A stretch of 64,000 nucleotides of DNA from Halocalculus aciditolerans. Lineage in GTDB: Archaea > Halobacteriota > Halobacteria > Halobacteriales > Halobacteriaceae. The notes under the pieces are model-generated. The model was not told the DNA's origin, searched no databases, and saw nothing but the letters and a program-made list of their open reading frames with translations. Made by a program: the position numbers and the translations under genes. Below, piece by piece: positions 1 through 64,000 of this stretch (positions within the stretch are counted from its first letter, which is position 1; the number at the start of each line of letters is the position of its first letter). The stretch is taken from NCBI RefSeq assembly GCF_014647475.1, contig NZ_BMPG01000003.1, positions 372,001-436,000 on the forward strand, read 5' to 3'.

Positions 1-1
1 G

Positions 2-307
2 AAGCTCGCGGAGATGGCGACGCAGATCACGAACGCTCAACTCCTCGCGCACCGCCTCAGCGACCTGAAAGAGCGCGGCGACCTCCGCCCGCAGCAGGTC
101 TCGATGGCGAAGCGGAACAACGTCCGCATGGCCCGCGACCAGACGCGCGTCGCCCGCGAGATGCTCGGCGGCAACGGCATCACCGCTGACTACAGCCCGA
201 TGCGCCACCTCTCGAACATGGAGACCGTCTACACCTACGAGGGAACCCACGACATCCACTCCCTCATCCTCGGCCAGGACCTCACCGGCATCGCCGCGTT
301 CGAATAA
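2..307 (+). CDS. acyl-CoA dehydrogenase, C-terminal part (partial)
   Basis: The gene enters from outside the window, so only about the last 101 residues are visible. They match the C-terminal all-alpha domain of acyl-CoA dehydrogenases: the stretch ARDQTRVAREMLGGNGITAD is the typical R-x-x-x-LGGNGI helix, followed by the YEGTHDIHSLILGQDLTG end in which Y-E-G-T is the classic FAD/substrate-site motif. The Asp after THxIH and the overall wording suggest the glutaryl-CoA dehydrogenase-like branch, but that is an inference. The enzyme would be a cytosolic FAD-dependent dehydrogenase in fatty-acid or amino-acid breakdown. It converges on the next gene (minus strand). Confidence 0.9.
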   Translation, partial: KLAEMATQITNAQLLAHRLSDLKERGDLRPQQVSMAKRNNVRMARDQTRVAREMLGGNGITADYSPMRHLSNMETVYTYEGTHDIHSLILGQDLTGIAAFE

Positions 308-611
308 CTCCCCATCGGAACTTCGGGCGCTTTCGACACTCTCGGTACTCTCGATACTTCCGCCGTTCTCCTCTCTCGACGCCGTCGACGACCGCGTGTC
401 CAACCCGCAGCAGAAACCCGGGAATACTACACTACTCATAATTATCTAAGACAGAATATTTAGATATTCTGTCTAATTCATCTATGAGATAGTTCTGTTG
501 AGGTGCTCGCGAGGTTCATTAGTCGGTCGCTGATGAACGACGGATAAGTCTCGAAGAAGCGCCCAGTAGGGAGAACGAGTGAGGGAGACTGGGACTTGCT
601 CAGCCTGCGGA
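308..611. other. convergent intergenic region with an AT-rich hairpin
   Basis: This region lies between the convergent ends of the acyl-CoA dehydrogenase and the large minus-strand gene. I see no convincing gene. It holds an AT-rich patch at about 420-480 containing a perfect inverted repeat (annotated separately). Confidence 0.6.
449..474. promoter_or_regulatory. perfect 11-bp inverted repeat (operator or hairpin)
   Basis: AGACAGAATAT, a 4-nt TTAG spacer, then ATATTCTGTCT. It could be a bidirectional terminator hairpin for the two converging genes, or a TetR-type operator left from a lost gene. It lacks a run of T after the stem, and the arms are AT-rich, which favours operator over strong terminator. 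Confidence 0.45.
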
Positions 612-2861
612 TTACTCTACGGGTTCGGCGGTGACGCCGGCGGCGTCGAGGGCGTCGTCGAGGGAGCCGAACTCGCGGTTGAAGCGGAGGATGGAGTGCG
701 GGCAGTCGTGCATCACGTCGCTGCGGGTGGGGACGCGGCCCTTCTCGGCGCGGAGTTCGCGGAGGGCGTCCGCGAGTCGCGCTTCGAGGGATTTGGGTTC
801 GGGGTTCGGCTCGGGGTCGTCGGTGCTGTCGGGCGTCCACGCGTCGAGTTCGGTCTTCGCGTCCGCCCAGCTGTCGAAGTAGCGGTCGTAGAGCGTCGCG
901 TCGTAGCGGCCGTGCGCGTTCATCTGCTCGCGCGTCGGGATCTCGCCGAGGCCGAGGGAGACGCGCTGGAGTTCGCCGAGGAGGCGCGGGCGCGGCTCAC
1001 AGCCCGCGGCTTCGACGGCTTCGGTCCACGAGCCGTACGCCTCGATGCAGTCCGCGACGGTGACGTCGCTCTCGACGAGGTCGGTCTCTTCGAGCACGTC
1101 GCCTTTCGCCTCGTGGAGCGCCGCGAGCTCGTCGCGGACCTCAGCGAGCCGGCCGGACTCCTCGTACGTGCGTTCGGCGTCCGGCGACGACGCGTCGTCT
1201 TCCGTCGTCGCTTCGGCGTCGGGTTCAGCATCGAGTTCCGGTTCGTCGTTAACTTCCGGTTCGGCGGCGTCGGTCGCCGCGTCGTCCTCGACGGTGGCCG
1301 TCGGCTCCGGTTCCGGCTCCGCGCCGGGTTCGGCTTCGGCGTCGAGCGCGTCGCCGGCGAGGCCGTCGGTCGACTTTTCGAGCGTGGTCGGCGTGGACGT
1401 CCCGGCGACGCTGACGCCCTCGATGGGTTCGCGCGGGGGAATCTCGGGGAGTTCGGTGAGGCGGCGTTCGATATCGGTCTCCGGCGGGAGCGCGCGGGAG
1501 TCGCCGGGGAGGTCGTCGACGTCGACCTCGATGGGCGCGACGGCGCGCTCGTCGAGGTAGGTCTCGTAGGCGTCGCGGGCGTCCTGGAGGTGGGCTTTCG
1601 CCTCCTCGACGTCGCCCGCGATTTTCGCGCGCTCGAACTGCTCGTGCGCGTGGTAGGCGTCGCGCACCGTCTCGTAGGAACGCCGGTACCGCTCGGGAAC
1701 CGCGTCGCGACCGCTCTCGGCCGCGGCCTCGGACGCGTCGAGGGAGTCGCTCGCGGATTCGGCGGCGGTCGAGGAGCGGTCGTCGCCGGCGGCGCTCGGC
1801 GCGGTGCTCTCGCCGGCGACCGTCCCGGAGGGGTCCGCGAGGTCGCTCGCGCGCGCCGCGTCCATATCGGCCGACGTCGCGCCGCGCGGCTCCGGTTCGA
1901 CGTCGCGGTCGGCGGGAGGTTCGGGGGCCGAATCGGCGTCGGTCTCCGAGTCCTCGGCGGGTTCGGTGGCGGTGACGTCGAGCGGCTCGACCTGCGACTC
2001 CGCGAGGGCGTCGATTGCGCCGGAGACGGAGCCCTGCGTGGGGATGTGGTCGTAGTCGCCAGCGCGCGTCAGCGGCTCCTTCGTCTTCAGCGTCGTCCGC
2101 GTGTCGGCGTTCGCGGGTTCGGGAGCGTCTTCGAGTTCGGCGGAGTCGGAGACGGAGTCGGCGTCCGCGTCGCGGTCGGGGTCGTCGTCGGTCTCCGGCG
2201 GCTCGATGGGTTCGTCGTCGATGGCTTCGACGAGGTCGAGGCCGTCGGCCATCGTCGTCGATCCGGCGGGGGCCCAGTCGACCGCGCGCTGTGCGGAGTC
2301 GGCGGCTTCGGCGAGTTCCGCGTCGGCGGAGACCCCGTCCTCCTCGCGGCGGCGCGCGCCGGCCTCGCGTTTCTGCCGCGCGCGTTCGAGGTGAGCGTCG
2401 GCGACGCGCTCGTCGACGAACGTGCGCGCAGCCGGAATCGCCCCGGTGTCCTTCGTGCGGAACGTGATCTCCGTGTCCGCGGTTTCGATCGTGAGTTTCG
2501 TCTGCTTCGAGAGCTTCCGTCGGCCGGTCGTCGCGTCGACGGTTTCGAGTTCGGTGTAGGGGACGTCGATGGTCGTGTCGCCGTCGGGGCCGCCGGCGAC
2601 GCAGAGGATGCGGTCGTCGGTCGCGACGAGCATCGTCGCGTACTTGCCGAACCGGTGGTCGAGCGGCTCGCCGTTCACCGCGATGTCCGGCGTGCCAGCG
2701 CTCGCGAAGACGTAGTGGGGGAGTTCGCCCTCGTCGAGGTAGGCGTAGAGCGGGTCGTCGCTGAGGCCAGCGCTCCCGCGGACGCCGCCGGTGCCGGTAC
2801 GCTTGAGCAGGGACGGGCTGTAGTCCCCGCGCGACCGCATGTAGGTGTTGAGTAAATCCAC
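612..2861 (-). CDS. large acidic protein with N-terminal PH-like domain and C-terminal HNH-associated repeats
   Basis: The protein has 749 residues and probably starts at GTG (2861). Residues about 30-160 look like a bacterial/archaeal PH-like beta domain (short strands around ATDDRILCVAGG and a positively charged KLSKQTKLTIE segment). The middle (about 165-570) is a very acidic, low-complexity linker with a short helical stretch near residues 390-440. The last 180 residues carry two to three copies of the homing-endonuclease-associated repeat, recognisable from G-x-x-P-T-R-x-x-(M/V) followed by a R/Y-F-x-S-W/L-x-x-A pattern (for example LGEIPTREQ and KGRVPTRSD). In other haloarchaeal proteins these repeats are small DNA-binding helical units. 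A DNA-associated role is therefore inferred. No HNH nuclease motif is visible. Confidence 0.7.
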   Translation of the reverse strand: MDLLNTYMRSRGDYSPSLLKRTGTGGVRGSAGLSDDPLYAYLDEGELPHYVFASAGTPDIAVNGEPLDHRFGKYATMLVATDDRILCVAGGPDGDTTIDVPYTELETVDATTGRRKLSKQTKLTIETADTEITFRTKDTGAIPAARTFVDERVADAHLERARQKREAGARRREEDGVSADAELAEAADSAQRAVDWAPAGSTTMADGLDLVEAIDDEPIEPPETDDDPDRDADADSVSDSAELEDAPEPANADTRTTLKTKEPLTRAGDYDHIPTQGSVSGAIDALAESQVEPLDVTATEPAEDSETDADSAPEPPADRDVEPEPRGATSADMDAARASDLADPSGTVAGESTAPSAAGDDRSSTAAESASDSLDASEAAAESGRDAVPERYRRSYETVRDAYHAHEQFERAKIAGDVEEAKAHLQDARDAYETYLDERAVAPIEVDVDDLPGDSRALPPETDIERRLTELPEIPPREPIEGVSVAGTSTPTTLEKSTDGLAGDALDAEAEPGAEPEPEPTATVEDDAATDAAEPEVNDEPELDAEPDAEATTEDDASSPDAERTYEESGRLAEVRDELAALHEAKGDVLEETDLVESDVTVADCIEAYGSWTEAVEAAGCEPRPRLLGELQRVSLGLGEIPTREQMNAHGRYDATLYDRYFDSWADAKTELDAWTPDSTDDPEPNPEPKSLEARLADALRELRAEKGRVPTRSDVMHDCPHSILRFNREFGSLDDALDAAGVTAEPVE

Positions 2862-2902
2862 GGTAGGGTCCCTCGTCTGTCTGAAAGAAATGACCCCAGA
2901 CC

Positions 2903-2914
2903 CATATAATTTAC
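2903..2914 (-). promoter_or_regulatory. TATA-like promoter element
   Basis: Read on the minus strand the sequence is aaattatatg, about 45 bases upstream of the GTG start at 2861. It is the only AT-rich patch in this 93-base gap and fits an archaeal TATA box with a short leader. Confidence 0.4.
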
Positions 2915-2954
2915 TGCCATAGAATGCAGGAATAAACTCGGCGGGTGGTGTGCG

Positions 2955-3977
2955 CTACGCGTCCTTCGCGTCCGCCGTCGACTCCTGTGGCGCGTTGTCG
3001 TCGGCGTCGTAGCTCTCGCCGCGGCCGTCGTAGGTGTCGCCGTCCGGACTCCGCTCGTTCTGCTGTTTCTTCGACCCTTCGCGGACGAGGATGTGGCCGC
3101 CGGAAGCGACCGCGTAGTCCGTCTCGCCGAGCGCGATGTCGTAGATGGTCTTCTCGGTCGGCGAGTGGAGGCGGTCCCAGCGAGGCACGTCGTCCGCGGG
3201 CGTGCGCTGGTAGATGTGGCCGCTCGCGCCGGCCGCCACCATCGTCTCGTCCTCGACGCCGAACGCGCGCAGCGCGCCCTTTCCGACTCGGAGCGGCGTC
3301 CAGGAGTGGTAGGAGTCGTCGTAGCGGTAGACGCGGCCGCCGCCGGCGGCGACGTAGACTCGGCCGTTCTCCCCCGCCCAGATGTCGTAGAAGTTCACCT
3401 GTGCGTTCACGATGCCGATGTCCTTCCAGCCGTCGCTCTCCGTCGTCCGGTACGCGCTCCCGGACGTGTTCACGGCGTAGCCGACGCCGTCCGAGCTCGC
3501 GGCGAGCGCCGTGATTTTCGCACCGGACCCCGGCTTCGACGCGTAGCCCCACTTGATGTCGAAGCCGTCGATGGCGAACGGCAGCACCTCGCCGCTCCCG
3601 TTCGACGCGAGCGCCTTCTCGCTCCCCGCGTCACCGGAGACGGCGATACCCTCCCACGTCGAGGTCATCTCCTTCGGGAAGGAGTAGTCGTACTTCCGGT
3701 CGGTCTCGACGTCGTAGCAGCCGAGCGAACCGGACGAGCCGAGGAACCACACGCGCGTCCCGTCGTCCGTCACGTCGATGCCGCGCAGCGCGTTGTCCCG
3801 CGTCGCCGGACCGTCGTCGACGAGCACGCGCCAGTCGCCGTCGCGTCGCGTGACAATCGTCCCGGACGCGCCCACGGCGACCGGGCCGTTTACCGTGTTC
3901 ACGATCTGGTACAGCGTCTTCTGGGTCGGGGAGGAGTAGGTCTGCCACTGCCGCCCGCCGAGATCAGAACCGAGCAT
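2955..3977 (-). CDS. WD40/Ycf48-like beta-propeller protein
   Basis: The 340-residue protein is built of repeated beta-blades with alternating G-x-x-V/Y-V-A-A-G-x-x-G and T-x-Y/D-I patterns (VAVGASGTIVTRRDGDW, VYVAAGGGRVYRYDD, MVAAGASGHIYQR). This is typical of WD40/Ycf48-like propellers found in many haloarchaea. No signal peptide is visible, so it is probably cytoplasmic. The last 45 residues are a hydrophilic, acidic tail. The first and last blades share the S-P-T-Q/E-K-T-x-Y-Q/D-I phrase, as expected when the ring is closed by related blades. No enzymatic residues can be assigned; the likely role is a protein-interaction scaffold. Confidence 0.7.
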   Translation of the reverse strand: MLGSDLGGRQWQTYSSPTQKTLYQIVNTVNGPVAVGASGTIVTRRDGDWRVLVDDGPATRDNALRGIDVTDDGTRVWFLGSSGSLGCYDVETDRKYDYSFPKEMTSTWEGIAVSGDAGSEKALASNGSGEVLPFAIDGFDIKWGYASKPGSGAKITALAASSDGVGYAVNTSGSAYRTTESDGWKDIGIVNAQVNFYDIWAGENGRVYVAAGGGRVYRYDDSYHSWTPLRVGKGALRAFGVEDETMVAAGASGHIYQRTPADDVPRWDRLHSPTEKTIYDIALGETDYAVASGGHILVREGSKKQQNERSPDGDTYDGRGESYDADDNAPQESTADAKDA

Positions 3978-4060
3978 CGGACTAAATTACAACTCCTGTA
4001 TTGATAAAACAATGGGCCGTCGTCGGGGTCGCCTCGTTCAGCAGGCGTGCGACCCGCCGC

Positions 4061-4477
4061 CTAGAAGGACAGGTGGCTCGACGACCCCGGCCCGACGTCG
4101 TCGTTCGATTCCTTCTCGCCCTCGTGGGCGAAGGTGTAGTTCGAATCGGTGAGCGTCACCTCGTCGCCGTCGACGGTCACGTCCACCGAGACGAGCGTCG
4201 TTCCCGCGGCCTCCCCGTTGTCGCAGTCGCCCGAACACGCGTCGAACATCGACCCGTGCTTCGGACAGATAATCTCCCCGTCCCGCATCGCCGCCCCCAT
4301 TCCGCGGTCGAGCCGCTGCGCCTCGTGCGTACACCGGTTAACCCACGCCTTCGCCCCCGTCTCCTCGCAGGGCACGACGATGACTTCCTCCCGGTTCCCG
4401 CGCGCGTCGTACGCCGTGAAGAGTACCGACCGCCGCTCCTCGACCTCTTCCACGGTCGCCACGACCGTGTCGCTCAT
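4061..4477 (-). CDS. Rieske [2Fe-2S] ferredoxin-like protein
   Basis: The protein has 138 residues from MSDTVVATVEEVEE; an upstream ATG at 4504 would add nine Arg/Gly-rich residues and is less likely. It carries a Rieske cluster signature: C-T-H in NRCTHEAQRL and C-P-K-H in IICPKHGSMFD, followed by an additional CSGDC loop. This gives a two-Cys, two-His [2Fe-2S] site. There is no transmembrane anchor, so it is a soluble Rieske ferredoxin of the NirD/dioxygenase type rather than the bc1 subunit. No partner reductase or oxygenase is adjacent. Confidence 0.9.
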   Translation of the reverse strand: MSDTVVATVEEVEERRSVLFTAYDARGNREEVIVVPCEETGAKAWVNRCTHEAQRLDRGMGAAMRDGEIICPKHGSMFDACSGDCDNGEAAGTTLVSVDVTVDGDEVTLTDSNYTFAHEGEKESNDDVGPGSSSHLSF

Positions 4478-4949
4478 CCCTCGCCCCCCGCGAACCGCAC
4501 GCACTCACCACCCGCGACACGGTCACCGTTCGCTCTCACTCGCGTCATACGTCCCCCCACGCGTTGCGGGGCAAAAACGACTCGGACACCCCGCGAAACT
4601 AACCCCAATATGCCACCATACCCCTAATAACCATCTAAGAGATCTATTCCGGAATACCCCTAATACCGTTAATATCCAGCATAGATATAGTTCCCGAACA
4701 GCCCGTAGACGCCGCATACTGGCCGATATATCGCTGTCCGGAATTCGCCCGTGTTCGACTGGAACAGCGGACACGACGGTGTTTACACGGCGGCTCCGAC
4801 GCGTCGCGACGGTCCGCGACGTCGACGCCTGCCGCGACGACCGAAGCCGTGTTTAGCCAAACGACAGCAGTCGATCAATCGCTCACGGGTAGAAGCCCGA
4901 AAGAGTCCGAACCGTCGCGAGCGAAGATCAGCCGGACGTGAACGTGCGC
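4478..4949. other. gene-free region with short direct repeats
   Basis: I see no convincing gene here; open frames on both strands lack haloarchaeal coding character. The AT-rich part (about 4595-4690) contains the direct repeat ATACCCCTAATA at 4618 and 4654 (36-bp spacing), plus other ccctaata-like words. Confidence 0.5.
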
Positions 4950-5690
4950 TCAGGCCCGGGCTTTACCGTCCTGAGACGCTGAGAGCGTGGTCGTATTCTG
5001 TTCGCCTCCGGAATCGGCACCGGGCGAGTCTGTCCGGATCGCTTCCCAGTCCGTAATCGCCGACACCGTACCGTTCGCCAGGTCAACCCGCACGGAGTAT
5101 TTGAGTTCGTGTCGCTGTGGTTCGCTGGGCTGTCGAATCTGGACAACTGCCCGGTCCGCGACATACGTCGGCTCACGGCGGGCGACAACTGCGCCATCCT
5201 CGTTGTCACCGGTAGCGTTCGAGATCGTGAACGTCTCGCCGGTATCCACGGACCCGTCGGTAGTCGCGTTATACCTGCCCGTCGGCTCTGCTGAGACAGT
5301 GATCTCGCGAATCGGGTCCACGGTAACGGTATAGTTCTCCAGCGACGCGAGCGCTGTCTGCACGGTCTGATTGTGTCGCGCAATCTGTCGCGCTCGCTGC
5401 CGTTCAGTCGCCGTTAGTGGTCGCTCTGCTTCGGTCTGCACCCTGAACTGGGCGGAGCCGACTTTCTCGATCTGAATCATCCGTACGTTCGACATGTTCT
5501 CGACGAGCGTGACGTTGTGACCAGCGTTCGACCAGGTGACGCTCTCGTCGGAGATCACGAACTGCGGACGTTCGCCGGGACTCGTCAGGGGAGTCGTCAT
5601 CCCGAGCCCAGTCCCCACGCCGGCCAGCGTCACTCCGAGCACGGCCAGGCCGGCGACGAGGAGTACCCGAGCACGAATCTCTGAGTCCAT
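4950..5690 (-). CDS. exported or membrane-anchored protein, regulator-associated
   Basis: The protein has 246 residues. Residues 8-30 form one hydrophobic segment (LLVAGLAVLGVTLAGVGTGL), so the remainder is probably outside the cell, anchored by its N-terminus. The external part is rich in Thr/Asn and beta-strand patterns, with helix-rich TATERQRARQIARHNQT in the middle. I do not recognise a family. It is transcribed divergently from the membrane-tethered HTH regulator, and the shared 135-base gap holds a phased GAAAC/GTTTC array, so it is likely a target of that regulator. Confidence 0.65.
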   Translation of the reverse strand: MDSEIRARVLLVAGLAVLGVTLAGVGTGLGMTTPLTSPGERPQFVISDESVTWSNAGHNVTLVENMSNVRMIQIEKVGSAQFRVQTEAERPLTATERQRARQIARHNQTVQTALASLENYTVTVDPIREITVSAEPTGRYNATTDGSVDTGETFTISNATGDNEDGAVVARREPTYVADRAVVQIRQPSEPQRHELKYSVRVDLANGTVSAITDWEAIRTDSPGADSGGEQNTTTLSASQDGKARA

Positions 5691-5730
5691 TAGTCGGATG
5701 TTGGCTGAAAGCCCTCATCAAGCCCGGGGT

Positions 5731-5776
5731 GAAACGCGTTTGGAAGCAGTTGGAAACGCGTTTCACGGGCGTTTCA
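5731..5776. promoter_or_regulatory. phased array of GAAAC/GTTTC half-sites (operator)
   Basis: GAAAC half-sites lie at 5731 and 5753 (22 bp apart), with a degenerate GGAAG at 5742 between them. GTTTG/GTTTC half-sites lie at 5738, 5760 and 5771. GAAACGCGTTTC at 5753-5764 is a perfect palindrome. Spacing is in steps of 11 bp, placing the sites on one DNA face. The array sits between the divergent starts at 5690 and 5826, so it probably controls both genes. Confidence 0.65.
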
Positions 5777-5825
5777 GGGCGTGAGAACGATAACTATTAA
5801 ACCGTCGTTCGGGGTATCAGCCGGT

Positions 5826-6404
5826 ATGGACAGCCCCGCCCTCCGGAACGTGCATCTCCTCGCGGCGGTGGTCTTCGTCGCGTCCGTCCTCGTTCTCGCC
5901 GTCCAGTTGATTACGCCATTACCAATCGTGGTGTCACTCGGCGAAAGCGGGACGCAGACGGCCCGCGTCGGCCAGTATTTCGCGTATGATGACGTCGCGG
6001 TCGTCGTCGTTGCGTCGGTCCTCAGCGGGGCGAGCGCGACGTATCTCGTCCTCCACGACCGGGCACACCGCTTGGTAGACCAACTCGGGAACGCAGACCC
6101 CGAGTCACACCCGCGACCGGAACCGAACGGCGGCACCGAGACCGGCGATGGCGGTGAGCGCGACGGCGAGGACGGGAGCTCACGACGCGAGCAGTGGGAG
6201 AAGACGGCCGAGTCCCTGAAGAACAACGAAGCGACCGTCTACACGCTACTCATCGAGGCGGGTGGTGAACGCCCGCAGCGCGAACTCGTCGAAGAGACCG
6301 ACCTCTCGAAGGCGACGGTCAGTCGAACACTGGATAAGCTCGAGAACAGGGGGCTCGTCGAGCGAAAGCGGAGCGGCATGGGGAACACGATACGCCTCCA
6401 GTAG
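5826..6404 (+). CDS. membrane-anchored winged-HTH transcriptional regulator
   Basis: The protein has 192 residues. The ATG at 5826 is preferred because an upstream ATG at 5781 would overlap the operator array. Two membrane segments lie at about residues 7-30 and 54-76, with a short external loop carrying the phrase ESGTQTARVGQYFAYDD between them. An acidic linker follows. The C-terminal 65 residues are a winged helix of MarR/IclR-like type (QRELVEETDLSKATVSRTLDKLENRGLVERKRSGMGN) in the cytoplasm. The regulator is flanked by two exported-protein genes, and phased operator arrays lie on both sides of its gene. The picture is a membrane-tethered regulator that may sense the envelope; this is inference. 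Confidence 0.8.
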   Translation: MDSPALRNVHLLAAVVFVASVLVLAVQLITPLPIVVSLGESGTQTARVGQYFAYDDVAVVVVASVLSGASATYLVLHDRAHRLVDQLGNADPESHPRPEPNGGTETGDGGERDGEDGSSRREQWEKTAESLKNNEATVYTLLIEAGGERPQRELVEETDLSKATVSRTLDKLENRGLVERKRSGMGNTIRLQ

Positions 6405-6415
6405 CGAGAGCAGCT

Positions 6416-6460
6416 GAAACGCGCCTCAAACGCGTTTCCAACCGTTTTCAGGCGTGTTTC
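6416..6460. promoter_or_regulatory. second phased array of GAAAC/GTTTC half-sites
   Basis: GAAAC lies at 6416 and CAAAC at 6427. GTTTC-type half-sites lie at 6434, about 6445 (TTTTC) and 6456. All steps are 11 bp, and AAACGCGTTT at 6428-6437 forms the palindromic core. The array starts 12 bases after the stop of the regulator gene and is upstream of the exported-protein gene at 6592. Confidence 0.65.
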
Positions 6461-6591
6461 CAATCAAGCCCTAAGAGGTCTTTCAGCCAATGGAGAACTG
6501 CGGCGAACCGGGACGCCCCGGCCCAGGTCCCGCTGACTGCTTCGCAGGTACGGCCCTCCGGTCCCGGTCCGCCGCTCCAAGCAACCGAACC

Positions 6592-7212
6592 ATGCAACGC
6601 AAAGCACTCACGCTCGCGGTCGTCACGCTGCTCGCCTTCGGAGCGAGCGGTGCCGTCGCGGCGTCAATCGGCCCGAGCCCGTCGGCGGCTACCGCACAGT
6701 CGCCGGCAGCCGACGCATCGCCCGCCAACTACACAGTCGAAGTCACCGACCCCTACGACCGGCTGAGCGCTGGAGAAGTAGAGACGGCGTGGCAGGTCGC
6801 GTGGAAGAACGACACCGTCAGAAACCACTTCGAGGACGATTCCCCCGTTCACTTCGAAGTGTGGGCACCACAGCCCGATGAGAACCGGGTCGTGGTGTCG
6901 GTCGAGCTAGCTGACGAACCCGACAGCGCACGCGTCCTGGCGACCGTGCACCTCGACAATCCCGCCGGTGAGCGGGTGAGCGACGTCAAGGAACCGACCC
7001 CGGTCACCAGCAACGGGACGTTCTCGGTCGAATCCGGCGAGTACCACTCAGTCGATACTGGCGAACCGACCGAGTTCGAAACGGGCGGGTCGATCACCAT
7101 CGCGGTCAGCAGCGGAAACGTAGACCCCGAGGGCATCTCCGTCCGTCTCGCCTCGGATAATCAGACCGCAGTCACCGAAGAAGGGAACACGACCCAGGTA
7201 CCTGCCGAGTGA
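6592..7212 (+). CDS. secreted protein, probable target of the adjacent regulator
   Basis: The protein has 206 residues from MQRKALTLAVVTLLAFGASG; the ATG at 6490 would only add a Gly/Pro-rich leader running into the promoter. A Sec-type signal peptide covers residues 1-24, with a likely cleavage after AVAA. The mature part has the phrase DRLSAGEVETAWQVAWKND and beta-rich segments with N-x-T sites. No known family is recognised. A phased GAAAC/GTTTC array lies 130 bases upstream, matching the array in front of the divergent gene pair, so these three genes probably form one small regulon. Confidence 0.7.
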   Translation: MQRKALTLAVVTLLAFGASGAVAASIGPSPSAATAQSPAADASPANYTVEVTDPYDRLSAGEVETAWQVAWKNDTVRNHFEDDSPVHFEVWAPQPDENRVVVSVELADEPDSARVLATVHLDNPAGERVSDVKEPTPVTSNGTFSVESGEYHSVDTGEPTEFETGGSITIAVSSGNVDPEGISVRLASDNQTAVTEEGNTTQVPAE

Positions 7213-7710
7213 CCTGGTCGGTCCCGCACCGACTCGGCGAAGCCGCACAACCACCTCCATCCGTGGCTCCGTTGGGTGACGTATGACAAACGACGCGTCG
7301 CTGGGTACCCGTCTCAAAGCGGAGCCGACGAGAGACCGTACAGTTATCGTGGTCTCCGTCTTCGCGGCACTGCTCACCACCTACCCGATGTACCGGACTG
7401 GGACGTCGTCTGCCGCGTCCCTTCTAGCTCGCCATCGCGGTTAGCATCCCGCACGTCTACGAGCAGTACTGGCCGACCACATACTCCGGTGGTGCCGCCG
7501 TGTGAACGATCTCGGCGGCGCTCGTCGACGAATGAACGATCGGCGCACCGTAGGGGACGCGTGTTCGACGAACCGGTTCTCTGTACGCACCACCGGTCTC
7601 ACCCCCTCCGTCGGTAACAGAGAAACGGGGCCGCTCTCACCGACGGGGGTTCTCATCGACTTACGTCTTCGGCGTCGGCGCTCATCTGGACGAACCGCGG
7701 TGTTCGGCTG
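7213..7710. other. region with a broken small membrane-protein gene
   Basis: Apart from the remnant at about 7283-7504 (listed separately) I see no gene in this stretch. The remaining open frames are Arg/Ser-rich shadow-type sequences. Confidence 0.4.
7283..7504 (+). pseudogene. frameshifted small membrane protein (remnant)
   Basis: The ATG at 7283 opens a frame reading LGTRLKAEPTRDRTVIVVSV then FAALLTTYPMYRTG, a plausible N-terminal helix, and reaches a stop at 7441-7443. In another frame the DNA continues as LAIAVSIPHVYEQYWPTTYS to a stop near 7504, which looks like the second half of the same small membrane protein. A deletion plus frameshift between the two halves would explain this. The family is not identified. 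Confidence 0.35.
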
Positions 7711-8208
7711 TTACGCACGTAAGGCGATGAGTAACGCGAACACGCCGACGAGGAGCGCCGCGAGCGCCCACACGGACCCCTGACCGAGCGTGCTCACGAA
7801 CACGGCGTAGCCGATACCTGATCCGGCGGCGAAGACGACGATACTACTGATCGCGTGAACGAGTTCGATCCGAGTCGTAGCGGGAGAGTCGCCGACCTCA
7901 GCGGCGATCCCCAGTGCGTTCCGTCCGACGTCCCACGCGACCATCGTGAGAACCGCCGCAGTCAGTACGAGGCTCGGAGCCACTCCCGCGAGACTCGCAA
8001 ACACGAGTCCGCCGACGAACACCACCCCGCCGCTATCGACGAGCAAGCGCGACTGCCGAGAGAGGCCGGCCGCGAGGAGACAGACGCCGAGGACGCCGCC
8101 GACGAGCGTTGGAAGCGAGACCGCGATCACGAGGGGTACGACGATCGCGGCGGCCAGTGAGATCCCAGCGCTCACCCGTGGTACTCGCGTCCGTCGACGT
8201 CGCATCAC
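7711..8208 (-). CDS. DUF7519-type membrane protein
   Basis: The 165-residue protein has five or six hydrophobic segments spread along its whole length. It is the last gene of an operon: its ATG overlaps the stop of the DUF58 gene (8205-8208, ATGA-type coupling). In other haloarchaea a small polytopic protein in this place of the DUF4129/DUF58 cluster is annotated DUF7519; the assignment here rests on position, size and topology. The function is unknown, presumably in the membrane complex formed with the DUF58 protein. Confidence 0.65.
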   Translation of the reverse strand: MMRRRRTRVPRVSAGISLAAAIVVPLVIAVSLPTLVGGVLGVCLLAAGLSRQSRLLVDSGGVVFVGGLVFASLAGVAPSLVLTAAVLTMVAWDVGRNALGIAAEVGDSPATTRIELVHAISSIVVFAAGSGIGYAVFVSTLGQGSVWALAALLVGVFALLIALRA

Positions 8209-10172
8209 GATGTTTCCTCCGCACCCGCTGGTTCGAGTGTGCCTTCCGTCTGGACGTGAATCCCGGCGTTCCGGAGGGAGTTGATGCGGAACCGCCGCAT
8301 CAACACCGCGTAGCCCTCTCCGGCCGAGAGCGACACTCCCTCCTCAGTCGGGAAGGGCGAGCGCACGGAGACGGTGTAGCCGTGCGCGTCGAGTAACCGA
8401 ATGAACTGGACGATTTCCTCGTCAATCAGCGGGGAGACGACCACGACCTGCGTCGCGGTCTGTGTCTGCCGTGTAAGCGTCCCCAGCGCGCGCTCGACGT
8501 CGAAGTCGGCCGCGGGCGGCGTCCAGCTGAAGGCGTCGTTCTCCGTGAGTTGCGTCTGGATCCGGTCGCGGTGCGTCGCCCCTGCGTGCGGCGCGAGCCA
8601 GCAGGACCGCGGGGACACCGCTAGCAATCCGACAGGAATCTGGTCGTCGAGGCACGCCATCGCGATGTCGCGTGCTGCTGCGATACTCGCGCGAACGAGG
8701 GGCGTGTCCGCGTCGCGTCCGACGGTCTGATACGTCTCGCGGCGCGCATCGACGGCGACGACCACGCGCGTGAGTCGTGACTCGTCGAAGTCAATCGTGG
8801 TGAACTCGCCCGTTTTCGCTCGCTGCTTCCAGTTCACGCGCGAGAGCGGGTCGCCCGGTCGGTACTCGCGGACGGAGTGGAATTCGACGCCCGCACCCGC
8901 GGTGTTCGAGCGCGACACCCCCGGGAAGCGTGTCGTGCGGCGGCGATGCGCTTCGGTCGCGGCGGGCCGACGGGGGTGCTGGCAGGTGAGTGTCGTCGGG
9001 GCGGGTTCGGCGAGGGCCTCGCGGCGCTGGAGTCCGGTGACGTCGCGCGTGATGACGAGCATCGGCTCGAACGCGTGGCGGCCGGGCGCGGCCTCGACGC
9101 AGTAGGTGAAGGAGGCTCGCTTTCCGGGCCGTAAGGCGGTCGTGAATCGCGGCGAACCCTCGGTGACGCGAAGCCCGGGCGGGACGCCGTCGATGACGCG
9201 TAAATCCGCGAGCGTCTCCGAGCCCGTGTTCTCGATGCTGACCGTGACCGTCACCTCCGTGCCGGGCGCGGGTGCCTCGACGTCGAGGACGCGGGAGACG
9301 CTGACTGAGTCCGTCGGTGGGGTGGCGACGCGGGCGTAGCCGGCGACGACCACGCCGAAGAGCGTGAGCAAGAGCAGCGAGGGCGTCAGCGTGAGGATGC
9401 CGAGGCCGCCGAGCGCCAGCGCGGCGACGACGACCCCATCGGCTCGACTCGACCGGCGCTCTCGCGCCGTCTCCGCACCCGGTCCCCAGTACGCTCGCAC
9501 CGAAGCGGGTGGTGACGGCGACTGACCGGCGGTCGTTTCTTCACGGAGATCGGGGGTGACGGGTGTGTCCGTGGCGCGGTTTGCGAGGGCGGCGATAGCG
9601 TGCCGCGCCCGACGGGCGAACACCGGCTCCGGCGACCACACGGAGCGAAGCCGCTGTCGGACGGAGAGCTCCGGGACGACGTCGTCGGTGAAGAAGGCCG
9701 CTGCATCCAGATCTGGTGTCCAGGAGCCCGTATCGAGGCGGGATTCGACCTCACTGCGTGACCACTGGTCGCTGTCGGCGAGCACCCGTCTCGCCATCGC
9801 TCGCAGATCGTCACGAAGGCTGCGTCGGGCCGCGGGCGTGGTTTCGCGGCGGTCCGTCCAGGAGACCTCGTCGAGGCGGCGGGCGAACGACTCGCCGAGA
9901 GACGCGTAGCGGGGGCGGCGTTCGGGCGTCGGCGTCTCCGGGGACTGCCCCTCCGTGTCGCCCCCCTCGTCGGGGGCCGATGAGAGAACGCCCGTGAGGA
10001 CGTAGATGCCGGCGAGGAGGAGGACGCCGACACCGCCGAGTGCGAACGGTGCGGCGCGGCCGACTCCGGCCGGAACGAACCCGCTACCGAGCGACGGCGC
10101 GGCGAGGAGGAACACGCCCAGAAGGCTCGTGACGAGACCAACGATGAGGAGTGAACGGCGTGGTCGTGTCAT
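8205..10172 (-). CDS. DUF7269-DUF58 fusion membrane protein
   Basis: The protein has 655 residues. Residues 1-60 contain two membrane segments. Residues about 90-205 match the haloarchaeal DUF7269 helical domain (the LDTGSWTPDLDAAAFF phrase). A second hydrophobic pair lies near 240-275, then a CARDB-like beta domain (VTVTVSIENTGSETL). A DUF58 domain follows, with the signature HSVREYRPGDPLSRVNWKQR and a VWA-like core (TRVVVAVDARRET). DUF58 proteins are partners of MoxR AAA ATPases. In the haloarchaea I recall, DUF7269 and DUF58 are separate genes, so the fusion is notable. The gene overlaps both neighbours by 4 bases. Confidence 0.8.
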   Translation of the reverse strand: MTRPRRSLLIVGLVTSLLGVFLLAAPSLGSGFVPAGVGRAAPFALGGVGVLLLAGIYVLTGVLSSAPDEGGDTEGQSPETPTPERRPRYASLGESFARRLDEVSWTDRRETTPAARRSLRDDLRAMARRVLADSDQWSRSEVESRLDTGSWTPDLDAAAFFTDDVVPELSVRQRLRSVWSPEPVFARRARHAIAALANRATDTPVTPDLREETTAGQSPSPPASVRAYWGPGAETARERRSSRADGVVVAALALGGLGILTLTPSLLLLTLFGVVVAGYARVATPPTDSVSVSRVLDVEAPAPGTEVTVTVSIENTGSETLADLRVIDGVPPGLRVTEGSPRFTTALRPGKRASFTYCVEAAPGRHAFEPMLVITRDVTGLQRREALAEPAPTTLTCQHPRRPAATEAHRRRTTRFPGVSRSNTAGAGVEFHSVREYRPGDPLSRVNWKQRAKTGEFTTIDFDESRLTRVVVAVDARRETYQTVGRDADTPLVRASIAAARDIAMACLDDQIPVGLLAVSPRSCWLAPHAGATHRDRIQTQLTENDAFSWTPPAADFDVERALGTLTRQTQTATQVVVVSPLIDEEIVQFIRLLDAHGYTVSVRSPFPTEEGVSLSAGEGYAVLMRRFRINSLRNAGIHVQTEGTLEPAGAEETS

Positions 10173-10885
10173 TCGCTCGCGGGTTCGGATTCGTCGTCAG
10201 TCTCACCCTCGCCGTCGGCGCGTTGTATCGTGTGGAGGGCGTGCTGGGCGTCGCGTTCTCGGTCCGGCGTCGGCGGTGCGTCGCCGTAGCGGACGGTTCG
10301 GAAGAGGCGCGTGACGGTTCGGACGGCGGACTCGGGGAGGCCAGCGTCGACGGCAGCGTGTGCGAGCTCGCTCGGCGTCTTGTGGCGGTGGTCGTCCGGA
10401 TGGGCGATCGCGAGCATCGCCTGCCACGCTCGATAGACGTCATTGTCTGCGGGGGCGTGCGCCGCGTCCGGTGGCCGGGATCTAGTTATTTCGCTGACAG
10501 AATGGTCGGTGGGTGTCGTCGTCGGTTCGACGGCGGCGGCTCCATCGTCACCGGTGAGCCACCAGAGGCTGAGGCCCCCACTGACGAGGAGGAGGAGCAC
10601 GGCGATCGCGAGGCGGACGAGCCCACTCGTCGCGTGGGTTAAACCGGTCGTGGCCTCGGACGAGAAGTTGAGTTGCGGAAGGAAGTAGTGGCTGGATGAC
10701 TGGCCGCCTGACGGGTTCGCAGGGTTCGGGGACGCGCCCGCTGGACCACCCGTCCCGGGCGACCCCGGAGTGCCCGGGGAATGGGAGCGGGTGGGGTGTG
10801 CGGAGTGCAGTGTCCCAGCTGCGGCTCCGAGGACGGCGAGCGCGAACACGGTGATGAGGAGGGCTGCGAGATGAGAGCGGTTCAT
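10169..10885 (-). CDS. DUF4129 domain membrane protein
   Basis: The protein has 238 residues. It has an N-terminal signal/TM segment (residues 5-26), a long Ser/Gly/Pro-rich external stretch, a second TM (about 88-110), and a cytoplasmic C-terminal DUF4129 domain (YRAWQAMLAIAHPDDHRHKT, PSELAHAAVDAGLPE). DUF4129 resembles the C-terminal part of transglutaminase-like proteins and accompanies MoxR/DUF58 genes. It is the first gene of the operon visible here; its stop overlaps the ATG of the DUF58 gene (10169-10172). The MoxR ATPase that normally belongs to the set is absent from the window, and the upstream DNA is a decayed insertion sequence. Confidence 0.75.
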   Translation of the reverse strand: MNRSHLAALLITVFALAVLGAAAGTLHSAHPTRSHSPGTPGSPGTGGPAGASPNPANPSGGQSSSHYFLPQLNFSSEATTGLTHATSGLVRLAIAVLLLLVSGGLSLWWLTGDDGAAAVEPTTTPTDHSVSEITRSRPPDAAHAPADNDVYRAWQAMLAIAHPDDHRHKTPSELAHAAVDAGLPESAVRTVTRLFRTVRYGDAPPTPDRERDAQHALHTIQRADGEGETDDESEPASE

Positions 10886-10909
10886 ATCTGGCTGCGCACG
10901 TGGTATCGT

Positions 10910-11500
10910 TTAGCGGCGTGACGTGATAAGAATTATACTGTTCGCGAGCGGCCCGGGTGGGGACGTCGACGTGTCGCTCGGAGCCCGGAGTTTCGAGGGA
11001 GTGAACCGCTTTCCGGTGAGGTTTCGCTCGGTGTAGTCGACCCGACCGCTCGATCCCAATCGAGCGAGCGAAGTCGGATATTCGAATGGGTCCGCGAGAG
11101 GCACAGTGTCTGAGGGGGCGTATTTCTCGCTGAGCCGGCGCAAAAACGCAGCCGCCGAGCGGTGCCGTGCCGTCCAAACAACGTGACGCCGAGAATGAAC
11201 CTCCTCTCGGTGTCTCTGGCAGCGTACAGCCGAGACCACTCGCCGTTGATCTTGACAGCAGTCTCGTCGACTGCGACCCGCTTCGGCCGCGCTTCAGCCG
11301 GGTCGCATCCGCTGTCAGCGAGCCGATGCACCCACTTTCAAACCGCCGCGTGCGAGCGTTCAACGCCTACTTCCGCTAAGATCGTTGGTGTCTCGCGGAG
11401 CGAACGACCGGTTTCATGGAGGCGGACGGCGACCGCCCGAGTGGGCGTCGCCGTCCGCTCGTTCTCCCGAGTGTCTTCTAAATCCGCGTCATAGCACTCG
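10910..11500 (-). pseudogene. decayed IS6-family transposase
   Basis: Fragments in all three minus-strand frames line up with a haloarchaeal IS6-type transposase. In order they are SLRETPTILAEVGVERSHAAV (N-terminal HTH), KRVAVDETAVKINGEWSRLY (first catalytic Asp), ILGVTLFGRHGTA, then after a frameshift AAAFLRRLSEKYAPSDTVPL, SGRVDYTERNL (around the glutamate region) and a last fragment AREQYNSYHV near 10920. At least two frameshifts and several substitutions are present, so it is inactive. No terminal inverted repeats could be identified by eye. It lies where a MoxR gene might be expected. Confidence 0.75.
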
Positions 11501-11606
11501 CTGTCGGTCTGCGAGCATCTCGGTCGGTTGACTCGACGACCTGTCCACTTCTCGAACTGACTCAACTAGACCGCGCCCTCGCACATATAGCATTGTTTGA
11601 GTGACA

Positions 11607-11615
11607 AGTTATATG
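11607..11615 (+). promoter_or_regulatory. TATA box for the ABC operon
   Basis: The sequence agttatatgg lies about 27-34 bases before the GTG/ATG start at 11638/11641, which predicts a leaderless transcript. Confidence 0.45.
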
Positions 11616-11640
11616 GTGGTTGTAGGAGTTCGTTCAAGTG

Positions 11641-12531
11641 ATGCGTTGGTCCCCGCTCGCACGTAAAGAATGCCGCAGCATCGCCACCTCCAGGGGCGTC
11701 TGGCTGCTCGCCCTCCTCCTCGTTCCATGGGCCTACCGCCCGAGCTACGTCGGCTGGGACGCCCTCGGACCGAACATCACCGTCGCGTACGTCCAAGTGG
11801 CCGCCGAACTCCTCCTCCCGCTCGGCGTCCTCCTCCTCAGCTACCAATCAATCGTGGGGGAACGGACCTCCGGGAGCATCAAGTTCGTTCTCGGACTCCC
11901 GCTCACTCGGACGGACATCCTCCTCGGCAAGATCGTGGGCCGGACGGCCGGTATCTACGGGCCGGTCTGCCTCTCCTTTCTGGCACTCGCGGTAATCGGG
12001 CTCCTGAGCTACGGCGTATTCAACCCCCTCCTCTTCACCGGGCAGGTCGTCCTTACCGGCGTGCTCGTCCTCGCTCTCGTCACGGTCGCGACGAGCGTCT
12101 CCGCGCTCGCTTCGCGGACCGTCACGGCGGTCGCCATCGTCTTCGTCGGCGTGTACCTCCTGTTGACTCTCCTCTGGACGACGATCGCTGAGTCCCTCTT
12201 CACGGCAATCACTGGAACGCCCGTGAACCCGTACTCGCCGCCCGCGTCCGGATTACTCTTCCTCCTCGTTCGGCTCTCCCCCAACGGAGCGTATCACGTC
12301 GCCTCGAACTGGCTGCTCGGCGTCGGCAACTCCGCGGCGAACTACGCGAACGTACTCACCAAACTCAAGCCAGCGACGAACACGAACATCCTCGTCGTCG
12401 ACGCGACCTTTCCGCCACATCAGATCCCGTGGTATCTCCAGCAGGTGGTCGGGCTCGGTATCCTCCTCGCGTGGATCGTGATCCCGCTCGCCGTCGCTCG
12501 CTACCGGTTCTCGCGGGGTGACCTCGCATGA
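11641..12531 (+). CDS. ABC-2 type transporter permease
   Basis: The protein has 296 residues from ATG 11641; a GTG directly before it is also possible. It has six membrane segments with the ABC-2/NosY plan: an N-terminal cytoplasmic stretch beginning with LARKECRS, the coupling motif VGERTSGSIKFVLGLPLTR between TM2 and TM3 (a hallmark of ABC-2 permeases whose E-R-x-x-G-S-I-x-x-x-L loop contacts the ATPase), and a last TM near residues 272-290. It is the first gene of a tightly packed three-gene operon; its stop overlaps the start of the ATPase gene (12528-12531). It probably exports an unknown substrate. Confidence 0.9.
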   Translation: MRWSPLARKECRSIATSRGVWLLALLLVPWAYRPSYVGWDALGPNITVAYVQVAAELLLPLGVLLLSYQSIVGERTSGSIKFVLGLPLTRTDILLGKIVGRTAGIYGPVCLSFLALAVIGLLSYGVFNPLLFTGQVVLTGVLVLALVTVATSVSALASRTVTAVAIVFVGVYLLLTLLWTTIAESLFTAITGTPVNPYSPPASGLLFLLVRLSPNGAYHVASNWLLGVGNSAANYANVLTKLKPATNTNILVVDATFPPHQIPWYLQQVVGLGILLAWIVIPLAVARYRFSRGDLA

Positions 12532-13286
12532 GCGGGCCCGCCATCGAGACGGTCGACCTGACGAAGCGCTACGGGAATCAGGTCGCCGTCGATAGCCTCG
12601 ACCTCACGGTTCGTGATGGCGAGATCTACGGCTTCCTCGGGCCGAACGGCGCGGGGAAATCGACGACGATCGGCCTCCTGATGGACTACCTCCGACCCAC
12701 GTCCGGCTCCATGCAGGTGCTCGGCCTCGATCCCCAGCAGGACGTGGTCGATCTCCACGGTCGCGTCGGCGTCCTCCCCGACCGTTTCAGCCTCTACGAG
12801 GACCTCACGGGTCGCCGGCACCTCGAGTTCGTGATCGACACGAAGCACGCGACGAACGATCCCGAGAGCGTCCTGGAGCGTGTCGGCCTCGCCGACGCGA
12901 TTGACCGGGAGGCCGGAGAGTACTCGCAAGGGATGGGCCAGCGGCTGGCGCTCGCGATGGCGTTAGTCGGTGGTCCGGACCTATTAGTCCTCGACGAGCC
13001 GTTCACCGGACTCGATCCGCACGGGGTCAGGCGAGTCCGCGAGATCGTTCACGAGGAACACGACCGGGGTGCGACCGTCTTCTTCTCCAGTCACGTCCTC
13101 GGCCAAGTCGAACTCGTCTGCGATCGCGTCGGCATCCTCCACCACGGCCGGCTCGTTACCGAGGGTTCGCTCGACGAGCTGCGGTCCGCGGTCGACCTCG
13201 AGGCGGACGCATCGATGGAGGACGTCTTCGTCGCCTACACGGATACACCCGACGTGAACGCGACCTCGGGAGAGGGCGGACGATGA
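12528..13286 (+). CDS. ABC transporter ATP-binding protein
   Basis: The 252-residue ATPase has all motifs intact: Walker A GPNGAGKST (about residue 36), a Q-loop equivalent in VGVLPDRFSLYEDLTGR, signature YSQGMGQRL, Walker B LLVLDEPF with the catalytic Glu, D-loop and switch SSHVLGQVE. It belongs to the CcmA/NatA-like group that pairs with ABC-2 permeases. It is translationally coupled to the permease upstream and to the lipoprotein gene downstream (4-base overlaps), so the three products likely act together. Confidence 0.95.
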   Translation: MSGPAIETVDLTKRYGNQVAVDSLDLTVRDGEIYGFLGPNGAGKSTTIGLLMDYLRPTSGSMQVLGLDPQQDVVDLHGRVGVLPDRFSLYEDLTGRRHLEFVIDTKHATNDPESVLERVGLADAIDREAGEYSQGMGQRLALAMALVGGPDLLVLDEPFTGLDPHGVRRVREIVHEEHDRGATVFFSSHVLGQVELVCDRVGILHHGRLVTEGSLDELRSAVDLEADASMEDVFVAYTDTPDVNATSGEGGR

Positions 13287-13879
13287 GACGCCGCGCGGTC
13301 CTCGGGACGCTCGCGGGAGGTTCGATGGTTGGACTGGCCGGCTGTCTCGGGGCGACCCAATACACTGTAGCGGACGCGCGTGTCACGTCCGATCCGTCGC
13401 CGCTCCAGCTCGACGTCGAAATCCTCGACTCGGAGGCGATTATCCAGAGTCCGGCCCGCCTCAGATTCACGCTTACGAACACCGCCGAACGTCCGATCCG
13501 AGTTCGGAACACGGGCCTCTGGCCGCTCGGCATGCTCGAGCTCTCGACGGTGACCGACCCCGCGGACGAGAGCTCGGGTTCGGAGACGATCCTCTGGAAC
13601 GAGGAGTATCGAAAGAGTTCGAAGATAACCGTCCAGAGTCGGTCGTCCTATAGCGTCTCGCAGGACCCGCTCACACAGCCACTCGACAGCGGACAGGCGG
13701 TCACGGCGACCTATGAGATCCATGGCGACGACATCGTCCGCGCAAGCACCTACTACGTTTATGGGGAGTTCGACGCCCCGATCCTCACATATGCGGCGGA
13801 TACGAACTCGAACTTCGAGGCGTATCTCCCGCGAGTCGAGGTGGCGATCCAGTCAAAAGGATTACTCCCCTCGTTCTGA
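13283..13879 (+). CDS. Tat/Sec lipoprotein of the ABC operon
   Basis: The protein has 198 residues. It starts MRRRAVLGTLAGGSMVGLAGC, a signal with twin arginines and a lipobox ending at Cys21, so the mature protein is lipid-anchored outside the cell. The rest is a single beta-rich domain with an Ig-like/CARDB flavour (LRFTLTNTAERPIRVRNTG). I do not recognise a family. Its 4-base overlap with the ATPase gene indicates a shared job, perhaps binding or protecting against the exported substrate. An immunity role is conceivable but unsupported. Confidence 0.8.
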   Translation: MRRRAVLGTLAGGSMVGLAGCLGATQYTVADARVTSDPSPLQLDVEILDSEAIIQSPARLRFTLTNTAERPIRVRNTGLWPLGMLELSTVTDPADESSGSETILWNEEYRKSSKITVQSRSSYSVSQDPLTQPLDSGQAVTATYEIHGDDIVRASTYYVYGEFDAPILTYAADTNSNFEAYLPRVEVAIQSKGLLPSF

Positions 13880-14072
13880 TTAGGGGGACGGCCGAGAATC
13901 AGGTGCTAAAAACGACAGTTCATTCAGCAGGTGCGTGGACCGACCGATTCCACGACCCACGAGCCGTGACGCAACAACTCTGGGGCAGTCTCGTCGACGT
14001 GAAGGCTCCGAGCCGTGGCGGTATCGGAGCAGGCGGGCACAGCCCCCCTCGCAGTCGCGTGTCTCCCGGCGA

Positions 14073-14285
14073 TTATCTCCGCCCTTTTAAATCGTGTACG
14101 AGGTAGCGGAGGAAAGCGGTGATAGTCCCTAACGCAGCAGCTGTAAGTAGGCTTTCCCGAAACGAGTGCCCATCCCACAGAAAAACTAGTGTGAGGAACG
14201 ACAGGACGAGGACACCCACGATGAAGCTTTCACCCACCGGTCCGACTCGACCTCGATAGAATCGCTGGTATTCACTCTCGCCCAC
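14073..14285 (-). CDS. small two-helix membrane protein
   Basis: The protein has 70 residues and starts at GTG (14285). It has two hydrophobic segments (about residues 18-37 and 43-62) with a charged C-terminus (HDLKGRR). The composition and topology look like a real haloarchaeal small membrane protein rather than a shadow frame. The family is unknown and no operon partner is visible. Confidence 0.5.
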   Translation of the reverse strand: MGESEYQRFYRGRVGPVGESFIVGVLVLSFLTLVFLWDGHSFRESLLTAAALGTITAFLRYLVHDLKGRR

Positions 14286-14958
14286 GCCTCATAGTTCAGC
14301 GTACATGTTGAAAATAATTCGGGTGCTGTGCTTCTATTCGAATCGGACTGCTGAACGATCGGATGAGTATTCGACCGGATCAATTCTCGACTGTCACGTC
14401 GAGGACGGCACGAGTGATGCCGGCGCTGTCGAGCACCGACTGTGCGAGCCGTCGACTGATCGCCGCCCGCCAGACGAGTTCCGCTCTCCACTCGGCGCTC
14501 CGCGCCGCCGTCGACGCCGCGTTGACCGACCGTGGTCGCGTCGACGACGTGGAAACGTGCCAGCAGTACGCCGCCGAAGCCACGCGTATGCGTGATGCTC
14601 AACGACTCCGGCGACGTCATCTAGTCGCCCATGACACGAGTGCCATCGCGCGCTCGCCGAGAGCGTTCCTCGAGCCGATCACGCGAATCGGTTAGGTGGG
14701 TGTGCGCAGTGACCGGCGGTGGCCCGCTCGGGGGTGTCCGGGACAGGCCGGCTCCGAGACGCCCCCCGCGTCGACAGCCACGGAGACCACGACACCCGCC
14801 CAGACCGCAGCCGAAGCTGCCGATGGCGAATCCGCTACGCGCCGACCGGGGTGACGGTACGCCGTTTCGACCACACTCCGACCCGAGATCGAAAGCGGTT
14901 CTTGCCAACAGGCGACACGGACAGTAAGGACTATAGGTTTTTAGGCTAGCCTAAAACT
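14286..14958. other. no intact gene; decayed coding traces
   Basis: I see no intact gene. A minus-strand frame at 14380-14583 (phrase AEWRAELVWRAAISRRLAQS) has some coding character. Near 14748-14870 a plus-strand frame reads like a lipoprotein linker (GCPGQAGSETPPASTATETT) but has no signal peptide in frame and ends in a stop. These look like leftovers of genes, possibly an older copy of the lipoprotein that follows. The last 25 bases hold the operator of the next gene. Confidence 0.4.
14939..14956. promoter_or_regulatory. DtxR/SirR-type iron operator
   Basis: TTTTAGGCTAGCCTAAAA is a perfect 18-bp palindrome. It matches the TTAGG-x-TAGCCTAA consensus of metal-dependent DtxR/IdeR-family repressors, which in haloarchaea control iron uptake. 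It ends two bases before the ATG at 14959, so a bound repressor would cover the likely transcription start of a leaderless mRNA. Confidence 0.85.
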
Positions 14959-16128
14959 ATGGCACAAGATGCCACCACGTACGAGATGCCGACGCGCAGA
15001 GATTTCGTGAAGGGCGGCGGGACGATCGTCGGTGGAGCACTCCTGGCCGGCTGCGCAGACGGTGGAGCAGATCTAACGCGCACGGCGACTGAGTCCGCGG
15101 CAAGCGCCACATCGGACGAAACGTACACGGTTCGCATGGAACCGACCGGTACCGTCACGTTCGACCGCGTCCCCGAGACAATCGCGGGGTGTGACCCGAC
15201 GTACATCGACATGCTGGTCGCACTGGGTCACGGCGATACAGTCGAATCCATCCGAACCCGCCGCCAGTACCTAACGACCCACTACGACGAGCTCGACGGC
15301 GTCTCGATAGATCTGAGCAGCCTGACTCAGTTAGCGAGCAAGAAGAGCGGTGTTTCGAAGGAGGTCTTCTACGAGATGGACGCGGACCTTCACCTCATGG
15401 ACCCGCACTGGCTGACGCGGATTCTCGACAGCTGGTCGGACGCAGACGTCGAGGAGATCTCGAAGGGGGTAGCGCCATTCCTCGGGAACGTCATCTTCCG
15501 GCGGACCGACCCGTGGCACGACTACCGATACTACACGCTGTACGAGGCGTTCGAGAAGGTCGCGGCCGTAGTGCAGGAACGCGAGCGGTTCGAAGCCATC
15601 CGATCGATACACGAGGAGACGGTCGAGGCTATCGAAGCGGGACTCCCGGCGGCCGACCAGCGGCCCGACGCACTGCTCCTCTATGCCCCAGACGAGCCCG
15701 AGGAGTTCTACCCGTACCGTCTCTCGGGGAAGGGTGCGAACAAGGAACACTTCCGTACGCTAGGAATCACTGATGCGTTCGCCGATACCGATGTCAGCGG
15801 GTTCTCGACCAGCGATAGTGGCAGTATCGACTACGAGACGCTTCTCGAAATCGACCCCGACTCGCTCCTTCTTCGGTATCGCGGCAAAGCGCGAACCCGC
15901 GAGGCGTTCGAGGAGTCGATCGTGTCACACGTCCGCGAGCACGAGGTCGGCAGCCAGCTATCCGCGGTGAAGAACGATCAGATCTTCCGTGGCGGGCCGA
16001 TTTTCTGCGGCCCGCTCCACAACCTGTTCATGCTCGAACGGTACGCCGGTCTCTACTACCCGGACCGGTTTGCGGACGGGCAAATATTCGACCGCGATAG
16101 GCTCGCGAACGTGATCACGGAGCGGTGA
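14959..16128 (+). CDS. iron(III)/siderophore ABC transporter substrate-binding lipoprotein
   Basis: The protein has 389 residues. It has a Tat motif RRDFVK (13-18) and a lipobox LLAGC with Cys32, so it is a membrane-anchored extracellular binding protein. The mature part has the two-lobed Fe3+-siderophore binding-protein plan (VTFDRVPETIAGCDPTYIDM, then a long connecting helix, then LLLYAPDEPEEFYPYRLSG). A DtxR-like operator sits directly on its start. The genes for a permease and ATPase are not next to it, so it must share a transporter encoded elsewhere. The ligand (free Fe3+, siderophore, or another iron complex) cannot be read from the sequence. Confidence 0.85.
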   Translation: MAQDATTYEMPTRRDFVKGGGTIVGGALLAGCADGGADLTRTATESAASATSDETYTVRMEPTGTVTFDRVPETIAGCDPTYIDMLVALGHGDTVESIRTRRQYLTTHYDELDGVSIDLSSLTQLASKKSGVSKEVFYEMDADLHLMDPHWLTRILDSWSDADVEEISKGVAPFLGNVIFRRTDPWHDYRYYTLYEAFEKVAAVVQERERFEAIRSIHEETVEAIEAGLPAADQRPDALLLYAPDEPEEFYPYRLSGKGANKEHFRTLGITDAFADTDVSGFSTSDSGSIDYETLLEIDPDSLLLRYRGKARTREAFEESIVSHVREHEVGSQLSAVKNDQIFRGGPIFCGPLHNLFMLERYAGLYYPDRFADGQIFDRDRLANVITER

Positions 16129-16310
16129 TCGTCGCGCGCCGTCGCCGGAGCCCGCGTCGCGGAGACGAGTCTCGACGTGTGATAGACGCGGGCGGTATCG
16201 CGCTTCGTGCGTCTCGCGTTCGGGATCTTCGAGAAGGCGACGTGCGGGCGCTTCGCCGCCTAACGGGGCGCTCACGTGATCAGATCACCTGAACCGATAC
16301 ACTTATAATT

Positions 16311-16328
16311 TTTTAGTCTAGCCTAAAA
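16311..16328. promoter_or_regulatory. second DtxR/SirR-type iron operator
   Basis: TTTTAGTCTAGCCTAAAA is the same 18-bp palindrome as at 14939 with one mismatch. It ends two bases before the ATG at 16331. A TATA-like cttataat lies just upstream (16302-16309). The same geometry in both promoters supports common iron repression. Confidence 0.85.
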
Positions 16329-16330
16329 AT

Positions 16331-17290
16331 ATGGCGGGAGAGAACAATGAGGAGGGTGAGACGAGCATGAGTAACGGCAACGTCGACGTCGTCGTCGTCG
16401 GTGGCGGTCCGGCGGGGTCCGCCGCCGCACTATACACCGCCCAGTACGGCCTCGATACCGTCGTGTTCGACCGCGGGAAGTCGGCACTCAGCCGGTGTGC
16501 ATACCTTGAGAACTACCTCGGATTCCCCTGGGGCGTCGACATCCAGTCGTTCTACGAGCTGATACACGAACACGTCGAGGAGGCGGGCGGCACCGTCGTC
16601 TCGGATATGGTCCTCTCGGTGGACGAGCGCGAAGCGGGTGGGTTCCGCGTCGAGACACAGGAAGGCCGCACCGTCGATGCGGACCGCGTCGTCGCGGCGA
16701 CGACGTACGACCGCGACTACCTCGAGGGACTGGACGACGAGGACGAGATGTTCGAATCACACCAGCACGGAGACGGGGACGTGCACGAACACGTGTCACT
16801 AGACTACGTCGACGAGGAGGGGCGCGCGCCGGTCGACGGGCTGTACGTCGCCGGCGCACAAGTGGGGCGAGGGACGCAGGCGCTCACTGCGGCAGGGAAC
16901 GGGATGGAAGTCGGAACGGCCGTTGTCGTCGACGTCCGCCGCGATCAGGGGTACTGGGAGAAGGTCGCAGCCCACCGGTCTTGGAACTGGCCCCGATCCA
17001 CTGTGGACCACGACTGGGACGACGAAGAGGCGTGGAACGAGCGATTCCGGAAGCACAGAGTACCAGCGGACCACGACATCGACCCAGATCGCCTCAGGGA
17101 GGTCCGAGAGAAGGACGTCAAACACATGAAGACGTCGTACATGGACCGTGGGGAAGCCGAGCGACGGGAGGAGCGAGCGAAACGACGGTGGGCGGAACGT
17201 CTGGACGACGAACTCCTCCTCGACGTTCTCGACGACGAGCGCCTCCGTGAGTACGTACAGGAGCTGGAGGAGGAGAACGTCGCTAACTGA
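16331..17290 (+). CDS. FAD-dependent oxidoreductase, thioredoxin-reductase-like, iron-regulated
   Basis: The protein has 319 residues; the ATG at 16331 follows the operator, and MSNGNVDV at residue 13 is an alternative. The dinucleotide-binding fold is clear: VVVVGGGPAGSAAALYTAQY, then a second strand ending in FDRGKS, and a C-terminal FAD motif GLYVAGAQVGRGTQALTAAG. The redox CxxC of real thioredoxin reductases is absent; only a single Cys lies in LSRCAYLENYLG. The last 110 residues are a long, highly charged helical extension not found in thioredoxin reductase. With iron control and a neighbouring binding protein, a role in ferric/siderophore reduction is plausible (inference). Confidence 0.75.
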   Translation: MAGENNEEGETSMSNGNVDVVVVGGGPAGSAAALYTAQYGLDTVVFDRGKSALSRCAYLENYLGFPWGVDIQSFYELIHEHVEEAGGTVVSDMVLSVDEREAGGFRVETQEGRTVDADRVVAATTYDRDYLEGLDDEDEMFESHQHGDGDVHEHVSLDYVDEEGRAPVDGLYVAGAQVGRGTQALTAAGNGMEVGTAVVVDVRRDQGYWEKVAAHRSWNWPRSTVDHDWDDEEAWNERFRKHRVPADHDIDPDRLREVREKDVKHMKTSYMDRGEAERREERAKRRWAERLDDELLLDVLDDERLREYVQELEEENVAN

Positions 17291-17560
17291 GTCACACGAT
17301 CTCACGTCGAGCAGTCAGCTAGGTCGTGGCGTCGCGGTGCGAGAAGCGTGTCGTACGGCCGCCCCGGACGGAATACCAGAACCGCGCGCCGACCCGCCCG
17401 GGATGGCCAGTCGCAAGCGACGCAGGGGGCGGAAGCGGCGAGCGGTGCGAGCCCTACCGAGAACACGGGGAGAGCAGGCCCCGGCCACCCACCGATCTGA
17501 GCGTTCCTCCTGCTGAAACCCGCCTGTCGGTCGGGGAAACCACCTCCTCACGACAGCTAT

Positions 17561-18259
17561 TTACTGCTCTGCGTCCGCGGTGGTTTCGAGAGCGAACTGC
17601 TCGAAGAAGGATTCCATAAAGCTCCACCGGGACGCTCCAAGACGCCGGCCGTGGTCGGTATATAGCGCATCAAGTCGCTCGCGTGCCCAGTCACGTAAGA
17701 GTTCGATGTCTGGCACTTCTGGGCGGCCTGTGCTGAGCGTGGATGCGTCATCGATGACCGCATACCGATCGCCAGTACGCCCCGAGCGTTCACCGACGAT
17801 ACAGGCGAGTCGGATGAGTCCGACCGCACCAGTCGCATCGAGCTTATCAGCATCGAAGAGGAGCTTTGCTTCGAGCGTTTCAGGGTCGGGGGAGCTTGCT
17901 CGGATGCTGTGTGTTCGGAGACAGTGCTCGATTGCGGTAATCTGGTCAGGCCTCACGTCTTCGGCCTCGAGCAGGCTCGTGGCTTCGTTAGCTGCCCACT
18001 CGTCGTGGTCGTCGATCTCCCCGACACGTTCGAGTGGCCGTCCGATATCGTGAAACCACGCAGCTGCGGCTAGCACGTCTCGGTCAACGTCCTGGGGGTG
18101 CTCGTCCGCGAGCTGTTGCGAGATATCGTGCACCCGTTTTGCATGGAACATATCGTGCGCGGGGAAGGCGGCCTCGTAATACGAGCGCGATACCTCTCGG
18201 GCGAGTGGACCTAGCTCGGAGGGCATATTCTCAACAGTCACTGCAGGGCGCTTATCCAT
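17561..18259 (-). CDS. HD-domain phosphohydrolase
   Basis: The 232-residue protein has the HD metal-binding pattern: H in HDMFHAKRVHDIS, the HD pair in AAAWFHDIGRP, and a later D in LLFDADKLDATGAVG. This is the YedJ/uncharacterised HD family of metal-dependent phosphohydrolases; in this group the substrates are usually nucleotides or unknown phosphoesters. It is a cytosolic protein with no partner gene. It converges with the flavoprotein gene, and a decayed TnpB gene lies upstream. Confidence 0.85.
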   Translation of the reverse strand: MDKRPAVTVENMPSELGPLAREVSRSYYEAAFPAHDMFHAKRVHDISQQLADEHPQDVDRDVLAAAAWFHDIGRPLERVGEIDDHDEWAANEATSLLEAEDVRPDQITAIEHCLRTHSIRASSPDPETLEAKLLFDADKLDATGAVGLIRLACIVGERSGRTGDRYAVIDDASTLSTGRPEVPDIELLRDWARERLDALYTDHGRRLGASRWSFMESFFEQFALETTADAEQ

Positions 18260-18261
18260 TA

Positions 18262-19054
18262 TGTCTGTTCGGACAGCGGGTCCAGTGGTAACGGAGTTCC
18301 CCGCTATCCAAGAGCGAGCGACCAGCGGGTCGACATCCGCTCCGCGTACACGGCCGCCCGTGACGCGGCGCGGTCCACGTTTCGGAGAGCGAAGCCACCC
18401 CGTTGCCGTACTCCTCGGAGGCGTTCGTGCGCGGGTCGAGGCACTGTCACTGCGCCCAGACGGAAGCGCTCTGAGCGTCGCCCCGACCGGCCGGTGCCCG
18501 CCAAGGACGCCAGTGGCGTCGCCGTGATAGACGGCTCCGACGCCGTCGTCGTGGAGTCGCGCAACCAGGTCACGGGTGCGTTCGCGGCGTGATCCCGCGG
18601 GCGGGGGCGCGTTTGATAGCGCCGGTTGATTCGCTCACTGGCGTGCTGTCCCGCCGGTAGCGTCGCTCCGGCGTCGGCGGTGTGCTCGGTCGTCTCGCAG
18701 AACTACCGAAATAGCTCCTGGCCGCGGTACCAGTACTGGTCGCCGGCTGTCGTCGGACACGCTATGAGGACGCCCGGACCGATATCGGGCGCGACGGCGT
18801 CTGTCCCCGTCGGAATCCCCTGTTCCGCCTCGGAGACGTCACCGGCCGTAGGCCCGATAGGGCTCGTCGACGTCACCGGAGGCGTGGTGGAAGCGGCCCT
18901 GGTCGCCCTGCCAGTACGCCTCACCGCGGACCGCAACTCGGTCTCCGGAGCAGGTCATCCAGAAGGCGACATCGAAGAGCAACTCCTCGCCCAGAACGAC
19001 ACGCCCCAGCCGTTCACAGCGGGCTTCCGGCAGCTCCGTCGGAACACTGATCAT
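18262..19054 (-). pseudogene. decayed IS1341/IS605-type TnpB
   Basis: Pieces of TnpB are scattered over the three minus-strand frames in the right order. First comes AYWQGDQGRFHHASGDVDEP near the N-terminus, then IGPGVLIACPTTAGDQYWYR (RuvC start, D in a G-I-D-x-G context changed), then RRERTRDLVARLHDDGVGAV with YHGDATGVL (the conserved V-Y-x-G-D-x-T-G-V-L), and EEYGNGVASLSETWTAPRHG where S-E-A-W-T-S-Q-x-C would be expected. Frameshifts and the changed zinc-finger region mean it is dead. No TnpA partner is seen. Confidence 0.75.
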
Positions 19055-19080
19055 GAAGATTATTTCGCCAAGCGACTAAG

Positions 19081-19311
19081 ATGGAGTCTCCGAAGTATTC
19101 CGGTATGCGTCTCCGCAACTGGCTCCGAACGCACTCGCTGACTACGATCGCCCTGTGGTCGTTCGCGGTGGGTTGCATCGTGCTCGCGCTCACTAACACG
19201 CCCCTGCTCGGGATTGAACCGCTCATGCTGGCCGTCTTAGCGACCGTCTTCGCAGCCACGGCATCCTCGACAGCCGGCAGAGCAACTGACGACGACACCC
19301 GCTGCCACTAA
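19081..19311 (+). CDS. small two-helix membrane protein
   Basis: The protein has 76 residues and could also start at the ATG 24 bases downstream (MRLRNWLRTH). Two hydrophobic segments (about 24-42 and 46-66) are followed by a short polar tail. An AT-rich tract (gaagattattt) lies about 25 bases before the ATG. It looks like a genuine small haloarchaeal membrane protein of unknown function. Confidence 0.5.
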   Translation: MESPKYSGMRLRNWLRTHSLTTIALWSFAVGCIVLALTNTPLLGIEPLMLAVLATVFAATASSTAGRATDDDTRCH

Positions 19312-19859
19312 CGCGGCGGCTCGCGAGCAGCAGTCTCACGGGCTCACGCAGAGACAGCAGTGGCGGCGTTCCCGCGCCCCTCTTCGCGGGGATACAGCAC
19401 ACTATACAGCCTCGAGCGGCTGCTCTCCGACGGGGCCCTCTCGGGTCCCACGCCGCGGTTCTCCCATGTGGCGTGACGGCGGCTCTCGTCGGCGTCCACG
19501 CGGTCCTATCTTGTGGATCAGTGGGGTCGACGGGGGCGGAGCGGAGAAGCAACTCGCGGTGAACCCATCTGGGTCTGAGCGAGCGTCTGTGTCGGGGCTG
19601 GGAACGCCTGGAATCGTCCTCGACGTAGTACCACCGATGCCCGGGCTCTTGACCGGATCACCACGCCTGGTGGCCGTCAGTGTATTCGGAATCGGGATGA
19701 CGCCGATCGACGTCGATGCGTACTTTCCCGGCTCGTTTACGACGGTCCCGTATCGAAATCGAACGTCACCGAGAGCTGACCGACATATTTACAGTACGCC
19801 ATTAATACGTCTGTTACTGGAGGTGAGACGCGCCACTGGCGGCGTCTCAAGGCATCCCG
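19312..19859. other. no gene recognised; promoter of the next HTH gene at its end
   Basis: An open frame spans 19466-19876 but its composition is not convincing. The AT-rich run at about 19781-19812 (acatatttacagtacg, attaatacg) is the likely promoter of the HTH gene at 19860. Confidence 0.4.
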
Positions 19860-20762
19860 ATGTCCGAAGAACCTAGCGGGGACGCAGAGAGCCGCCGGTC
19901 TCCTCCGTCCGAAGCGTTCGCTGCACTCAGTAGCCCTCTCCGGGTGGATATCCTCCGGGAGCTGTCCGCCCAGCAACGACAACTAGGTGACGATAGCCTC
20001 GGGTTCGCCGATTTGCGTCGACGGGTTGACGTTGAGGACTCCGGACGGTTCCGATATCATCTCAAACAGCTACAAGACACGTTCGTGCAGAAAACGGACG
20101 CGGGATACCGGCTCACGCACGCCGGGCATAGAGTCATCGCTGCGATCCTCGCGGGCACGTTCACCGGCGACCAGTCACTGGGGCCCGTCGAGCTTGATAG
20201 CGAGTGCCCAGAGTGTCACCGACCGGCAGTGGCGACGTACGAGGATGGACGCTGTCTCGTGTCGTGTGCAAACGACCACACCCTCTTTACCTGGAGCGTG
20301 CCGCCAAACGCCACTGCGAGCCTGGACCTCCCCGGGCTCATTGACTTGGCCGAGTTACTCGCCCTTCAAGCAGTCGAACAGGCGTTAGCGGGTGTCTGTC
20401 CGGAGTGTTTTGACCCGGTCTCGAGTCAGATCCGGACGGCCGAAGCAGCTCGGCCGGCGTTCCAGGGGGACTGTGAGTCGTGTGGCGCTCAAATCGCGGG
20501 CCCGGTCGATCTCTGCCTGCTCGTCGATCCGGAAGTCGCCGCGTTCTGTCACCGCCACGGTCACTCCCCTCAGGACGACCATGTCTGGGAGAGCCCGTTC
20601 GTCCGTGATGACGCAGAACTGGTAGTCCTCGATGACGACCCCGTCCAGATCGAGTACACCCTGACCCTTGATGGGGAATCGCTCTCCGGCGAGATCTCTG
20701 AGAACGGCCACATCACAGTACACCGAACAGGGTCGACTGAGGGTCAGTCAGACGCCCCGTAG
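19860..20762 (+). CDS. ArsR-like winged-HTH protein with zinc-binding domains
   Basis: The protein has 300 residues. Residues 15-100 form an ArsR-type winged helix (FAALSSPLRVDILRELS, then a recognition region SGRFRYHLKQLQDTFVQKTD with the wing GYRLTHAGHRVIA). Behind it are four Cys-x-x-Cys or similar pairs (ECPECHRP, CLVSCANDH, CPECF, CESCG), which make two zinc ribbons, and a beta-rich end. This arrangement is common in haloarchaeal regulators annotated DUF7351-like. DNA binding is a safe inference; the signal and targets are unknown. Confidence 0.8.
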   Translation: MSEEPSGDAESRRSPPSEAFAALSSPLRVDILRELSAQQRQLGDDSLGFADLRRRVDVEDSGRFRYHLKQLQDTFVQKTDAGYRLTHAGHRVIAAILAGTFTGDQSLGPVELDSECPECHRPAVATYEDGRCLVSCANDHTLFTWSVPPNATASLDLPGLIDLAELLALQAVEQALAGVCPECFDPVSSQIRTAEAARPAFQGDCESCGAQIAGPVDLCLLVDPEVAAFCHRHGHSPQDDHVWESPFVRDDAELVVLDDDPVQIEYTLTLDGESLSGEISENGHITVHRTGSTEGQSDAP

Positions 20763-20951
20763 AATATGCGCGGCAGCACTGGGTCGGCTCCTCGAGACAT
20801 CTGTGACCCGCTGCAGTCCGGGCACTCCACACGTCGAGAGCAGTCGCTCTTAAAGCGACCGGGCGGGTTGGGTGCTACACGAGGCCTGTCAGTCCGCGGG
20901 CGAGAGCCGTCACTCATCGCGCCCTACGACTATGTCGAGGCGCAGTCGGTG

Positions 20952-21422
20952 CTATCCGTCTGATTCGATGTTGAGGAAGGACTCCCCGCCGATCACCACG
21001 CGAAGCGTGGACGGTCCCGAATGCGTGAACCGGTGGTCGTCTGTGGTCGATAGCGAGGAGCCACTCGCTCGAACGGTGTCACGACCGAGCGTGACTGCGT
21101 CGGGGCTGTCGAGGCTCGCGCTGACGTCGACGTCCAGTGTGTACGTTTGGCCGGGTGGGATGGGGATGGTGATCTCTTGGAGTTCGTCGGCCGGACTGGA
21201 CAGAGTGGCTGCGAGGTACTCTTTCCCGTCTGATGCCACCGTAATCGAAGCCCGCGCGTCGCCTGATAGCGTGTTCGAGACGCGGATTCGGACCGGCTGT
21301 TCTCCGGTCATGGACGCATCGTCAGGGGAGCCGTCTGCGTCGTCAGTACTCGGGGGGAGGGCTGTTGCGCTTCCCGCCCCGGTAAGCGCGGTTACTCCTG
21401 CGAGAACGTCGCGGCGCTTCAT
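20952..21422 (-). CDS. Tat-exported protein of unknown function
   Basis: The protein has 156 residues. The N-terminus MKRRDVLAGVTALTGAGSAT is a short Tat signal (RRD followed by a hydrophobic stretch), with no lipobox Cys. The mature domain is beta-rich (VRIRVSNTLSGDARASITVA) and resembles the small Ig-like domains seen in many exported haloarchaeal proteins. There is no recognisable enzyme motif or operon partner. Confidence 0.7.
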   Translation of the reverse strand: MKRRDVLAGVTALTGAGSATALPPSTDDADGSPDDASMTGEQPVRIRVSNTLSGDARASITVASDGKEYLAATLSSPADELQEITIPIPPGQTYTLDVDVSASLDSPDAVTLGRDTVRASGSSLSTTDDHRFTHSGPSTLRVVIGGESFLNIESDG

Positions 21423-21849
21423 GCTCTAAAAGATGATCTCGTGGTAACAAGTGCCTTCTGTCTGCGATCAGATCCGCTTCGTGTACGGACCGAAACCGAC
21501 GTCCGTGCCTCGTTCGACAGCGCAGGCCGCTACCCCGAAGTCCATCGGAGTCGCATCGTCCTTCCGGCACGGCGGGGCGAGATCGGCTTCAGCGACGTAG
21601 ATCGTCGGATTGGTTTCACGGGTCGTGCAGCCGTACCGGGTCGAGAGGCTCGGATACTGTGGACTGGAAGGGGTGGTAGGTTTCGAAGGGGGTGTTCGCA
21701 TCGGTTCCTTGGAGCGCGAACGGAGGACGGTCGGCGTAAGAACGATACCGCCGTCCGGTTCGAAGGACGTGACACGGACCGTTCTTCCGATTTATCGCGA
21801 ACGGGTACGGGGTGTTCGGGTCGCTCGGACGGGTCGTTTCCTCGTCGCC
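21423..21849. other. no confident gene; possible minus-strand remnant
   Basis: A minus-strand frame from about 21790 to 21468 has some coding character (VTSFEPDGGIVLTPTVLRSR and NPTIYVAEADLAPP, ending in VGFGPYTKRI) but no good start or family. It may be a small gene or a decayed one. Nothing else is supported. Confidence 0.3.
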
Positions 21850-22641
21850 CTACTTCGTCTCGGGAAGCGGGACCGCGTCGCCCCAGAGCGTCTGGAAGTG
21901 GCGTTCGAGCTCATCCAGAACGGTATTGTCTTGCACGGCGACGACACCGAGGCGGTCGGCGTCCATCCACGGATGTGGGATGTCGATCGTCGCGGTCGCG
22001 GAATCCACGACGTCGAACGAGAGTTCGAGACCCGAGAGGATGCGGATTCGGATACCGTCGCGGACGTCGAAGCGCTCGAAGAACGAATCGGGAATCGTGT
22101 CGAGAACCTGTTCGCTCAGGAGGAGGGAGACACAAACGTCGGACTCGGCACCGGCGAAGAACGCGTCCACCTCCCGTTCGAGCGTCTCCCACGGGGCCTT
22201 CTCGTACGGGGGCCCGACGACTGCCTGGACTGACGACGTCGCTGTCCGCATGTGTTCTCGGAGCGCGACCTGCATCTCTTCGCTCCCGAGCGAGCCGAGC
22301 CAGATGTTACCTTCGACCGGTCGAGTCGGGAGAAGGTTCGACCGAACAGCCGAAGCAACCTCACAGTACCGCACCCATTCGCGTTGGAGTTCGGCAGTTC
22401 GCTCAGCCAGAAGTGTCGACACAGCGGCATCCGGTTCGACCGCGGTATATCGCGTCGGCTCTGTCGATTTCGCATGGACGAGCTGGCGCGTCTCGAGATC
22501 GTTGAGGACGTCGTAGATTCGGCCTCTGGGTACACCGCTCGCGTCCGACAGTGCAGCCGCGGTCGTCGAACCGCTGACGAGCAGCGTCCGATAGACTCGC
22601 TCCTCGTAACTCGAGAGGCCGAGTTCAGTGAGTTCCGTCAT
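21850..22641 (-). CDS. TrmB-family transcriptional regulator
   Basis: The protein has 263 residues. I place the start at the ATG giving MTELTELGLSSYEERVYRTL, the classic TrmB beginning; a longer frame upstream to 22707 is Arg-rich and unlikely. The HTH is ALSDASGVPRGRIYDVLNDL with a wing ending in RYTAVEPDAA. A coiled-coil helix follows, then a C-terminal PLD-like/TrmB effector domain (VQAVVGPPYE, VSLLLSEQV). TrmB regulators in haloarchaea respond to sugars or other ligands. It is divergent from the SMR efflux gene, which is its obvious candidate target. Confidence 0.9.
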   Translation of the reverse strand: MTELTELGLSSYEERVYRTLLVSGSTTAAALSDASGVPRGRIYDVLNDLETRQLVHAKSTEPTRYTAVEPDAAVSTLLAERTAELQREWVRYCEVASAVRSNLLPTRPVEGNIWLGSLGSEEMQVALREHMRTATSSVQAVVGPPYEKAPWETLEREVDAFFAGAESDVCVSLLLSEQVLDTIPDSFFERFDVRDGIRIRILSGLELSFDVVDSATATIDIPHPWMDADRLGVVAVQDNTVLDELERHFQTLWGDAVPLPETK

Positions 22642-22770
22642 CCTCGGAGGGACCGCGGTTCGTGATTCCCCGCATCGACGGTTCGACACGACTGACAGGG
22701 CACCCACGTCGAGCGCCGTCGTCGCGAGACTTGCTCATCGGTCTCAATCGGGACGGTAGTCAGACCGAGG

Positions 22771-22780
22771 GAGCATATAT
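22771..22780 (+). promoter_or_regulatory. TATA-like element before the SMR gene
   Basis: The sequence gcatatatcc lies about 75 bases before the ATG at 22851 in the 209-base divergent gap between the TrmB regulator and the SMR gene. Confidence 0.35.
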
Positions 22781-22850
22781 CCACGGGAACCTGCTGCAAG
22801 TGACACCGCGTTTCAGAACACCAAACGTACACGAGGAGACAATCCCACCC

Positions 22851-23183
22851 ATGAATCCGTACATCGTGCTCGCCGGCGCAATACTCTCCGAGCTCCTCGG
22901 AACGACGGCTCTCGAACTCTCTGACGGGTTCACGAACCTCGTGCCGAGCGTGGGAGTCGTCGTCGGATACGGGCTCGCGTTCTACCTCCTGTCGGTAACG
23001 CTCCAAGACCTCCCAGTCGGCGTCGTCTACGGGACGTGGGCCGCGCTCGGTATCGTCGGCGTCGCAGTGGTCGGTGTCGTCGTGTTCGGTGACCCGATCG
23101 ACTCCATCGGCATTGTCGGCCTCCTACTCATCATCGCCGGGGTCTACTGTGTGAATATCCTCTCAGAGATGTCGGCTCACTAG
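22851..23183 (+). CDS. small multidrug resistance (SMR/EmrE-type) efflux protein
   Basis: The protein has 110 residues, the normal SMR length, with four membrane helices. The essential glutamate sits at residue 14 (MNPYIVLAGAILSELLGTTA), exactly as in EmrE Glu14. The G-Y-G-L-A-F-Y motif of helix 2/3 and the W-A-A-L-G-I-V-G helix-3 motif with Trp are present. The ATG at 22851 is preferred over the upstream in-frame start, which would add 63 hydrophilic residues. Proton-coupled export of lipophilic cations or guanidinium-like compounds is the family function. Confidence 0.95.
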   Translation: MNPYIVLAGAILSELLGTTALELSDGFTNLVPSVGVVVGYGLAFYLLSVTLQDLPVGVVYGTWAALGIVGVAVVGVVVFGDPIDSIGIVGLLLIIAGVYCVNILSEMSAH

Positions 23184-23360
23184 CCCGCCAACGGGAGTCT
23201 CGGGACCGAGCGGCGATTCGCCGGAGGGACAGCCAGCGGGCGTCTGCGGCATCACTCTCCTCCGCGTCGGCGTCACGACCACAGTCGCCCGAATCGCTCG
23301 GGCGAAACACTACGACGACTCCCCCACAGCCTTTACTCGCTCCGCGGAGTCAGTATCGGT

Positions 23361-24491
23361 GTGAACCAGAAACGGGCCGTCGTCGCCGCCTTCGGCCTGC
23401 TCGTCACCGTCGCGCTGGCCGTGCTCGCCTACCGGTTCATCGCGCCGCTCACCGTCTCCGTCTTCCTCTACTACTCCACGCGCCGCTACTTCCACGCGCT
23501 CCGCCGCCTCCACCTCCCGCGGCGCGTCCGCGCCGTCTCCGTCCTCGTCTCCCTCGCCGTCCCGCTCCTCCTCCTCACGACCTACGCGGCCGTTCTCCTC
23601 GTCCTCGAAGCCCGGCACTTCGTCGACCAGTACGCGGTCGTCGAGACCGCCGCCGCGGCCTTCCCCGGCTTCGACGGCATCGATCGCATCCCCGAGCTCA
23701 GCGCGCACGGCCTCTACGAGGCCTATCAGGCCGGCGAGTTCGCGCCCTTCATCGAGTTCGCGAGCGAGCACGCGGCCTTCCTCACCTCCCTCGTCTCGGA
23801 CTTCTTCCTCGGGCTCTTCGTCGTCATCATCGTCACCTACTACCTCCTCGTCGACGGCCACCGCGTCCGCGACTGGCTCCTCGGCTTCGACGACGACGGC
23901 GTCATCCGCGACTACTTCGAAGCCGTCGACGCCGAGCTCGAATCCGTCCTCTTCGGCAACCTCCTGAACGTCATCGCCATCTCCCTCATCGCCATCGGCG
24001 CGTTCGAACTCTACAACCTCATCGCGCCCGCCGCCGTCGAAATCCCCTACCCCGCGCTCGCCGGCGTCCTCACCGGCGTCGCCAGCCTCATCCCCGTCGT
24101 CGGCATGAAAATCGTCTACCTCCCGCTCGCCGCCGTCACCGCCCTTCCCGTCGTCCTCGGCGGCGACCAGTCCCTCCTCGTCTACGTCGTCGCCTTCCTC
24201 GTCGTCGCCGTGGTGGTCGTCGACACCATCCCCGACCTCCTCCTCCGCCCCATCCTCAGCGGGAAGAACACCCACGTCGGCCTCCTCATGCTCGCCTACA
24301 CCATCGGCCCCGTCGTTCTCGGCTTCTACGGCATCTTCTTCGCCCCCATCCTCCTCGTGGCCGGCCTCACCTTCGCCACCACCACCCTCCCCCGCCTCCT
24401 CAACGAGGACGACGTCGACGCCGACGCGGATACGGACGGCGACAGTGACACACTGCCGCCAGACCAGCGCCGCCTCGACGACTTCGCCTGA
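23361..24491 (+). CDS. AI-2E family transporter
   Basis: The protein has 376 residues and starts at GTG. It has about eight membrane helices with the PF01594 plan: an N-terminal pair (LLVTVALAVLAYRFIAPLTV), a cytoplasmic-facing central region, and the C-terminal conserved helices (EIPYPALAGVLTGVASLIPV, VGMKIVYLPLA and LLLRPILSGKNTHVG). The D-x-x-L-L-R-P-x-x-x-G motif is strongly conserved in this family. Family members transport small molecules or ions (AI-2, Na+/H+ in halophiles), so the substrate is undefined. It is monocistronic. The acidic C-terminal tail of about 25 residues is typical for haloarchaea. Confidence 0.9.
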   Translation: MNQKRAVVAAFGLLVTVALAVLAYRFIAPLTVSVFLYYSTRRYFHALRRLHLPRRVRAVSVLVSLAVPLLLLTTYAAVLLVLEARHFVDQYAVVETAAAAFPGFDGIDRIPELSAHGLYEAYQAGEFAPFIEFASEHAAFLTSLVSDFFLGLFVVIIVTYYLLVDGHRVRDWLLGFDDDGVIRDYFEAVDAELESVLFGNLLNVIAISLIAIGAFELYNLIAPAAVEIPYPALAGVLTGVASLIPVVGMKIVYLPLAAVTALPVVLGGDQSLLVYVVAFLVVAVVVVDTIPDLLLRPILSGKNTHVGLLMLAYTIGPVVLGFYGIFFAPILLVAGLTFATTTLPRLLNEDDVDADADTDGDSDTLPPDQRRLDDFA

Positions 24492-24619
24492 TCCGGAAGA
24501 GCCACAGTCGCACGCGCCGCTCGGACGGTACACGCACTGCTGGGGCGGGACGCGGCGCGGCTGGCGTCGGCGCTCGCGGACGGACGCGAAGGAATAGCTG
24601 CGAGAGAGAAGGAGCCGCG

Positions 24620-25108
24620 TTAGCGGACGGTGGGTTCGCTCACCGGCTCGGCGAACGCGACGGTGTCTTTCACGTCGGTGATTTCGACGTCGACCTGGTC
24701 GCCGGGCTGGGTGTCGGAGACGATGACGATGAAGCCGCGTTCGACCTTCGCGATGCCGTCGCCCTTGTCGCCGAGCGTGTCGATGGTGACCGAGCGAACT
24801 TCGCCCTCCTCGACGGGCGGACGCTGGCCGCGCGGCCCGCGGCGGTCCTGGTCGTCGTTCGCGGACGGCGACGACGACGGCGAGGACGCGGCCTTCCCGG
24901 CGTTCGTCCCGGCGGACCGCTCGGCGGCCGTCGCGTTCCCGGACGCGTTCGAGGCCGCGGACGCGAGGAGCGCGACGCGGTACGTCTCGTCGACGGACAG
25001 CGACCCGCTCTCGACGACTTCCTTCGGCACCGTGATGGTGTACTCGTCTGCTTCCTCCTGAATCGACGTCTCGAACAGCAGTCGAAGCGAATCAGATATC
25101 TCAGTCAT
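24620..25108 (-). CDS. TRAM-domain RNA-binding protein
   Basis: The protein has 162 residues. The C-terminal 65 residues are a TRAM domain (VRSVTIDTLGDKGDGIAKVE, then GFIVIVSDTQPGDQVDVEIT). The N-terminal 50 residues are a small domain with TITVPKEVVESGSL, and a Ser/Asp/Gly-rich linker separates them. Archaeal TRAM proteins bind RNA and some act as RNA chaperones in the cold. It is divergent from the acyl-CoA synthetase gene. Confidence 0.9.
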   Translation of the reverse strand: MTEISDSLRLLFETSIQEEADEYTITVPKEVVESGSLSVDETYRVALLASAASNASGNATAAERSAGTNAGKAASSPSSSPSANDDQDRRGPRGQRPPVEEGEVRSVTIDTLGDKGDGIAKVERGFIVIVSDTQPGDQVDVEITDVKDTVAFAEPVSEPTVR

Positions 25109-25245
25109 TACGCCTGCTACGCGTCACAGCGTAAAAATCCCCGTGGATTCGACGACGTTACCAGTCGAAACGCTCGCCGGCGAGCCCGCTGCGAATCGGC
25201 GTCCGTACGCCCCCCGAGAGTTACCGCTGGCTACCCAGACACGGA

Positions 25246-25255
25246 CTTATTTAAA
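25246..25255 (+). promoter_or_regulatory. TATA box of the acyl-CoA synthetase gene
   Basis: The sequence cttatttaaa lies 23-32 bases before the ATG at 25278. It predicts transcription starting near the start codon and argues against the longer frame beginning at 25143. Confidence 0.6.
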
Positions 25256-25277
25256 CAACCGTGATGAATGTGAGGGT

Positions 25278-26930
25278 ATGCCAGGCGGCAGTGACATGAC
25301 CCTACACCAGTTCCTGTGGCGCGGCGAGAACGTCTTCGGCGACCAGGAGATTATCTCCCGGACGCACGACGGCATCCACCGCTACACGTACAGCGAGTAC
25401 GCAGACCGCGTGCGGAAGCTCGCGAGCGCCCTCGACGAGTGGGGCGTCGAAGAGGGCGACCGGGTCGCGACGTTCGCGTGGAACCACCACTGGCACCACG
25501 AGACCTACTTCGGGGTGCCCTGTCTCGGCGCGCAGCTCCACATGATCAACATCCTCCTGCCGGACTCCCACATCCAGCACATCGTCGAGGACGCCGAGGA
25601 CGTCCTGCTCTTCGTCGACGCGACGATGGTGGAGAAACTCGACGCCGCGTACGACGAGGAGGCGTTCGACTCGGTGAAGCAGTTCGTCGTCATGGGCGAC
25701 GAAGTCCCCGACACCGACCTCGACCCGGTCACGGACTACGAGTCCTTCATCGAGTCCGGCGACCCCGACTTCGAGTTCCCCGAGGTCTCCGAGGACCAGC
25801 CCGCCGGCATGTGTTACACGTCCGGGACCACCGGGAAGCCGAAGGGCGTCGAGTACACGCACAAGATGTACTGGGGGCACACGATGAGTATCATGACCGG
25901 CGAACTCGGCCTGATGAACACGGACACGGAGTTGACTATCGTCCCGATGTTCCACGTCTCCGGGTGGGGACGGCCGTTCGCCACCGTCGCGTCCGGCGCG
26001 ACGCAAGTGCTCCCGGGACCGCATCCCGAGCCCGCGGACATCGCGTCGCTCGTCGAGAACGAGGGCGTGAACAAGACCGCCGGCGTTCCGACCGTGTGGC
26101 GCGGCCTCCTCCAGTACGCTCGCGAGGCCGACCCCGACCTCTCCTCGCTCGAATACGTGATGTCCGGCGGGTCCGCCGCGCCGCCGAAACTCATCGACGA
26201 CTACCGCGAGGAACTCGACGCCGAACTCGTCGTCGGCTACGGGATGACCGAAACCTCCCCGGTGACGCACGTCGCCGAACACCGCACCGACACCCGCGAC
26301 TACGAGGGCGACGACCTCACGGAGCTCCGCGCGCACGCCGGCCTCCCCAGCCCCGGCGTGATGATGAAGGTCATCGGCGACGACGGCGAGGAGGTCCCGT
26401 GGGACGGCGAGTCCCTCGGCGAACTCCTCATGAAGGGCCCGTGGGTCACCACCGAATACTTCAACGCCCCCGAGAAGACGAAGTCCTCTGTTACTGACGA
26501 CGGCTGGCTCCGCACGGGCGACATCGTCCGCGTGACCGAGGACGGCTACGTCGACGTCGTCGACCGCGTGGACGACCTCGTGAAATCCGGCGGCGAGTGG
26601 ATCTCTAGCGTCGAGGTCGAGAACCGCCTGATGGGCCACCCGCGAGTCGCCGAAGCCGCCGTCATCCCCGTCGACCACCCGCAGTGGGACGAGCGACCCG
26701 TCGCCTTCGTCGTCGTCGACGGCGACTTCGACGAAGACGAGCTCCGCGAGGAGCTGAAAGCCTACGTCGCCGAAGAGTACCCGAAGTGGTGGGCTCCCGA
26801 CGCCATCCGCTTCATCGACGAAGTCCCGAAGGGCTCCACCGGGAAGTTCTCGAAGAAGACGCTCGTCGACGAGTTCATCGACGACGAACTGAAGCGCGAG
26901 GTCAGCGAATCCGCACCCGGGAGCCGCTGA
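25278..26930 (+). CDS. acyl-CoA synthetase (AMP-forming), medium/long-chain type
   Basis: The protein has 550 residues, starting just after a TATA box. All adenylate-forming motifs are present: P-loop YTSGTTGKPKGV (about residue 180), A5-type VGYGMTETSPVTH, A7 GWLRTGDIV, A8 VDRVDDLVKSGGEWISSVEVE and the A10 lysine in PKGSTGKFSKK. It activates a fatty or other carboxylic acid to its CoA thioester via the acyl-adenylate in the cytosol. It matches the haloarchaeal group often annotated as long-chain fatty-acid-CoA ligase. It is monocistronic; the downstream kinase gene converges on it. Confidence 0.95.
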   Translation: MPGGSDMTLHQFLWRGENVFGDQEIISRTHDGIHRYTYSEYADRVRKLASALDEWGVEEGDRVATFAWNHHWHHETYFGVPCLGAQLHMINILLPDSHIQHIVEDAEDVLLFVDATMVEKLDAAYDEEAFDSVKQFVVMGDEVPDTDLDPVTDYESFIESGDPDFEFPEVSEDQPAGMCYTSGTTGKPKGVEYTHKMYWGHTMSIMTGELGLMNTDTELTIVPMFHVSGWGRPFATVASGATQVLPGPHPEPADIASLVENEGVNKTAGVPTVWRGLLQYAREADPDLSSLEYVMSGGSAAPPKLIDDYREELDAELVVGYGMTETSPVTHVAEHRTDTRDYEGDDLTELRAHAGLPSPGVMMKVIGDDGEEVPWDGESLGELLMKGPWVTTEYFNAPEKTKSSVTDDGWLRTGDIVRVTEDGYVDVVDRVDDLVKSGGEWISSVEVENRLMGHPRVAEAAVIPVDHPQWDERPVAFVVVDGDFDEDELREELKAYVAEEYPKWWAPDAIRFIDEVPKGSTGKFSKKTLVDEFIDDELKREVSESAPGSR

Positions 26931-26953
26931 ACGCGGCGAAGCCTCGCGCCCCC

Positions 26954-28504
26954 TCAGTCCTCGGTCTCGTTCTCCGCCGCGACGCCGGAAAACCGAAATT
27001 CGAAGCGCGCGCCGCCGGACTCGCTGTCGGTGACGGTGACAGTCCAGCCGTGCGCGTCGACGATCTGTCGGACGATGGCGAGCCCGAACCCCGTGCCGTC
27101 GTCGGCGGTCGTGTACCCGATTTCGAAGAGGTCCTCGCGGTCGGCCGCGGGGACGCCGGGGCCGTCGTCCGCGACGAAGAACCCCTCGCCGTTCGCGAGG
27201 TCGCCGACGCGAACGGCGACGGACCCACCGCGCGCCCCGGCGTCATCCACGTCGTCACCGCGGGCGCGAGAACTCGGAGACCCGTGTTCGACCGCGTTCT
27301 CGCGAGCCTGCGAGTGAGAGCTGGGAGACCCGTGTTCGACCGCGTTCCGGAAGAGGTTCTCGAAGAGTTCTGTGAGTCGGCTCTCGTCGGCGTCGACGGT
27401 GAGGCCGGTATCGGCGGAGAGGGTCGCGTCGTCGGTGTCGACGTGCGTCCAGGCGGTTTCCGCGACGGTCGAGAGGTCGCAGGTGTCCGGGTCGATGACG
27501 GTTTCGCCGTGGTGGGCGAGCGTCACGGCCTCGTCGAGCAGTTCCTCGATGCGACACAGGGCGGTTTCGACGGTGTCGAAGTGTTCGGCGTCGCCGTCTT
27601 CGCGGGCGGCGTCGAGGTAGCCGATGGCGAGCGTGAGCGGGTTGCGGAGGTCGTGAGCGAGCATCCCGGCGAACGTCTCCAGGCGCTCGTTCTGTTTGGC
27701 GAGGAGCTCCTCGCGTTCGACGACGTCGGTGACGTCGTGGAAGACGCCGACGCGCTCTTCGGTCGCGCCGACCGGCGAGACCGCGCCGGCGTGCAGTTCG
27801 GTGACGAGTCTGTCGCCGCGAGCCGCCCACTCGAAGCGCTCGCGCTCCACCGTGTCGCCCTCGGCGCGCCGGAGGACGGCCTCGGCGCGCGCCGCCGCGT
27901 CGTATCCGAGCGCGGAGAGCGGGCGGCCGATGAGGGACCCCTCCGGGACGTCGAACGCGTCGCGGAAGGCCTCGTTCGCGGCGGTCGTCTCGCCCCCGGG
28001 GGTGGTGAGGACGATGGGGTCGGGCGCGGACTCGAAGAGCGCGCGGAACCGTTCTGCCTCTCGCGCGCGCCGGTGGTCGAGTCGGCGGGTGAGGCGGCGG
28101 TAGTCGAGGAGGGTGCCGAGGCGGTGGCGGAGGGCGTGTCGCCGAACCGGGGTCTCGATGACGTCGGCGACGACGTCCCACGCGTCCGCGCCGAGGCGGT
28201 CGCCGTCCGGCGTGAGGAGGAGGACGGGGAGGAAGACCGGGTCGGCGGTTCGGACGCGCTCGCGGAGGGTGTCCCACGACCGCTCGAACGCCCGCTTGTC
28301 GACGATGCAGGCGTCGAAGGCGGTATTCTCGACGCCGCCGGTCGTGACGTCGTAGGTCTCACTGAGCGCGCGTTCGAGGAGGCGTCGGTTTCGGTCGTGG
28401 GCGACCGCGAGGTGGACGGTCGCGTCTTCGCGGCTCGAGTCGCCCGTCACGTCGCGCCCCTCTGCCGAGGTCGGTGTGAGTCCGTCGCCCGATTCACTCC
28501 TCAC
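26954..28504 (-). CDS. PAS-domain histidine kinase
   Basis: The protein has 516 residues and starts at GTG. Residues 28-145 form a receiver-like domain with no clear phosphorylatable Asp (CIVDKRAFERS in its place). Residues 150-262 are a PAS domain. HisKA has an intact H-box MLAHDLRNPL with His284. HATPase_c has G1 ADDGPGVP and G2 GTGFGLAIV. The N-box (ENLFRNAVEHGSPSS, about 382-396) is partly repeated as ENAVEHGSPSS at 402-412, an in-frame 48-bp tandem duplication. The gene overlaps the end of the response-regulator gene by 11 bases, so the two form an operon and probably a signalling pair. Confidence 0.9.
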   Translation of the reverse strand: MRSESGDGLTPTSAEGRDVTGDSSREDATVHLAVAHDRNRRLLERALSETYDVTTGGVENTAFDACIVDKRAFERSWDTLRERVRTADPVFLPVLLLTPDGDRLGADAWDVVADVIETPVRRHALRHRLGTLLDYRRLTRRLDHRRAREAERFRALFESAPDPIVLTTPGGETTAANEAFRDAFDVPEGSLIGRPLSALGYDAAARAEAVLRRAEGDTVERERFEWAARGDRLVTELHAGAVSPVGATEERVGVFHDVTDVVEREELLAKQNERLETFAGMLAHDLRNPLTLAIGYLDAAREDGDAEHFDTVETALCRIEELLDEAVTLAHHGETVIDPDTCDLSTVAETAWTHVDTDDATLSADTGLTVDADESRLTELFENLFRNAVEHGSPSSHSQARENAVEHGSPSSRARGDDVDDAGARGGSVAVRVGDLANGEGFFVADDGPGVPAADREDLFEIGYTTADDGTGFGLAIVRQIVDAHGWTVTVTDSESGGARFEFRFSGVAAENETED

Positions 28505-29075
28505 CGCTCTCTCCGTCGGGTTGGTTCCCGTAGAACTGCCTCGTTCGGTCGTCGTCGAACGCGTCGTCGAGCGCGTCGTCGGCTCGCTCCGTCACGGCCT
28601 GGAGGCGGGCTTCGAGGCGCTGGAGGTCGCCGCTGGGGGCGCGGCCGTCGGCGCTCCGGTTCTCCTTGAGCGCGGCGACTTTGGACGCGACGGCGAAGTA
28701 CCGCTGTACGACCGCGTCGTAGTCGGCTCGCCGACACATCTGCTCGACGGCGTCCCGCAGGTCGCCCTCCGTGACGGGTTTCACGACGTAGTCGTCGAAC
28801 TCCCAGTCGACGACGTCGAGCTCCGGTTGCACTGCGGTCACCATCACCACGCGGCAGTCGACCCCTCGCGAGCGGATTTCGGCGAGGACCTCCGACCCGG
28901 AACGGCCGGGGAGCCGCCGGTCGAGGAGAACGACGTCCACGCGCTCACTCAGGCTGTCCAGCGCCTCGTCGCCGTTCTCGGCCGTCACGAGGTCGTAGGA
29001 ATCCCCGAGCCACCGGCGCGCCAAATCGAGGAACGCCGGTTCGTCGTCGACGACCAGTACCGTGCACTCTCCCAT
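28494..29075 (-). CDS. HalX-type response regulator
   Basis: The protein has 193 residues. The receiver domain has the acidic pair at D10-D11, phosphoacceptor Asp52 in DVVLLDRRLPG, T/S in VVMVTAV and Lys99 in DDYVVKPVT. The C-terminal part is the haloarchaeal HalX helical domain (DAVVQRYFAVASKVAALKEN), which takes the place of a DNA-binding domain. It is the first gene of an operon with the PAS histidine kinase that follows. Confidence 0.9.
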   Translation of the reverse strand: MGECTVLVVDDEPAFLDLARRWLGDSYDLVTAENGDEALDSLSERVDVVLLDRRLPGRSGSEVLAEIRSRGVDCRVVMVTAVQPELDVVDWEFDDYVVKPVTEGDLRDAVEQMCRRADYDAVVQRYFAVASKVAALKENRSADGRAPSGDLQRLEARLQAVTERADDALDDAFDDDRTRQFYGNQPDGESGEE

Positions 29076-29192
29076 CTATATCAGGAAGCTAACTACCGCG
29101 GGGACAAAAAGATGTGTTTTGGTTACCGGCCCGGTTCCCACAACCGGGAATGGGCGCGGTCTTAACCTCTCTCGTCCTCGTCTAGCGAGTCG

Positions 29193-29534
29193 ATGGAGTC
29201 GGAGACCCTGAATATCATCGACGAGACAGCAGTGACGATTCTCGCGGCGGCGAGCGCGGGTCCCGTCACCGCTGACACCATCCACGAACGCTCCAGCGTG
29301 CCGCAGTCGACGCTGTACCGGCGACTCGACCGCCTCGTCGACGCCGGACTCCTCCGGTCGGTCCCGCGACTGAACGACGACAACAACAATCAGTTCGTCT
29401 ACGAGTGCACGCTGGAGGAACTCCGGCTGACCATCGACGACGGCGAGGCCCGCATCGTCGTCGTCACCAATCGCAGCGGGACGACCGAAACGGCGGAGCG
29501 AGCCGTCGGCACTCACTGTCCGGGGGCCGAGTGA
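29193..29534 (+). CDS. winged-HTH transcriptional regulator
   Basis: The protein has 113 residues. Residues 10-70 are a winged helix (DETAVTILAAASAGPVTADT, ERSSVPQSTLYRRLDRLVDA) with the wing GLLRSVPRLNDDNNNQFVYE. A small acidic beta tail follows. Similar short regulators often sit beside two-component genes in haloarchaea and are annotated as bat/HTH-associated. It is divergent from the response regulator. The targets are unknown. Confidence 0.75.
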   Translation: MESETLNIIDETAVTILAAASAGPVTADTIHERSSVPQSTLYRRLDRLVDAGLLRSVPRLNDDNNNQFVYECTLEELRLTIDDGEARIVVVTNRSGTTETAERAVGTHCPGAE

Positions 29535-29716
29535 GCGTCGAGGAGAATCCACCGACGCACGCCTTCGAGCGCGTCGACGCCCGCGTCCGAGTCGGCGTCT
29601 ACCCGGTCACTCGCCACTGCGTCGTCGTTCCGCGGGCGTCGGCAAAACGGAGTGGACCACGTCATAGCATATTTCTGACAGTAGGTCTTTACGGGGTCGC
29701 GCCGAACGGCTAGGTA

Positions 29717-30883
29717 ATGGAGGATGCGACCCGCGTCCGGCGGCTCGAAGCGTTGCATCGGACGACGCGGGAGTTGATGGAGGCCGAGACGTACCGGGAG
29801 GTCGCAACCGTGAGCGTTCGAGCGGCGTCGACGGTCCTCGGTCTGGACGCGAACGCCATCCACCTTTACGAGGACGGCGAGGGGCTCGTCCCGGTGGCGT
29901 CGACGCCGCACGTGGAGGAACTCGTCGGCGACCTCCCGACGTTCACCGAGGGGAACGGCATCGCGTGGCGGGTCTACGCGTCCGGCGAGCCGACCGTCGT
30001 CGAGGACGTCCGCCACGACCCGGACGTCTACAACCCGGACACCCCGATTCGGAGCGAGATGTTCCTCCCGCTCGGCGAGCACGGCATCCTCGTCGCGGGG
30101 TCGGCGACGACGAGCGCGTTCGACGACGAGGACCAGTCGCTCGCGCAGGTGCTCGCGACGAACGTGGAGGCGGCGCTCCGGCAGGTCGACCGGAAGCGCG
30201 AGCTCATCCGGAAGAACGAGCGCTTAGAGCGGTTCGCGAGCGTCGTCTCCCCCGACCTCCGCAGCCCGCTCACGACCGCGCGCGGCTACCTCGACCTCGC
30301 GCGCGAGGACGGCGACGCCGAGCACTTCGACCGCGTGGAAGGCGCGCTCGACCGCATCGAGAGCATCGTCTTCGACCTCCTCGACCTCGCGCGCGCCGGG
30401 GACGCCATCGAGGAGACGGAGCCGGTCGCGCTCGCCGCCGTCGCCGAAGACGCGTGGCGCGCGGTCGAGGGGGCGGGCGTCGGCTCCCTCGAACTCGACG
30501 AGGACCTCGGGCGGGTGTCCGCGGACGCGAGCCGCCTCCAGCAGCTTCTGGAGAACCTCTTCCGGAACGCGCTCGAACACGGCGTTCCCGCCGCTCACTC
30601 ACACTCTCGCGGGAGTCCGGACGGACGCGGCGACGGCGCGGTCACGGTCCGCGTGGAAACGACGCCGGAGGGGTTCGCGGTCGCCGACGACGGCGTCGGC
30701 ATCCCGGAAGACGACCGCGAGCTCGTCTTCAACTCGGGCTACTCGACGCGCGACGACGGCACGGGCTACGGCCTCGCCATCGTCGAGGAGATCGCGGACG
30801 CGCACGGCTGGAACGTCGCCGTCACCGACAGCGAGTCCGGCGGCGCGCGCTTCGAGTTCACCGGGGTCGAGACGGCGGCGTGA
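29717..30883 (+). CDS. GAF-domain histidine-kinase homologue lacking the H-box histidine
   Basis: The protein has 388 residues. A GAF domain spans about 15-155 (ANAIHLYEDGEGLVPVASTP). It is followed by a HisKA helix pair and an intact HATPase_c with N-box LLENLFRNALEHG, G1 ADDGVGIPEDD and G2 GTGYGLAIVEE. The H-box reads SVVSPDLRSPL where the consensus is S-H-D-L-R-N-P-L, so the phosphoacceptor His is Pro179 (codon CCC at 30251-30253, one base from CAC). It may be a pseudokinase that binds ATP and pairs with another kinase, or a recent mutation. It belongs to the two-component cluster but is on its own transcript. Confidence 0.85.
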   Translation: MEDATRVRRLEALHRTTRELMEAETYREVATVSVRAASTVLGLDANAIHLYEDGEGLVPVASTPHVEELVGDLPTFTEGNGIAWRVYASGEPTVVEDVRHDPDVYNPDTPIRSEMFLPLGEHGILVAGSATTSAFDDEDQSLAQVLATNVEAALRQVDRKRELIRKNERLERFASVVSPDLRSPLTTARGYLDLAREDGDAEHFDRVEGALDRIESIVFDLLDLARAGDAIEETEPVALAAVAEDAWRAVEGAGVGSLELDEDLGRVSADASRLQQLLENLFRNALEHGVPAAHSHSRGSPDGRGDGAVTVRVETTPEGFAVADDGVGIPEDDRELVFNSGYSTRDDGTGYGLAIVEEIADAHGWNVAVTDSESGGARFEFTGVETAA

Positions 30884-30938
30884 CTCGCGGATTGGGGTTC
30901 CGCGCGGCTTAACTCGCTCCGCAGAATAGGCAGAGCCG

Positions 30939-31694
30939 ATGACTACCCGCGTCGATGCGCTCGCCGCTCGCGTCCGTGACGCCGACGCCGTCGTCGCGTT
31001 CACGGGCGCGGGCGTCAGCGCCGCGTCCGGCATTCCGACGTTCCGCGGCGAGGACGGCGTCTGGGGCGACGAGTTCGACCCGGCGGATTTCCACGTCGAC
31101 CGCTTCCGGAACGACCCGGCGGGCTTCTGGCGCGAGCGCCTCGCCCTCTACGAGCGCATGGCACCCGACGGGGTCGCGCCGAACGCCGCGCACCGCGCGC
31201 TCGCCGACCTCGAAGCCGCCGGAGAGCTGGACGCCGTTATCACGCAGAACACCGACGGCCTGCATCGGGACGCCGGAACGGAGTCGCTCGTGGAGCTCCA
31301 CGGGACGAACCGCGAGGTCGAGTGCGTGGACTGCGGCGCTCGCGCGGACGCCGCGCCCGTCCGCGAGCGCGTCCGCGACGGCGACCTGCCGCCGACCTGC
31401 GAGGCCTGCGGCGGCCTCCTCAAGCCCGCCGTCGTCCTCTTCGGCGAACGCCTCCCGCGCGGCGCGCTCGACCGCGCTCGCGACCTCGCCCGTGAGAGCG
31501 ACTTGCTCATCGCCACCGGCTCCTCGCTCACCGTCGAGCCCGCCGCGTCCATCCCGCGGAAAGCAACCTACGGCGGGTCGCTCGCGGTCGTCAACCTCGA
31601 CTCGACCCCGCAGGACGCGCTCGCGGAGGTCGTGATCCACGACGACGCCACCGACGTCCTCCCCGCGGTCGTCGACGCAATAGTCGATAGTTAG
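30939..31694 (+). CDS. Sir2-family NAD-dependent protein deacylase
   Basis: The 251-residue protein has the sirtuin core: GAGVSAASGIPTFRGEDGVW (NAD site), TQNTDGLHRDAG, catalytic His in ELHGTN, and the zinc module with four Cys in CVDCGARADAAP and CEACGG. FGERLP and GSSLTVEPAASIP complete the fold. It removes acyl groups from lysines using NAD. Its 3' end overlaps the convergent hydrolase gene by four bases (31691-31694). Confidence 0.95.
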   Translation: MTTRVDALAARVRDADAVVAFTGAGVSAASGIPTFRGEDGVWGDEFDPADFHVDRFRNDPAGFWRERLALYERMAPDGVAPNAAHRALADLEAAGELDAVITQNTDGLHRDAGTESLVELHGTNREVECVDCGARADAAPVRERVRDGDLPPTCEACGGLLKPAVVLFGERLPRGALDRARDLARESDLLIATGSSLTVEPAASIPRKATYGGSLAVVNLDSTPQDALAEVVIHDDATDVLPAVVDAIVDS

Positions 31695-32536
31695 TCGAGG
31701 AAGTCGCGGAGCGCGTCGACGTATGTCTCCGTTCGGTCTTCGACGACCCAGTGGTAGGCGTCGCCGAGTTCGACGATTTCCGCTCCGCCGCCGACGTCGT
31801 CGGCGAGCCGCTCGGCGTACTCGACGGGCTGCATGACGTCGTCCGCGCCCCAGAGCAGGAGCGTGTCCGCGGTGATGTTCGAGTAGTCGAGTTCGGTGGT
31901 GTGGCTCGTGTTCGTGGCGACGGCGCAGCGTTCGAGGGAGACGCGGCCGGCCTCGGAGCGCCACGGAGCCTTCATCCCCTCGACGAAGTCCGGGTCGGCG
32001 TCGCCGTGGACGCCGTCGGCGAACGCGAAGTCGAACGCCGCCTCGAACTCGTCGCTGCTCATTCGCGACACCGCGCCGGGGATGCTGAGGTCGTTCACGA
32101 ACTCGACCGGCCAGGAGTCGTAGGCGACGGCGTTCGAGAGGACGAGGTTCGCCACTCGCTCGGGCTGGTGGGCGGCGAACCGGGAGGCGACGCCGCCGCC
32201 GATGTCGTGGCCGACGAGCGTCACGGCGTCGACGCCGAGGCCGTCGAGGAACGCGTCGAGCATCGCCTCCTGAGCGCGAATCGAGCGGTCGAAGGCGTCG
32301 GCGTTCGCGGAGTTCCCGTAGCCGAGTAGGTCCGGCGCGAGCACGCGGTAGTCGTCGGCGAGCGCGGGCGCGACGTCCCGCCAGAGGAACGACCACGTCG
32401 GAATCCCGTGCAGGAAGACCACGGGCCGGTCGTCACCGTCGGCGTCGCCGGCGTCGTAGTAGGCGACGCGGCGCGCCTCGCCGTCGACGGTTACGCTCCG
32501 TTCGTCCTGTCGGTCAGTCCACTCGGTGTGATCCAT
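31691..32536 (-). CDS. alpha/beta hydrolase, haloalkane dehalogenase/epoxide hydrolase-like
   Basis: The protein has 281 residues. The oxyanion motif is VVFLHGIPTWSFLWRDV. The nucleophile elbow is VGHDIGGG, with Asp in the nucleophile position, as in haloalkane dehalogenases and epoxide hydrolases. The acid is in LLWGADDVMQPV and the catalytic His in DAYHWVVED. An Asp nucleophile makes it unlike serine esterases. The substrate is undetermined and the protein is cytosolic. It may be read through with the amino-acid permease gene 54 bases upstream on the same strand. Confidence 0.85.
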   Translation of the reverse strand: MDHTEWTDRQDERSVTVDGEARRVAYYDAGDADGDDRPVVFLHGIPTWSFLWRDVAPALADDYRVLAPDLLGYGNSANADAFDRSIRAQEAMLDAFLDGLGVDAVTLVGHDIGGGVASRFAAHQPERVANLVLSNAVAYDSWPVEFVNDLSIPGAVSRMSSDEFEAAFDFAFADGVHGDADPDFVEGMKAPWRSEAGRVSLERCAVATNTSHTTELDYSNITADTLLLWGADDVMQPVEYAERLADDVGGGAEIVELGDAYHWVVEDRTETYVDALRDFLD

Positions 32537-32589
32537 CGCCTACGAAATCGGGAAGAACCGTGATAAATCTCCGGCTCGCGGAAGAGGGG

Positions 32590-33978
32590 TCAGTCGACGA
32601 TGCGCTCGGCGTCCTTGTCCTCGGAGTGGACGCCGGGGAGGGTGTCGAGGATGGCGTCGACGTCTTCCCCGCCGCGGTTGTAGTACCAGTAGCCGGCGAA
32701 GACGACGAGGCCGACGACGAGCCACGGGACGTAGACGGTGAGCGACCCCTGGTAGGCCTTCGTGAGGAGGCCGAGGGAGCCGACGGTGCCGAGGAGGCCG
32801 GTGATGGCGAGGCCGGCCTTGCTGTCGAAGCCGGCGCGGGCGGCGAGCTCCGGCCGACTGAACCGGACGTAGAGCGCGGTCGCGGAGACCGTGCAGTACG
32901 CGATGAGGTAGGAGAACGTCGCGATGACGATGACCTGCGTGAGGCCGGTGGAGTAGAAGGTGAGCGCGGACGCGACGACGTAGAGGGTAACGAGGCTCCA
33001 GTGGGGCGTGCGGAAGCGCTCGCTGACGGCGGAGAACTGCGCGGGGAAGACGTTGTCCCACGACCACGAGTACGGCATCTTGATGCCGGCGGCCATGACG
33101 GCGTGAACGGAAGAAGCGGTGGCGAGCAGGCCGCCGAACGCGACGACGGCGGTCGCGTTAAACGGCAGGAAGGTGGCGGCGGCGGTGGCGAGCGGGCGGT
33201 CGGAGTTCGCGAGCAGCGTGTAGTCGCCGACGACGCCGTAGATGACGGCCGCCGTCCAGACGTAGAGGAGGATGAGGATGGCGGTACCGCCGGCCATCGC
33301 GAGCGGGAGGTTCCGCGAGGGGTTCTTCACTTCCGCGCCCATCTGGCCGGCGACGGCGATGCCGATGTAGGCGTAGAAGAGCGGGACGGCGGCGGCGATG
33401 AAGCCGTTCGTCCCGCCGGTGAAGAAGGGCGTGTAGTTGCTCGGCTGGACGTTGAAGCTCCCGGGAATCACGAGGACGAGGATGGAGAGGATGAGGACGC
33501 CGAAGATGGCGTTCTGCGAGCGGCTGTAGGTCCGGACGCCGACGAGGTTCACGAGGAAGAGGACGGTGAGGAGGGCGAACCCGGCGAGGGTGGCGTCGAC
33601 GCTCGGGTAGAAGACTTTGAGGTAGCTGCCGAAGCCGAGCGCGAGCGCGGCGTCGGCGGCCATGTAGCCGAGCCACTTCGACCACGTGACGAGAAACCCG
33701 GGCAGGCGGTTCCGGTAGGTCCGTGAGATGTAGGCGTAGGAGCCTGAGGCGGCCGGGAAGATGGTCGCCATCCACGAGTAGTTCACCGCGATAGCCATCG
33801 CGAGAATCCCGGAGAGGACGACGACGAGGATGATGCTGGGGCCGGTCGTCGCGGACGCGGTGCCGAGGGTGACGAACAGGCCCGCGCCGAGCGTGCCCGC
33901 GATAACGGTGCTCATCGCGCCGAGCAGCCCCATGTCGCGGGAGAGGCTGCGGTCGTCGCGGCTCGAGTTACTTGGCAT
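32590..33978 (-). CDS. APC-family amino acid permease
   Basis: The protein has 462 residues and about twelve membrane helices. The first helices contain the APC signature: LLGAMSTVIAGTLGAGLFVT (unwound G-x-G binding segment), then YAYISRTYRNRLPGFLVTWS. The amphipathic loops and the later PTHWSL-like stretch (FRTPHWSLVTLYVV) are typical. It would import amino acids or related amines by ion symport. The C-terminal acidic tail (GVHSEDKDAERIVD) is cytoplasmic. The substrate is undefined. Confidence 0.9.
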   Translation of the reverse strand: MPSNSSRDDRSLSRDMGLLGAMSTVIAGTLGAGLFVTLGTASATTGPSIILVVVLSGILAMAIAVNYSWMATIFPAASGSYAYISRTYRNRLPGFLVTWSKWLGYMAADAALALGFGSYLKVFYPSVDATLAGFALLTVLFLVNLVGVRTYSRSQNAIFGVLILSILVLVIPGSFNVQPSNYTPFFTGGTNGFIAAAVPLFYAYIGIAVAGQMGAEVKNPSRNLPLAMAGGTAILILLYVWTAAVIYGVVGDYTLLANSDRPLATAAATFLPFNATAVVAFGGLLATASSVHAVMAAGIKMPYSWSWDNVFPAQFSAVSERFRTPHWSLVTLYVVASALTFYSTGLTQVIVIATFSYLIAYCTVSATALYVRFSRPELAARAGFDSKAGLAITGLLGTVGSLGLLTKAYQGSLTVYVPWLVVGLVVFAGYWYYNRGGEDVDAILDTLPGVHSEDKDAERIVD

Positions 33979-34056
33979 GGGCTACCATAGTTCACACTTC
34001 GGGCATAGTACCGGCCTCTAGCATGAACGGGTCGCGGGGGAGCGCCGTCGAGGGGG

Positions 34057-34731
34057 CTACTCGGGGCGGCCGAGGAGTTTGGCTTCGGCCTTCCGGAGGT
34101 GTTCGAGAAGCGTCGCCTTGGAGACGTCGAGGTCGTCGGCGAGGTCGGCGGCGGAGACGTGTCGCGGCCACGCGTAGTAGCCTTCGTCGCGCGCGGTCTC
34201 GAAGACCTCGCGCTGGCGCTCGGAGAGGTCGTCGAGGGGGAGGACGCCCGCGCCGCTCTGTTCGGTGGCGGTGACGCGACTCACCGCGATGTCGGCGTCG
34301 AGTTCGGCTTCGATGTCGGCGAGGCGGTCGAGGGCGTCGTCGCGCGTGCAGTCCGCGATAACGGTCCACGACTCGCGGCCGTCGGCCATCCGCACCGGCT
34401 CGTCCGGGATGAATCCCCGGGAGACGAGCGCGTCGTTGATGCTCTTCTCGATGTCGTAGCGGACGACGAGCCGGCGGCTCGCGTTCCCCGGGATGGTCTC
34501 GTCGACGACCCCGGGGTCGTCGACGACCCAGACCGCGTCGGTGAGCGGCGACGCCTCGATCTCGTCGACGAGTTCGTCCACCTCCTCGGTCGTCTCGGCG
34601 TACGCCGTGAACCGCCCGTTCGCCTGCCCGTCGACCGTGTAGACGCCGTGGCCGAGCAGGCCGGCGTCGACGGCCTCCGTCACTTCGAGCGTCCAGCACT
34701 CCGGATGCCAGAGGTCGAGCGTCAGCCGCAC
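34057..34731 (-). CDS. bat-type HTH-10 transcriptional regulator
   Basis: The protein has 224 residues. Residues 1-150 form the bat N-terminal domain common to haloarchaeal activators. The C-terminus carries the bacterio-opsin-activator HTH (LSERQREVFETARDEGYYAW, SAADLADDLDVSKATLLEHL) ending in RKAEAKLL. The family members activate genes such as bop or metabolic genes; there is no GAF or PAS sensor in this short version. It is divergent from the DUF1611 gene pair, which could be its target. Confidence 0.9.
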   Translation of the reverse strand: MRLTLDLWHPECWTLEVTEAVDAGLLGHGVYTVDGQANGRFTAYAETTEEVDELVDEIEASPLTDAVWVVDDPGVVDETIPGNASRRLVVRYDIEKSINDALVSRGFIPDEPVRMADGRESWTVIADCTRDDALDRLADIEAELDADIAVSRVTATEQSGAGVLPLDDLSERQREVFETARDEGYYAWPRHVSAADLADDLDVSKATLLEHLRKAEAKLLGRPE

Positions 34732-34908
34732 CGCCCGCCACCCCCACTCCCTCGCTCGCTCCGCCGCTTCGCCCCGCGTTCCCCCGTCCCGTGAGCCCCG
34801 TGCCGGCGTGCCATACCTCCGCGTAGGCCGGGTACCGGCAAAAGCACGTCGTCGGACCGTTCATGAGAGGGAGGGTGTACTTTCCGGCGACTCGCGCTAG
34901 CTAGGCCC

Positions 34909-35946
34909 ATGGACCTACGCAGTGCGTTCGACGCCCCGGCTCCCGCAATCGTCCTCGCCGAGGGCGCGTTCGGCGACGTCGCCGGGAAGACCGCGAACGG
35001 AGTCGTCATGCACTCAGAGCTGTTCGACGCGCGGGCCGTGGTGGACTCGACGACGGCCGGCCGGTCGGCGCGCGACGTCCTCGGGAAGCCGGACGCGCCC
35101 GACGTGCCGGTCGTCGAGTCAGTGGCGGACGCCCTCGACGCGCGCCCGGACGCGGCGGTGCTCGTCGTCGGCGTCGCCCCCGCTGGCGGCGACCTCCCGG
35201 AGGCGTGGGCCGACGACATCGAGGACGCTATCGCGGGCGGCTGTGACGTCGTCTCCGGCCTCCACACGTTCCTCTCGGAAGACGCCGAGTGGCAGGCGCT
35301 CGCCGCCGAACACGGCACTCGGTTGTTCGACGTCCGGAAACCGCCGAGCGACCTGCGCGTCGCGGACGGGAGCGTCGAGGACGTCGACGCCGATATCGTC
35401 CTCACCTGCGGGACGGACTGCGCGGTCGGGAAGCGCACGACGACGTTCGAACTCTACCGGGCCGCCCGGCAAGCCGGCCTCGACGCCGGCTGGGTCGCCA
35501 CGGGCCAGACGGGCATCATGGTCGGCGCACAGCAGGGCGTCGTCGTCGACCGCGTGCCCGCCGACTTCGCCGCCGGCGTCGTCGAGTCGATGGTGAAGGA
35601 CGTCGCCGCCGACCACGACCTCGTCTTCGTCGAGGGGCAGGCGTCGCTCGCCCACCGCGCCTACGCGGGCGTGACGCTCTCGCTCCTCCACGGCGCGTGG
35701 CCGGACGCCGTCGTCCTCGTCGACGACCCGACGCGAAAAACACGGGGACCGTTCCCGCGTTTCGAGCTCGGCGGCGTCGAGGCAGAGCGCGACCTCGTCG
35801 CCGCACACTCCGACGCCACCGTCGCCGCGCTCTCGACGTGGGGCGACCCCGAGAGCGAAGGGGAGAAACACGGTCTACCGACGGCGAACGTCTACCGCGA
35901 CGGCGGCGCTGCCGACCTCCTCGACGCCGTCCGCGACGCCCTATGA
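34909..35946 (+). CDS. DUF1611 / DgcN-like protein
   Basis: The 345-residue protein belongs to DUF1611. The N-terminal domain (LAEGAFGDVAGKTANGVVMH) is followed by a P-loop NTPase-like core with TCGTDCAVGKRTTTFELYR and a substrate loop VATGQTGIMVGAQQGVVVDR. Proteobacterial members (DgcN) work with an enolase-superfamily racemase DgcA in D-glutamate catabolism, acting as N-acyltransferases. The same gene pair occurs here: the stop overlaps the start of the epimerase gene (35943-35946). The D-glutamate function is inferred from the family and the neighbour. Confidence 0.85.
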   Translation: MDLRSAFDAPAPAIVLAEGAFGDVAGKTANGVVMHSELFDARAVVDSTTAGRSARDVLGKPDAPDVPVVESVADALDARPDAAVLVVGVAPAGGDLPEAWADDIEDAIAGGCDVVSGLHTFLSEDAEWQALAAEHGTRLFDVRKPPSDLRVADGSVEDVDADIVLTCGTDCAVGKRTTTFELYRAARQAGLDAGWVATGQTGIMVGAQQGVVVDRVPADFAAGVVESMVKDVAADHDLVFVEGQASLAHRAYAGVTLSLLHGAWPDAVVLVDDPTRKTRGPFPRFELGGVEAERDLVAAHSDATVAALSTWGDPESEGEKHGLPTANVYRDGGAADLLDAVRDAL

Positions 35947-36989
35947 CGGTCACCGACCTCGCGGTCGAGCCGCTCGACCTGGCGATGACCGCGCCGTTCG
36001 AAATCGCCACCGGGACGCAGCACGCCGCCGAGAACGTCCTCGTCACCGTCACGCTCGACGACGGCACGCGCGGGTTCGGCGAGGGCGCACCGGCGACGAG
36101 CGTGACCGGCGAGACGCAGGCCGCGACGCTCGAAACCGCCCGGGCCGCCGCCGCGCTCGTCGAAGGCGAGGACGAAGCGCAGTATCGCGACCTCGTCGCG
36201 GCCGTCCGCTCGACGTTCCCGAAGCAGCCGGCGGCGACGCTCGCCGTCGAAACCGCCGTCCTCGACGCGTACTGTCGCCGCCGCGACCTCCCGCTCGCCG
36301 CGCTCTTCGGCGGCGCGCCCGACACCGTCGAGACGGATCTCACCGTCCCGATTCTCGACGCCGGGGTCGCGCGCGAACGCGCTGCGACCGCGGTCGAAGA
36401 CGGGTACGAGACGCTGAAAGTGAAGACCGGAACCACCGTCGAGCGGGACGTCGAGCGCGTCGCCGCGGTTCGAGACGCCGCTCCCGATGCGACGCTCACC
36501 GTCGACGCGAACCAGGGGTGGACGCCGAACGAGTCGGTTCGATTCGCGGACGCGCTCGACGACCGCGGCGTCGACCTCGCGCTCCTCGAACAGCCGGTCG
36601 CCGCCGCCGACCTCACCGGGATGGCGCACGTCCGGGAACGCGTATCGGTCCCCGTCGGCGCGGACGAATCCGTCTTCACGCCCGACGACGCCGTTCGGGT
36701 GGTTCGCGCGGACGCCGCCGACGTCCTGAACGTGAAGCTCGGCAAATCCGGCCTGCTCGGCGGGCAGGCGATCGTCGAGGTTGCACGGGCGGCGAACCGC
36801 GAGGCCATGGTCGGCTGCATGGTCGAATCCTCGCTCGGCACGCACGCCGCCGCCCACCTCGTCGCCGGTGACGGCCGGTTCGCTCACGTCGACCTCGACA
36901 GCAACCGCCTCCTCGCCGAAGACCTCGGCTCCCTCGAACGCGGTCCCGTCATCGAGCCGGCCGGCCCCGGCCACGGCGTCGAGCCCTGA
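35943..36989 (+). CDS. enolase-superfamily dipeptide epimerase / DgcA-like racemase
   Basis: The protein has 348 residues and is coupled to the DUF1611 gene by a 4-base overlap. It has the muconate-lactonising/dipeptide-epimerase plan: N-terminal capping domain, catalytic K-x-K in YETLKVKTG, metal ligands Asp in VDANQGW, Glu in LLEQPV and Asp in VGADESV, and second catalytic Lys in NVKLGKSG. All active-site residues are intact. Family members epimerise L-Ala-D/L-Glu or racemise N-acetyl-glutamate. With a DgcN-like partner the latter fits better; the substrate is not proven. Confidence 0.9.
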   Translation: MTVTDLAVEPLDLAMTAPFEIATGTQHAAENVLVTVTLDDGTRGFGEGAPATSVTGETQAATLETARAAAALVEGEDEAQYRDLVAAVRSTFPKQPAATLAVETAVLDAYCRRRDLPLAALFGGAPDTVETDLTVPILDAGVARERAATAVEDGYETLKVKTGTTVERDVERVAAVRDAAPDATLTVDANQGWTPNESVRFADALDDRGVDLALLEQPVAAADLTGMAHVRERVSVPVGADESVFTPDDAVRVVRADAADVLNVKLGKSGLLGGQAIVEVARAANREAMVGCMVESSLGTHAAAHLVAGDGRFAHVDLDSNRLLAEDLGSLERGPVIEPAGPGHGVEP

Positions 36990-37388
36990 CCGCTCGCGCG
37001 ACCGCACACCCATCGAGTTTGAACGGGCATCGGTCGAGTGGGCGAGGTGTGACCGCGTTCGGCCCGGACCGACAGCGGGAGGTGGACAGCGCGGGGAAGC
37101 TTGCCGGCGAGACGCCGGACCGCCCACCGAACTCCGAGGCGCTGGAGGCGTCGGCGCTCGACGCTGCTCTCCGAGGGGGCGTACGGTGCGCCGCCGGGAG
37201 AGAGAGAGCGCGCCACGGGGGTCCGCGGTGAGGAACTGCCGTTCACGGAGGAATAGATTCGACTGACACACCGGCCGGTCCCATCGGCAGAGTCGGAGAC
37301 GGCGTCCTCTCGCTCCAGTTCAGCCTGCGGTGCCTAGGGTGTCTCATACCTCGAACGGGGGAGGCGTCGGGACTGAACACGGCTCCGA
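36990..37388. other. intergenic region, nothing recognised
   Basis: GC-rich, with only short Arg-rich open frames. It follows the epimerase gene and faces the end of the small membrane-protein gene. No gene, RNA or repeat is evident. Confidence 0.5.
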
Positions 37389-37571
37389 TCAGTTCGTGGA
37401 GTGACTCCGGCTCGCGGGGCCGAAGAAGGTGTAGAGCACGTACGTGAACAAGCAGACGTTCACGGCGGCTAGCAGGACGACGAGTTGGCCTTCCACGAGT
37501 AGAAACGCGAGTACCGGTATCAGAGCGAGGAGCGCCAGTCCGGCCAACCAGCGGGTCGACATCTCTGCCAT
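37389..37571 (-). CDS. small membrane protein near the oxidase operon
   Basis: The 60-residue protein has two close hydrophobic segments (about 9-28 and 30-50: LAGLALLALIPVLAFLLVEG and LVVLLAAVNVCLFTYVLYTF) and a polar C-terminus. It is divergent from the oxidase operon with a 181-base shared regulatory gap. Small two-helix proteins are common beside haloarchaeal terminal oxidases, so it may be an accessory subunit. That is inference. Confidence 0.6.
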   Translation of the reverse strand: MAEMSTRWLAGLALLALIPVLAFLLVEGQLVVLLAAVNVCLFTYVLYTFFGPASRSHSTN

Positions 37572-37752
37572 AGTCGTAGGTGAAGTGAAGGAAGTGTTAA
37601 GCGTAGCGGTCAGTCCCAGGTACTGGGTACGCTAACAACGGCTTATCTGTAGCTGTCTAAATTTCCGCGTATGAACTGGGCCATCTGGCCGAACATATCA
37701 ACTCCAGTTAGTATGACTGGCGGCGTTTCGACCGCACCTCGGAGGGGGAGTG

Positions 37753-39003
37753 ATGACTAACTCGCCCCGGAAACCGACTCGACGCCGATTCATTCAAGCG
37801 GGGGCGACGGCCGCCGCGGCCGCCGCTGCGGTCGGAACGACGTCGGCGCAATCGGGCGGCGACTACGGCGGCTGGTTCGGGAGCTCGACGGGCGGAGAGA
37901 CACAGAACTACGACGGGACGACGGTCGACAAGACCGGACAGGATTCGGTGACCGTCAAGGTCGGAACGGAGGGGAACAACGGGACGTACGCGTTCTCCCC
38001 ACCCGCGGTGAAGATCTCGCCCGGGACGAACGTCCAGTTCGAGTGGGTGTCGAACACGCACAACATCAAGGTTCAAGAGCAGCCGTCTGACGCGAACTGG
38101 CAGGGCGAACCGGCGATCAAGAACACGGGGTACTCCTACTCCCACACCTTCCAGACTGCGGGCACGTACAAGTACTACTGCGAGCCGCACCTCGCACCCG
38201 GGATGAAGGGCGTCATCGTCGTCGCGGGCGGCGGCGGCGGGAGCGGCGGCAGCGAGAGCGCGGACTGGGGCGACTGGTTCACCGACGCCGGGAGGGGCGG
38301 GGAAGTCAAAAACTACGACGGGACGACGGTCGACAAGACCGGACAGAGCGAGGTAACGGTCGACGTCGGCGCGGACGGGAACGGCGGCCCGTACGCGTAC
38401 GCGCCGCCCGCAGTGAAAATCGATCCCGGGACGGAGGTAACGTTCAACTGGGTGTCGGACACGCACAACATCCTCGTCGAGAACCAGCCGTCGGACGCGA
38501 ACTGGCAGGGGAAACCCGAAATCAAGAACACGGGGTACTCGTACTCCTACACCTTCCAGACGTCGGGGACGTACGAGTATTACTGTGAACCCCACCTTTC
38601 GCTCGGCATGAAGGGCGGCGTCTTCGTCACCGGATCCGCAAGCGGGGGCGGCGGCGGCGGCGGTGGCGGCGGCGGCGGCGACAGTTCGTCTGCCGGGGGG
38701 CTCGTGCAGTTCCTGGCGGCGTTGGTATTCGCTCCCGCGGTCGTTGCCCTCCTCGCGACGGCGTGGTATCTCATCGACGACTACCGACAGCGGCGCGCGG
38801 AGCGGGAGCCGGAGACGCCGACAGCGCCCCCGGAAACCGTCGAAGCGGCGCGTCGAGAGCCAGAGAACGCGATCCCGCACGACGAGTACGATCCGTGGGG
38901 GACGGCGACGCTCATCGCCGGCTACCTCGCGATCATCACGATCGCGTGGATCCTCATGTACTTCATCGAATTCCTCAGCCACGGGCCGCACATCCTCGGG
39001 TGA
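37753..39003 (+). CDS. membrane-anchored tandem halocyanin (blue copper) fused to an oxidase small-subunit-like tail
   Basis: The protein has 416 residues. It has a Tat signal (TRRRFIQAGATAA). Two halocyanin domains (about 40-158 and 170-290) each carry a complete type-1 copper site: His in N/D-T-H-N-I, then Cys, His and Met in YYCEPHLAPGMKG or YYCEPHLSLGMKG. A poly-Gly linker (about 296-312) leads to a TM helix, a Pro/Glu-rich loop, and a last TM segment (TLIAGYLAIITIAWILMYFI) like the small third subunit of ba3-type oxidases. The halocyanin domains share 36 identical bases (37906 and 38311). It would deliver electrons to the CuA site of the subunit encoded next, 7 bases downstream. Confidence 0.85.
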   Translation: MTNSPRKPTRRRFIQAGATAAAAAAAVGTTSAQSGGDYGGWFGSSTGGETQNYDGTTVDKTGQDSVTVKVGTEGNNGTYAFSPPAVKISPGTNVQFEWVSNTHNIKVQEQPSDANWQGEPAIKNTGYSYSHTFQTAGTYKYYCEPHLAPGMKGVIVVAGGGGGSGGSESADWGDWFTDAGRGGEVKNYDGTTVDKTGQSEVTVDVGADGNGGPYAYAPPAVKIDPGTEVTFNWVSDTHNILVENQPSDANWQGKPEIKNTGYSYSYTFQTSGTYEYYCEPHLSLGMKGGVFVTGSASGGGGGGGGGGGGDSSSAGGLVQFLAALVFAPAVVALLATAWYLIDDYRQRRAEREPETPTAPPETVEAARREPENAIPHDEYDPWGTATLIAGYLAIITIAWILMYFIEFLSHGPHILG

Positions 39004-39010
39004 TTACGTA

Positions 39011-39601
39011 ATGGACATACACCGATACGAGAAGATCTGGATCGCTATCTCACTACTGTTCATCGTCGGACTGATCGCCTCGGTCGTCTACGGGGTGATC
39101 GGTCTCGGCGTGACGACGACCGGGAACTCCCACGAGACGATCAACTCGAACGACCTCTCGAACACCGAGTTCGCGGACCCCGGAGGGCGCTGGGTGGAGT
39201 CTGATCACTACGTCGTCGACGTCGTCACCCGGCAGTTCTTGTTCCAGCCGGGGACGCAGACGCCAATCATGGTCCCGGCGAACACGACTGTGACGTTCCG
39301 CGTGGCGAGTCCGGACGTCGTTCACGGATTCGAGGTCGTCGGGACGAATATCAACGTCATAGTGGTCCCCGGTCAGGTGAACAGATTCTCGACCACGTTC
39401 GATCAGCCGAATACGTACGGGATCGTCTGCAACGAGTACTGCGGTGCCGGCCACCAGAACATGCAAGGACAACTCGTCGTCGTTCCTCGGTCCGCGCTGC
39501 CTCCGACCGAGAACACGACGGCAAACCAGACGTCGAACAGCACGCAGAGTGACCGCTCGAGCAGGACCCCGCTGAATACCGTGGTCGGGGGTGATCGGTG
39601 A
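39011..39601 (+). CDS. cytochrome c oxidase subunit II, ba3-type
   Basis: The protein has 196 residues. It has a single N-terminal TM (about 10-35) and an external cupredoxin domain with the full CuA signature: His in SPDVVHGFEV, and Cys-x-x-x-Cys-x-x-x-His-x-x-Met in CNEYCGAGHQNM. The short length and single TM match ba3-type subunit II (cbaA/cbaB set). The C-terminal Asn/Thr/Ser-rich tail is typical of exposed haloarchaeal proteins. The stop overlaps the subunit I start, so the two are co-translated. Confidence 0.95.
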   Translation: MDIHRYEKIWIAISLLFIVGLIASVVYGVIGLGVTTTGNSHETINSNDLSNTEFADPGGRWVESDHYVVDVVTRQFLFQPGTQTPIMVPANTTVTFRVASPDVVHGFEVVGTNINVIVVPGQVNRFSTTFDQPNTYGIVCNEYCGAGHQNMQGQLVVVPRSALPPTENTTANQTSNSTQSDRSSRTPLNTVVGGDR

Positions 39602-41280
39602 TGGCGTTCGTCGACGAGCATCCGTTCGAAGCGAAGATCGCTCGATTGAACATCGCCGTTGCGCTCGTCGCCGTCGGGATCGGCGGCCTCTTCGGACTGC
39701 TCCAGGCGTGGTTCCGGGCGGACTTCGTCCGTTCGTTCTTCTCACCGACGCAGTACTACGCGATACTCACCGCCCACGGCGTCCTGATGGCGCTCGTCTT
39801 CACGACGTTCTTCACCGTCGGCCTCTTCACGTGGGGCGTCACGCGCAGCCTCGGACGTGGCTTCCACGACCGGCGCGTCACCTGGGGCTGGTTCACGCTG
39901 ATGACTCTCGGGCCGATTCTCTCGTTCGTCTCGGTCCTCGGCGAGTTAGTCAGCTGGATCCCGCTTCACGCCACAGTCCTCTACACGTTCTACGCGCCGC
40001 TCGAAGCGTCCCCGACCTTCTACGTCGGACTCGCGCTCCTCGTCGTCGGCTCCTGGGGCGCGGGCGTCGATTTCCTCTGGTCGCTCTACGACTGGCAGCA
40101 GCACAACCCGGACACGCGAATCCCGCTCCAGACGTTCATGGCGGTCGCGACGATGCTGCTCTGGTTCCTCTGCTCGGCGGGCGTCGCCATCGAGGTGGTC
40201 TTCTTCCTCCTCCCCTGGTCGCTCGGCTGGATCCCGGCCGTCAACCCGCTGCTCACGCGCACGCTCTTCTGGTACTTCGGGCACGCAGTCGTCTACTTCT
40301 GGCTGTTACCCGCGTACTTCGTCTGGTACTCGCTCCTGCCGAAGTTCTCCGGCGGACGCCTCCTCTCTGACTCGCTCGCTCGCGTCGTCTTCCTCCTCTT
40401 CCTCCTCCTCTCGACGCCGGTGGGTCTCCATCACCAGTTCAGTGACCCCGGCATCTCCCAGGGGCTGAAGTTCGTTCAGATGGTGAGCACGTACTTCATC
40501 CTCCTTCCGAGCCTGATGACCGCGTTCACTGTCGTCGCGAGCATGGAGCACGGCGCTCGACAGCGCGGCGGCACCGGCCGCCTGAGCTGGCTACGCGCCC
40601 TCCCCTGGGAGAACCCCGCGTTCTCCGGCTGCGCGCTCGCCGGCCTGATCTTCGCCGCCGGTGGCTTCGGCGGGATGGTGAACGCCGGGCTGAACATCAA
40701 CGCGATGATCCACAACACCATCTGGGTGCCCGGCCACTTCCACCTCACCGTCGGCACTGCCGTCGCCCTCACCTTCATGGCCGTCACCTACTGGCTCTTG
40801 CCGCAGCTCACCGGCAAACGTCTGCGCCACCGGACGCTCGCGGCCGTCCAGCCGTACCTCTGGTTCGTCGGCATGGTCGTCATGTCGAACGCGATGCACC
40901 GAGAGGGACTCGCCGGCGTCCCCCGCCGTACCTCGCTCCCCCAGTACTCGCAGGTGACGTTCAACCTCCCCATCACCGGACTGGGAGAGACGCACCTCCA
41001 GCTCGTCGGGGGCGCTGCGCTGCTCTTCGTCTCCCTCTGTTGCTTCCTCGTCGTCGTGCTACAGACGTGGCGGGGTGAACGCGGCGCGATGCCGCTCGCC
41101 GTGAACGGTCACGTCCCCGAGCCGCTCTCGGGAGCCGACGCCGGCCCCGGGATCCTCGACGACTTCCGCCTCTGGTTCGCGATCGCCGTCCTGCTCGTCG
41201 TCATCGCCTACGGCATCCCTATCGCACAGATGATTCAACACGGGCTCTTCGCGCCCGGCTCCGCTCCCATCCCCGCCTAA
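39601..41280 (+). CDS. cytochrome c oxidase subunit I, ba3-type (family B)
   Basis: The protein has 559 residues; a GTG three bases upstream is an alternative start. About thirteen helices carry all haem-copper ligands: low-spin haem His in TAHGVLMALVF, CuB His and the cross-linking Tyr in WYFGHAVVYFWLLPAY, the CuB His pair in LHHQFSDPG, and the haem-His pair in WVPGHFHLTVG. The motif G-H-A-V-V-Y replaces the usual G-H-P-x-V-Y. Absence of the family-A D-channel motif and overall likeness to ba3 enzymes place it in family B. It reduces O2 to water and pumps protons in the cell membrane. Confidence 0.95.
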   Translation: MAFVDEHPFEAKIARLNIAVALVAVGIGGLFGLLQAWFRADFVRSFFSPTQYYAILTAHGVLMALVFTTFFTVGLFTWGVTRSLGRGFHDRRVTWGWFTLMTLGPILSFVSVLGELVSWIPLHATVLYTFYAPLEASPTFYVGLALLVVGSWGAGVDFLWSLYDWQQHNPDTRIPLQTFMAVATMLLWFLCSAGVAIEVVFFLLPWSLGWIPAVNPLLTRTLFWYFGHAVVYFWLLPAYFVWYSLLPKFSGGRLLSDSLARVVFLLFLLLSTPVGLHHQFSDPGISQGLKFVQMVSTYFILLPSLMTAFTVVASMEHGARQRGGTGRLSWLRALPWENPAFSGCALAGLIFAAGGFGGMVNAGLNINAMIHNTIWVPGHFHLTVGTAVALTFMAVTYWLLPQLTGKRLRHRTLAAVQPYLWFVGMVVMSNAMHREGLAGVPRRTSLPQYSQVTFNLPITGLGETHLQLVGGAALLFVSLCCFLVVVLQTWRGERGAMPLAVNGHVPEPLSGADAGPGILDDFRLWFAIAVLLVVIAYGIPIAQMIQHGLFAPGSAPIPA

Positions 41281-41282
41281 CA

Positions 41283-41861
41283 ATGACAGAGAACACGCAG
41301 TCTGAGACCGCCGAGACGCGGTCGGCGAGTCGCGCCAGCAACGTCGAGGACGACGTGTGGAGTCGCCGCTCCTACATCAAGTACCTCGCCCCGATCAGCG
41401 TCGCCGTCCCGGTCGTCGTCGAGGGGCGCACGCTCGTCGGCCTCCTCCGTCAGGACTTCGCCAGCGGAGGGAGTTCCTATTCGAAGCCCACCGGCGTCGA
41501 CGTCGGAATCGGTGGCGAGCTCCGCCCGGATACGCCGACGCGGGAGACGCTGCGAAACGCCGCGATATCCTCGACGAGCGACGGTGAACGACTCGTCCTC
41601 TCTGCCGGTGTGAAGAACACCCAGCAGGCGGCCTACCGATTCAGTCTCGGTGCCGTCACGACCGACGGGGGGGAGACCGTCGAAGGGGGCGGTCAGACCG
41701 ACCCCGTCTCACCGGGCGGGACGGCTACCGTGCAGTCGACGTACACGCTCCCTGCGGATGCGACGCCGAAATCGGTGGACACGACGGTCACTATCGGGGG
41801 GCGGACTTCGAAGAAGACCGTCCAGCTGGCACCGCTCCCGGCCGCGCAGAGGAACGAGTAA
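41283..41861 (+). CDS. membrane-anchored accessory protein of the oxidase operon
   Basis: The protein has 192 residues. It begins with a charged cytoplasmic stretch, then SRRSYIKYLAPISVAVPVVV, which reads as a Tat-type or signal-anchor segment. The external domain is a compact beta sandwich with an N-terminal-stalk-like Gly/Ser region (NTQQAAYRFSLGAVTTDGGE). No metal motif is seen. It lies between subunit I (3 bases) and the P-ATPase (10 bases), so it belongs to the oxidase assembly or function. I do not recognise the family. Confidence 0.7.
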   Translation: MTENTQSETAETRSASRASNVEDDVWSRRSYIKYLAPISVAVPVVVEGRTLVGLLRQDFASGGSSYSKPTGVDVGIGGELRPDTPTRETLRNAAISSTSDGERLVLSAGVKNTQQAAYRFSLGAVTTDGGETVEGGGQTDPVSPGGTATVQSTYTLPADATPKSVDTTVTIGGRTSKKTVQLAPLPAAQRNE

Positions 41862-41870
41862 CCCTCGACC

Positions 41871-44282
41871 ATGCCGTCCTGTACACTCTGCGGGCTCGAG
41901 ACGCCCCAGCCGCCCGTCACGGACGACGGCGCGGACGGTCGCTTCTGCTGTCGCGGCTGCCTGGAAGTCGCCCGCACGCTCGACGACGCCTCGGCGGCTG
42001 ACGCCGAGACGGCGCGAGATGCACTCGCCGCGGATGCGGACGCAGACTCGGTCCCGGACGACGCGGAAACGGCGTATCTCGCCGTGGACGGGATGCACTG
42101 TGCGACCTGCGAGGCGTTCCTTCAGTCGCGCGCGCAGGAGTCAGACGGCGTCTTCGACGCGGACGCCAGTTACGCGGGAGACGCGCTGAAAGTCACCTAC
42201 GACGCCGACCGAACCGACCCCAGTGAGCTCGCATCGGCCGTCTCCGGCTACGGCTACCGCGTCCGCCAGCGCGGAGCGGACGTCGACGAATCCGCGACGC
42301 TCACGGCGTCCGTGCGCTTGCTCCTCGGGGGGTTCTTCGGGATGATGGTGATGGTCTACTACGTCCCCTTCCTCTACCCGGTCTACCTCGGCGGAGCGCC
42401 CCTGCTGCCGTTCTTCACCACGTCGAGCGTCGCCGGCCAGTACCTCCTCTGGAATCTCGCCGTCTTCGCGGGCGCGGGGACGGCGATAGCGGGCTACCCG
42501 ATCTTCCGCGGGGCGCTCGTCAGCCTCCGCGCCCGCCGGCCGAACATGGACCTGCTCGTCGCGCTCGCGTCCGGGGCCGCGTTCGGGTATAGCGTCCTCG
42601 TTCTCCTGCTCGGCGGCACCGAGGTGTACTTCGACGTCTCCATCGTCGTCGTCCTCGTCGTGACGCTCGGCGAGTATCTGGAAACGCGGATCAAGTCCCG
42701 GACGACGGAGCGGCTCCGAACCACGACGACGGAGCGGGCGCAGACCGTCCGCGTTCGGACGACCGACGGGGTCGAGCGCGCGGCACTCGAGTCGGTCGAC
42801 GCCGGCGACCGCATCGTCTTGCGGAGCGGGGAGCGCGTTCCCCTCGACGGCACCGTCACTGACGGGGAGGGTGCCGTCGAGGAGTCGCTGCTCACCGGGG
42901 AGTCCCGGCCGCGGCAGGTCTCCGTGGGCGACGCCGTCGTCGGCGGAAGCCGCCTGGTCGCCGGCGGCGTGACAGCGCGCGTCGCCGACGGGACCGAGCG
43001 GACGCTCGACCGGATCACCGACGCGCTCTGGGACGCCCAGACCACGCACAGCGGTGTCCAGCGGCTCGCCGACAAGGCGGCCGCGGTCTTCGTCCCGGGC
43101 GTCTTCGGGCTGTCGGTGCTCGGACTGCTCGCGCACCTCGCCCTCGGAACCGCTCCCGAATCCGCGCTCCTGATCGCGTTGACCGTCCTCATCGTCTCCT
43201 GTCCCTGCGCGCTCGGCCTCGCCACGCCCCTCGCAGTCTCGCGCGGCATCCGAACCGCGCTCGAGGCCGACGCGATCGTGACGGATTCGAACGTCTTCGA
43301 GCACGGCGGCGACATCGACGTCGTCGCACTCGATAAGACGGGCACGCTCACGACCGGGGAGATGTCCATCGAGGACGTCGCCGGGGACCGGAGCGCCCTG
43401 CGCGCGGCGGCCGCGCTCGAAACCTACGTCGACCATCCGGTCGCCGAGGCGGTCTGCGAGTTCGCGACGGCGGACAACGCCAGCGTGAGCGGCGTTCGGA
43501 ACCACGCGCACGGGGTCTCGGGACGCGTCGATGGCGACGAGGTCCTCGTCGGCGACCCGGACCTCTTCGAAGCGCGGGAGTGGCGTGTTCCCGCGGCGCT
43601 CGCGGACCGCATCGACGACGCCGCGAGCGAGGGGTACGTTCCGGTGGTCGTCGGGGTCAGCGGCGAGGCGACCGCGGTCGGACTGGCGGCCGACACGCCG
43701 CGGTCAGGCTGGCGGGAGGTCGTCTCGACGCTCGCGGACGACCATCGCGTCGTAGTCCTCACCGGTGACCGCGCGGAGCGCGCAGCGCCGTTCCGCGCGT
43801 GCCCCGAAGTCGACCGCGTGTTCGCGGGAGTCCCGCCGGAGGGGAAGGCCGCGGTGATCGACCGCCTCCGCGAACGCGAGACAGTCGCGATGGTTGGAGA
43901 CGGGACGAACGACGCGCCCGCGCTCGCCGCCGCGGACGTCGGCGTCGCAGTCGCCGACGGCGTCGAGCTCACGACGGACGCCGCGGACGTCGTCGTGACA
44001 GCCGGTGGCTTCGACGTCGTTCCGACCCTGCTCGCCGTCGCGAGCGCCACTCGACGGCGGATTCGCACGAACCTCGCCTGGGCGTTCTGCTACAACGCCG
44101 TGGCCGTCCCGCTCGCGCTCCTCGGCGTCCTCAATCCGCTCCTCGCCGCGGTCGCGATGGGGGCGAGCAGCCTCTTCGTCGTCGCGAACAGCGCGAGAAC
44201 GCTCGACGGAGTAAGCCGATATCGCGCGCGCCTGCCGTTCGCTCGAGCGCGGTCGCGGATCGAGCGGGTGGTCCGCGCGTGA
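41871..44282 (+). CDS. copper-type P1B-ATPase
   Basis: The protein has 803 residues. An N-terminal metal-rich segment (CTLCGLETPQ and RFCCRGCLEV) precedes an HMA domain with MHCATC. The eight TM helices hold the CPC motif VSCPCALGLATPL. The phosphorylation site is DKTGTLTTGE, and the hinge is VAMVGDGTNDAPALAAADVG. TGES is in LLTGESRPR. The N-terminal double Cys pattern is like the CtpA/CcoI/CopA2 group that feeds copper to cytochrome oxidases instead of detoxifying. Its place in an oxidase operon supports copper supply for CuA, CuB and halocyanin. Confidence 0.95.
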   Translation: MPSCTLCGLETPQPPVTDDGADGRFCCRGCLEVARTLDDASAADAETARDALAADADADSVPDDAETAYLAVDGMHCATCEAFLQSRAQESDGVFDADASYAGDALKVTYDADRTDPSELASAVSGYGYRVRQRGADVDESATLTASVRLLLGGFFGMMVMVYYVPFLYPVYLGGAPLLPFFTTSSVAGQYLLWNLAVFAGAGTAIAGYPIFRGALVSLRARRPNMDLLVALASGAAFGYSVLVLLLGGTEVYFDVSIVVVLVVTLGEYLETRIKSRTTERLRTTTTERAQTVRVRTTDGVERAALESVDAGDRIVLRSGERVPLDGTVTDGEGAVEESLLTGESRPRQVSVGDAVVGGSRLVAGGVTARVADGTERTLDRITDALWDAQTTHSGVQRLADKAAAVFVPGVFGLSVLGLLAHLALGTAPESALLIALTVLIVSCPCALGLATPLAVSRGIRTALEADAIVTDSNVFEHGGDIDVVALDKTGTLTTGEMSIEDVAGDRSALRAAAALETYVDHPVAEAVCEFATADNASVSGVRNHAHGVSGRVDGDEVLVGDPDLFEAREWRVPAALADRIDDAASEGYVPVVVGVSGEATAVGLAADTPRSGWREVVSTLADDHRVVVLTGDRAERAAPFRACPEVDRVFAGVPPEGKAAVIDRLRERETVAMVGDGTNDAPALAAADVGVAVADGVELTTDAADVVVTAGGFDVVPTLLAVASATRRRIRTNLAWAFCYNAVAVPLALLGVLNPLLAAVAMGASSLFVVANSARTLDGVSRYRARLPFARARSRIERVVRA

Positions 44283-44965
44283 CGACGACTCGCCGGTCGC
44301 GAGCGGGTCTCGCCGCGCTCGTCGCCGTCGAAGCAACGCTCCTGGCGTGGTACGTTCTGACGGCGAACTCGTCGATACTCGCGCCGCGCTACCTCCTCTA
44401 CCCGTTCGTGTGGACCACCGCCGGAGCCGTGGCGGTGACGCGAGCGTGGCCAGTCAGTGGCGGCCGCAGGCGCCGACTCCTGGCGGGGGGGCTCGCCGTT
44501 GTCTACCTCGGCGTGTTACTCGTCGCGAACGGCGTCGTCGCCACGACCGCCGCTCCGCCGTCACTGACAGTCTCGTGGCTTCCCCCCGGCTGGGGACCGG
44601 CGGTCCTCGCGACGACGTCCGGTCTCCGGGTGGCGATCATCCCGTTCAAGCTCGTCGGCGTCCTGTCGCTCACCTACCTCGTCTACGCGCGCCTCGTCGA
44701 CGCGGCCGCACTGGCGGCGAGCGCCCTCGTCGGGTTGTTCTCCTGTGTCAGTTGCACGTATCCACTCGTGACTGCGCTCCTCGGCGGCGGGCTCGGCGGC
44801 GGTCTCCTCGGGGCGATGTCGCAGTCACCGTACGCGTACGACGCGTCGACGGTCGTCTTCCTCGTCACCCTCGTCCTTCTCGATCGATCGTTCGCGCTCC
44901 CCGCTCGGTTCGTCACCGCGATACGGTGGGCGATTGGTCGAGCGACCCCGCCGCACGCCCACTAG
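44279..44965 (+). CDS. polytopic membrane protein with CVSC motif, last gene of the oxidase operon
   Basis: The protein has 228 residues and starts at GTG overlapping the P-ATPase stop. About six membrane helices are seen. Helix 5 ends in LVGLFSCVSCTYPLVTALLG, a Cys-x-x-Cys in or near the membrane followed by a Gly-rich turn, resembling the DUF7546 or CcdA-like small membrane proteins. The two cysteines could shuttle electrons or bind copper during oxidase assembly. The end (PPHAH) is cytoplasmic. Coupling to the ATPase makes the copper link likely; the mechanism is inferred. Confidence 0.7.
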   Translation: MTTTRRSRAGLAALVAVEATLLAWYVLTANSSILAPRYLLYPFVWTTAGAVAVTRAWPVSGGRRRRLLAGGLAVVYLGVLLVANGVVATTAAPPSLTVSWLPPGWGPAVLATTSGLRVAIIPFKLVGVLSLTYLVYARLVDAAALAASALVGLFSCVSCTYPLVTALLGGGLGGGLLGAMSQSPYAYDASTVVFLVTLVLLDRSFALPARFVTAIRWAIGRATPPHAH

Positions 44966-45427
44966 GCGCGTGCACCCGCTATCGGTTGCGAGCCGATTAC
45001 CCGCATCGCGACTTCGAGGCGCGTCGGGTGGCATCACTCGCTAACCCGGGGGACTGTCGCGGTCGACCCACGAGACGGTTCGTGCGTTCTGCGACGACGC
45101 GTTCCCGTAGTTGAACGCCCGCCCGTTTCCGGTCGTTCGAACGCGCGCTGCCCGACGTCTGGCGCGCCCAGGCGACGTCTACCGGTTCGAGGAGACCGGC
45201 GTCGGGGGCTGTCCGTGCGAGCGGGTCGAAGCGGACGGCTACCCTCGCCGCCGGCGCATACGTCGAAGGCGACGCGCCGCATCTGCCGTCCCGCGCGGCG
45301 GGTCTTGAGACGCCCCCGGCGTCTGATACCTCCCGCGCAGCCGGCCTCCGATAACGGCTCCCGGATAAGTCCGACAGCCGAACGAGTTCGGGGAGACACC
45401 GACAGTGGAGGCACGCATACGTCGGCT
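44966..45427. other. no intact gene; possible decayed coding region
   Basis: A plus-strand stretch near 45111-45240 reads NARPFPVVRTRAARRLARPG and then GDVYRFEETGVGGCPCERVE, coding-like but without a credible start, and it runs into Arg-rich nonsense. This may be a fragment of an old gene. Nothing else is recognised. Confidence 0.35.
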
Positions 45428-45604
45428 ATGGGCGACCGAACGAGACGTCTCGGACGGGCGGTGTCGACTAGAGGCGCGTACGCGGCCGGTGCGGTCGGTG
45501 TGCTCGCCGGCTACGTCGTCGCGGGTGAGCGCGGTGCCGTCGCCGTCGGCGCTGCCGGCTACTTCGGCGTGAAGTCCATGCAGAGCCTCTACAAGGGACT
45601 CTAG
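45428..45604 (+). CDS. small Gly/Ala-rich membrane protein
   Basis: The 58-residue protein reads MGDRTRRLGRAVSTRGAYAA followed by a hydrophobic stretch (VGVLAGYVVAGERGAVAVGA) and SMQSLYKGL. It is a single or hairpin membrane segment with a basic N-terminus. A longer frame to 45215 is Arg-rich and not likely to be the start. Function unknown. Confidence 0.5.
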   Translation: MGDRTRRLGRAVSTRGAYAAGAVGVLAGYVVAGERGAVAVGAAGYFGVKSMQSLYKGL

Positions 45605-45817
45605 AGCGGGGGAAGCGCGGCGACGGTCTACGGTCCTTTGAGCCGGAGTGACGGGGCGGCCTCACTCGAACGGGTTCACGTGCGCCGGGCGACGACCGTG
45701 CCGCGAACATGTTCGGGGACACATTCTGGACCGTCCGGTGGCTCCCTCCGAGTAGGCACTGATGGCTGACGCAGACCGACTCACTCGATGCTCGGACCGA
45801 CGCGAGGTGGCCCGCTG

Positions 45818-46168
45818 ATGCTTCAGGAGTATCGACCGGGACAGCGGGCCGGCGAGTCGCCCGACGACGGCGACGAGTTGGTGACCGTCCTCGACGACGC
45901 CGACGAGTTGGTGGCCGCCCTCGACGACGCCGACTGCCGTGCGTTCCTGCGTGCGCTCGACGAGCCGCGGACGGCCGCGGGGCTCTGTCAGTGCTGCGAC
46001 GTCCCGTCCTCGACGGCGTACCGGAAGCTCGACCGTCTCGTGGACGTCGGCCTCGTCGACTCGAAGGTCAAGGTCCGCAGCGACGGCAACCACCGAAAGC
46101 AGTTCTCCCGCACCGTCGACGCCGTGACGATCACCGTCGACGACGACGCCCGCCTCGAGCGGGAGTGA
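45818..46168 (+). CDS. winged-HTH regulator
   Basis: The protein has 116 residues. The ATG at 45818 follows gaggtgg five bases or so upstream and is chosen over 45788. The first 35 residues are acidic, with the repeated D-D-A-D-E-L-V phrase. The winged helix is ALDEPRTAAGLCQCCDVPSS / TAYRKLDRLVDVGLVDSKVK with a CQCC cluster in the DNA-binding helix region that could bind metal. It sits after the copper-oxidase operon; a link to metal sensing is only suggestive. Confidence 0.7.
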   Translation: MLQEYRPGQRAGESPDDGDELVTVLDDADELVAALDDADCRAFLRALDEPRTAAGLCQCCDVPSSTAYRKLDRLVDVGLVDSKVKVRSDGNHRKQFSRTVDAVTITVDDDARLERE

Positions 46169-46265
46169 CGCGGCCGTCCGTCTCCGAGGTCGTCCTCGGC
46201 ACCGCCCGCCGCCCCCGGGGCGACGGCGGGCGGTTCGGGACGTCACTGACCGACACAGCGCTCCA

Positions 46266-46277
46266 GTATTGCAGTAC
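46266..46277. promoter_or_regulatory. near-palindrome upstream of the Cys-containing HTH gene
   Basis: GTATTGCAGTAC is a 12-bp near-palindrome (two mismatches), about 45 bases before the ATG at 46323 and followed by the AT-rich catacaaacac. It could be an autoregulatory operator of the HTH gene. Confidence 0.3.
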
Positions 46278-46322
46278 CCATACAAACACTTTTGCCCGTG
46301 AGAACCCTACTTCGGGCCAGTA

Positions 46323-46724
46323 ATGGCTGATTCGATGCACGAGATGCTCCAGCGGGACATGGAGTGTGAGGGCCTCTTGGAGTGCTTCCACGGCCTCGGC
46401 GAGATCGACAAGGAGGTGTTTCGGGAGCTCACGGAGAGCGCGGAGCCGCTCACCATCGACGACGTCGCAGAGCGCGTCGACCGCGAGCGCTCTACCGCCT
46501 ACCGCTCCGTGCAGCGCCTCCTCACCGCGGGCTTCGTCCGGAAGGAGCAGGTGAACTACGAGCAGGGCGGCTACTACCACGTCTACGAGCCGCGCGATCC
46601 CGACGTCGTCGCGCAGGACCTCCAGCGGATGCTGAACGACTGGTACGCGAAGATGGGCCAGCTCATCGGCGAGTTCGCCGAGACGTACGGCGACGCGAAC
46701 GCCGACTCCGCGACCGCCGAGTGA
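46323..46724 (+). CDS. TrmB-like winged-HTH regulator
   Basis: The protein has 133 residues. The N-terminus MHEMLQRDMECEGLLECFHG has two Cys and a His that could bind metal. A winged helix follows (LTIDDVAERVDRERSTAYRS / VQRLLTAGFVRKEQ) with the wing GGYYHVYEPRDPD, and a C-terminal helix (MLNDWYAKMGQLIGEFAETY) for dimerisation. This is the short TrmB-like type widely found in haloarchaea. The targets are unknown. The gap upstream has a near-palindrome suggestive of self-control. Confidence 0.8.
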   Translation: MADSMHEMLQRDMECEGLLECFHGLGEIDKEVFRELTESAEPLTIDDVAERVDRERSTAYRSVQRLLTAGFVRKEQVNYEQGGYYHVYEPRDPDVVAQDLQRMLNDWYAKMGQLIGEFAETYGDANADSATAE

Positions 46725-46736
46725 GAACGAGACGGA

Positions 46737-47816
46737 CTACTTTTCGTCGACGCGGACGCGTTCGCCGCGGCCGGCGGCGGCGTGGGCGGCGGCGACGGTC
46801 TGCATATCGACGAGGCCGTGCGCGCCGTCGAGTTCGAGGGGCGTGTCCGTGAGGAAGCCGTGGGCGGCGTAATCGAAGATTTCGGTCATCTGGTTCGTCG
46901 TCGGCGTGTCGACGTCGACGGTGCGGTCGTCGACGGTGAGGCGGAAGTCGGTCTCCATGTGGAACGCGGGTTCGATGCGGACGCGGCCGTCGGTGCCCGT
47001 GAGTTCGAGGTACGAGCCGTCGTGGGCGCGCTGGCTCGTGGTGAAGGTCGCGTCGACGCCGCCCTCGTACTCGACGAGGAGCGCGGCGCGTTCGTCCGGC
47101 ACGTCGTCGAAGGCGTCGTGCTCGGAGCGCATCGTCGCCTGCACGGCGACGGGGTCGGCGTCGAGGAGGAACCGCGTCGTGTTGATGGAGTAGATGCCGA
47201 GGTCCATCACGGAGCTCCCGTACCCCGTGAGCTCGGGGTCCAGCCGCCACTGGTCGGGGTCGGCGAAGATGTCGAGGAGGCGCTGGGTGTTCTCCGAGTG
47301 GACGAACCGCGGGTCGCCGATGACGCCGTCGCGGACGAGGTCGCGGACCCGGCGGATGACGGGTTCGGTCTGCATCCGGTAGCCGACCGCGAGCGCGACG
47401 TCCTCGGCCTCACAGACCCGAACCATCTCCGCGGCGCGCGGTGCCGTCGCCTCCATCGGCTTCTCCGTGAGGACGTCCTTCCCGAGTTCGGCGGCGGTTC
47501 GCGTGAACTCCAGGTGGGTGGCGTTCGGCGTGCAGACGTAGACCGCGTCGTACTCTCCTGACGCCGCGCCGTCGTGGAACGCCTCGTAGGTGAGCGCGGC
47601 CGCCGCGGTGTCGACGTCCGCGGCGACGTCGCGGGCTTTCTCCCGCGAGCTCGACACGAACACCGTCGCCTCGCAGAAGTCCGAGTCGGCGACGGCGGGG
47701 AGCGCCTCGTCGACCGTCCACCAGCCGAGGCCGACGAGCGCGAACCGCACCGTTCCAGACGCATCCGTCTCCCAGTCCCGGTCGTCGAACGCAGAGAGAT
47801 AGCTCGATAGCGACAT
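46737..47816 (-). CDS. gfo6: Gfo/Idh/MocA oxidoreductase, D-xylose 1-dehydrogenase-like
   Basis: The protein has 359 residues from the ATG at 47816 (MSLSSYLSAFDDRDWETDAS); an upstream frame to 47894 is not needed. The NADP-binding fold starts FALVGLGWWTVDEALP, and the catalytic lysine lies in DVLTEKPMEA. Length, the SYLSAFDDRDWE opening, and the C-terminal end (GERVRVDEK) resemble the haloarchaeal D-xylose 1-dehydrogenase (NADP+) Gfo6 of the xylose-oxidation route. A GH10 xylanase-like gene 1.1 kb away supports a pentose function. Activity on other sugars cannot be excluded. Confidence 0.8.
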   Translation of the reverse strand: MSLSSYLSAFDDRDWETDASGTVRFALVGLGWWTVDEALPAVADSDFCEATVFVSSSREKARDVAADVDTAAAALTYEAFHDGAASGEYDAVYVCTPNATHLEFTRTAAELGKDVLTEKPMEATAPRAAEMVRVCEAEDVALAVGYRMQTEPVIRRVRDLVRDGVIGDPRFVHSENTQRLLDIFADPDQWRLDPELTGYGSSVMDLGIYSINTTRFLLDADPVAVQATMRSEHDAFDDVPDERAALLVEYEGGVDATFTTSQRAHDGSYLELTGTDGRVRIEPAFHMETDFRLTVDDRTVDVDTPTTNQMTEIFDYAAHGFLTDTPLELDGAHGLVDMQTVAAAHAAAGRGERVRVDEK

Positions 47817-47915
47817 ACGTCTCGATACTGCGCTCCGCCGCATAAAGCCGCGGGACGCCGCGACCGGGCTGCCGGATGCTGAACGCTTTTCCACGCGACA
47901 CCCGTCACTCCGGGT

Positions 47916-48920
47916 ATGCCTTCACTCGACGAACTCGGCTTTGTCTCGCTCGGCGACACCGGCCTCCAGACCAGCGAACTCCAACTCGGCACGTGGCGGT
48001 TCGGCAAGGAGACCGAAGAAGGGAACGTCGAAATCGGCGAGGAGCGCGCGTACGAACTCCTCGACGCCTACGAGGCCGCGGGCGGGCGCTACATCGACAC
48101 CGCCGACGTCTACGGCGGCGGGCAGAGCGAGGAGTGGATCGGCGACTGGCTCGCCGACCGCGACCGCGAGCGCTACACCATCGCCTCGAAGGTCTACTGG
48201 CAGATCCGAGAGAACGACCCGAACAGCCGCGGCACGAACCGGAAGAACATCCGACACCGCATCGACGCGCTCTTAGAGCGCCTCGACACGGACTACGTCG
48301 ACGTGCTCTACATCCACCGCTGGGACGACGAGACGCCGACGCGCGAGATGATGAAGACGCTCAACCGGCTGGTCGAGGACGGGAAAGTCCACTACCTCGG
48401 CGCGTCGACGCTCCGCCCGAACGCGTGGAAGGTCGCCCGCGCGAACCAGCTCGCCCGCGACGAGGGCTGGGAGCCATTCACCGTCCTCCAGCCGCGGTAC
48501 AACCTCGTGGACCGCGAAGTCGAGGGCGACTACCTCGAGATGGCGCGCGACGAGGGCCTCGGCGTCTGCCCGTGGAGCCCGCTCGGCCAGGGCTTCCTCA
48601 CCGGGAAGTACACCCGCGAGGACGGCCTCACGGGCGAGTCGCGCGCCGCGGAGTCCAGCCGGTTCGCCGACTCCTACCTCACGGAGGAGAACTTCGACGT
48701 GCACGACGTCCTCGACGAGGTCGCCGCGGACGTCGACGCGTCGCCGGCGCAGGTCGCGCTCGCGTGGCTCATGCACCGCGACGGCGTCTCCGCGCCCATC
48801 GTCGGCGCGCGCACCGTCGAGCAGCTCGAAGAGAACCTCGACGCCGCCGCCGTCGACCTCACCGACGAGCAGGTCGACCGCCTCACCGAAGCCAAGGGCG
48901 GCCCCTACGCCGGGCTCTAA
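47916..48920 (+). CDS. aldo/keto reductase
   Basis: The protein has 334 residues. The catalytic tetrad is present: Asp and Tyr in YIDTADVYGGGQSEEWIG, Lys in YTIASKVYWQ, His in VDVLYIHRWD. The NADPH-binding tail is VGARTVEQLEENLDAA. This is the Kv-beta/AKR11-like bacterial group. It is divergent from the D-xylose dehydrogenase-like gene with a short shared promoter gap. It may reduce or oxidise sugar-derived carbonyls; the substrate is not known. Confidence 0.9.
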   Translation: MPSLDELGFVSLGDTGLQTSELQLGTWRFGKETEEGNVEIGEERAYELLDAYEAAGGRYIDTADVYGGGQSEEWIGDWLADRDRERYTIASKVYWQIRENDPNSRGTNRKNIRHRIDALLERLDTDYVDVLYIHRWDDETPTREMMKTLNRLVEDGKVHYLGASTLRPNAWKVARANQLARDEGWEPFTVLQPRYNLVDREVEGDYLEMARDEGLGVCPWSPLGQGFLTGKYTREDGLTGESRAAESSRFADSYLTEENFDVHDVLDEVAADVDASPAQVALAWLMHRDGVSAPIVGARTVEQLEENLDAAAVDLTDEQVDRLTEAKGGPYAGL

Positions 48921-48956
48921 GCCGGCGCTCTGGAGCGGCGGTGACCGGAACGCGAG

Positions 48957-50312
48957 TTAGAGGTCGATTGTCCACGTTGTCTCGCCGTCCGGGTTAGTGA
49001 CAGTGCGGGTCGTCTCGACCCGCTGGCCGTCAGCGGCGACCGAGACGGCGTAGGTGCCGAGGTCCGCGCGCGTTCGGTACGCGCCCGCTCCGTCCGTCGT
49101 TCCTGACTCCTCCGTGAACCACTCGTCGAAGACGAGGTCGACGTAGGCGTCGTAGCCGGGTTTCGGCGTCCAGTCCTCGTAGAAGAGCGGGGCGTCGTCC
49201 CGCCAGTGCTGGCCGTCCCAGAACCCCCAGAGGCGAAAGCCCGCCATCGCGGGGTGGCTGTAGCAGAGTTTGAGGAACCGGTAGAGGTAGCGGCCCGCGA
49301 CCTCGTCGGAGTCGAAGCCCGGCGTGTCGAACTCGGAGACGACGAGGTCGACGTCGCCGAGGCCCGCGAATCGCTCCAGGCGACGCCACTGCTCGGCCGG
49401 CGTCACGCGCTCGCTCTCGCCCATCGCGTGCGCCTGGAAGGCGACTTCGTCGAGCGGCGCGTCGTCCGCGAGGAGGTACTGAATCAGCGTCGCGTAGCGG
49501 TCGCGGTGGCGCGGTCGGTCGAGCGTGAGGATGTCGTACTCGTTGACGGCGAGCGTCGCGCCGGGCGCGGCCTCGCCGGCGGTGTGGAACCACTCGCGGA
49601 GCACGGGCGACCGCCACGCGGGCGCGTCGGACAGCGCGTCCGTGAGGAGGTGATGGCCGACGGGTTCGTTCAGGAAAACCCACTCGGTGACGTCGTGGTC
49701 CTCGACGTAGTGGCCGAGAATCGTCTCGACGTGGTCGGTGACGAGCGACCGGAGCCGGGCGTCGTCGCCCGCGTCGAGCGCCGCCCAGACCTCCTCGGGG
49801 AGGACGTTCGCGCTATCGGTCTGCCAGACGACGGGCGCGCCCGCCACCGACACGTCGTGGTCGCGGAGGAAGGCGATGATGCGGTCCGCGCGCTCGTGCG
49901 CGCCGGCCTGCGTCCACCGCCGCCACTTGTACGCGTTCTCGAACACCGCCTCGTTGAACAGGTCGGCGACGGACTCGCGGTACGGACTTCCCGCGCCGAC
50001 GTCGAAGTGCTTCGCGACGTTGTACGCGGTCGAGAAGTCGAACGCGTGCCGGTCGAGCGTTACGTCGACCGACGCGCCGGACAATCGCTCGCCGTCGCGT
50101 CGCACGACGACCGCGACGTCCGAGCGCCGGTGTTCGTCGATACGCGCGTCCGCCGCGTCCTCCCACGACCTCGACCCGTCCGGGGGCTCTCCGACCGTCG
50201 TCGGCCGCTCCGTCGTGCTGTCCGCTCGCTCCCGCGTCGAACAGCCGGCCAGCGCCGCCGCCAGCCCACCCACGAACCACCGCCGAGTCGTCTCGGGGCG
50301 CACGTCAGACAC
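48957..50312 (-). CDS. GH10 endo-1,4-beta-xylanase-like lipoprotein
   Basis: The protein has 451 residues. A Tat signal with lipobox (RRWFVGGLAAALAGC, Cys24) anchors it outside the cell. A short Ser/Thr linker and a small beta domain (about 62-90) precede the GH10 barrel. Acid/base Glu216 is in WVFLNEP, the nucleophile Glu327 in LVVSEFDTP, and His295 in AFQAHAMGE. The family's W-H-S-Q subsite motif is altered (VVWQTDSANV), so specificity may differ from typical xylanases. The C-terminal 60 residues form a beta module (TYAVSVAADGQRVETTRTVT) that may bind carbohydrate. Its neighbours (D-xylose dehydrogenase-like and aldo/keto reductase) suggest xylan use. Confidence 0.85.
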   Translation of the reverse strand: MSDVRPETTRRWFVGGLAAALAGCSTRERADSTTERPTTVGEPPDGSRSWEDAADARIDEHRRSDVAVVVRRDGERLSGASVDVTLDRHAFDFSTAYNVAKHFDVGAGSPYRESVADLFNEAVFENAYKWRRWTQAGAHERADRIIAFLRDHDVSVAGAPVVWQTDSANVLPEEVWAALDAGDDARLRSLVTDHVETILGHYVEDHDVTEWVFLNEPVGHHLLTDALSDAPAWRSPVLREWFHTAGEAAPGATLAVNEYDILTLDRPRHRDRYATLIQYLLADDAPLDEVAFQAHAMGESERVTPAEQWRRLERFAGLGDVDLVVSEFDTPGFDSDEVAGRYLYRFLKLCYSHPAMAGFRLWGFWDGQHWRDDAPLFYEDWTPKPGYDAYVDLVFDEWFTEESGTTDGAGAYRTRADLGTYAVSVAADGQRVETTRTVTNPDGETTWTIDL

Positions 50313-50483
50313 TCACAGCCCGCCGACACTTGGAGCCAACGACTGTGACACCGCCCGTCGCGCCGGCTTCGACGACGACTTCGCCCCGGTCGAACTCTCT
50401 CCGACTCGGGCGTGAAAATCTACGCGGAGCCGACGGCGCTCAGAGCGACGCTCCGCGACGCGTCCGCTGAGTGACGCGAGCGG

Positions 50484-51578
50484 TCAGCCGGCGAAGACGC
50501 TCGCGAGCGAGGAGACGGAGAGCGCCGCCGGCGCGCGCGGGAGCGTGAGTCGGACGACCGACCCCGACGGGTCGTTATCCTCGAAGTCGACCGCGCCGTC
50601 GGACATCTCGACGGTCCAGTAGATGAGCCAGAGGCCGAGACCCGCGCCGTGTGAGAGCGAGGTCTCCTCCGGGAGGTGGATGGCTTCGATGTCGGCCGCG
50701 GGGATGCCGGACCCCTGGTCGGTGATTTCCACGACGACCGTCTCGCCCTCGGCGCGGAGGGAGACGGACACCGGCGTCTTCGGCGGGTTGTGTTCGACGG
50801 CGTTCTCCACGGCTTCGCGGAGCGCGAGCGCGAGCGCCGGGTGAGCGATGACGCGACACGGCTCCGGCGCGTCCACGTCGATTTCGGCGTCGGGGTACTC
50901 CGCTTCGACGGCCTCGACTTCCTCGCGGACGAGCGTCTGGAGGTCGAGTTCGACCGGCGTGTCGTCCTCCCAGATGGTGACGATTCGGCGCGCGCGGTCC
51001 GTCGTCTCGACGAGCCGCTCCAGGTGGGTTCGAATGACCCGCGTGGACTCGGCGACGTCGACGTCGCTTCCCCCGCTCTCGATGTTCTCGAGGTAGCCGA
51101 GCGCGATGGCGAGCTCGTTCCGGATGTTGTGCCGCATGACGCGCTGGTTGATTCTGAGGAGCTTCGTCAGCTCGCGGGCCTGTCGGAGGCGCTCGGTCGA
51201 TTCGACGGCGTAGAGCGCGCTCCGCGACCCCACGGCCGCGCCGAGCGACGCCGCGAACGTCAGGAGGAAGACGAACTCTCCCGAATCGCCCTCGATTCGC
51301 CACGTCACCCACACCGCGAACGCGAGGAGCGTGAACGACACCGACACGGCGACGGCGAGGGAGAACGCCCGCCACCGACCGCGCGTCGAAGCCGGGCGGT
51401 TCGGGACTTCCCACGCCGTGTAGAGCACGATGACCGACAGCCCAGCGACCAGGAGGGACTCTAGTAGCGTCCCCAGGCCCTCCCCCTCGGTGAGCACGTG
51501 GTAGACGCTGAACGCGAGGCAGACGCAGCCGAGCGCGGCGAACCCGTGTTGCGGGCGAAGCGACGGGGAAGTCTGCAC
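50484..51578 (-). CDS. membrane histidine kinase
   Basis: The protein has about 364 residues from a GTG at 51578; an ATG at 51635 is the alternative. Four membrane helices form the sensor, followed by a short coiled coil. HisKA-like helices have the H-box VMRHNIRNELAIALGYLENI with its His intact. The HATPase_c has the N-box REAVENAVEHNPP, G1 ITDQGSGIPAAD and G2 SHGAGLGLWLIYW. This is the haloarchaeal membrane-kinase type without a fused receiver. No response regulator is adjacent. Confidence 0.85.
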   Translation of the reverse strand: MQTSPSLRPQHGFAALGCVCLAFSVYHVLTEGEGLGTLLESLLVAGLSVIVLYTAWEVPNRPASTRGRWRAFSLAVAVSVSFTLLAFAVWVTWRIEGDSGEFVFLLTFAASLGAAVGSRSALYAVESTERLRQARELTKLLRINQRVMRHNIRNELAIALGYLENIESGGSDVDVAESTRVIRTHLERLVETTDRARRIVTIWEDDTPVELDLQTLVREEVEAVEAEYPDAEIDVDAPEPCRVIAHPALALALREAVENAVEHNPPKTPVSVSLRAEGETVVVEITDQGSGIPAADIEAIHLPEETSLSHGAGLGLWLIYWTVEMSDGAVDFEDNDPSGSVVRLTLPRAPAALSVSSLASVFAG

Positions 51579-51687
51579 TAGCCGACAGTAGAGCCGGAGA
51601 CGGGAAATTCCTTTCCGACAACAAGACGACACCAACGCCGGGCGCGGCGTTCGGTGCGCGACACGTCAGCGCCGATGGCGGTCCCGG

Positions 51688-52074
51688 TCAGGCCGCCGTG
51701 ACGACGCCGGACTCCGTGGCGAGTTCGGTGTCGTTGTGGTGGACCGTCACCTCGAATCGGGTGCCGGCGTCGACGTCGGAGAAGTCGAACGCGGCGTCGA
51801 ACGTCCCGTTCTCGCCGACGTCGACCGTCTGCGTCTTGAGGAACGGCGAGTCACCGCTCGACCTGACGCGCACGGTGACGTTCTCACCGCTACTCTGGTT
51901 CGTCATCCCCTTCACGTGTTGGTTCTCGGCGGCGTGAACCGTGACGTTTCCGTTCTCCGTCTCGAAATACGGCGGCGTCGGCTGCGACGCGTCCGACGAC
52001 GCGAAGCCGCCGCAGCCCGCCGTCGTGAGCAGCGCGGCCAGAGCGAGCGCCGCGAGAGCCGAACGGGCCTTCAT
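51688..52074 (-). CDS. small exported lipoprotein
   Basis: The protein has 128 residues from MKARSALAALALAALLTTAG with the lipobox Cys21; an in-frame ATG at 52140 would extend it and is less likely. The mature part is a single beta domain (VTVRVRSSGDSPFLKTQTVD, FDAAFDFSDVDAGTRFEVTV) like the BGTF-type surface domains of haloarchaea. It is probably a cell-surface protein of unknown function. Confidence 0.7.
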   Translation of the reverse strand: MKARSALAALALAALLTTAGCGGFASSDASQPTPPYFETENGNVTVHAAENQHVKGMTNQSSGENVTVRVRSSGDSPFLKTQTVDVGENGTFDAAFDFSDVDAGTRFEVTVHHNDTELATESGVVTAA

Positions 52075-52343
52075 CGACACTGAGCGCCGAGGAGAGCGTT
52101 CGAAGTCCGTCGCGGACGTGCTGACACTGGGCGCGAACACCGTGTGGAGAGCATGTGACGACGACTACTCACGGGGCGAACATTAACGTCGGTGAACGGT
52201 CAAATAGCGACTAGAGCCTGAGAGACCGCCGGGGGCGACCGGCCCGCATCCACAGTCGGTTCCTCGTCGAATGCGGGGTGGCGGGTCGTGGTACCTCGAC
52301 CCTCGGAAGTGTTATCCGGAGCGTGCCCCTTTGTTTGGTTGCA

Positions 52344-52550
52344 ATGGCACACGGTAAGGTTGATTTCTTCAACGACACTGGCGGCTACGGTTTCATCTCG
52401 ACTGACGACGGCGACCTCGACGACGACGAAGACGTCTTCTTCCACATGGAGGATGTCGGCGGCGAAGACCTCACCGAGGGGACTGAGGTCGAGTTCGATA
52501 TCGAGTCCTCGCCCAAGGGGCCTCGCGCAGCGAACGTCGTCCGACAGTAA
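52344..52550 (+). CDS. cspA: cold shock protein (CspA family)
   Basis: The 68-residue protein is a single cold-shock domain. It has RNP-1-like GGYGFIST and RNP-2-like DVFFHMED motifs, and is acidic as usual in haloarchaea (DDGDLDDDE insertion). The ATG at 52344 gives MAHGKVDFFNDTGG, the normal family start; upstream in-frame codons are Arg/Ser-rich. It binds single-stranded nucleic acids and acts as an RNA chaperone. It is monocistronic with an AT-rich promoter upstream. Confidence 0.95.
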   Translation: MAHGKVDFFNDTGGYGFISTDDGDLDDDEDVFFHMEDVGGEDLTEGTEVEFDIESSPKGPRAANVVRQ

Positions 52551-53137
52551 TCCGAAACACCCGTCGCGCAGCGCGACGGCCGACACTCACAGCTTTTTGA
52601 GAGACTACACGTCCCAGCGACACGCTCCGCGGACGCGATAGCGCGTACTCCGCTAACACGAGCGGCGTCGACGTCTGGAATGATTTCATCCCGCCTTGTT
52701 CGCAAACTACACTACGGCTACATGCCCGAAGTGCGACGGTCAGTATAGTGCGAAAGACGACGATTACACTGGGAAACCGTACCCCGCAGACGAGTTAAGT
52801 CATAGCTGCTTTGGAGACGACGGAACATCGTATCTGCACAGATAACCGACTAGACGACTGCATTCAACAGACTCTCAGAAAGCTATCAATATCTGAGGGA
52901 TGTCGACAGAGCCAACCAGGAGTGGTTCAGGCTCGCCCCCTCGACGGGAGATTCACCAGTCGGGATGAACAGCCCCTGTCGGTCTCCGACTCGCTCGGCC
53001 GGCTTCCGTTTCAGGTACTGTCTCGCCGTCGACGACGTCGTTTCGCCAGCACCAGGACGTACTGGTTCAGTAGTTCCAGCTAGATCGAGGCGTATACGCA
53101 ATGGAGGCTGCCGAAGGAGCGACTACAGGAACTGCAG
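52551..53137. other. intergenic region with small ORF and decayed traces
   Basis: Contains the short zinc-binding-like ORF at 52696-52845 (listed separately). A minus-strand frame at about 52886-53050 (phrases RQYLKRKPAERVGDRQGLFI) has some coding character without a credible start. Nothing else is recognised. Confidence 0.35.
52696..52845 (+). CDS. possible short zinc-binding peptide (TTG start) or remnant
   Basis: An open frame from TTG reads FANYTTATCPKCDGQYSAKD and continues PYPADELSHSCFGDDG to a stop at 52845, 49 residues in all. It has one CxxC pair plus a later Cys, as in haloarchaeal small zinc-finger proteins, but the second Cys pair is incomplete. It may be a real small protein or the tail of a lost gene. 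Confidence 0.25.
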   Translation: MFANYTTATCPKCDGQYSAKDDDYTGKPYPADELSHSCFGDDGTSYLHR

Positions 53138-54310
53138 CTACCCTTCTCCGAGCGCACTCATGCTTCCGTCTGAACCGGGGGAGAAAATCGCCTCCGGAGT
53201 CACGATTACGCGACTCGTGCCACCGGGAGCTGTGCTCCATTGCTCGTCCCCGGTTGCCCGAGATATCGCGGTAAGCCGCTCCTCGCTTCGGATGAGTACC
53301 GTCTCGCCGGCGACAGTCGGGGTACCAACCCGCTCGCTAGGTGATTTGTATGTCCACGCTTCCTGTCCCTCCCAGTCGATCGCATAGACCGTGCTCCCGG
53401 CGGACACGTACAGGTGTTGACTGTCGACCGCGATTGGCCGCACCCCTGCTTCAGGGATGTTGAACGACCACTGGCGGGTCCCATCGGTGTCGAACACAGT
53501 CACGAGTTGATGACTCTGCACAACGACTCCATTGGGATGGGCGACTGGCCCACCCGTCACGGCCCGTGTCGATTCTTTCCACTCCTTTTCGCCAGTTGCG
53601 GCGTCCAGCGCAACGACGCCAGTCTTCCCCGACCGCGAGCCGAGGTAGAGCGTCTCATCGAGAACAGCACCTGAGTGGGTGAACGTTCGCCCACCAGCCG
53701 CTGCATCGACGCAGTGTGACCACCGTACAGAGCCATCTCCGACCGCGAGAGCGTGGACGCGCCCGCTCCAGTCGGGGACGTAGACGACTCCGTCGGCGAT
53801 CGTGGGTGGGGCTGTGAGTCTGGCGTCGATGTCGACGAGCCAGTCTTCGTCACCGTACCGCGTCTGGAAGCCGACGATACGACCCTTTTCGAGCGCCCGC
53901 TTGGCCGTCACGACGATGTGCTCACTACTGACTGCCGGTGGCCCGTTCGGCTCCGCTCGGAGCGGCACCTGCCATCGTTCCTCACCTGTCGCGGCGCGCA
54001 ACGCGTGAATCCGGTATCGATGCCGTGCTGTCTCGGAGATCGCGTCGACGGGGACGTAGAGGTTTCCAGCACTGACCGCTGGTGTTCCAGTGGCCCGTAC
54101 CTGATCGAGGTCGGTTTGCCAGACTGCATCCGGGTTCGATGGACCTGACGGTGCCCGGCGAGTATGCCCGGGGGTTCGGCCGACCATCTCCCACGCTCCA
54201 GTGACTTCGCCGAGGTCTCCGGATGGGCGGGACGGTGAGAGGCAGCCTGCGAGCGCAATACTCGTCGAACCGAGGACCGTGAGGAGTTGGCGGCGCGTAT
54301 GGGAGGGCAT
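53138..54310 (-). CDS. PQQ-like beta-propeller lipoprotein
   Basis: The protein has 390 residues. A Tat/lipoprotein signal (HTRRQLLTVLGSTSIALAGC, Cys23) leads to an extracellular seven- or eight-bladed propeller with the PQQ-repeat pattern: A-x-D-G-S-V-R-W, A-T-G-E-E-R-W, A-T-G-E-K-E-W, T-D-G-T-R-Q-W, A-T-G-D-E-Q-W. Similar haloarchaeal proteins are annotated PQQ-binding-like or outer-protein-assembly-like. There is no sign of bound quinone residues, so a structural or binding role is likelier than a dehydrogenase. It is monocistronic. Confidence 0.85.
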   Translation of the reverse strand: MPSHTRRQLLTVLGSTSIALAGCLSPSRPSGDLGEVTGAWEMVGRTPGHTRRAPSGPSNPDAVWQTDLDQVRATGTPAVSAGNLYVPVDAISETARHRYRIHALRAATGEERWQVPLRAEPNGPPAVSSEHIVVTAKRALEKGRIVGFQTRYGDEDWLVDIDARLTAPPTIADGVVYVPDWSGRVHALAVGDGSVRWSHCVDAAAGGRTFTHSGAVLDETLYLGSRSGKTGVVALDAATGEKEWKESTRAVTGGPVAHPNGVVVQSHQLVTVFDTDGTRQWSFNIPEAGVRPIAVDSQHLYVSAGSTVYAIDWEGQEAWTYKSPSERVGTPTVAGETVLIRSEERLTAISRATGDEQWSTAPGGTSRVIVTPEAIFSPGSDGSMSALGEG

Positions 54311-54830
54311 GGACGACGATTATCTCCGGAAATACGTTAATTTGAGGTAGCATACCGGTCGGAATTCGACTATCCGACGACTGACGCTGGTGAACTAAGG
54401 TCTGCGTGGAGGACTTCGCCGTCGCGAACGACGTACCGCTTCGCCAGCACTGAGAAGAGCTATCTCGTGAACCTCGCCGTCTGGATATTGAGTTCTCGCA
54501 GGACTTCCTGAGTTACGACGCAGCCCTCGGAGTCCGGGAGGCCGCTCTCTCCGGTAGCCCTGTTTGAACTCTTGCTCCATCGGAAGCGCCTCACCGCTCG
54601 CCGGCGCGGAAAGACTCCCCATCGAGACTGACGTCGGGCTTGCAGGAGCCCGCCGCCTTAACCAACGAACCTCGACACGAATCGCAGTCTGTTGGTCAAT
54701 CGACGCCCAGCACTGGCGCTCCTCGAGACCGGGGCCGTAGCGAGCCGAGCCACACACCCGGCACTCCCAGATCGGTCGCCCGTCCACAGGTTTGACGGTC
54801 GAGTTCCTGCGTCGTCGGTACCGACGACAC
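54311..54830. other. region with decayed minus-strand coding traces
   Basis: A minus-strand frame contains VDGRPIWECRVCGSARYGPG and LEERQCWASIDQQTAIRVEV, a zinc-ribbon-like fragment at about 54600-54790. It may be the frame-shifted C-terminus of the gene at 54831-55304. Otherwise nothing is recognised. Confidence 0.35.
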
Positions 54831-55304
54831 CTAGCGATCAGCCGCAGCCTCGCCAGTGGATTCGGCCAGCGCCATCGCTGGAACCAGCCACACCGCGTCG
54901 TCGGCGTCGCCGAGGACCGCGTCGAGACGCGACGCGTCGCGGATGCCGTCCCCCGCTGGTCGTAGAGCCGCGTCGGGACCTGCTCCCGACGCTCCCTGCC
55001 CGATCCACTCAGGCCGGTCACGGGCGGCACTGAGAAGCCGCTCTCCCTCTCCTGACAACACCTGTACCGCGTCGAGGAGTGAGGGCCATTGCTCGACCAG
55101 CTGGCGCGCCGGTGCCTCGTCGAGGTCGTAGATGAGCGTGTAGTCGTCGACGGCCGGCTCCGCCTCGTCGGCAGAAGGAGGCTCGCCGCGGCGCGTTACC
55201 GCCGGGGGGGCACCCTCACACCCGTCGTTGAGACTCTCGTTCGGAATGTGCGACGCCTCGCCAGTCGGCCGCAGTTCCTCGAGATCAGAATATTGGTTGT
55301 GCAT
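54831..55304 (-). CDS. hypothetical acidic protein, possibly truncated
   Basis: A 157-residue frame begins MHNQYSDLEELRPTGEASHI at the ATG at 55304. The second half is helical and acidic (YTLIYDLDEAPARQLVEQWP, SLLDAVQVLSGEGERLLSAA). No known family is recognised. A zinc-ribbon-like stretch in another frame directly downstream (about 54600-54790) suggests that a longer protein was cut by a frameshift. Its composition is haloarchaeal, and it lies at the border of the accessory region. Confidence 0.4.
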   Translation of the reverse strand: MHNQYSDLEELRPTGEASHIPNESLNDGCEGAPPAVTRRGEPPSADEAEPAVDDYTLIYDLDEAPARQLVEQWPSLLDAVQVLSGEGERLLSAARDRPEWIGQGASGAGPDAALRPAGDGIRDASRLDAVLGDADDAVWLVPAMALAESTGEAAADR

Positions 55305-55446
55305 CGGTTGGCTCGTAGGTTCTGCCGGGATGGTATTTGAACCTCTACCCATACTCCCATGAGAATTTCTCTCCAAAGGCGTGCCACAGAGAAGATAAGC
55401 ATCGTATCGAGGGACTAGTAGCCCCCCCTGAGACCGGTGAACTGCG

Positions 55447-55584
55447 CTATTCGGTGGCGAGTTCGTCGTAAATCTCCTCGTGTTCGCCGAGGTCCTGCCG
55501 GCCGAGGAATCGGATGAGATACTGCCGTGCCTCTTTGGGGGACAGCTCATCCACACGCTTGGGGGAATCACGTTCGCTGGGCAT
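55447..55584 (-). CDS. 45-residue protein, third gene of the DUF7342 operon
   Basis: The frame reads MPSERDSPKRVDELSPKEAR, then QYLIRFLGRQDLGEHEEIYD, and ends in ELATE. It is short but well formed, highly charged and helical, and starts two bases after the stop of the 150-residue gene upstream. I believe it is real because of the tight spacing and coding-like composition. It has no recognisable domain. An accessory helix for the two proteins upstream is possible. Confidence 0.6.
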   Translation of the reverse strand: MPSERDSPKRVDELSPKEARQYLIRFLGRQDLGEHEEIYDELATE

Positions 55585-55586
55585 TC

Positions 55587-56039
55587 TTACGGTGGGTTTG
55601 ATGCGCTATTCAGTCTGTCCACGTCGTCGTTTTCGTACGCTGCTCGCCACATCGCATGAACGGCACGCGTCACGAGTGAAACCTCGGTTACGTCGATACA
55701 GGACGGTTCGGCGTCCGTTGTTGCGGCCTCGGGCGGGGGATGGAAATGAATCTCGGGAGAGTGGGTGTTCGGATGCCGATCGAAACGCCAGTTGATGTCG
55801 TCGCTATCGACGTAATGGAACGAATACATCTCTAGTTCGCTCCACTGGATATCGAGCCGAGCGCTCTCGGCATCGCCGAGCCCATCGCTGAAACTGATCT
55901 GTAGTTCCGTGGGCGCGACGACATCATCGTACGAGGTGTCTTCAACGAGTGGTTCGAGTTCGAGCCAGAGGTCACGAATCCGCTGGAGCGCCGGAAGATA
56001 GATCGTCCCGAACTCGCCGGCACGGTCGTTACCGTTCAT
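55587..56039 (-). CDS. hypothetical protein coupled to the DUF7342 regulator
   Basis: The protein has 150 residues from MNGNDRAGEFGTIYLPALQR; its start overlaps the DUF7342 stop by four bases (56036-56039). The sequence contains IRDLWLELEPLVEDTSYDDV and a beta-rich middle (QISFSDGLGDAESARLDIQW), then a helix with HAMWRAAYENDDVDRLN. I do not recognise the family, but such a gene follows DUF7342 in other haloarchaea I recall. The pair could be a regulator with its partner, possibly toxin-antitoxin-like; this is only a suggestion. Confidence 0.7.
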   Translation of the reverse strand: MNGNDRAGEFGTIYLPALQRIRDLWLELEPLVEDTSYDDVVAPTELQISFSDGLGDAESARLDIQWSELEMYSFHYVDSDDINWRFDRHPNTHSPEIHFHPPPEAATTDAEPSCIDVTEVSLVTRAVHAMWRAAYENDDVDRLNSASNPP

Positions 56040-56548
56040 ACGGCGAGCTGGTGGCTGGCCTCGTCGTAGGCGAGTGCGGCTTGGGCAACGGCGAGATTCT
56101 GTCGCGTTGTGCGCCACGCGGTGAGGTCGTCCCACCCTTCCGTCTCGTCGGCGTCGAGTTGCTGGGCGAGTTCCTCTGGTGACACCACGTCGTAGCGGTC
56201 CTCGTAGCGCCGGATTTCGGCCTTCATGTCTTGGATGCTGTCGAGCAACTCCGGTCGATCGACTTCCTCACGCAGCTCACGGATCCGGGACATCAACACC
56301 CGGTCGCTGTTGCGCTTGTACAGCGTCGTTTGGCCGTCCTGTTCCGTCTCGGCGAACCCGGTGTTCACCAGCGTTTTGCAGTGACGACGTGCCGTCGGCT
56401 CGCTCATGAGGGCGCGGTCGGCGATCTCGGCTGCCGCTTGCCCGTCGTGGGTTTGTTCGACGATTTCGTACACCCGCTCAAACGGCGTGGTCTCTTCTTT
56501 CCAGTCTGCCTTGACCTGCTCGTTGATGTCATCCCACGTCTCGGTCAT
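56036..56548 (-). CDS. DUF7342 family winged-HTH protein
   Basis: The protein has 170 residues from MTETWDDINEQVKADWKEET, the usual DUF7342 opening. The winged helix is TPFERVYEIVEQTHDGQAAA / EIADRALMSEPTARRHCKTL with the wing TGFAETEQDGQTTLYKRN. A long coiled-coil-forming helix (RIRELREEVDRPELLDSIQD) and an acidic helical end follow. A perfect palindrome 28 bases before the ATG is the likely autoregulatory operator. It is the first of three genes in an operon. Confidence 0.85.
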   Translation of the reverse strand: MTETWDDINEQVKADWKEETTPFERVYEIVEQTHDGQAAAEIADRALMSEPTARRHCKTLVNTGFAETEQDGQTTLYKRNSDRVLMSRIRELREEVDRPELLDSIQDMKAEIRRYEDRYDVVSPEELAQQLDADETEGWDDLTAWRTTRQNLAVAQAALAYDEASHQLAV

Positions 56549-56575
56549 ACTGGGTGCTACGCGGTCGAGAAACAA

Positions 56576-56596
56576 ATAGTTTCCTGAGGAAACTAT
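56576..56596. promoter_or_regulatory. perfect inverted repeat upstream of DUF7342 (operator)
   Basis: The arms ATAGTTTCC and GGAAACTAT are separated by TGA (9-bp arms, 3-nt spacer). It lies 28 bases before the ATG of the DUF7342 HTH gene, where a repressor would overlap the transcription start region. Confidence 0.7.
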
Positions 56597-56625
56597 CTGA
56601 CGGTGGTGGTTGTGCAGGCGTGTTG

Positions 56626-57376
56626 TCAGGCTACTTGCTCCGCTAACGTCTCGTAATGCGTCTGGACAGTCGTTGGCGTGACGTTCCCTGTCTCTGCGAC
56701 GTCGCTTTGCGTCATCCACTGCCCCTGTTCCTGCCCCGCTTTGTAGAGACAGGCCGCTGCGAACCCGGCCGGATGGACGCCCGTCGTGAGGCCGTGCTCC
56801 TCGGCCTGTTCCGCGAGGGTGCGGGCCCGCTGTCGGATCTCGTCCGGACACTCGAGCTCCGAGGCGAGGCGCGGTACGAACATGCTGGGGGAGACGGGCT
56901 CAGCGGGAAGGCCCAGCTCTTCGTTCAGCGATTTGTAGGCGTTCGTGACTCGTGACTCGTGACTCCGCCACGCGGGCCATCTCGCTGACGTCGTCCACTA
57001 ACCGCGAGCGGCCGTTGCACCGGCAGGCTCCGTAGACGGTGGCCGCGGCAATGGCCTCGATGGATCTACCACGAAGCAGATCCTCGTTCTGGGCGCTCCG
57101 GAAGAGCTGACACGCCTGGTCACGGACCGAATCGGAGAGGTCGAGGGCACTCGCCAACCGGCGCACTTCGCCCAGCCCGTGTGCGAGATTCCGTTCCGCT
57201 TTCGACCGCCAGCGGCCCCGGGTTTGCTCACGGCGCATCCGCGCGAGTCGCCGTCGCTTCTGCCCAGAGATCTCGTTCCCCTTCGCGTCGGTGCCACGAC
57301 CGATTTCCGTCGACGGGCCGCGATTATGGCGAGCCGCCGTGAGTGGAGCGCCCGTTCGTTCACACTCCTTAAACAC
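56626..57376 (-). pseudogene. transcription factor B (TFB) pseudogene
   Basis: Two minus-strand frames make one TFB. The first (57376 to about 56965) runs from TGAPLTAARHNRGPSTEIGR through GQKRRRLARMRREQTR and the first cyclin repeat (RNLAHGLGEVRRLASALDLS, LLRGRSIEAIAAATVYGACR). The second (from about 56945 to 56626) has NAYKSLNEELGLPAEPVSPS and the second repeat ending VTPTTVQTHYETLAEQ. The break is a run of three CGTGACT copies at 56944-56964; two copies would restore the frame. The N-terminal zinc ribbon is also missing. It is a decayed or truncated extra TFB. Confidence 0.85.
56944..56964. repeat. 7-bp tandem repeat that breaks the TFB frame
   Basis: Three perfect copies of CGTGACT (on the minus strand, AGTCACG). 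Adding or losing one copy shifts the frame by one; with two copies the two TFB halves join in frame. This is the type of repeat that slips in replication. Confidence 0.9.
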
Positions 57377-57665
57377 GTCGCGAAACGGCGACGATGGAGT
57401 GGCCTGCGTTGGCGAACTCAGACGTGTTAATCGGAAGCTTCAGACTGGAGTCTCTCGACTATCACAGGTTCGGAAGGTAGGGGGTGGTACAAACGAGATC
57501 AGGGGTGACTGAGGGGGATTTCGCTGATTCACCGCACAACTGATCGGGGGTGCGTCCCACCACGCCAGAAAATATACGCGAAGTGGTAGAACGCGCTAAA
57601 AACGGGACCGACAGAAGAATGCTGTCGCTACCGAATTCTGCAAACCCGAGAAAGAAACCCGCTCG

Positions 57666-59582
57666 TTAGTACGGTGGTGGAAGACAGTTCAACATCGAGT
57701 CAATACAGCCATTCGCCGAGATCTCCGGACGCGGCCGCAACCGCCCTTCCTCCGGTCCATAGCCGTCGTACTTCTCATACACCAACACCTTCATCGTATA
57801 GTCAGTAAGCCGCCACACATTGTACAGTAATGTAGCGAACATGAAGCTGAAACATCGCATTCGGAAATCCGTCGACGCAATCGACGGCAGGAACCGCGAA
57901 ATCGACTTATATGCATTCTCAATATCCCATCGACGTTCATATCGACCAATCAACCCCATCGCCTCATCTGGCGACACGTCATCCCGATTCGTCATGAAAA
58001 CCGCGTAACTCATTTCTTCCGTGTCCTCGCAACTACCACCACCCTCTCCATTGCTGGTTGGCCGATCGTCTACCACCTCAAAGTCCTCCGTCTGTGCCGG
58101 CACATACATAAACTGCACCTCATGCTCTCGGGCTTCATTCGTCCCAGTATCTGCACCCGTGCCAAGCGTGACATCCGGCTCAACAGCTATATCAGCAACC
58201 TCGTGATTTCGCACCTTCTCAATTCCATCCAAATCTCGTTCGTACTTCTGTTTCGGGATGAGGTACGTCAAATCGTGTGAGTCAATCACGTCCTGCACAC
58301 CGTGCGCATCGAACCCGCGGTCCACCATCACCATATGTAGATCCACGTGCTCTAACGCTTGCTCGAGCAATCGATCCACAATCTCCGCATACGATACCGA
58401 CTCACCATCATCTCCCTCCCAAATTGAGTTATGTCGAACCGGCTCGACAGCAAGCACTAACGGTACATTATTTCCGACGATTGTCAACGTCGCATACGCA
58501 TACCCGTACTCGTGGCCACCCTTCATCCCTTCAACCATTTCCGGGTAGTCGTCCTTCGGAACCTTCGTCTTCCCTGCGTCATTAACTACAATCCGCTCGT
58601 CGTCAGGCTCGATTTCGTCTTCACTCTTCCACGGTGAGACGTGGAACTGGTCGTGCGTAATGTCAATCGCGGCGACGGCAGGCTCCTGAAACATGCCCGT
58701 GTTACGCACCGCATCGACGAACCCATCAACGGCGTCAGCATACTGGTCTTGGATTGTGTTGGCGATACGTCGCCACGGTGGAGTCGGTGTCCCGTCCGTC
58801 TCAACGTAGTCGCTAAGCTCATACTGATGAGTTTCTGGCGTGGCGAGCTTCTTCACTGCCCGAGTGTGCGTATCGTTGTGTAGGACATCCGTCTCTTTGT
58901 CGCCATACTGCCGGTTTAGTGATCGAAATGCGACACGGGTCCCGGATCGTTCTCCAAGAAAGCTTGCTTTTGTCTGCGAGTACCATACCCGATCATCGGC
59001 GTGTTTCGTGTTATTGGCGCGCCCAGTGTCGAACGCAGTGAATACGGTGTCTCTGGCAAGGTCCATGAACTGGCCGACATTTCGGTCTACAAAATGGTGA
59101 ACCGGTTCCAGTTCATCATCGCCGTCTGTAACGTCGTCTGGATCGGGTGCAGGTGGAGCTACTTCTGTGAGCCTGATATCGCGGTCGGCGGCGAGTGACT
59201 GGATGGCTTCCGCAGTCTGATTGATGACGCGTCGCGTGTCAAGCCCGAGGCGGTTCCGCCACATATACGAAAGCCCGCCTTGGGTAGGTGACCCCTCGTC
59301 CGGGCTGAAGCCGAACCGTTGAGTGAGGTACGGCCACGTATCGAGACGTCCTGCGAGCTCGGAATCACTGTAGTCGCACAGCTCGCGGTATAGAAACGTT
59401 CGGACAATGGGAGCGAAGCCGAATCGGGTACTGGACTGTGGCTGGTCGTATTGATCGGAAAGTGCATCAAACGGAATATCTAGGTGTTTGACGATCTGCG
59501 AGATATTGTCGTGGTTGTCAAGAAGGGTATCCGCCTGCTCGACCAGGCGTTCCACGATTTCGGGCAGGTCGTCATCAGCCAT
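57666..59582 (-). CDS. DDE transposase, IS4-superfamily type (long, 638 aa)
   Basis: The protein has 638 residues. The DDE residues are visible: first Asp in AAIDITHDQFHV, second Asp in HMVMVDRGFDAHGVQDVI, and Glu in the IS4-like Y-x-x-R-W-x-I-E motif (YERRWDIENAYKSI). A helical N-terminus with FLYRELCDYSDSELAGRLD, and a hydrophilic insertion between the second Asp and the Glu, explain the length. It is intact. The preceding gene, 57 bases upstream on the same strand, encodes a paralogous DDE-fold protein, so the two probably form one mobile unit. The GC content is lower than in the surrounding chromosome. No terminal repeats were found by eye. Confidence 0.8.
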   Translation of the reverse strand: MADDDLPEIVERLVEQADTLLDNHDNISQIVKHLDIPFDALSDQYDQPQSSTRFGFAPIVRTFLYRELCDYSDSELAGRLDTWPYLTQRFGFSPDEGSPTQGGLSYMWRNRLGLDTRRVINQTAEAIQSLAADRDIRLTEVAPPAPDPDDVTDGDDELEPVHHFVDRNVGQFMDLARDTVFTAFDTGRANNTKHADDRVWYSQTKASFLGERSGTRVAFRSLNRQYGDKETDVLHNDTHTRAVKKLATPETHQYELSDYVETDGTPTPPWRRIANTIQDQYADAVDGFVDAVRNTGMFQEPAVAAIDITHDQFHVSPWKSEDEIEPDDERIVVNDAGKTKVPKDDYPEMVEGMKGGHEYGYAYATLTIVGNNVPLVLAVEPVRHNSIWEGDDGESVSYAEIVDRLLEQALEHVDLHMVMVDRGFDAHGVQDVIDSHDLTYLIPKQKYERDLDGIEKVRNHEVADIAVEPDVTLGTGADTGTNEAREHEVQFMYVPAQTEDFEVVDDRPTSNGEGGGSCEDTEEMSYAVFMTNRDDVSPDEAMGLIGRYERRWDIENAYKSISRFLPSIASTDFRMRCFSFMFATLLYNVWRLTDYTMKVLVYEKYDGYGPEEGRLRPRPEISANGCIDSMLNCLPPPY

Positions 59583-59639
59583 GTGTGGCGGGGAGTGATT
59601 GGAGGGTGTCTGGAGATCGTCGCCGAGACTACCGGGTGG

Positions 59640-60686
59640 TTAGTTTGTGCCAGTGTTTGCTTCGGACAGGTGAGCGTCGAGGAGTTGCTGGACGTCTTCG
59701 AACGCGAGTGCTGGCTCGTTACTGTCGTGTTGCGAGAGTGCGTGGTGGGTGAGTTGCCAGAAGTTGTACTCGGCGGTGGCCGCGGCGAGTGGCGGTACAG
59801 CTCTCCACGAGGAGCCGATTTGCGGGGTGGCAAGGGCGTTCCGAACGACCGCCGCCTGGATTTCGATTGGAACCCACCGGGTGAGGTACTCCTTTAGGAC
59901 GGCTGTGCTGTCCGCTGGGTCAACGTTGAGATTCGTCAGAAGGACCCGGTACCGATCCGCCGCGTCAGTACTGATGTTGTTGTCGGCGACCGTGGGGGTT
60001 GTGGTCGGGAGTGGAGTGTAGAGTGCTGTTGTCTCGTGGTTGGACTGGCGAAATTGGCAGACAGCGGCCGTAGTATCAGCACGGTTGTTGAGGTCGTGGA
60101 TGATCTGCCAGTCCGTGTGCCGGATTGGTTTCTGGATGATGTACGACAGGTTGTGGTGGTCGAAGACTTCGAGAATCCGCTGTGAGCAGAGATCACTGTC
60201 GGCGACGACCTGGTCAATCGTGACGGCATCACGGGCGTGTGCGAGAAGGTCGTCTACGAGTCCAACGAGCGTGTCTCTGGTTTCAGGAGGGGATTCTGCC
60301 GGCGTGGCGGTTGGGTGGTCAGCGACGGCGAGAATGAGTGAGCGGTCTGTTCCGACGACCGAGAGGGTGAGGTAAGCCGCTTCCTCGTCGACGCGGGAAT
60401 GGGTGGAATTCGTTTCTTCGACACGGGTGAGATCAATGGCAACCGTGACTGGTTCGTCAATCAGGTTGATGTCATGGGCGGTGGCGATGAGCGAAGTCGT
60501 TCCTGGGGTGGTGTTGTCCGCTCGGGGGCGGGCGGCTTCGAGCGCGATGGCCAGGCCCGCTTCGTCTGATCCGGGTGCCGCAGTATCGGTAAGCGCCGAG
60601 ACGATGTGGTCGGCGGCTGTGGCAACGGTGTCGTGAATATTGGTAGTCGATTGCGCTGTCATGTCATTAGGCGGTGATTCCGTCAT
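59640..60686 (-). CDS. DDE-fold companion protein related to the adjacent transposase
   Basis: The protein has 348 residues. It parallels the downstream transposase along its length: VAIDLTRVEE (for AIDITHDQF), QVVADSDLCSQRILEVFDHH with LSYIIQKP (for VDRGFDAHGVQDVIDSH and LTYLIPKQ), LTRWVPIEIQAAVV (for YERRWDIENAYKSI) and AEYNFWQLTHHAL (for TLLYNVWRLTDYT). D/D/E positions are therefore still present, but the N-terminal part is short and Thr/Ala-rich. It may be a transposase subunit or a diverged copy. Its ATG overlaps the stop of a 63-residue frame upstream (60683-60874). Confidence 0.65.
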   Translation of the reverse strand: MTESPPNDMTAQSTTNIHDTVATAADHIVSALTDTAAPGSDEAGLAIALEAARPRADNTTPGTTSLIATAHDINLIDEPVTVAIDLTRVEETNSTHSRVDEEAAYLTLSVVGTDRSLILAVADHPTATPAESPPETRDTLVGLVDDLLAHARDAVTIDQVVADSDLCSQRILEVFDHHNLSYIIQKPIRHTDWQIIHDLNNRADTTAAVCQFRQSNHETTALYTPLPTTTPTVADNNISTDAADRYRVLLTNLNVDPADSTAVLKEYLTRWVPIEIQAAVVRNALATPQIGSSWRAVPPLAAATAEYNFWQLTHHALSQHDSNEPALAFEDVQQLLDAHLSEANTGTN

Positions 60687-60874
60687 GGGCTGAGTGGTGA
60701 CTGGTCAGGTGAACGGCTTGCAGGAGGTTGGTGACGCGCCGATGCGTCTGAGTGATGACGAGAACCAGCTGACGGACGTAGTGAGGTAACTCGTTCCGCC
60801 AATCGCAGGATCCTACTATAGGCGCCTGCGGTATCGAGCTGGCGTGCCGTCTCAGTGTTGTAATGTGATTTCAT
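60683..60874 (-). CDS. possible small ORF coupled to the DDE-fold gene
   Basis: The 63-residue frame (MKSHYNTETARQLDTAGAYS, RILRLAERVTSLRPSAGSRH and a Ser/Pro-rich end) stops at an ATGA overlap with the start of the next gene. This coupling supports it, but the composition is only partly coding-like. It may be the leader gene of the mobile unit or chance. Confidence 0.3.
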   Translation of the reverse strand: MKSHYNTETARQLDTAGAYSRILRLAERVTSLRPSAGSRHHSDASARHQPPASRSPDQSPLSP

Positions 60875-60979
60875 TCGTCGTGGTTGGCACAGGGCGATGT
60901 TACTGTATTTTACACCTTATTTGCCGGCGTGTCGTTTCCGAATTTCCGATTTAGAATACTGCCAGAGGGAATATAACGC

Positions 60980-60987
60980 CTTATAAA
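60980..60987 (+). promoter_or_regulatory. TATA box of the winged-helix gene
   Basis: The sequence ttataaag, in an AT-rich stretch, predicts a start of transcription near 61012 and a leader of about 50-65 bases before the ATG at 61063 or 61078. Confidence 0.5.
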
Positions 60988-61062
60988 GGTGTATTCTACT
61001 CCTTGGTTTAGAAAGCAGATAGCTTTAGAATACAGCGTCGGTAACCCATTTCACCACTACCA

Positions 61063-61446
61063 GTGATACCCAAACGAATGGACAGCCCGCCTCCGACCTC
61101 TGTAGCCGAATATCTCACTAGAAACGGCGCTTTCGTCGTATTGTATGAAGTAGCATCCGGCGCAAAGCGATTCAATGAAATCGAAGACAGCGTCAATAAG
61201 AGTTCTAGAACTCTATCCAACCGACTTCAAGACGGGACCAGCATTGACTTATGGGAGAAGAAAACATCCCAGAAAGAAGCCCATTTACCGCAACGATATT
61301 GGTTGACAGACAAGGGCCAACGAGTCTGGGAGAAAATGCAAGACCTGGACTACCCACACCACCTTGTGAAATATCGCACCTACCGGGATGAAAAGGAATC
61401 CCGAGAAGAACAACTCCAAGAATGGGTTGAGGAAAAAGAGTTGTAG
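61063..61446 (+). CDS. winged-helix (HxlR-like) regulator in a low-GC island
   Basis: The protein has 127 residues; the ATG at 61078 (MDSPPPTSVAEYLTRNGAFV) is an alternative start. The fold is a winged helix: VVLYEVASGAKRFNEIEDSV, KSSRTLSNRLQDGTSIDLWE, then the wing AHLPQRYWLTDKGQRVWEKM. A charged C-terminal helix (EKESREEQLQEWVEEKEL) follows. The HxlR/PadR likeness is in the S-x-R-T-L-S-x-R-L motif. The low GC and Lys-rich composition differ from the chromosome, so transfer is likely. It may control the neighbouring accessory genes. Confidence 0.7.
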   Translation: MIPKRMDSPPPTSVAEYLTRNGAFVVLYEVASGAKRFNEIEDSVNKSSRTLSNRLQDGTSIDLWEKKTSQKEAHLPQRYWLTDKGQRVWEKMQDLDYPHHLVKYRTYRDEKESREEQLQEWVEEKEL

Positions 61447-61796
61447 CCAGAACTGTGACCTGTAGGAGCATTCTCAGTCCCGCTCGGATTAACCGGCGGC
61501 AACTTCTCCTGCTTCGTACTCAATTTATACAGTCATTCAATTCCATGCATGTCTTGAACTCGGAATCAAACTTGACGCGAACCGGTTTGAGGCCTCACGT
61601 GGTGCAGGTCACGTAGACGACCATCCCGATCCGAACTACGTGGCCACATTCGTCATCAAGCGAGTACAAGTAGCAGTCGTTGCTCGCGCGATCTCTTTAT
61701 TTAGGCGAGTTCCTGGAACTGAATCGGCTGAAACGGACGTACAGAACGTATCGCTCACACATAGGTTCATAAACCCCAAGGAGAAACCAATCCTTG
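61447..61796 (+). other. gap with a coding-like open frame
   Basis: A plus-strand frame from about 61491 reads ASYSIYTVIQFHACLELGIK, then LDANRFEASRGAGHVDDHPD, and continues through VATFVIKRVQVAVVARAISL. It runs into the start of the next gene without a plausible start of its own. It may be the remnant of a transferred gene. The promoter of the membrane-protein gene (tctttattta at about 61689) and its SD-like AAGGAG (61778-61783) lie at the end. Confidence 0.35.
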
Positions 61797-62822
61797 ATGG
61801 CTTTTTCACAGGCATGGCTCCTTTCGGCGTTAGCCCAAGCGACCGCCGCAATCGTCGGCCTCACGATTGCGTTTACAATTTCCTCATACACTACTAGAAG
61901 AGAATATGTCCTAAGCCGAACAGACCGATATCGAGATGAAATTATTGAATTCAAAGAGAAATACCAATATGTGTTTGACAATATGGCGAGGGCACTCAAA
62001 GAGAGTAGCTCCTTCCGCTATGAAAATGTTCGATTCAATTTGGATGAGGATATTGATTCCTGGGCGGAGAACCAGCGAGATCCTAAAACCGCAGAGGTTT
62101 GGGCTCGGATTTCTGGCATAGCGGATGCATTGTCGGACATTGAACCGAACCTGAACCCAGATATGACGCGTGAACAGGTGGGTATGATTAATAAGGCAAG
62201 TGAAGAATTGCCGTGGTATTTCGGATCAGGTACTGATTCTTCAAAGCAGGTTTATCGTGAGGTGGCTGGACTGAACGAAGATGCTGATTTACCGGATGGA
62301 TATTACTTTGAGGACATTTTTGACGAAGGTCGTAGGGTTGAGAGTTGGCTGAGTCGGTTCCTTACAACGAAATATGATAATCAGGTGGCAACGAAACCAG
62401 GAGATATGCCGCTATCTGGGCAGAATCTCTATTCTTGGGCTACCCTGTTTGAGGAACTAAATCGAGACGCGAAGCATATAGCCTCAAGATCTGTCGGAAC
62501 TGATGTTGATGATTTCCTTAACCGAGAGTTTTCGACGAACATCCTAATAACAGACATTAAGCTGTCCATCGTTGGGATATTGATTCCTCTTCTGTTATTA
62601 GTGAGTTCACCGGGGGCGAAATGGCCAGAGTTCATCACGAGTCATGTGCCGGATTCTCTTCTGTCGTGGCTACTATATCCTGTAGAGATTCTATTGATTT
62701 TTGCCGTAGCCTACTACACAGGCTATCTATTCCTCTATATGCTGGTTGACCTGAATTACGAAGTGCCCACGACGATGAAGGAAGCTCTCGGAGTTGAAGA
62801 CTCCGAAACTGAAGGCGGTTAA
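61797..62822 (+). CDS. unknown membrane protein, low-GC accessory gene
   Basis: The protein has 341 residues. An N-terminal TM (about 7-28, LLSALAQATAAIVGLTIAFT) is followed by a long soluble helical region (RTDRYRDEIIEFKEKYQYVF and a coiled-coil-like stretch) and two TM helices near the C-terminus (LSIVGILIPLLLLVSSPG; LLYPVEILLIFAVAYYTGYL). The soluble domain would sit in the cytoplasm between membrane anchors. An SD-like AAGGAG lies 13 bases before the ATG. Base composition is far below its neighbours. No family is recognised. It could belong to a defence or phage-related system; this is only suggested by the setting. Confidence 0.65.
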   Translation: MAFSQAWLLSALAQATAAIVGLTIAFTISSYTTRREYVLSRTDRYRDEIIEFKEKYQYVFDNMARALKESSSFRYENVRFNLDEDIDSWAENQRDPKTAEVWARISGIADALSDIEPNLNPDMTREQVGMINKASEELPWYFGSGTDSSKQVYREVAGLNEDADLPDGYYFEDIFDEGRRVESWLSRFLTTKYDNQVATKPGDMPLSGQNLYSWATLFEELNRDAKHIASRSVGTDVDDFLNREFSTNILITDIKLSIVGILIPLLLLVSSPGAKWPEFITSHVPDSLLSWLLYPVEILLIFAVAYYTGYLFLYMLVDLNYEVPTTMKEALGVEDSETEGG

Positions 62823-63013
62823 TATCTGTTAGGAACGGAATTGTTTTATATATTAAATATTTGAAACAAACGTTTGGTACGCAAATGTACTGAATGGGTG
62901 TTTCACCTCTTCCACTGAATAAAGAAATCGTATTGACAGCTACTGGTAGGCATGGAGCTGGATATTGTGGTGGAGCTTCAGATATGAGAGAGGCTTGACG
63001 ACAACCCGATAAT

Positions 63014-63772
63014 TTAATACGCGGTCTCTGACGGGTTGGCGAACTCGTCCTTGATGAATACGACGTTGATGCCAACGCTCGCTCGAATCCGATCCCTGTC
63101 GTTGTACATATCGGATGCGTCGCTTGTCACGATTCGCTGAAGGAAGTTCCTGTCGCTCAACCACGCTACACTTGAGAGAATTACCGTGTCAACGTACCCA
63201 TCGACAAATCCGAGGGGGTCAGTATACTGTTGCCATTGCTCCTCCTTCACGTCTTTATCGCGGACTCGTGTACGAATCACCTCGCGTTTTTCCCGTGCCT
63301 GGGTTTGAATCGTATCACACAGGGTCTCCATCACTTCAGCGGCGACCTCTGTGGTGATCGGCCGCCCATCAATTTCCTCTTCCAGAAAGCCTCGAATCCG
63401 TGGACGGATGTACTCCTCAATGAGGTCCTCATCCGTCTTTTTCTTCACCTGGCTTTCCTCCAAGAACGAGTCCACGAGCGTCTCTAAGTCCAACTCCTCA
63501 TCGGTGAGCGATTCCATTTTCAAGTCCAGGTTGAATTGGGCGGCACGAATCGGGGAGAGCTTCTTTCCAAAGACGCCTTCTTCTGTATCCCAATCAACGT
63601 CCGCCTCTTCCAACGAATTCTCCCGAGTCCGATTACAGTAGTCGTAGATGACGGCCTCATTGACAAAGAGCGCGTTTTCAGTGTCGAAGAGGCGCTCGGC
63701 TTCGTCCCGCCAGGCATCATGGAGGAAGGTCAGCCCGATCAATAGGCCGTTGTCTAAGAAATACCGCGCCAT
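63014..63772 (-). CDS. PIN-domain protein (VapC-like, large)
   Basis: The 252-residue protein carries PIN acidic residues: Asp7 in RYFLDNGLLIGLTF, an acid in NEAVIYDYC, Asp in VDGYVDTVILSSVAWL, and Asp pairs in IVTSDASDMYNDRDRI. The core is about twice the size of ordinary VapC; a helical insertion (ESLTDEELDLETLVDSFLEE and EYIRPRIRGFLEEEIDGRPI) lies between the first and second halves. PIN domains are RNases, often toxins. The start is four bases after the stop of a coiled-coil gene, which would be the natural antitoxin/partner. Confidence 0.75.
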   Translation of the reverse strand: MARYFLDNGLLIGLTFLHDAWRDEAERLFDTENALFVNEAVIYDYCNRTRENSLEEADVDWDTEEGVFGKKLSPIRAAQFNLDLKMESLTDEELDLETLVDSFLEESQVKKKTDEDLIEEYIRPRIRGFLEEEIDGRPITTEVAAEVMETLCDTIQTQAREKREVIRTRVRDKDVKEEQWQQYTDPLGFVDGYVDTVILSSVAWLSDRNFLQRIVTSDASDMYNDRDRIRASVGINVVFIKDEFANPSETAY

Positions 63773-63775
63773 GGT

Positions 63776-64000
63776 TCACCCGGTCACCTCGATGTCAAGG
63801 AAGGGTACGACGAAGGCTTCTGCCGCTTGTAAAGCCGTTTCTGAATCACGAGCATTCTGACGTGCATTAGTCCGCTCCCGTTCCAAAAGATCGGCCCGCA
63901 TCGCCTCTTTTTCCGCCTCAATATCGGAGATATCCCGCTCCGCCTCGATCTCCTTCCTAGAAACGCCGTTGTTCTCGCGGCAGGCTAACTCCAAGCAGAA
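63776..64000 (-). CDS. coiled-coil protein, partner of the PIN gene (partial)
   Basis: The gene enters from beyond the window, so only the last 74 residues are seen. They are a heptad-rich, charged helix (RKEIEAERDISDIEAEKEAM, RADLLERERTNARQNARDSE) followed by a short hydrophobic end (AFVVPFLDIEVTG). It is the upstream gene of a two-gene operon with the PIN protein, with three bases between stop and start. An antitoxin role is suggested by order and size only. Confidence 0.55.
   Translation of the reverse strand, partial: FCLELACRENNGVSRKEIEAERDISDIEAEKEAMRADLLERERTNARQNARDSETALQAAEAFVVPFLDIEVTG

Follow-up and report, generated by a model that had tools for sequence, protein, structure and literature searches.

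Helically phased GAAAC/GTTTC arrays around a membrane-anchored winged-helix regulator: a probable local one-component circuit in haloarchaea

The window analysed here is a stretch of 64,000 nucleotides of Halocalculus aciditolerans (assembly GCF_014647475.1, contig NZ_BMPG01000003.1, positions 372,001 to 436,000 of the forward strand). It contains a three-gene locus in which the gene of a predicted membrane regulator is flanked on one side by a divergent gene coding for an exported or N-anchored protein (g1) and on the other by a downstream gene coding for a secreted protein (g2), with an array of short repeated half-sites in each of the two intergenic regions (Table 1). Downstream of g2, on the reverse strand, lies a DUF7519 / DUF7269-DUF58 / DUF4129 gene cluster (7711-10885), of a type commonly accompanied by MoxR ATPases. 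Further on (10910-11363, also on the reverse strand), overlapping frames resemble, as judged by eye only, fragments of a broken IS-type transposase ('...RVAVDETAVKINGEWSRLYAARD...').

Table 1. Features of the three-gene locus, in window coordinates.
Feature	Position	Strand	Description
g1	4950..5690	-	Exported/N-anchored protein, 246 aa; hydrophobic N-terminus; no Pfam family
g1 core promoter	5706..5721	-	TTGATG (weak TATA-like, 5716-5721), CTTTCA (5706-5711); ATG at ~ +22 from CTTTCA
Putative operator array 1	5730..5776	.	GAAAC at 5731, 5753; GTTTC at 5760, 5771; weaker copies at 5742, 5749, 5764; 11-bp period
TATA-like element of the regulator's own promoter	5794..5801	+	CTATTAAA; conserved; orthologue consensus about CATTAAA
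Regulator	5826..6404	+	192 aa; predicted TM1 11-29, outer loop ~31-55, TM2 57-75, linker 77-122, winged helix 123-192
Regulator outer loop	5916..5990	+	PLPIVVSLGESGTQTARVGQYFAYD; conservation close to that of the winged helix
Regulator winged helix-turn-helix	6192..6401	+	Pfam DUF7343, MarR_2; recognition segment EETDLSKATVSRTLD nearly invariant in the alignment
Putative operator array 2	6415..6461	.	GAAAC at 6416; GTTTC at 6434, 6456; weaker copies between; 11-bp period
g2 core promoter	6460..6485	+	CCAATCAA 6460-6467, CTAAGA 6471-6476, CTTTCA 6480-6485; conserved in 36 aligned promoters
g2 mRNA 5' leader hairpin	6498..6577	+	Predicted fold, -43.3 kcal/mol
g2	6592..7212	+	Secreted protein with signal peptide, 206 aa; no Pfam family

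In all likelihood the regulator begins with the ATG at 5826, a conserved start at which the alignments set in and which is preceded by a likewise conserved TATA-like element; an alternative start at GTG 5781 was rejected on these grounds. The protein matches Pfam DUF7343 (5e-15, 55.6 bits against a curated cut-off of 27.6) and MarR_2 (3.6e-11, 43.5 bits against a cut-off of 27), and also TrmB. Two hydrophobic segments are found in 75 of 80 homologues. The outer loop, with a mean length of 27 residues, carries a net negative charge and the N-terminal tail a net positive one; immediately behind TM2 the charge is slightly negative, and the positive-inside rule therefore holds at the N-terminus only. 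Mean pairwise identity is 0.59 in the outer loop, 0.13 in the linker and 0.64 in the winged helix, values that would fit a loop serving as sensor or interaction surface, a linker acting as a free tether and a winged helix that binds DNA. Conserved residues of the loop are P31, P33, G42, G49 and F52 (numbering of the window's regulator). Members of the MarR family proper are soluble ~140-aa dimers, with dimerisation helices on both sides of the wHTH. The winged helix of the regulator is of the MarR type, but this architecture is not seen: the TM pair and the unconserved linker precede the wHTH and the protein ends with the wing. The nearest solved winged helix by sequence belongs to an Lrs14-like regulator (PDB 6cmv, E 5.4e-5), the likeness being confined to the wHTH; the chain of 6cmv, 139 aa long, lacks the TM pair and the loop.

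A hydrophobic N-terminal segment is present in every orthologue examined of both exported partners (g1 46/46, g2 29/29), and no functional family was found for either in Pfam or NCBIfam. Comparison of the g1 and g2 profiles gave a probability of 96% (E 1e-9) over an alignment that includes the signal region; the two proteins probably share a domain, the homology of g1 to g2 lying in its C-terminal part. AlphaFold2 models built from shallow alignments reached pLDDT values of 55.5 (g1) and 58.4 (g2), with only residues ~45-135 of g2 being reliable. A Foldseek search with the g2 model against the PDB returned no significant match; the hit to the ToxR periplasmic domain (6utc, probability 0.63, E 0.35) has no evidential value. 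A PepSY-like fold, prompted by the pattern of a helix followed by strands, was considered for g1 and g2 and dropped, as no search supported it. In the 42 aligned g1 promoters, columns -9..-6 (T/A/T) and CTTTCA are nearly invariant. The g1 mRNA is probably leaderless, as 25-30 bp separate the TATA-like element TTGATG from the start codon. At three other loci (L037, L039 and L099) the g2-side promoter has a CAACGGGTG motif instead of CCAATCAA, and the two core types seem to be clade-linked.

Written in steps of 11 bp, array 1 reads gaaacgcgttt, ggaagcagttg, gaaacgcgttt, cacgggcgttt, c (5731-5775), and array 2 reads gaaacgcgcct, caaacgcgttt, ccaaccgtttt, caggcgtgttt, cc (6416-6461). All the GAAAC-to-GTTTC offsets in both arrays are 7, 18, 29 or 40 (that is, 7+11n). 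The two intergenic regions hold 7 exact half-sites against 1.3 expected; over the whole window GAAAC is not enriched (107 found, 106 expected). A preliminary description had placed GAAAC/GTTTC half-sites in 11-bp steps in two arrays, one between the divergent exported-protein gene and the regulator and the other between the regulator and the second exported-protein gene, and had given the regulator two TM helices and a cytoplasmic winged helix; the 7 exact sites lie at those places, and the predicted topology and the Pfam matches agree with that domain assignment. Once array 1 is reverse-complemented, both arrays align without gaps into a common downstream element, CTTTCA..CAA. About 10 bp separate the end of the array from a weak TATA-like element downstream of it, which is TTGATG for g1 and of the CTATGA type for g2. 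The array stands at a fixed distance from both this element and CTTTCA..CAA and does not occupy the BRE/TATA position. Array 1 lies next to the regulator's own promoter as well.

Of the 392 genomes of the order, 76, belonging to 29 of 95 genera, have homologues of the regulator (E<=1e-20). Their distribution is patchy, since only one other genome with a regulator match was found among the 26 sampled from the window's own family. Named records with homologues include Halostella, Haloferax mucosum, Natrinema, Natronomonas, Salinarchaeum, Halorientalis and Halorussus, and copies are borne on plasmids of two laboratory organisms, Haloferax mediterranei ATCC 33500 (pHME505, E6P09_RS15890 / RS15895 / RS15900) and Haloarcula hispanica ATCC 33960, where the annotation of the records examined reads only 'MarR family transcriptional regulator' and 'hypothetical protein'. 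No relative was found in viral contigs. Searches of the open-access literature yielded no paper describing the three-gene locus or the regulator family, and none was found on DUF7343, DUF7344 or DUF7345. Among 80 loci examined, 46 have a divergent g1 followed by the regulator and usually by g2 downstream (type I, the layout of the window), with a recognisable g2 in 29 of the 46. In ~25 other loci (type II) a divergent exported gene and the array are followed by g1 and the regulator in the same direction. The type II array lies between the divergent exported gene and the g1-regulator operon, and therefore follows the target promoters through the change in gene order.

Upstream of the regulator, the 46 type I regions contain 176 half-sites where shuffled sequences have 33.9 (and never more than 49). 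Pairs on the same strand with a spacing of 11, 22 or 33 bp number 78, compared with 0.2 after shuffling (maximum 2). Counted independently of any alignment, 127 of the 150 GAAAC-to-GTTTC offsets in type I equal 7 modulo 11, as do 109 of 169 in the 25 type II regions. The arrays before g2 are weaker and looser: their 83 half-sites and 10 phased pairs compare with 28.6 and 0.2, respectively, in the shuffles. The three-gene order for which the preliminary description had proposed a search in related genomes was found in type I loci of many genera, and neither of the outcomes that it had named as contrary to its reading (half-sites unconserved in orthologous promoters, or a phasing other than 11 bp) occurred.

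The g2 mRNA has a predicted leader of ~80-95 nt, which begins with a long, conserved predicted hairpin. The folding z-scores of 28 g2 leaders have a median of -3.3, with 21 of them below -2. In the seven alignable leaders, 8 of 25 pairs changed on both sides compared with 3.6 after shuffling (1/500 as high), and sliding the partner strand destroys the pairing. Type II leaders mostly have long stems too, with weak scores (z -0.6 to -2.2). A search of window positions 5600-6800 against Rfam gave no match up to E=1, so that the leader corresponds to no known Rfam leader or riboswitch. The hairpin sequence is clade-specific and a covariance model built from the g2 leaders matches the close clade alone; the hairpin is therefore a shared feature and not yet a definable RNA family.

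We consider it likely that the locus is a local and dedicated haloarchaeal one-component membrane circuit, in which the regulator would act on its two exported partners, more probably as an activator. The regulator would be anchored by its two membrane helices with both the N- and C-termini in the cytoplasm, the short conserved outer loop would read the state of the envelope, and the winged helix, carried by a flexible linker, would bind the roughly four overlapping 11-bp GAAACGCGTTTC modules that make up an array. As the weak core promoter of each exported partner has an array immediately upstream (in type I an array also lies by the promoter of the regulator), binding would switch g1 and g2 together. 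It would more likely recruit TFB/TBP than block, activation being favoured because the array adjoins the BRE/TATA position without covering it. The proteins g1 and g2 are probably effectors, and possibly ligands of the loop, because they are homologous, exported and almost never found without the regulator.

The main rival to activation is the same circuit with the regulator as repressor and autorepressor, its arrays being filled at rest and released by an envelope signal. MarR-type repressors are often encoded divergently from their target, with the operator in between, and the position of array 1 next to the regulator's promoter would suit autorepression. However, the arrays lie upstream of BRE/TATA and the start site and not over them, and their fixed distance to the weak TATA-like elements (TTGATG, CTATGA/CTAAGA) is that of an activator site, as in the proposal made for CsmR (PMC13286277); repression is regarded as rather unlikely.

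The tie between arrays and regulator was assessed with R1, a sequence-only model of the array plus core promoter trained on arrays adjoining regulators. Even at E<=10, its only sites in the host genome are array 1 (E 2.8e-20 over 5701-5776) and array 2 (E 1.4e-13 over 6415-6490), both sequences being in the training set. R1 matches occur in 68 of the 392 genomes, all among the 76 with the regulator (Fisher p about 1e-67, a co-occurrence that inheritance of the whole circuit could inflate relative to independent tests), and detection near regulators is partly built in through the training set. Absence elsewhere is not built in, and R1 found no match in the 316 genomes without the regulator; among the matches listed, all 148 lie within 2.4 kb of a regulator. 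Eight genomes with the regulator have no R1 match; some are cut by contig ends, and the filters were stricter. The exported partners follow the regulator closely, g1 being found in 69 of the 392 genomes (68 with the regulator) and g2 in 41 (40 with it). The two exceptions look like decayed loci: genome G005 holds a truncated g1 remnant, regulator and array being gone, and G353 has an orphan g2 near a contig end, without array or regulator. This pattern, with its decayed exceptions, indicates joint gain and loss of the regulator, the arrays and the targets. Occupation of the arrays by some other, unlinked DNA-binding protein, the regulator being merely a neighbour, appears improbable in view of the absence of arrays from regulator-less genomes, the short distance of every listed match and the place kept by the array through the change in gene order, even though winged-helix proteins are numerous in haloarchaea.

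The remnant in G005 (L141, G005:C6:308500-314500), a genome of the same family, is 68% identical to g1 and N-terminally truncated, and a gene for a MoxR-type ATPase lies nearby. Since the window locus in turn has a DUF58/DUF4129 cluster in its neighbourhood, the remnant appears to mark a natural deletion at the corresponding site. In G153 a second copy of g1 is found on another contig (L142, G153:C2:59500-64500), with no array or regulator nearby.

A gap-free alignment of the orthologous promoters on the common CTTTCA..CAA element showed information peaks at AA steps (-62, -51, -40 and -29) and at TT steps (-44/-43, -34/-33 and -23/-22) with low values between them; the phase is therefore conserved and the rest of the spacer has drifted. 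The units of the array have diverged in each clade, and the phase is kept across many genera. AA and TT steps repeating at helical phase would also be the mark of a nucleosome- or bend-type signal, produced by archaeal histones or intrinsic curvature, but the full pentamer and the CGCG centres are conserved beyond AA/TT alone, the array keeps a fixed position relative to the core promoter and the genome has the motif at this locus only; the histone-positioning and curvature readings were rejected on this conservation of pentamer, centre and promoter register, and are very improbable. Short tandem units can arise by slippage, yet chance or a functionless repeat expansion has a negligible probability, given that none of 5000 dinucleotide-preserving shuffles reached the half-site count or the 11/22-bp pairs of the window's intergenic regions and that the phase outlived the divergence of the units.

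The unit GAAAC-GC-GTTTC has the 5+2+5 layout that is typical of many MarR-type operators. A MarR-type dimer usually covers ~20 bp and dyads 11 bp apart face the same side of the DNA, so ordinary dimers cannot fill all the dyads on one face. The preliminary description had taken the locus for an envelope-sensing circuit in which several HTH dimers bind one DNA face from the membrane; occupation of the array would instead call for alternate sites 22 bp apart, opposite faces or an oligomer. It is also conceivable, although we hold this extension of the activator circuit to be doubtful, that the two-helix regulator oligomerises on the phased operator and thereby keeps this part of the chromosome at the membrane while the circuit is active. 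In this extension g1 and g2 would feed back on the outer loop and the g2 leader would add control at the RNA level.

Among transmembrane transcription regulators (TTRs), the bacterial ToxR and CadC have an N-terminal winged helix of the OmpR type, a single TM and a folded outer domain. In contrast, the regulator described here has a C-terminal winged helix of the MarR/DUF7343 type, two TMs and an outer loop of ~25 residues, and does not belong to the ToxR/CadC type. It does share with TTRs in general a DNA-binding domain and at least one TM region in the same polypeptide, as predicted here from its sequence (Demey et al. 2023, PMC10269533). Its kind is already known, the best archaeal examples being ArnR and ArnR1 (PMC6396743, PMC10269533). 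These membrane-bound one-component activators of Sulfolobus acidocaldarius, for which oligomers have been observed, regulate archaellum and pili, with two cis boxes in the target promoter, and likewise combine an HTH and two TM helices in one archaeal protein (PMC6396743). However, ArnR has an N-terminal HTH, a HAMP-like and a sensor domain and a C-terminal TM pair (PMC6396743), whereas in the regulator the order is reversed and no HAMP-like, sensor or other domain was found, which places it outside the ArnR family as defined there; the dense 11-bp arrays and the local targets are further differences.

Within the same genome, two DUF7345-DUF7343 membrane proteins (L002 and L003) resemble the regulator in having a C-terminal DUF7343 winged helix on a membrane anchor, the similarity being weak (E 4.6e-8 and 4.9e-4), but differ in their large DUF7345 outer domain, their length (435-478 aa as called) and the lack of a phased array. 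As a whole, the DUF7343 family seems to consist of membrane regulators of haloarchaea that have received no study. As for the operators, several copies of a short site upstream of a promoter are also found for EarA of Methanococcus maripaludis, a winged-helix activator that uses four copies of the 6-bp site TACATA at the archaellum operon and for which no membrane anchor is described in these two sources (PMC6396743, PMC13286277). CsmR of Haloferax volcanii, proposed to enhance TFB recruitment from a position upstream of BRE/TATA, has a single semi-palindromic site, TATCA(N4)TGATA, and a genome-wide regulon (PMC13286277), in contrast to the phased array seen here. Relative to known TTRs, the family is set apart by the N-terminal TM pair without a separate sensor domain, the dense phased putative operators and the apparently closed regulon of two targets.

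How membrane-bound regulators find and use their DNA has yet to be settled for bacteria and archaea alike, and studies of archaeal cases are very few. Roughly one in five of the sampled genomes of the order has a member of the regulator family, whose putative operator is defined to the base by comparison. In archaea the circuit would be well suited to clean tests of membrane tethering, of operator phasing and of the sensing of the envelope.
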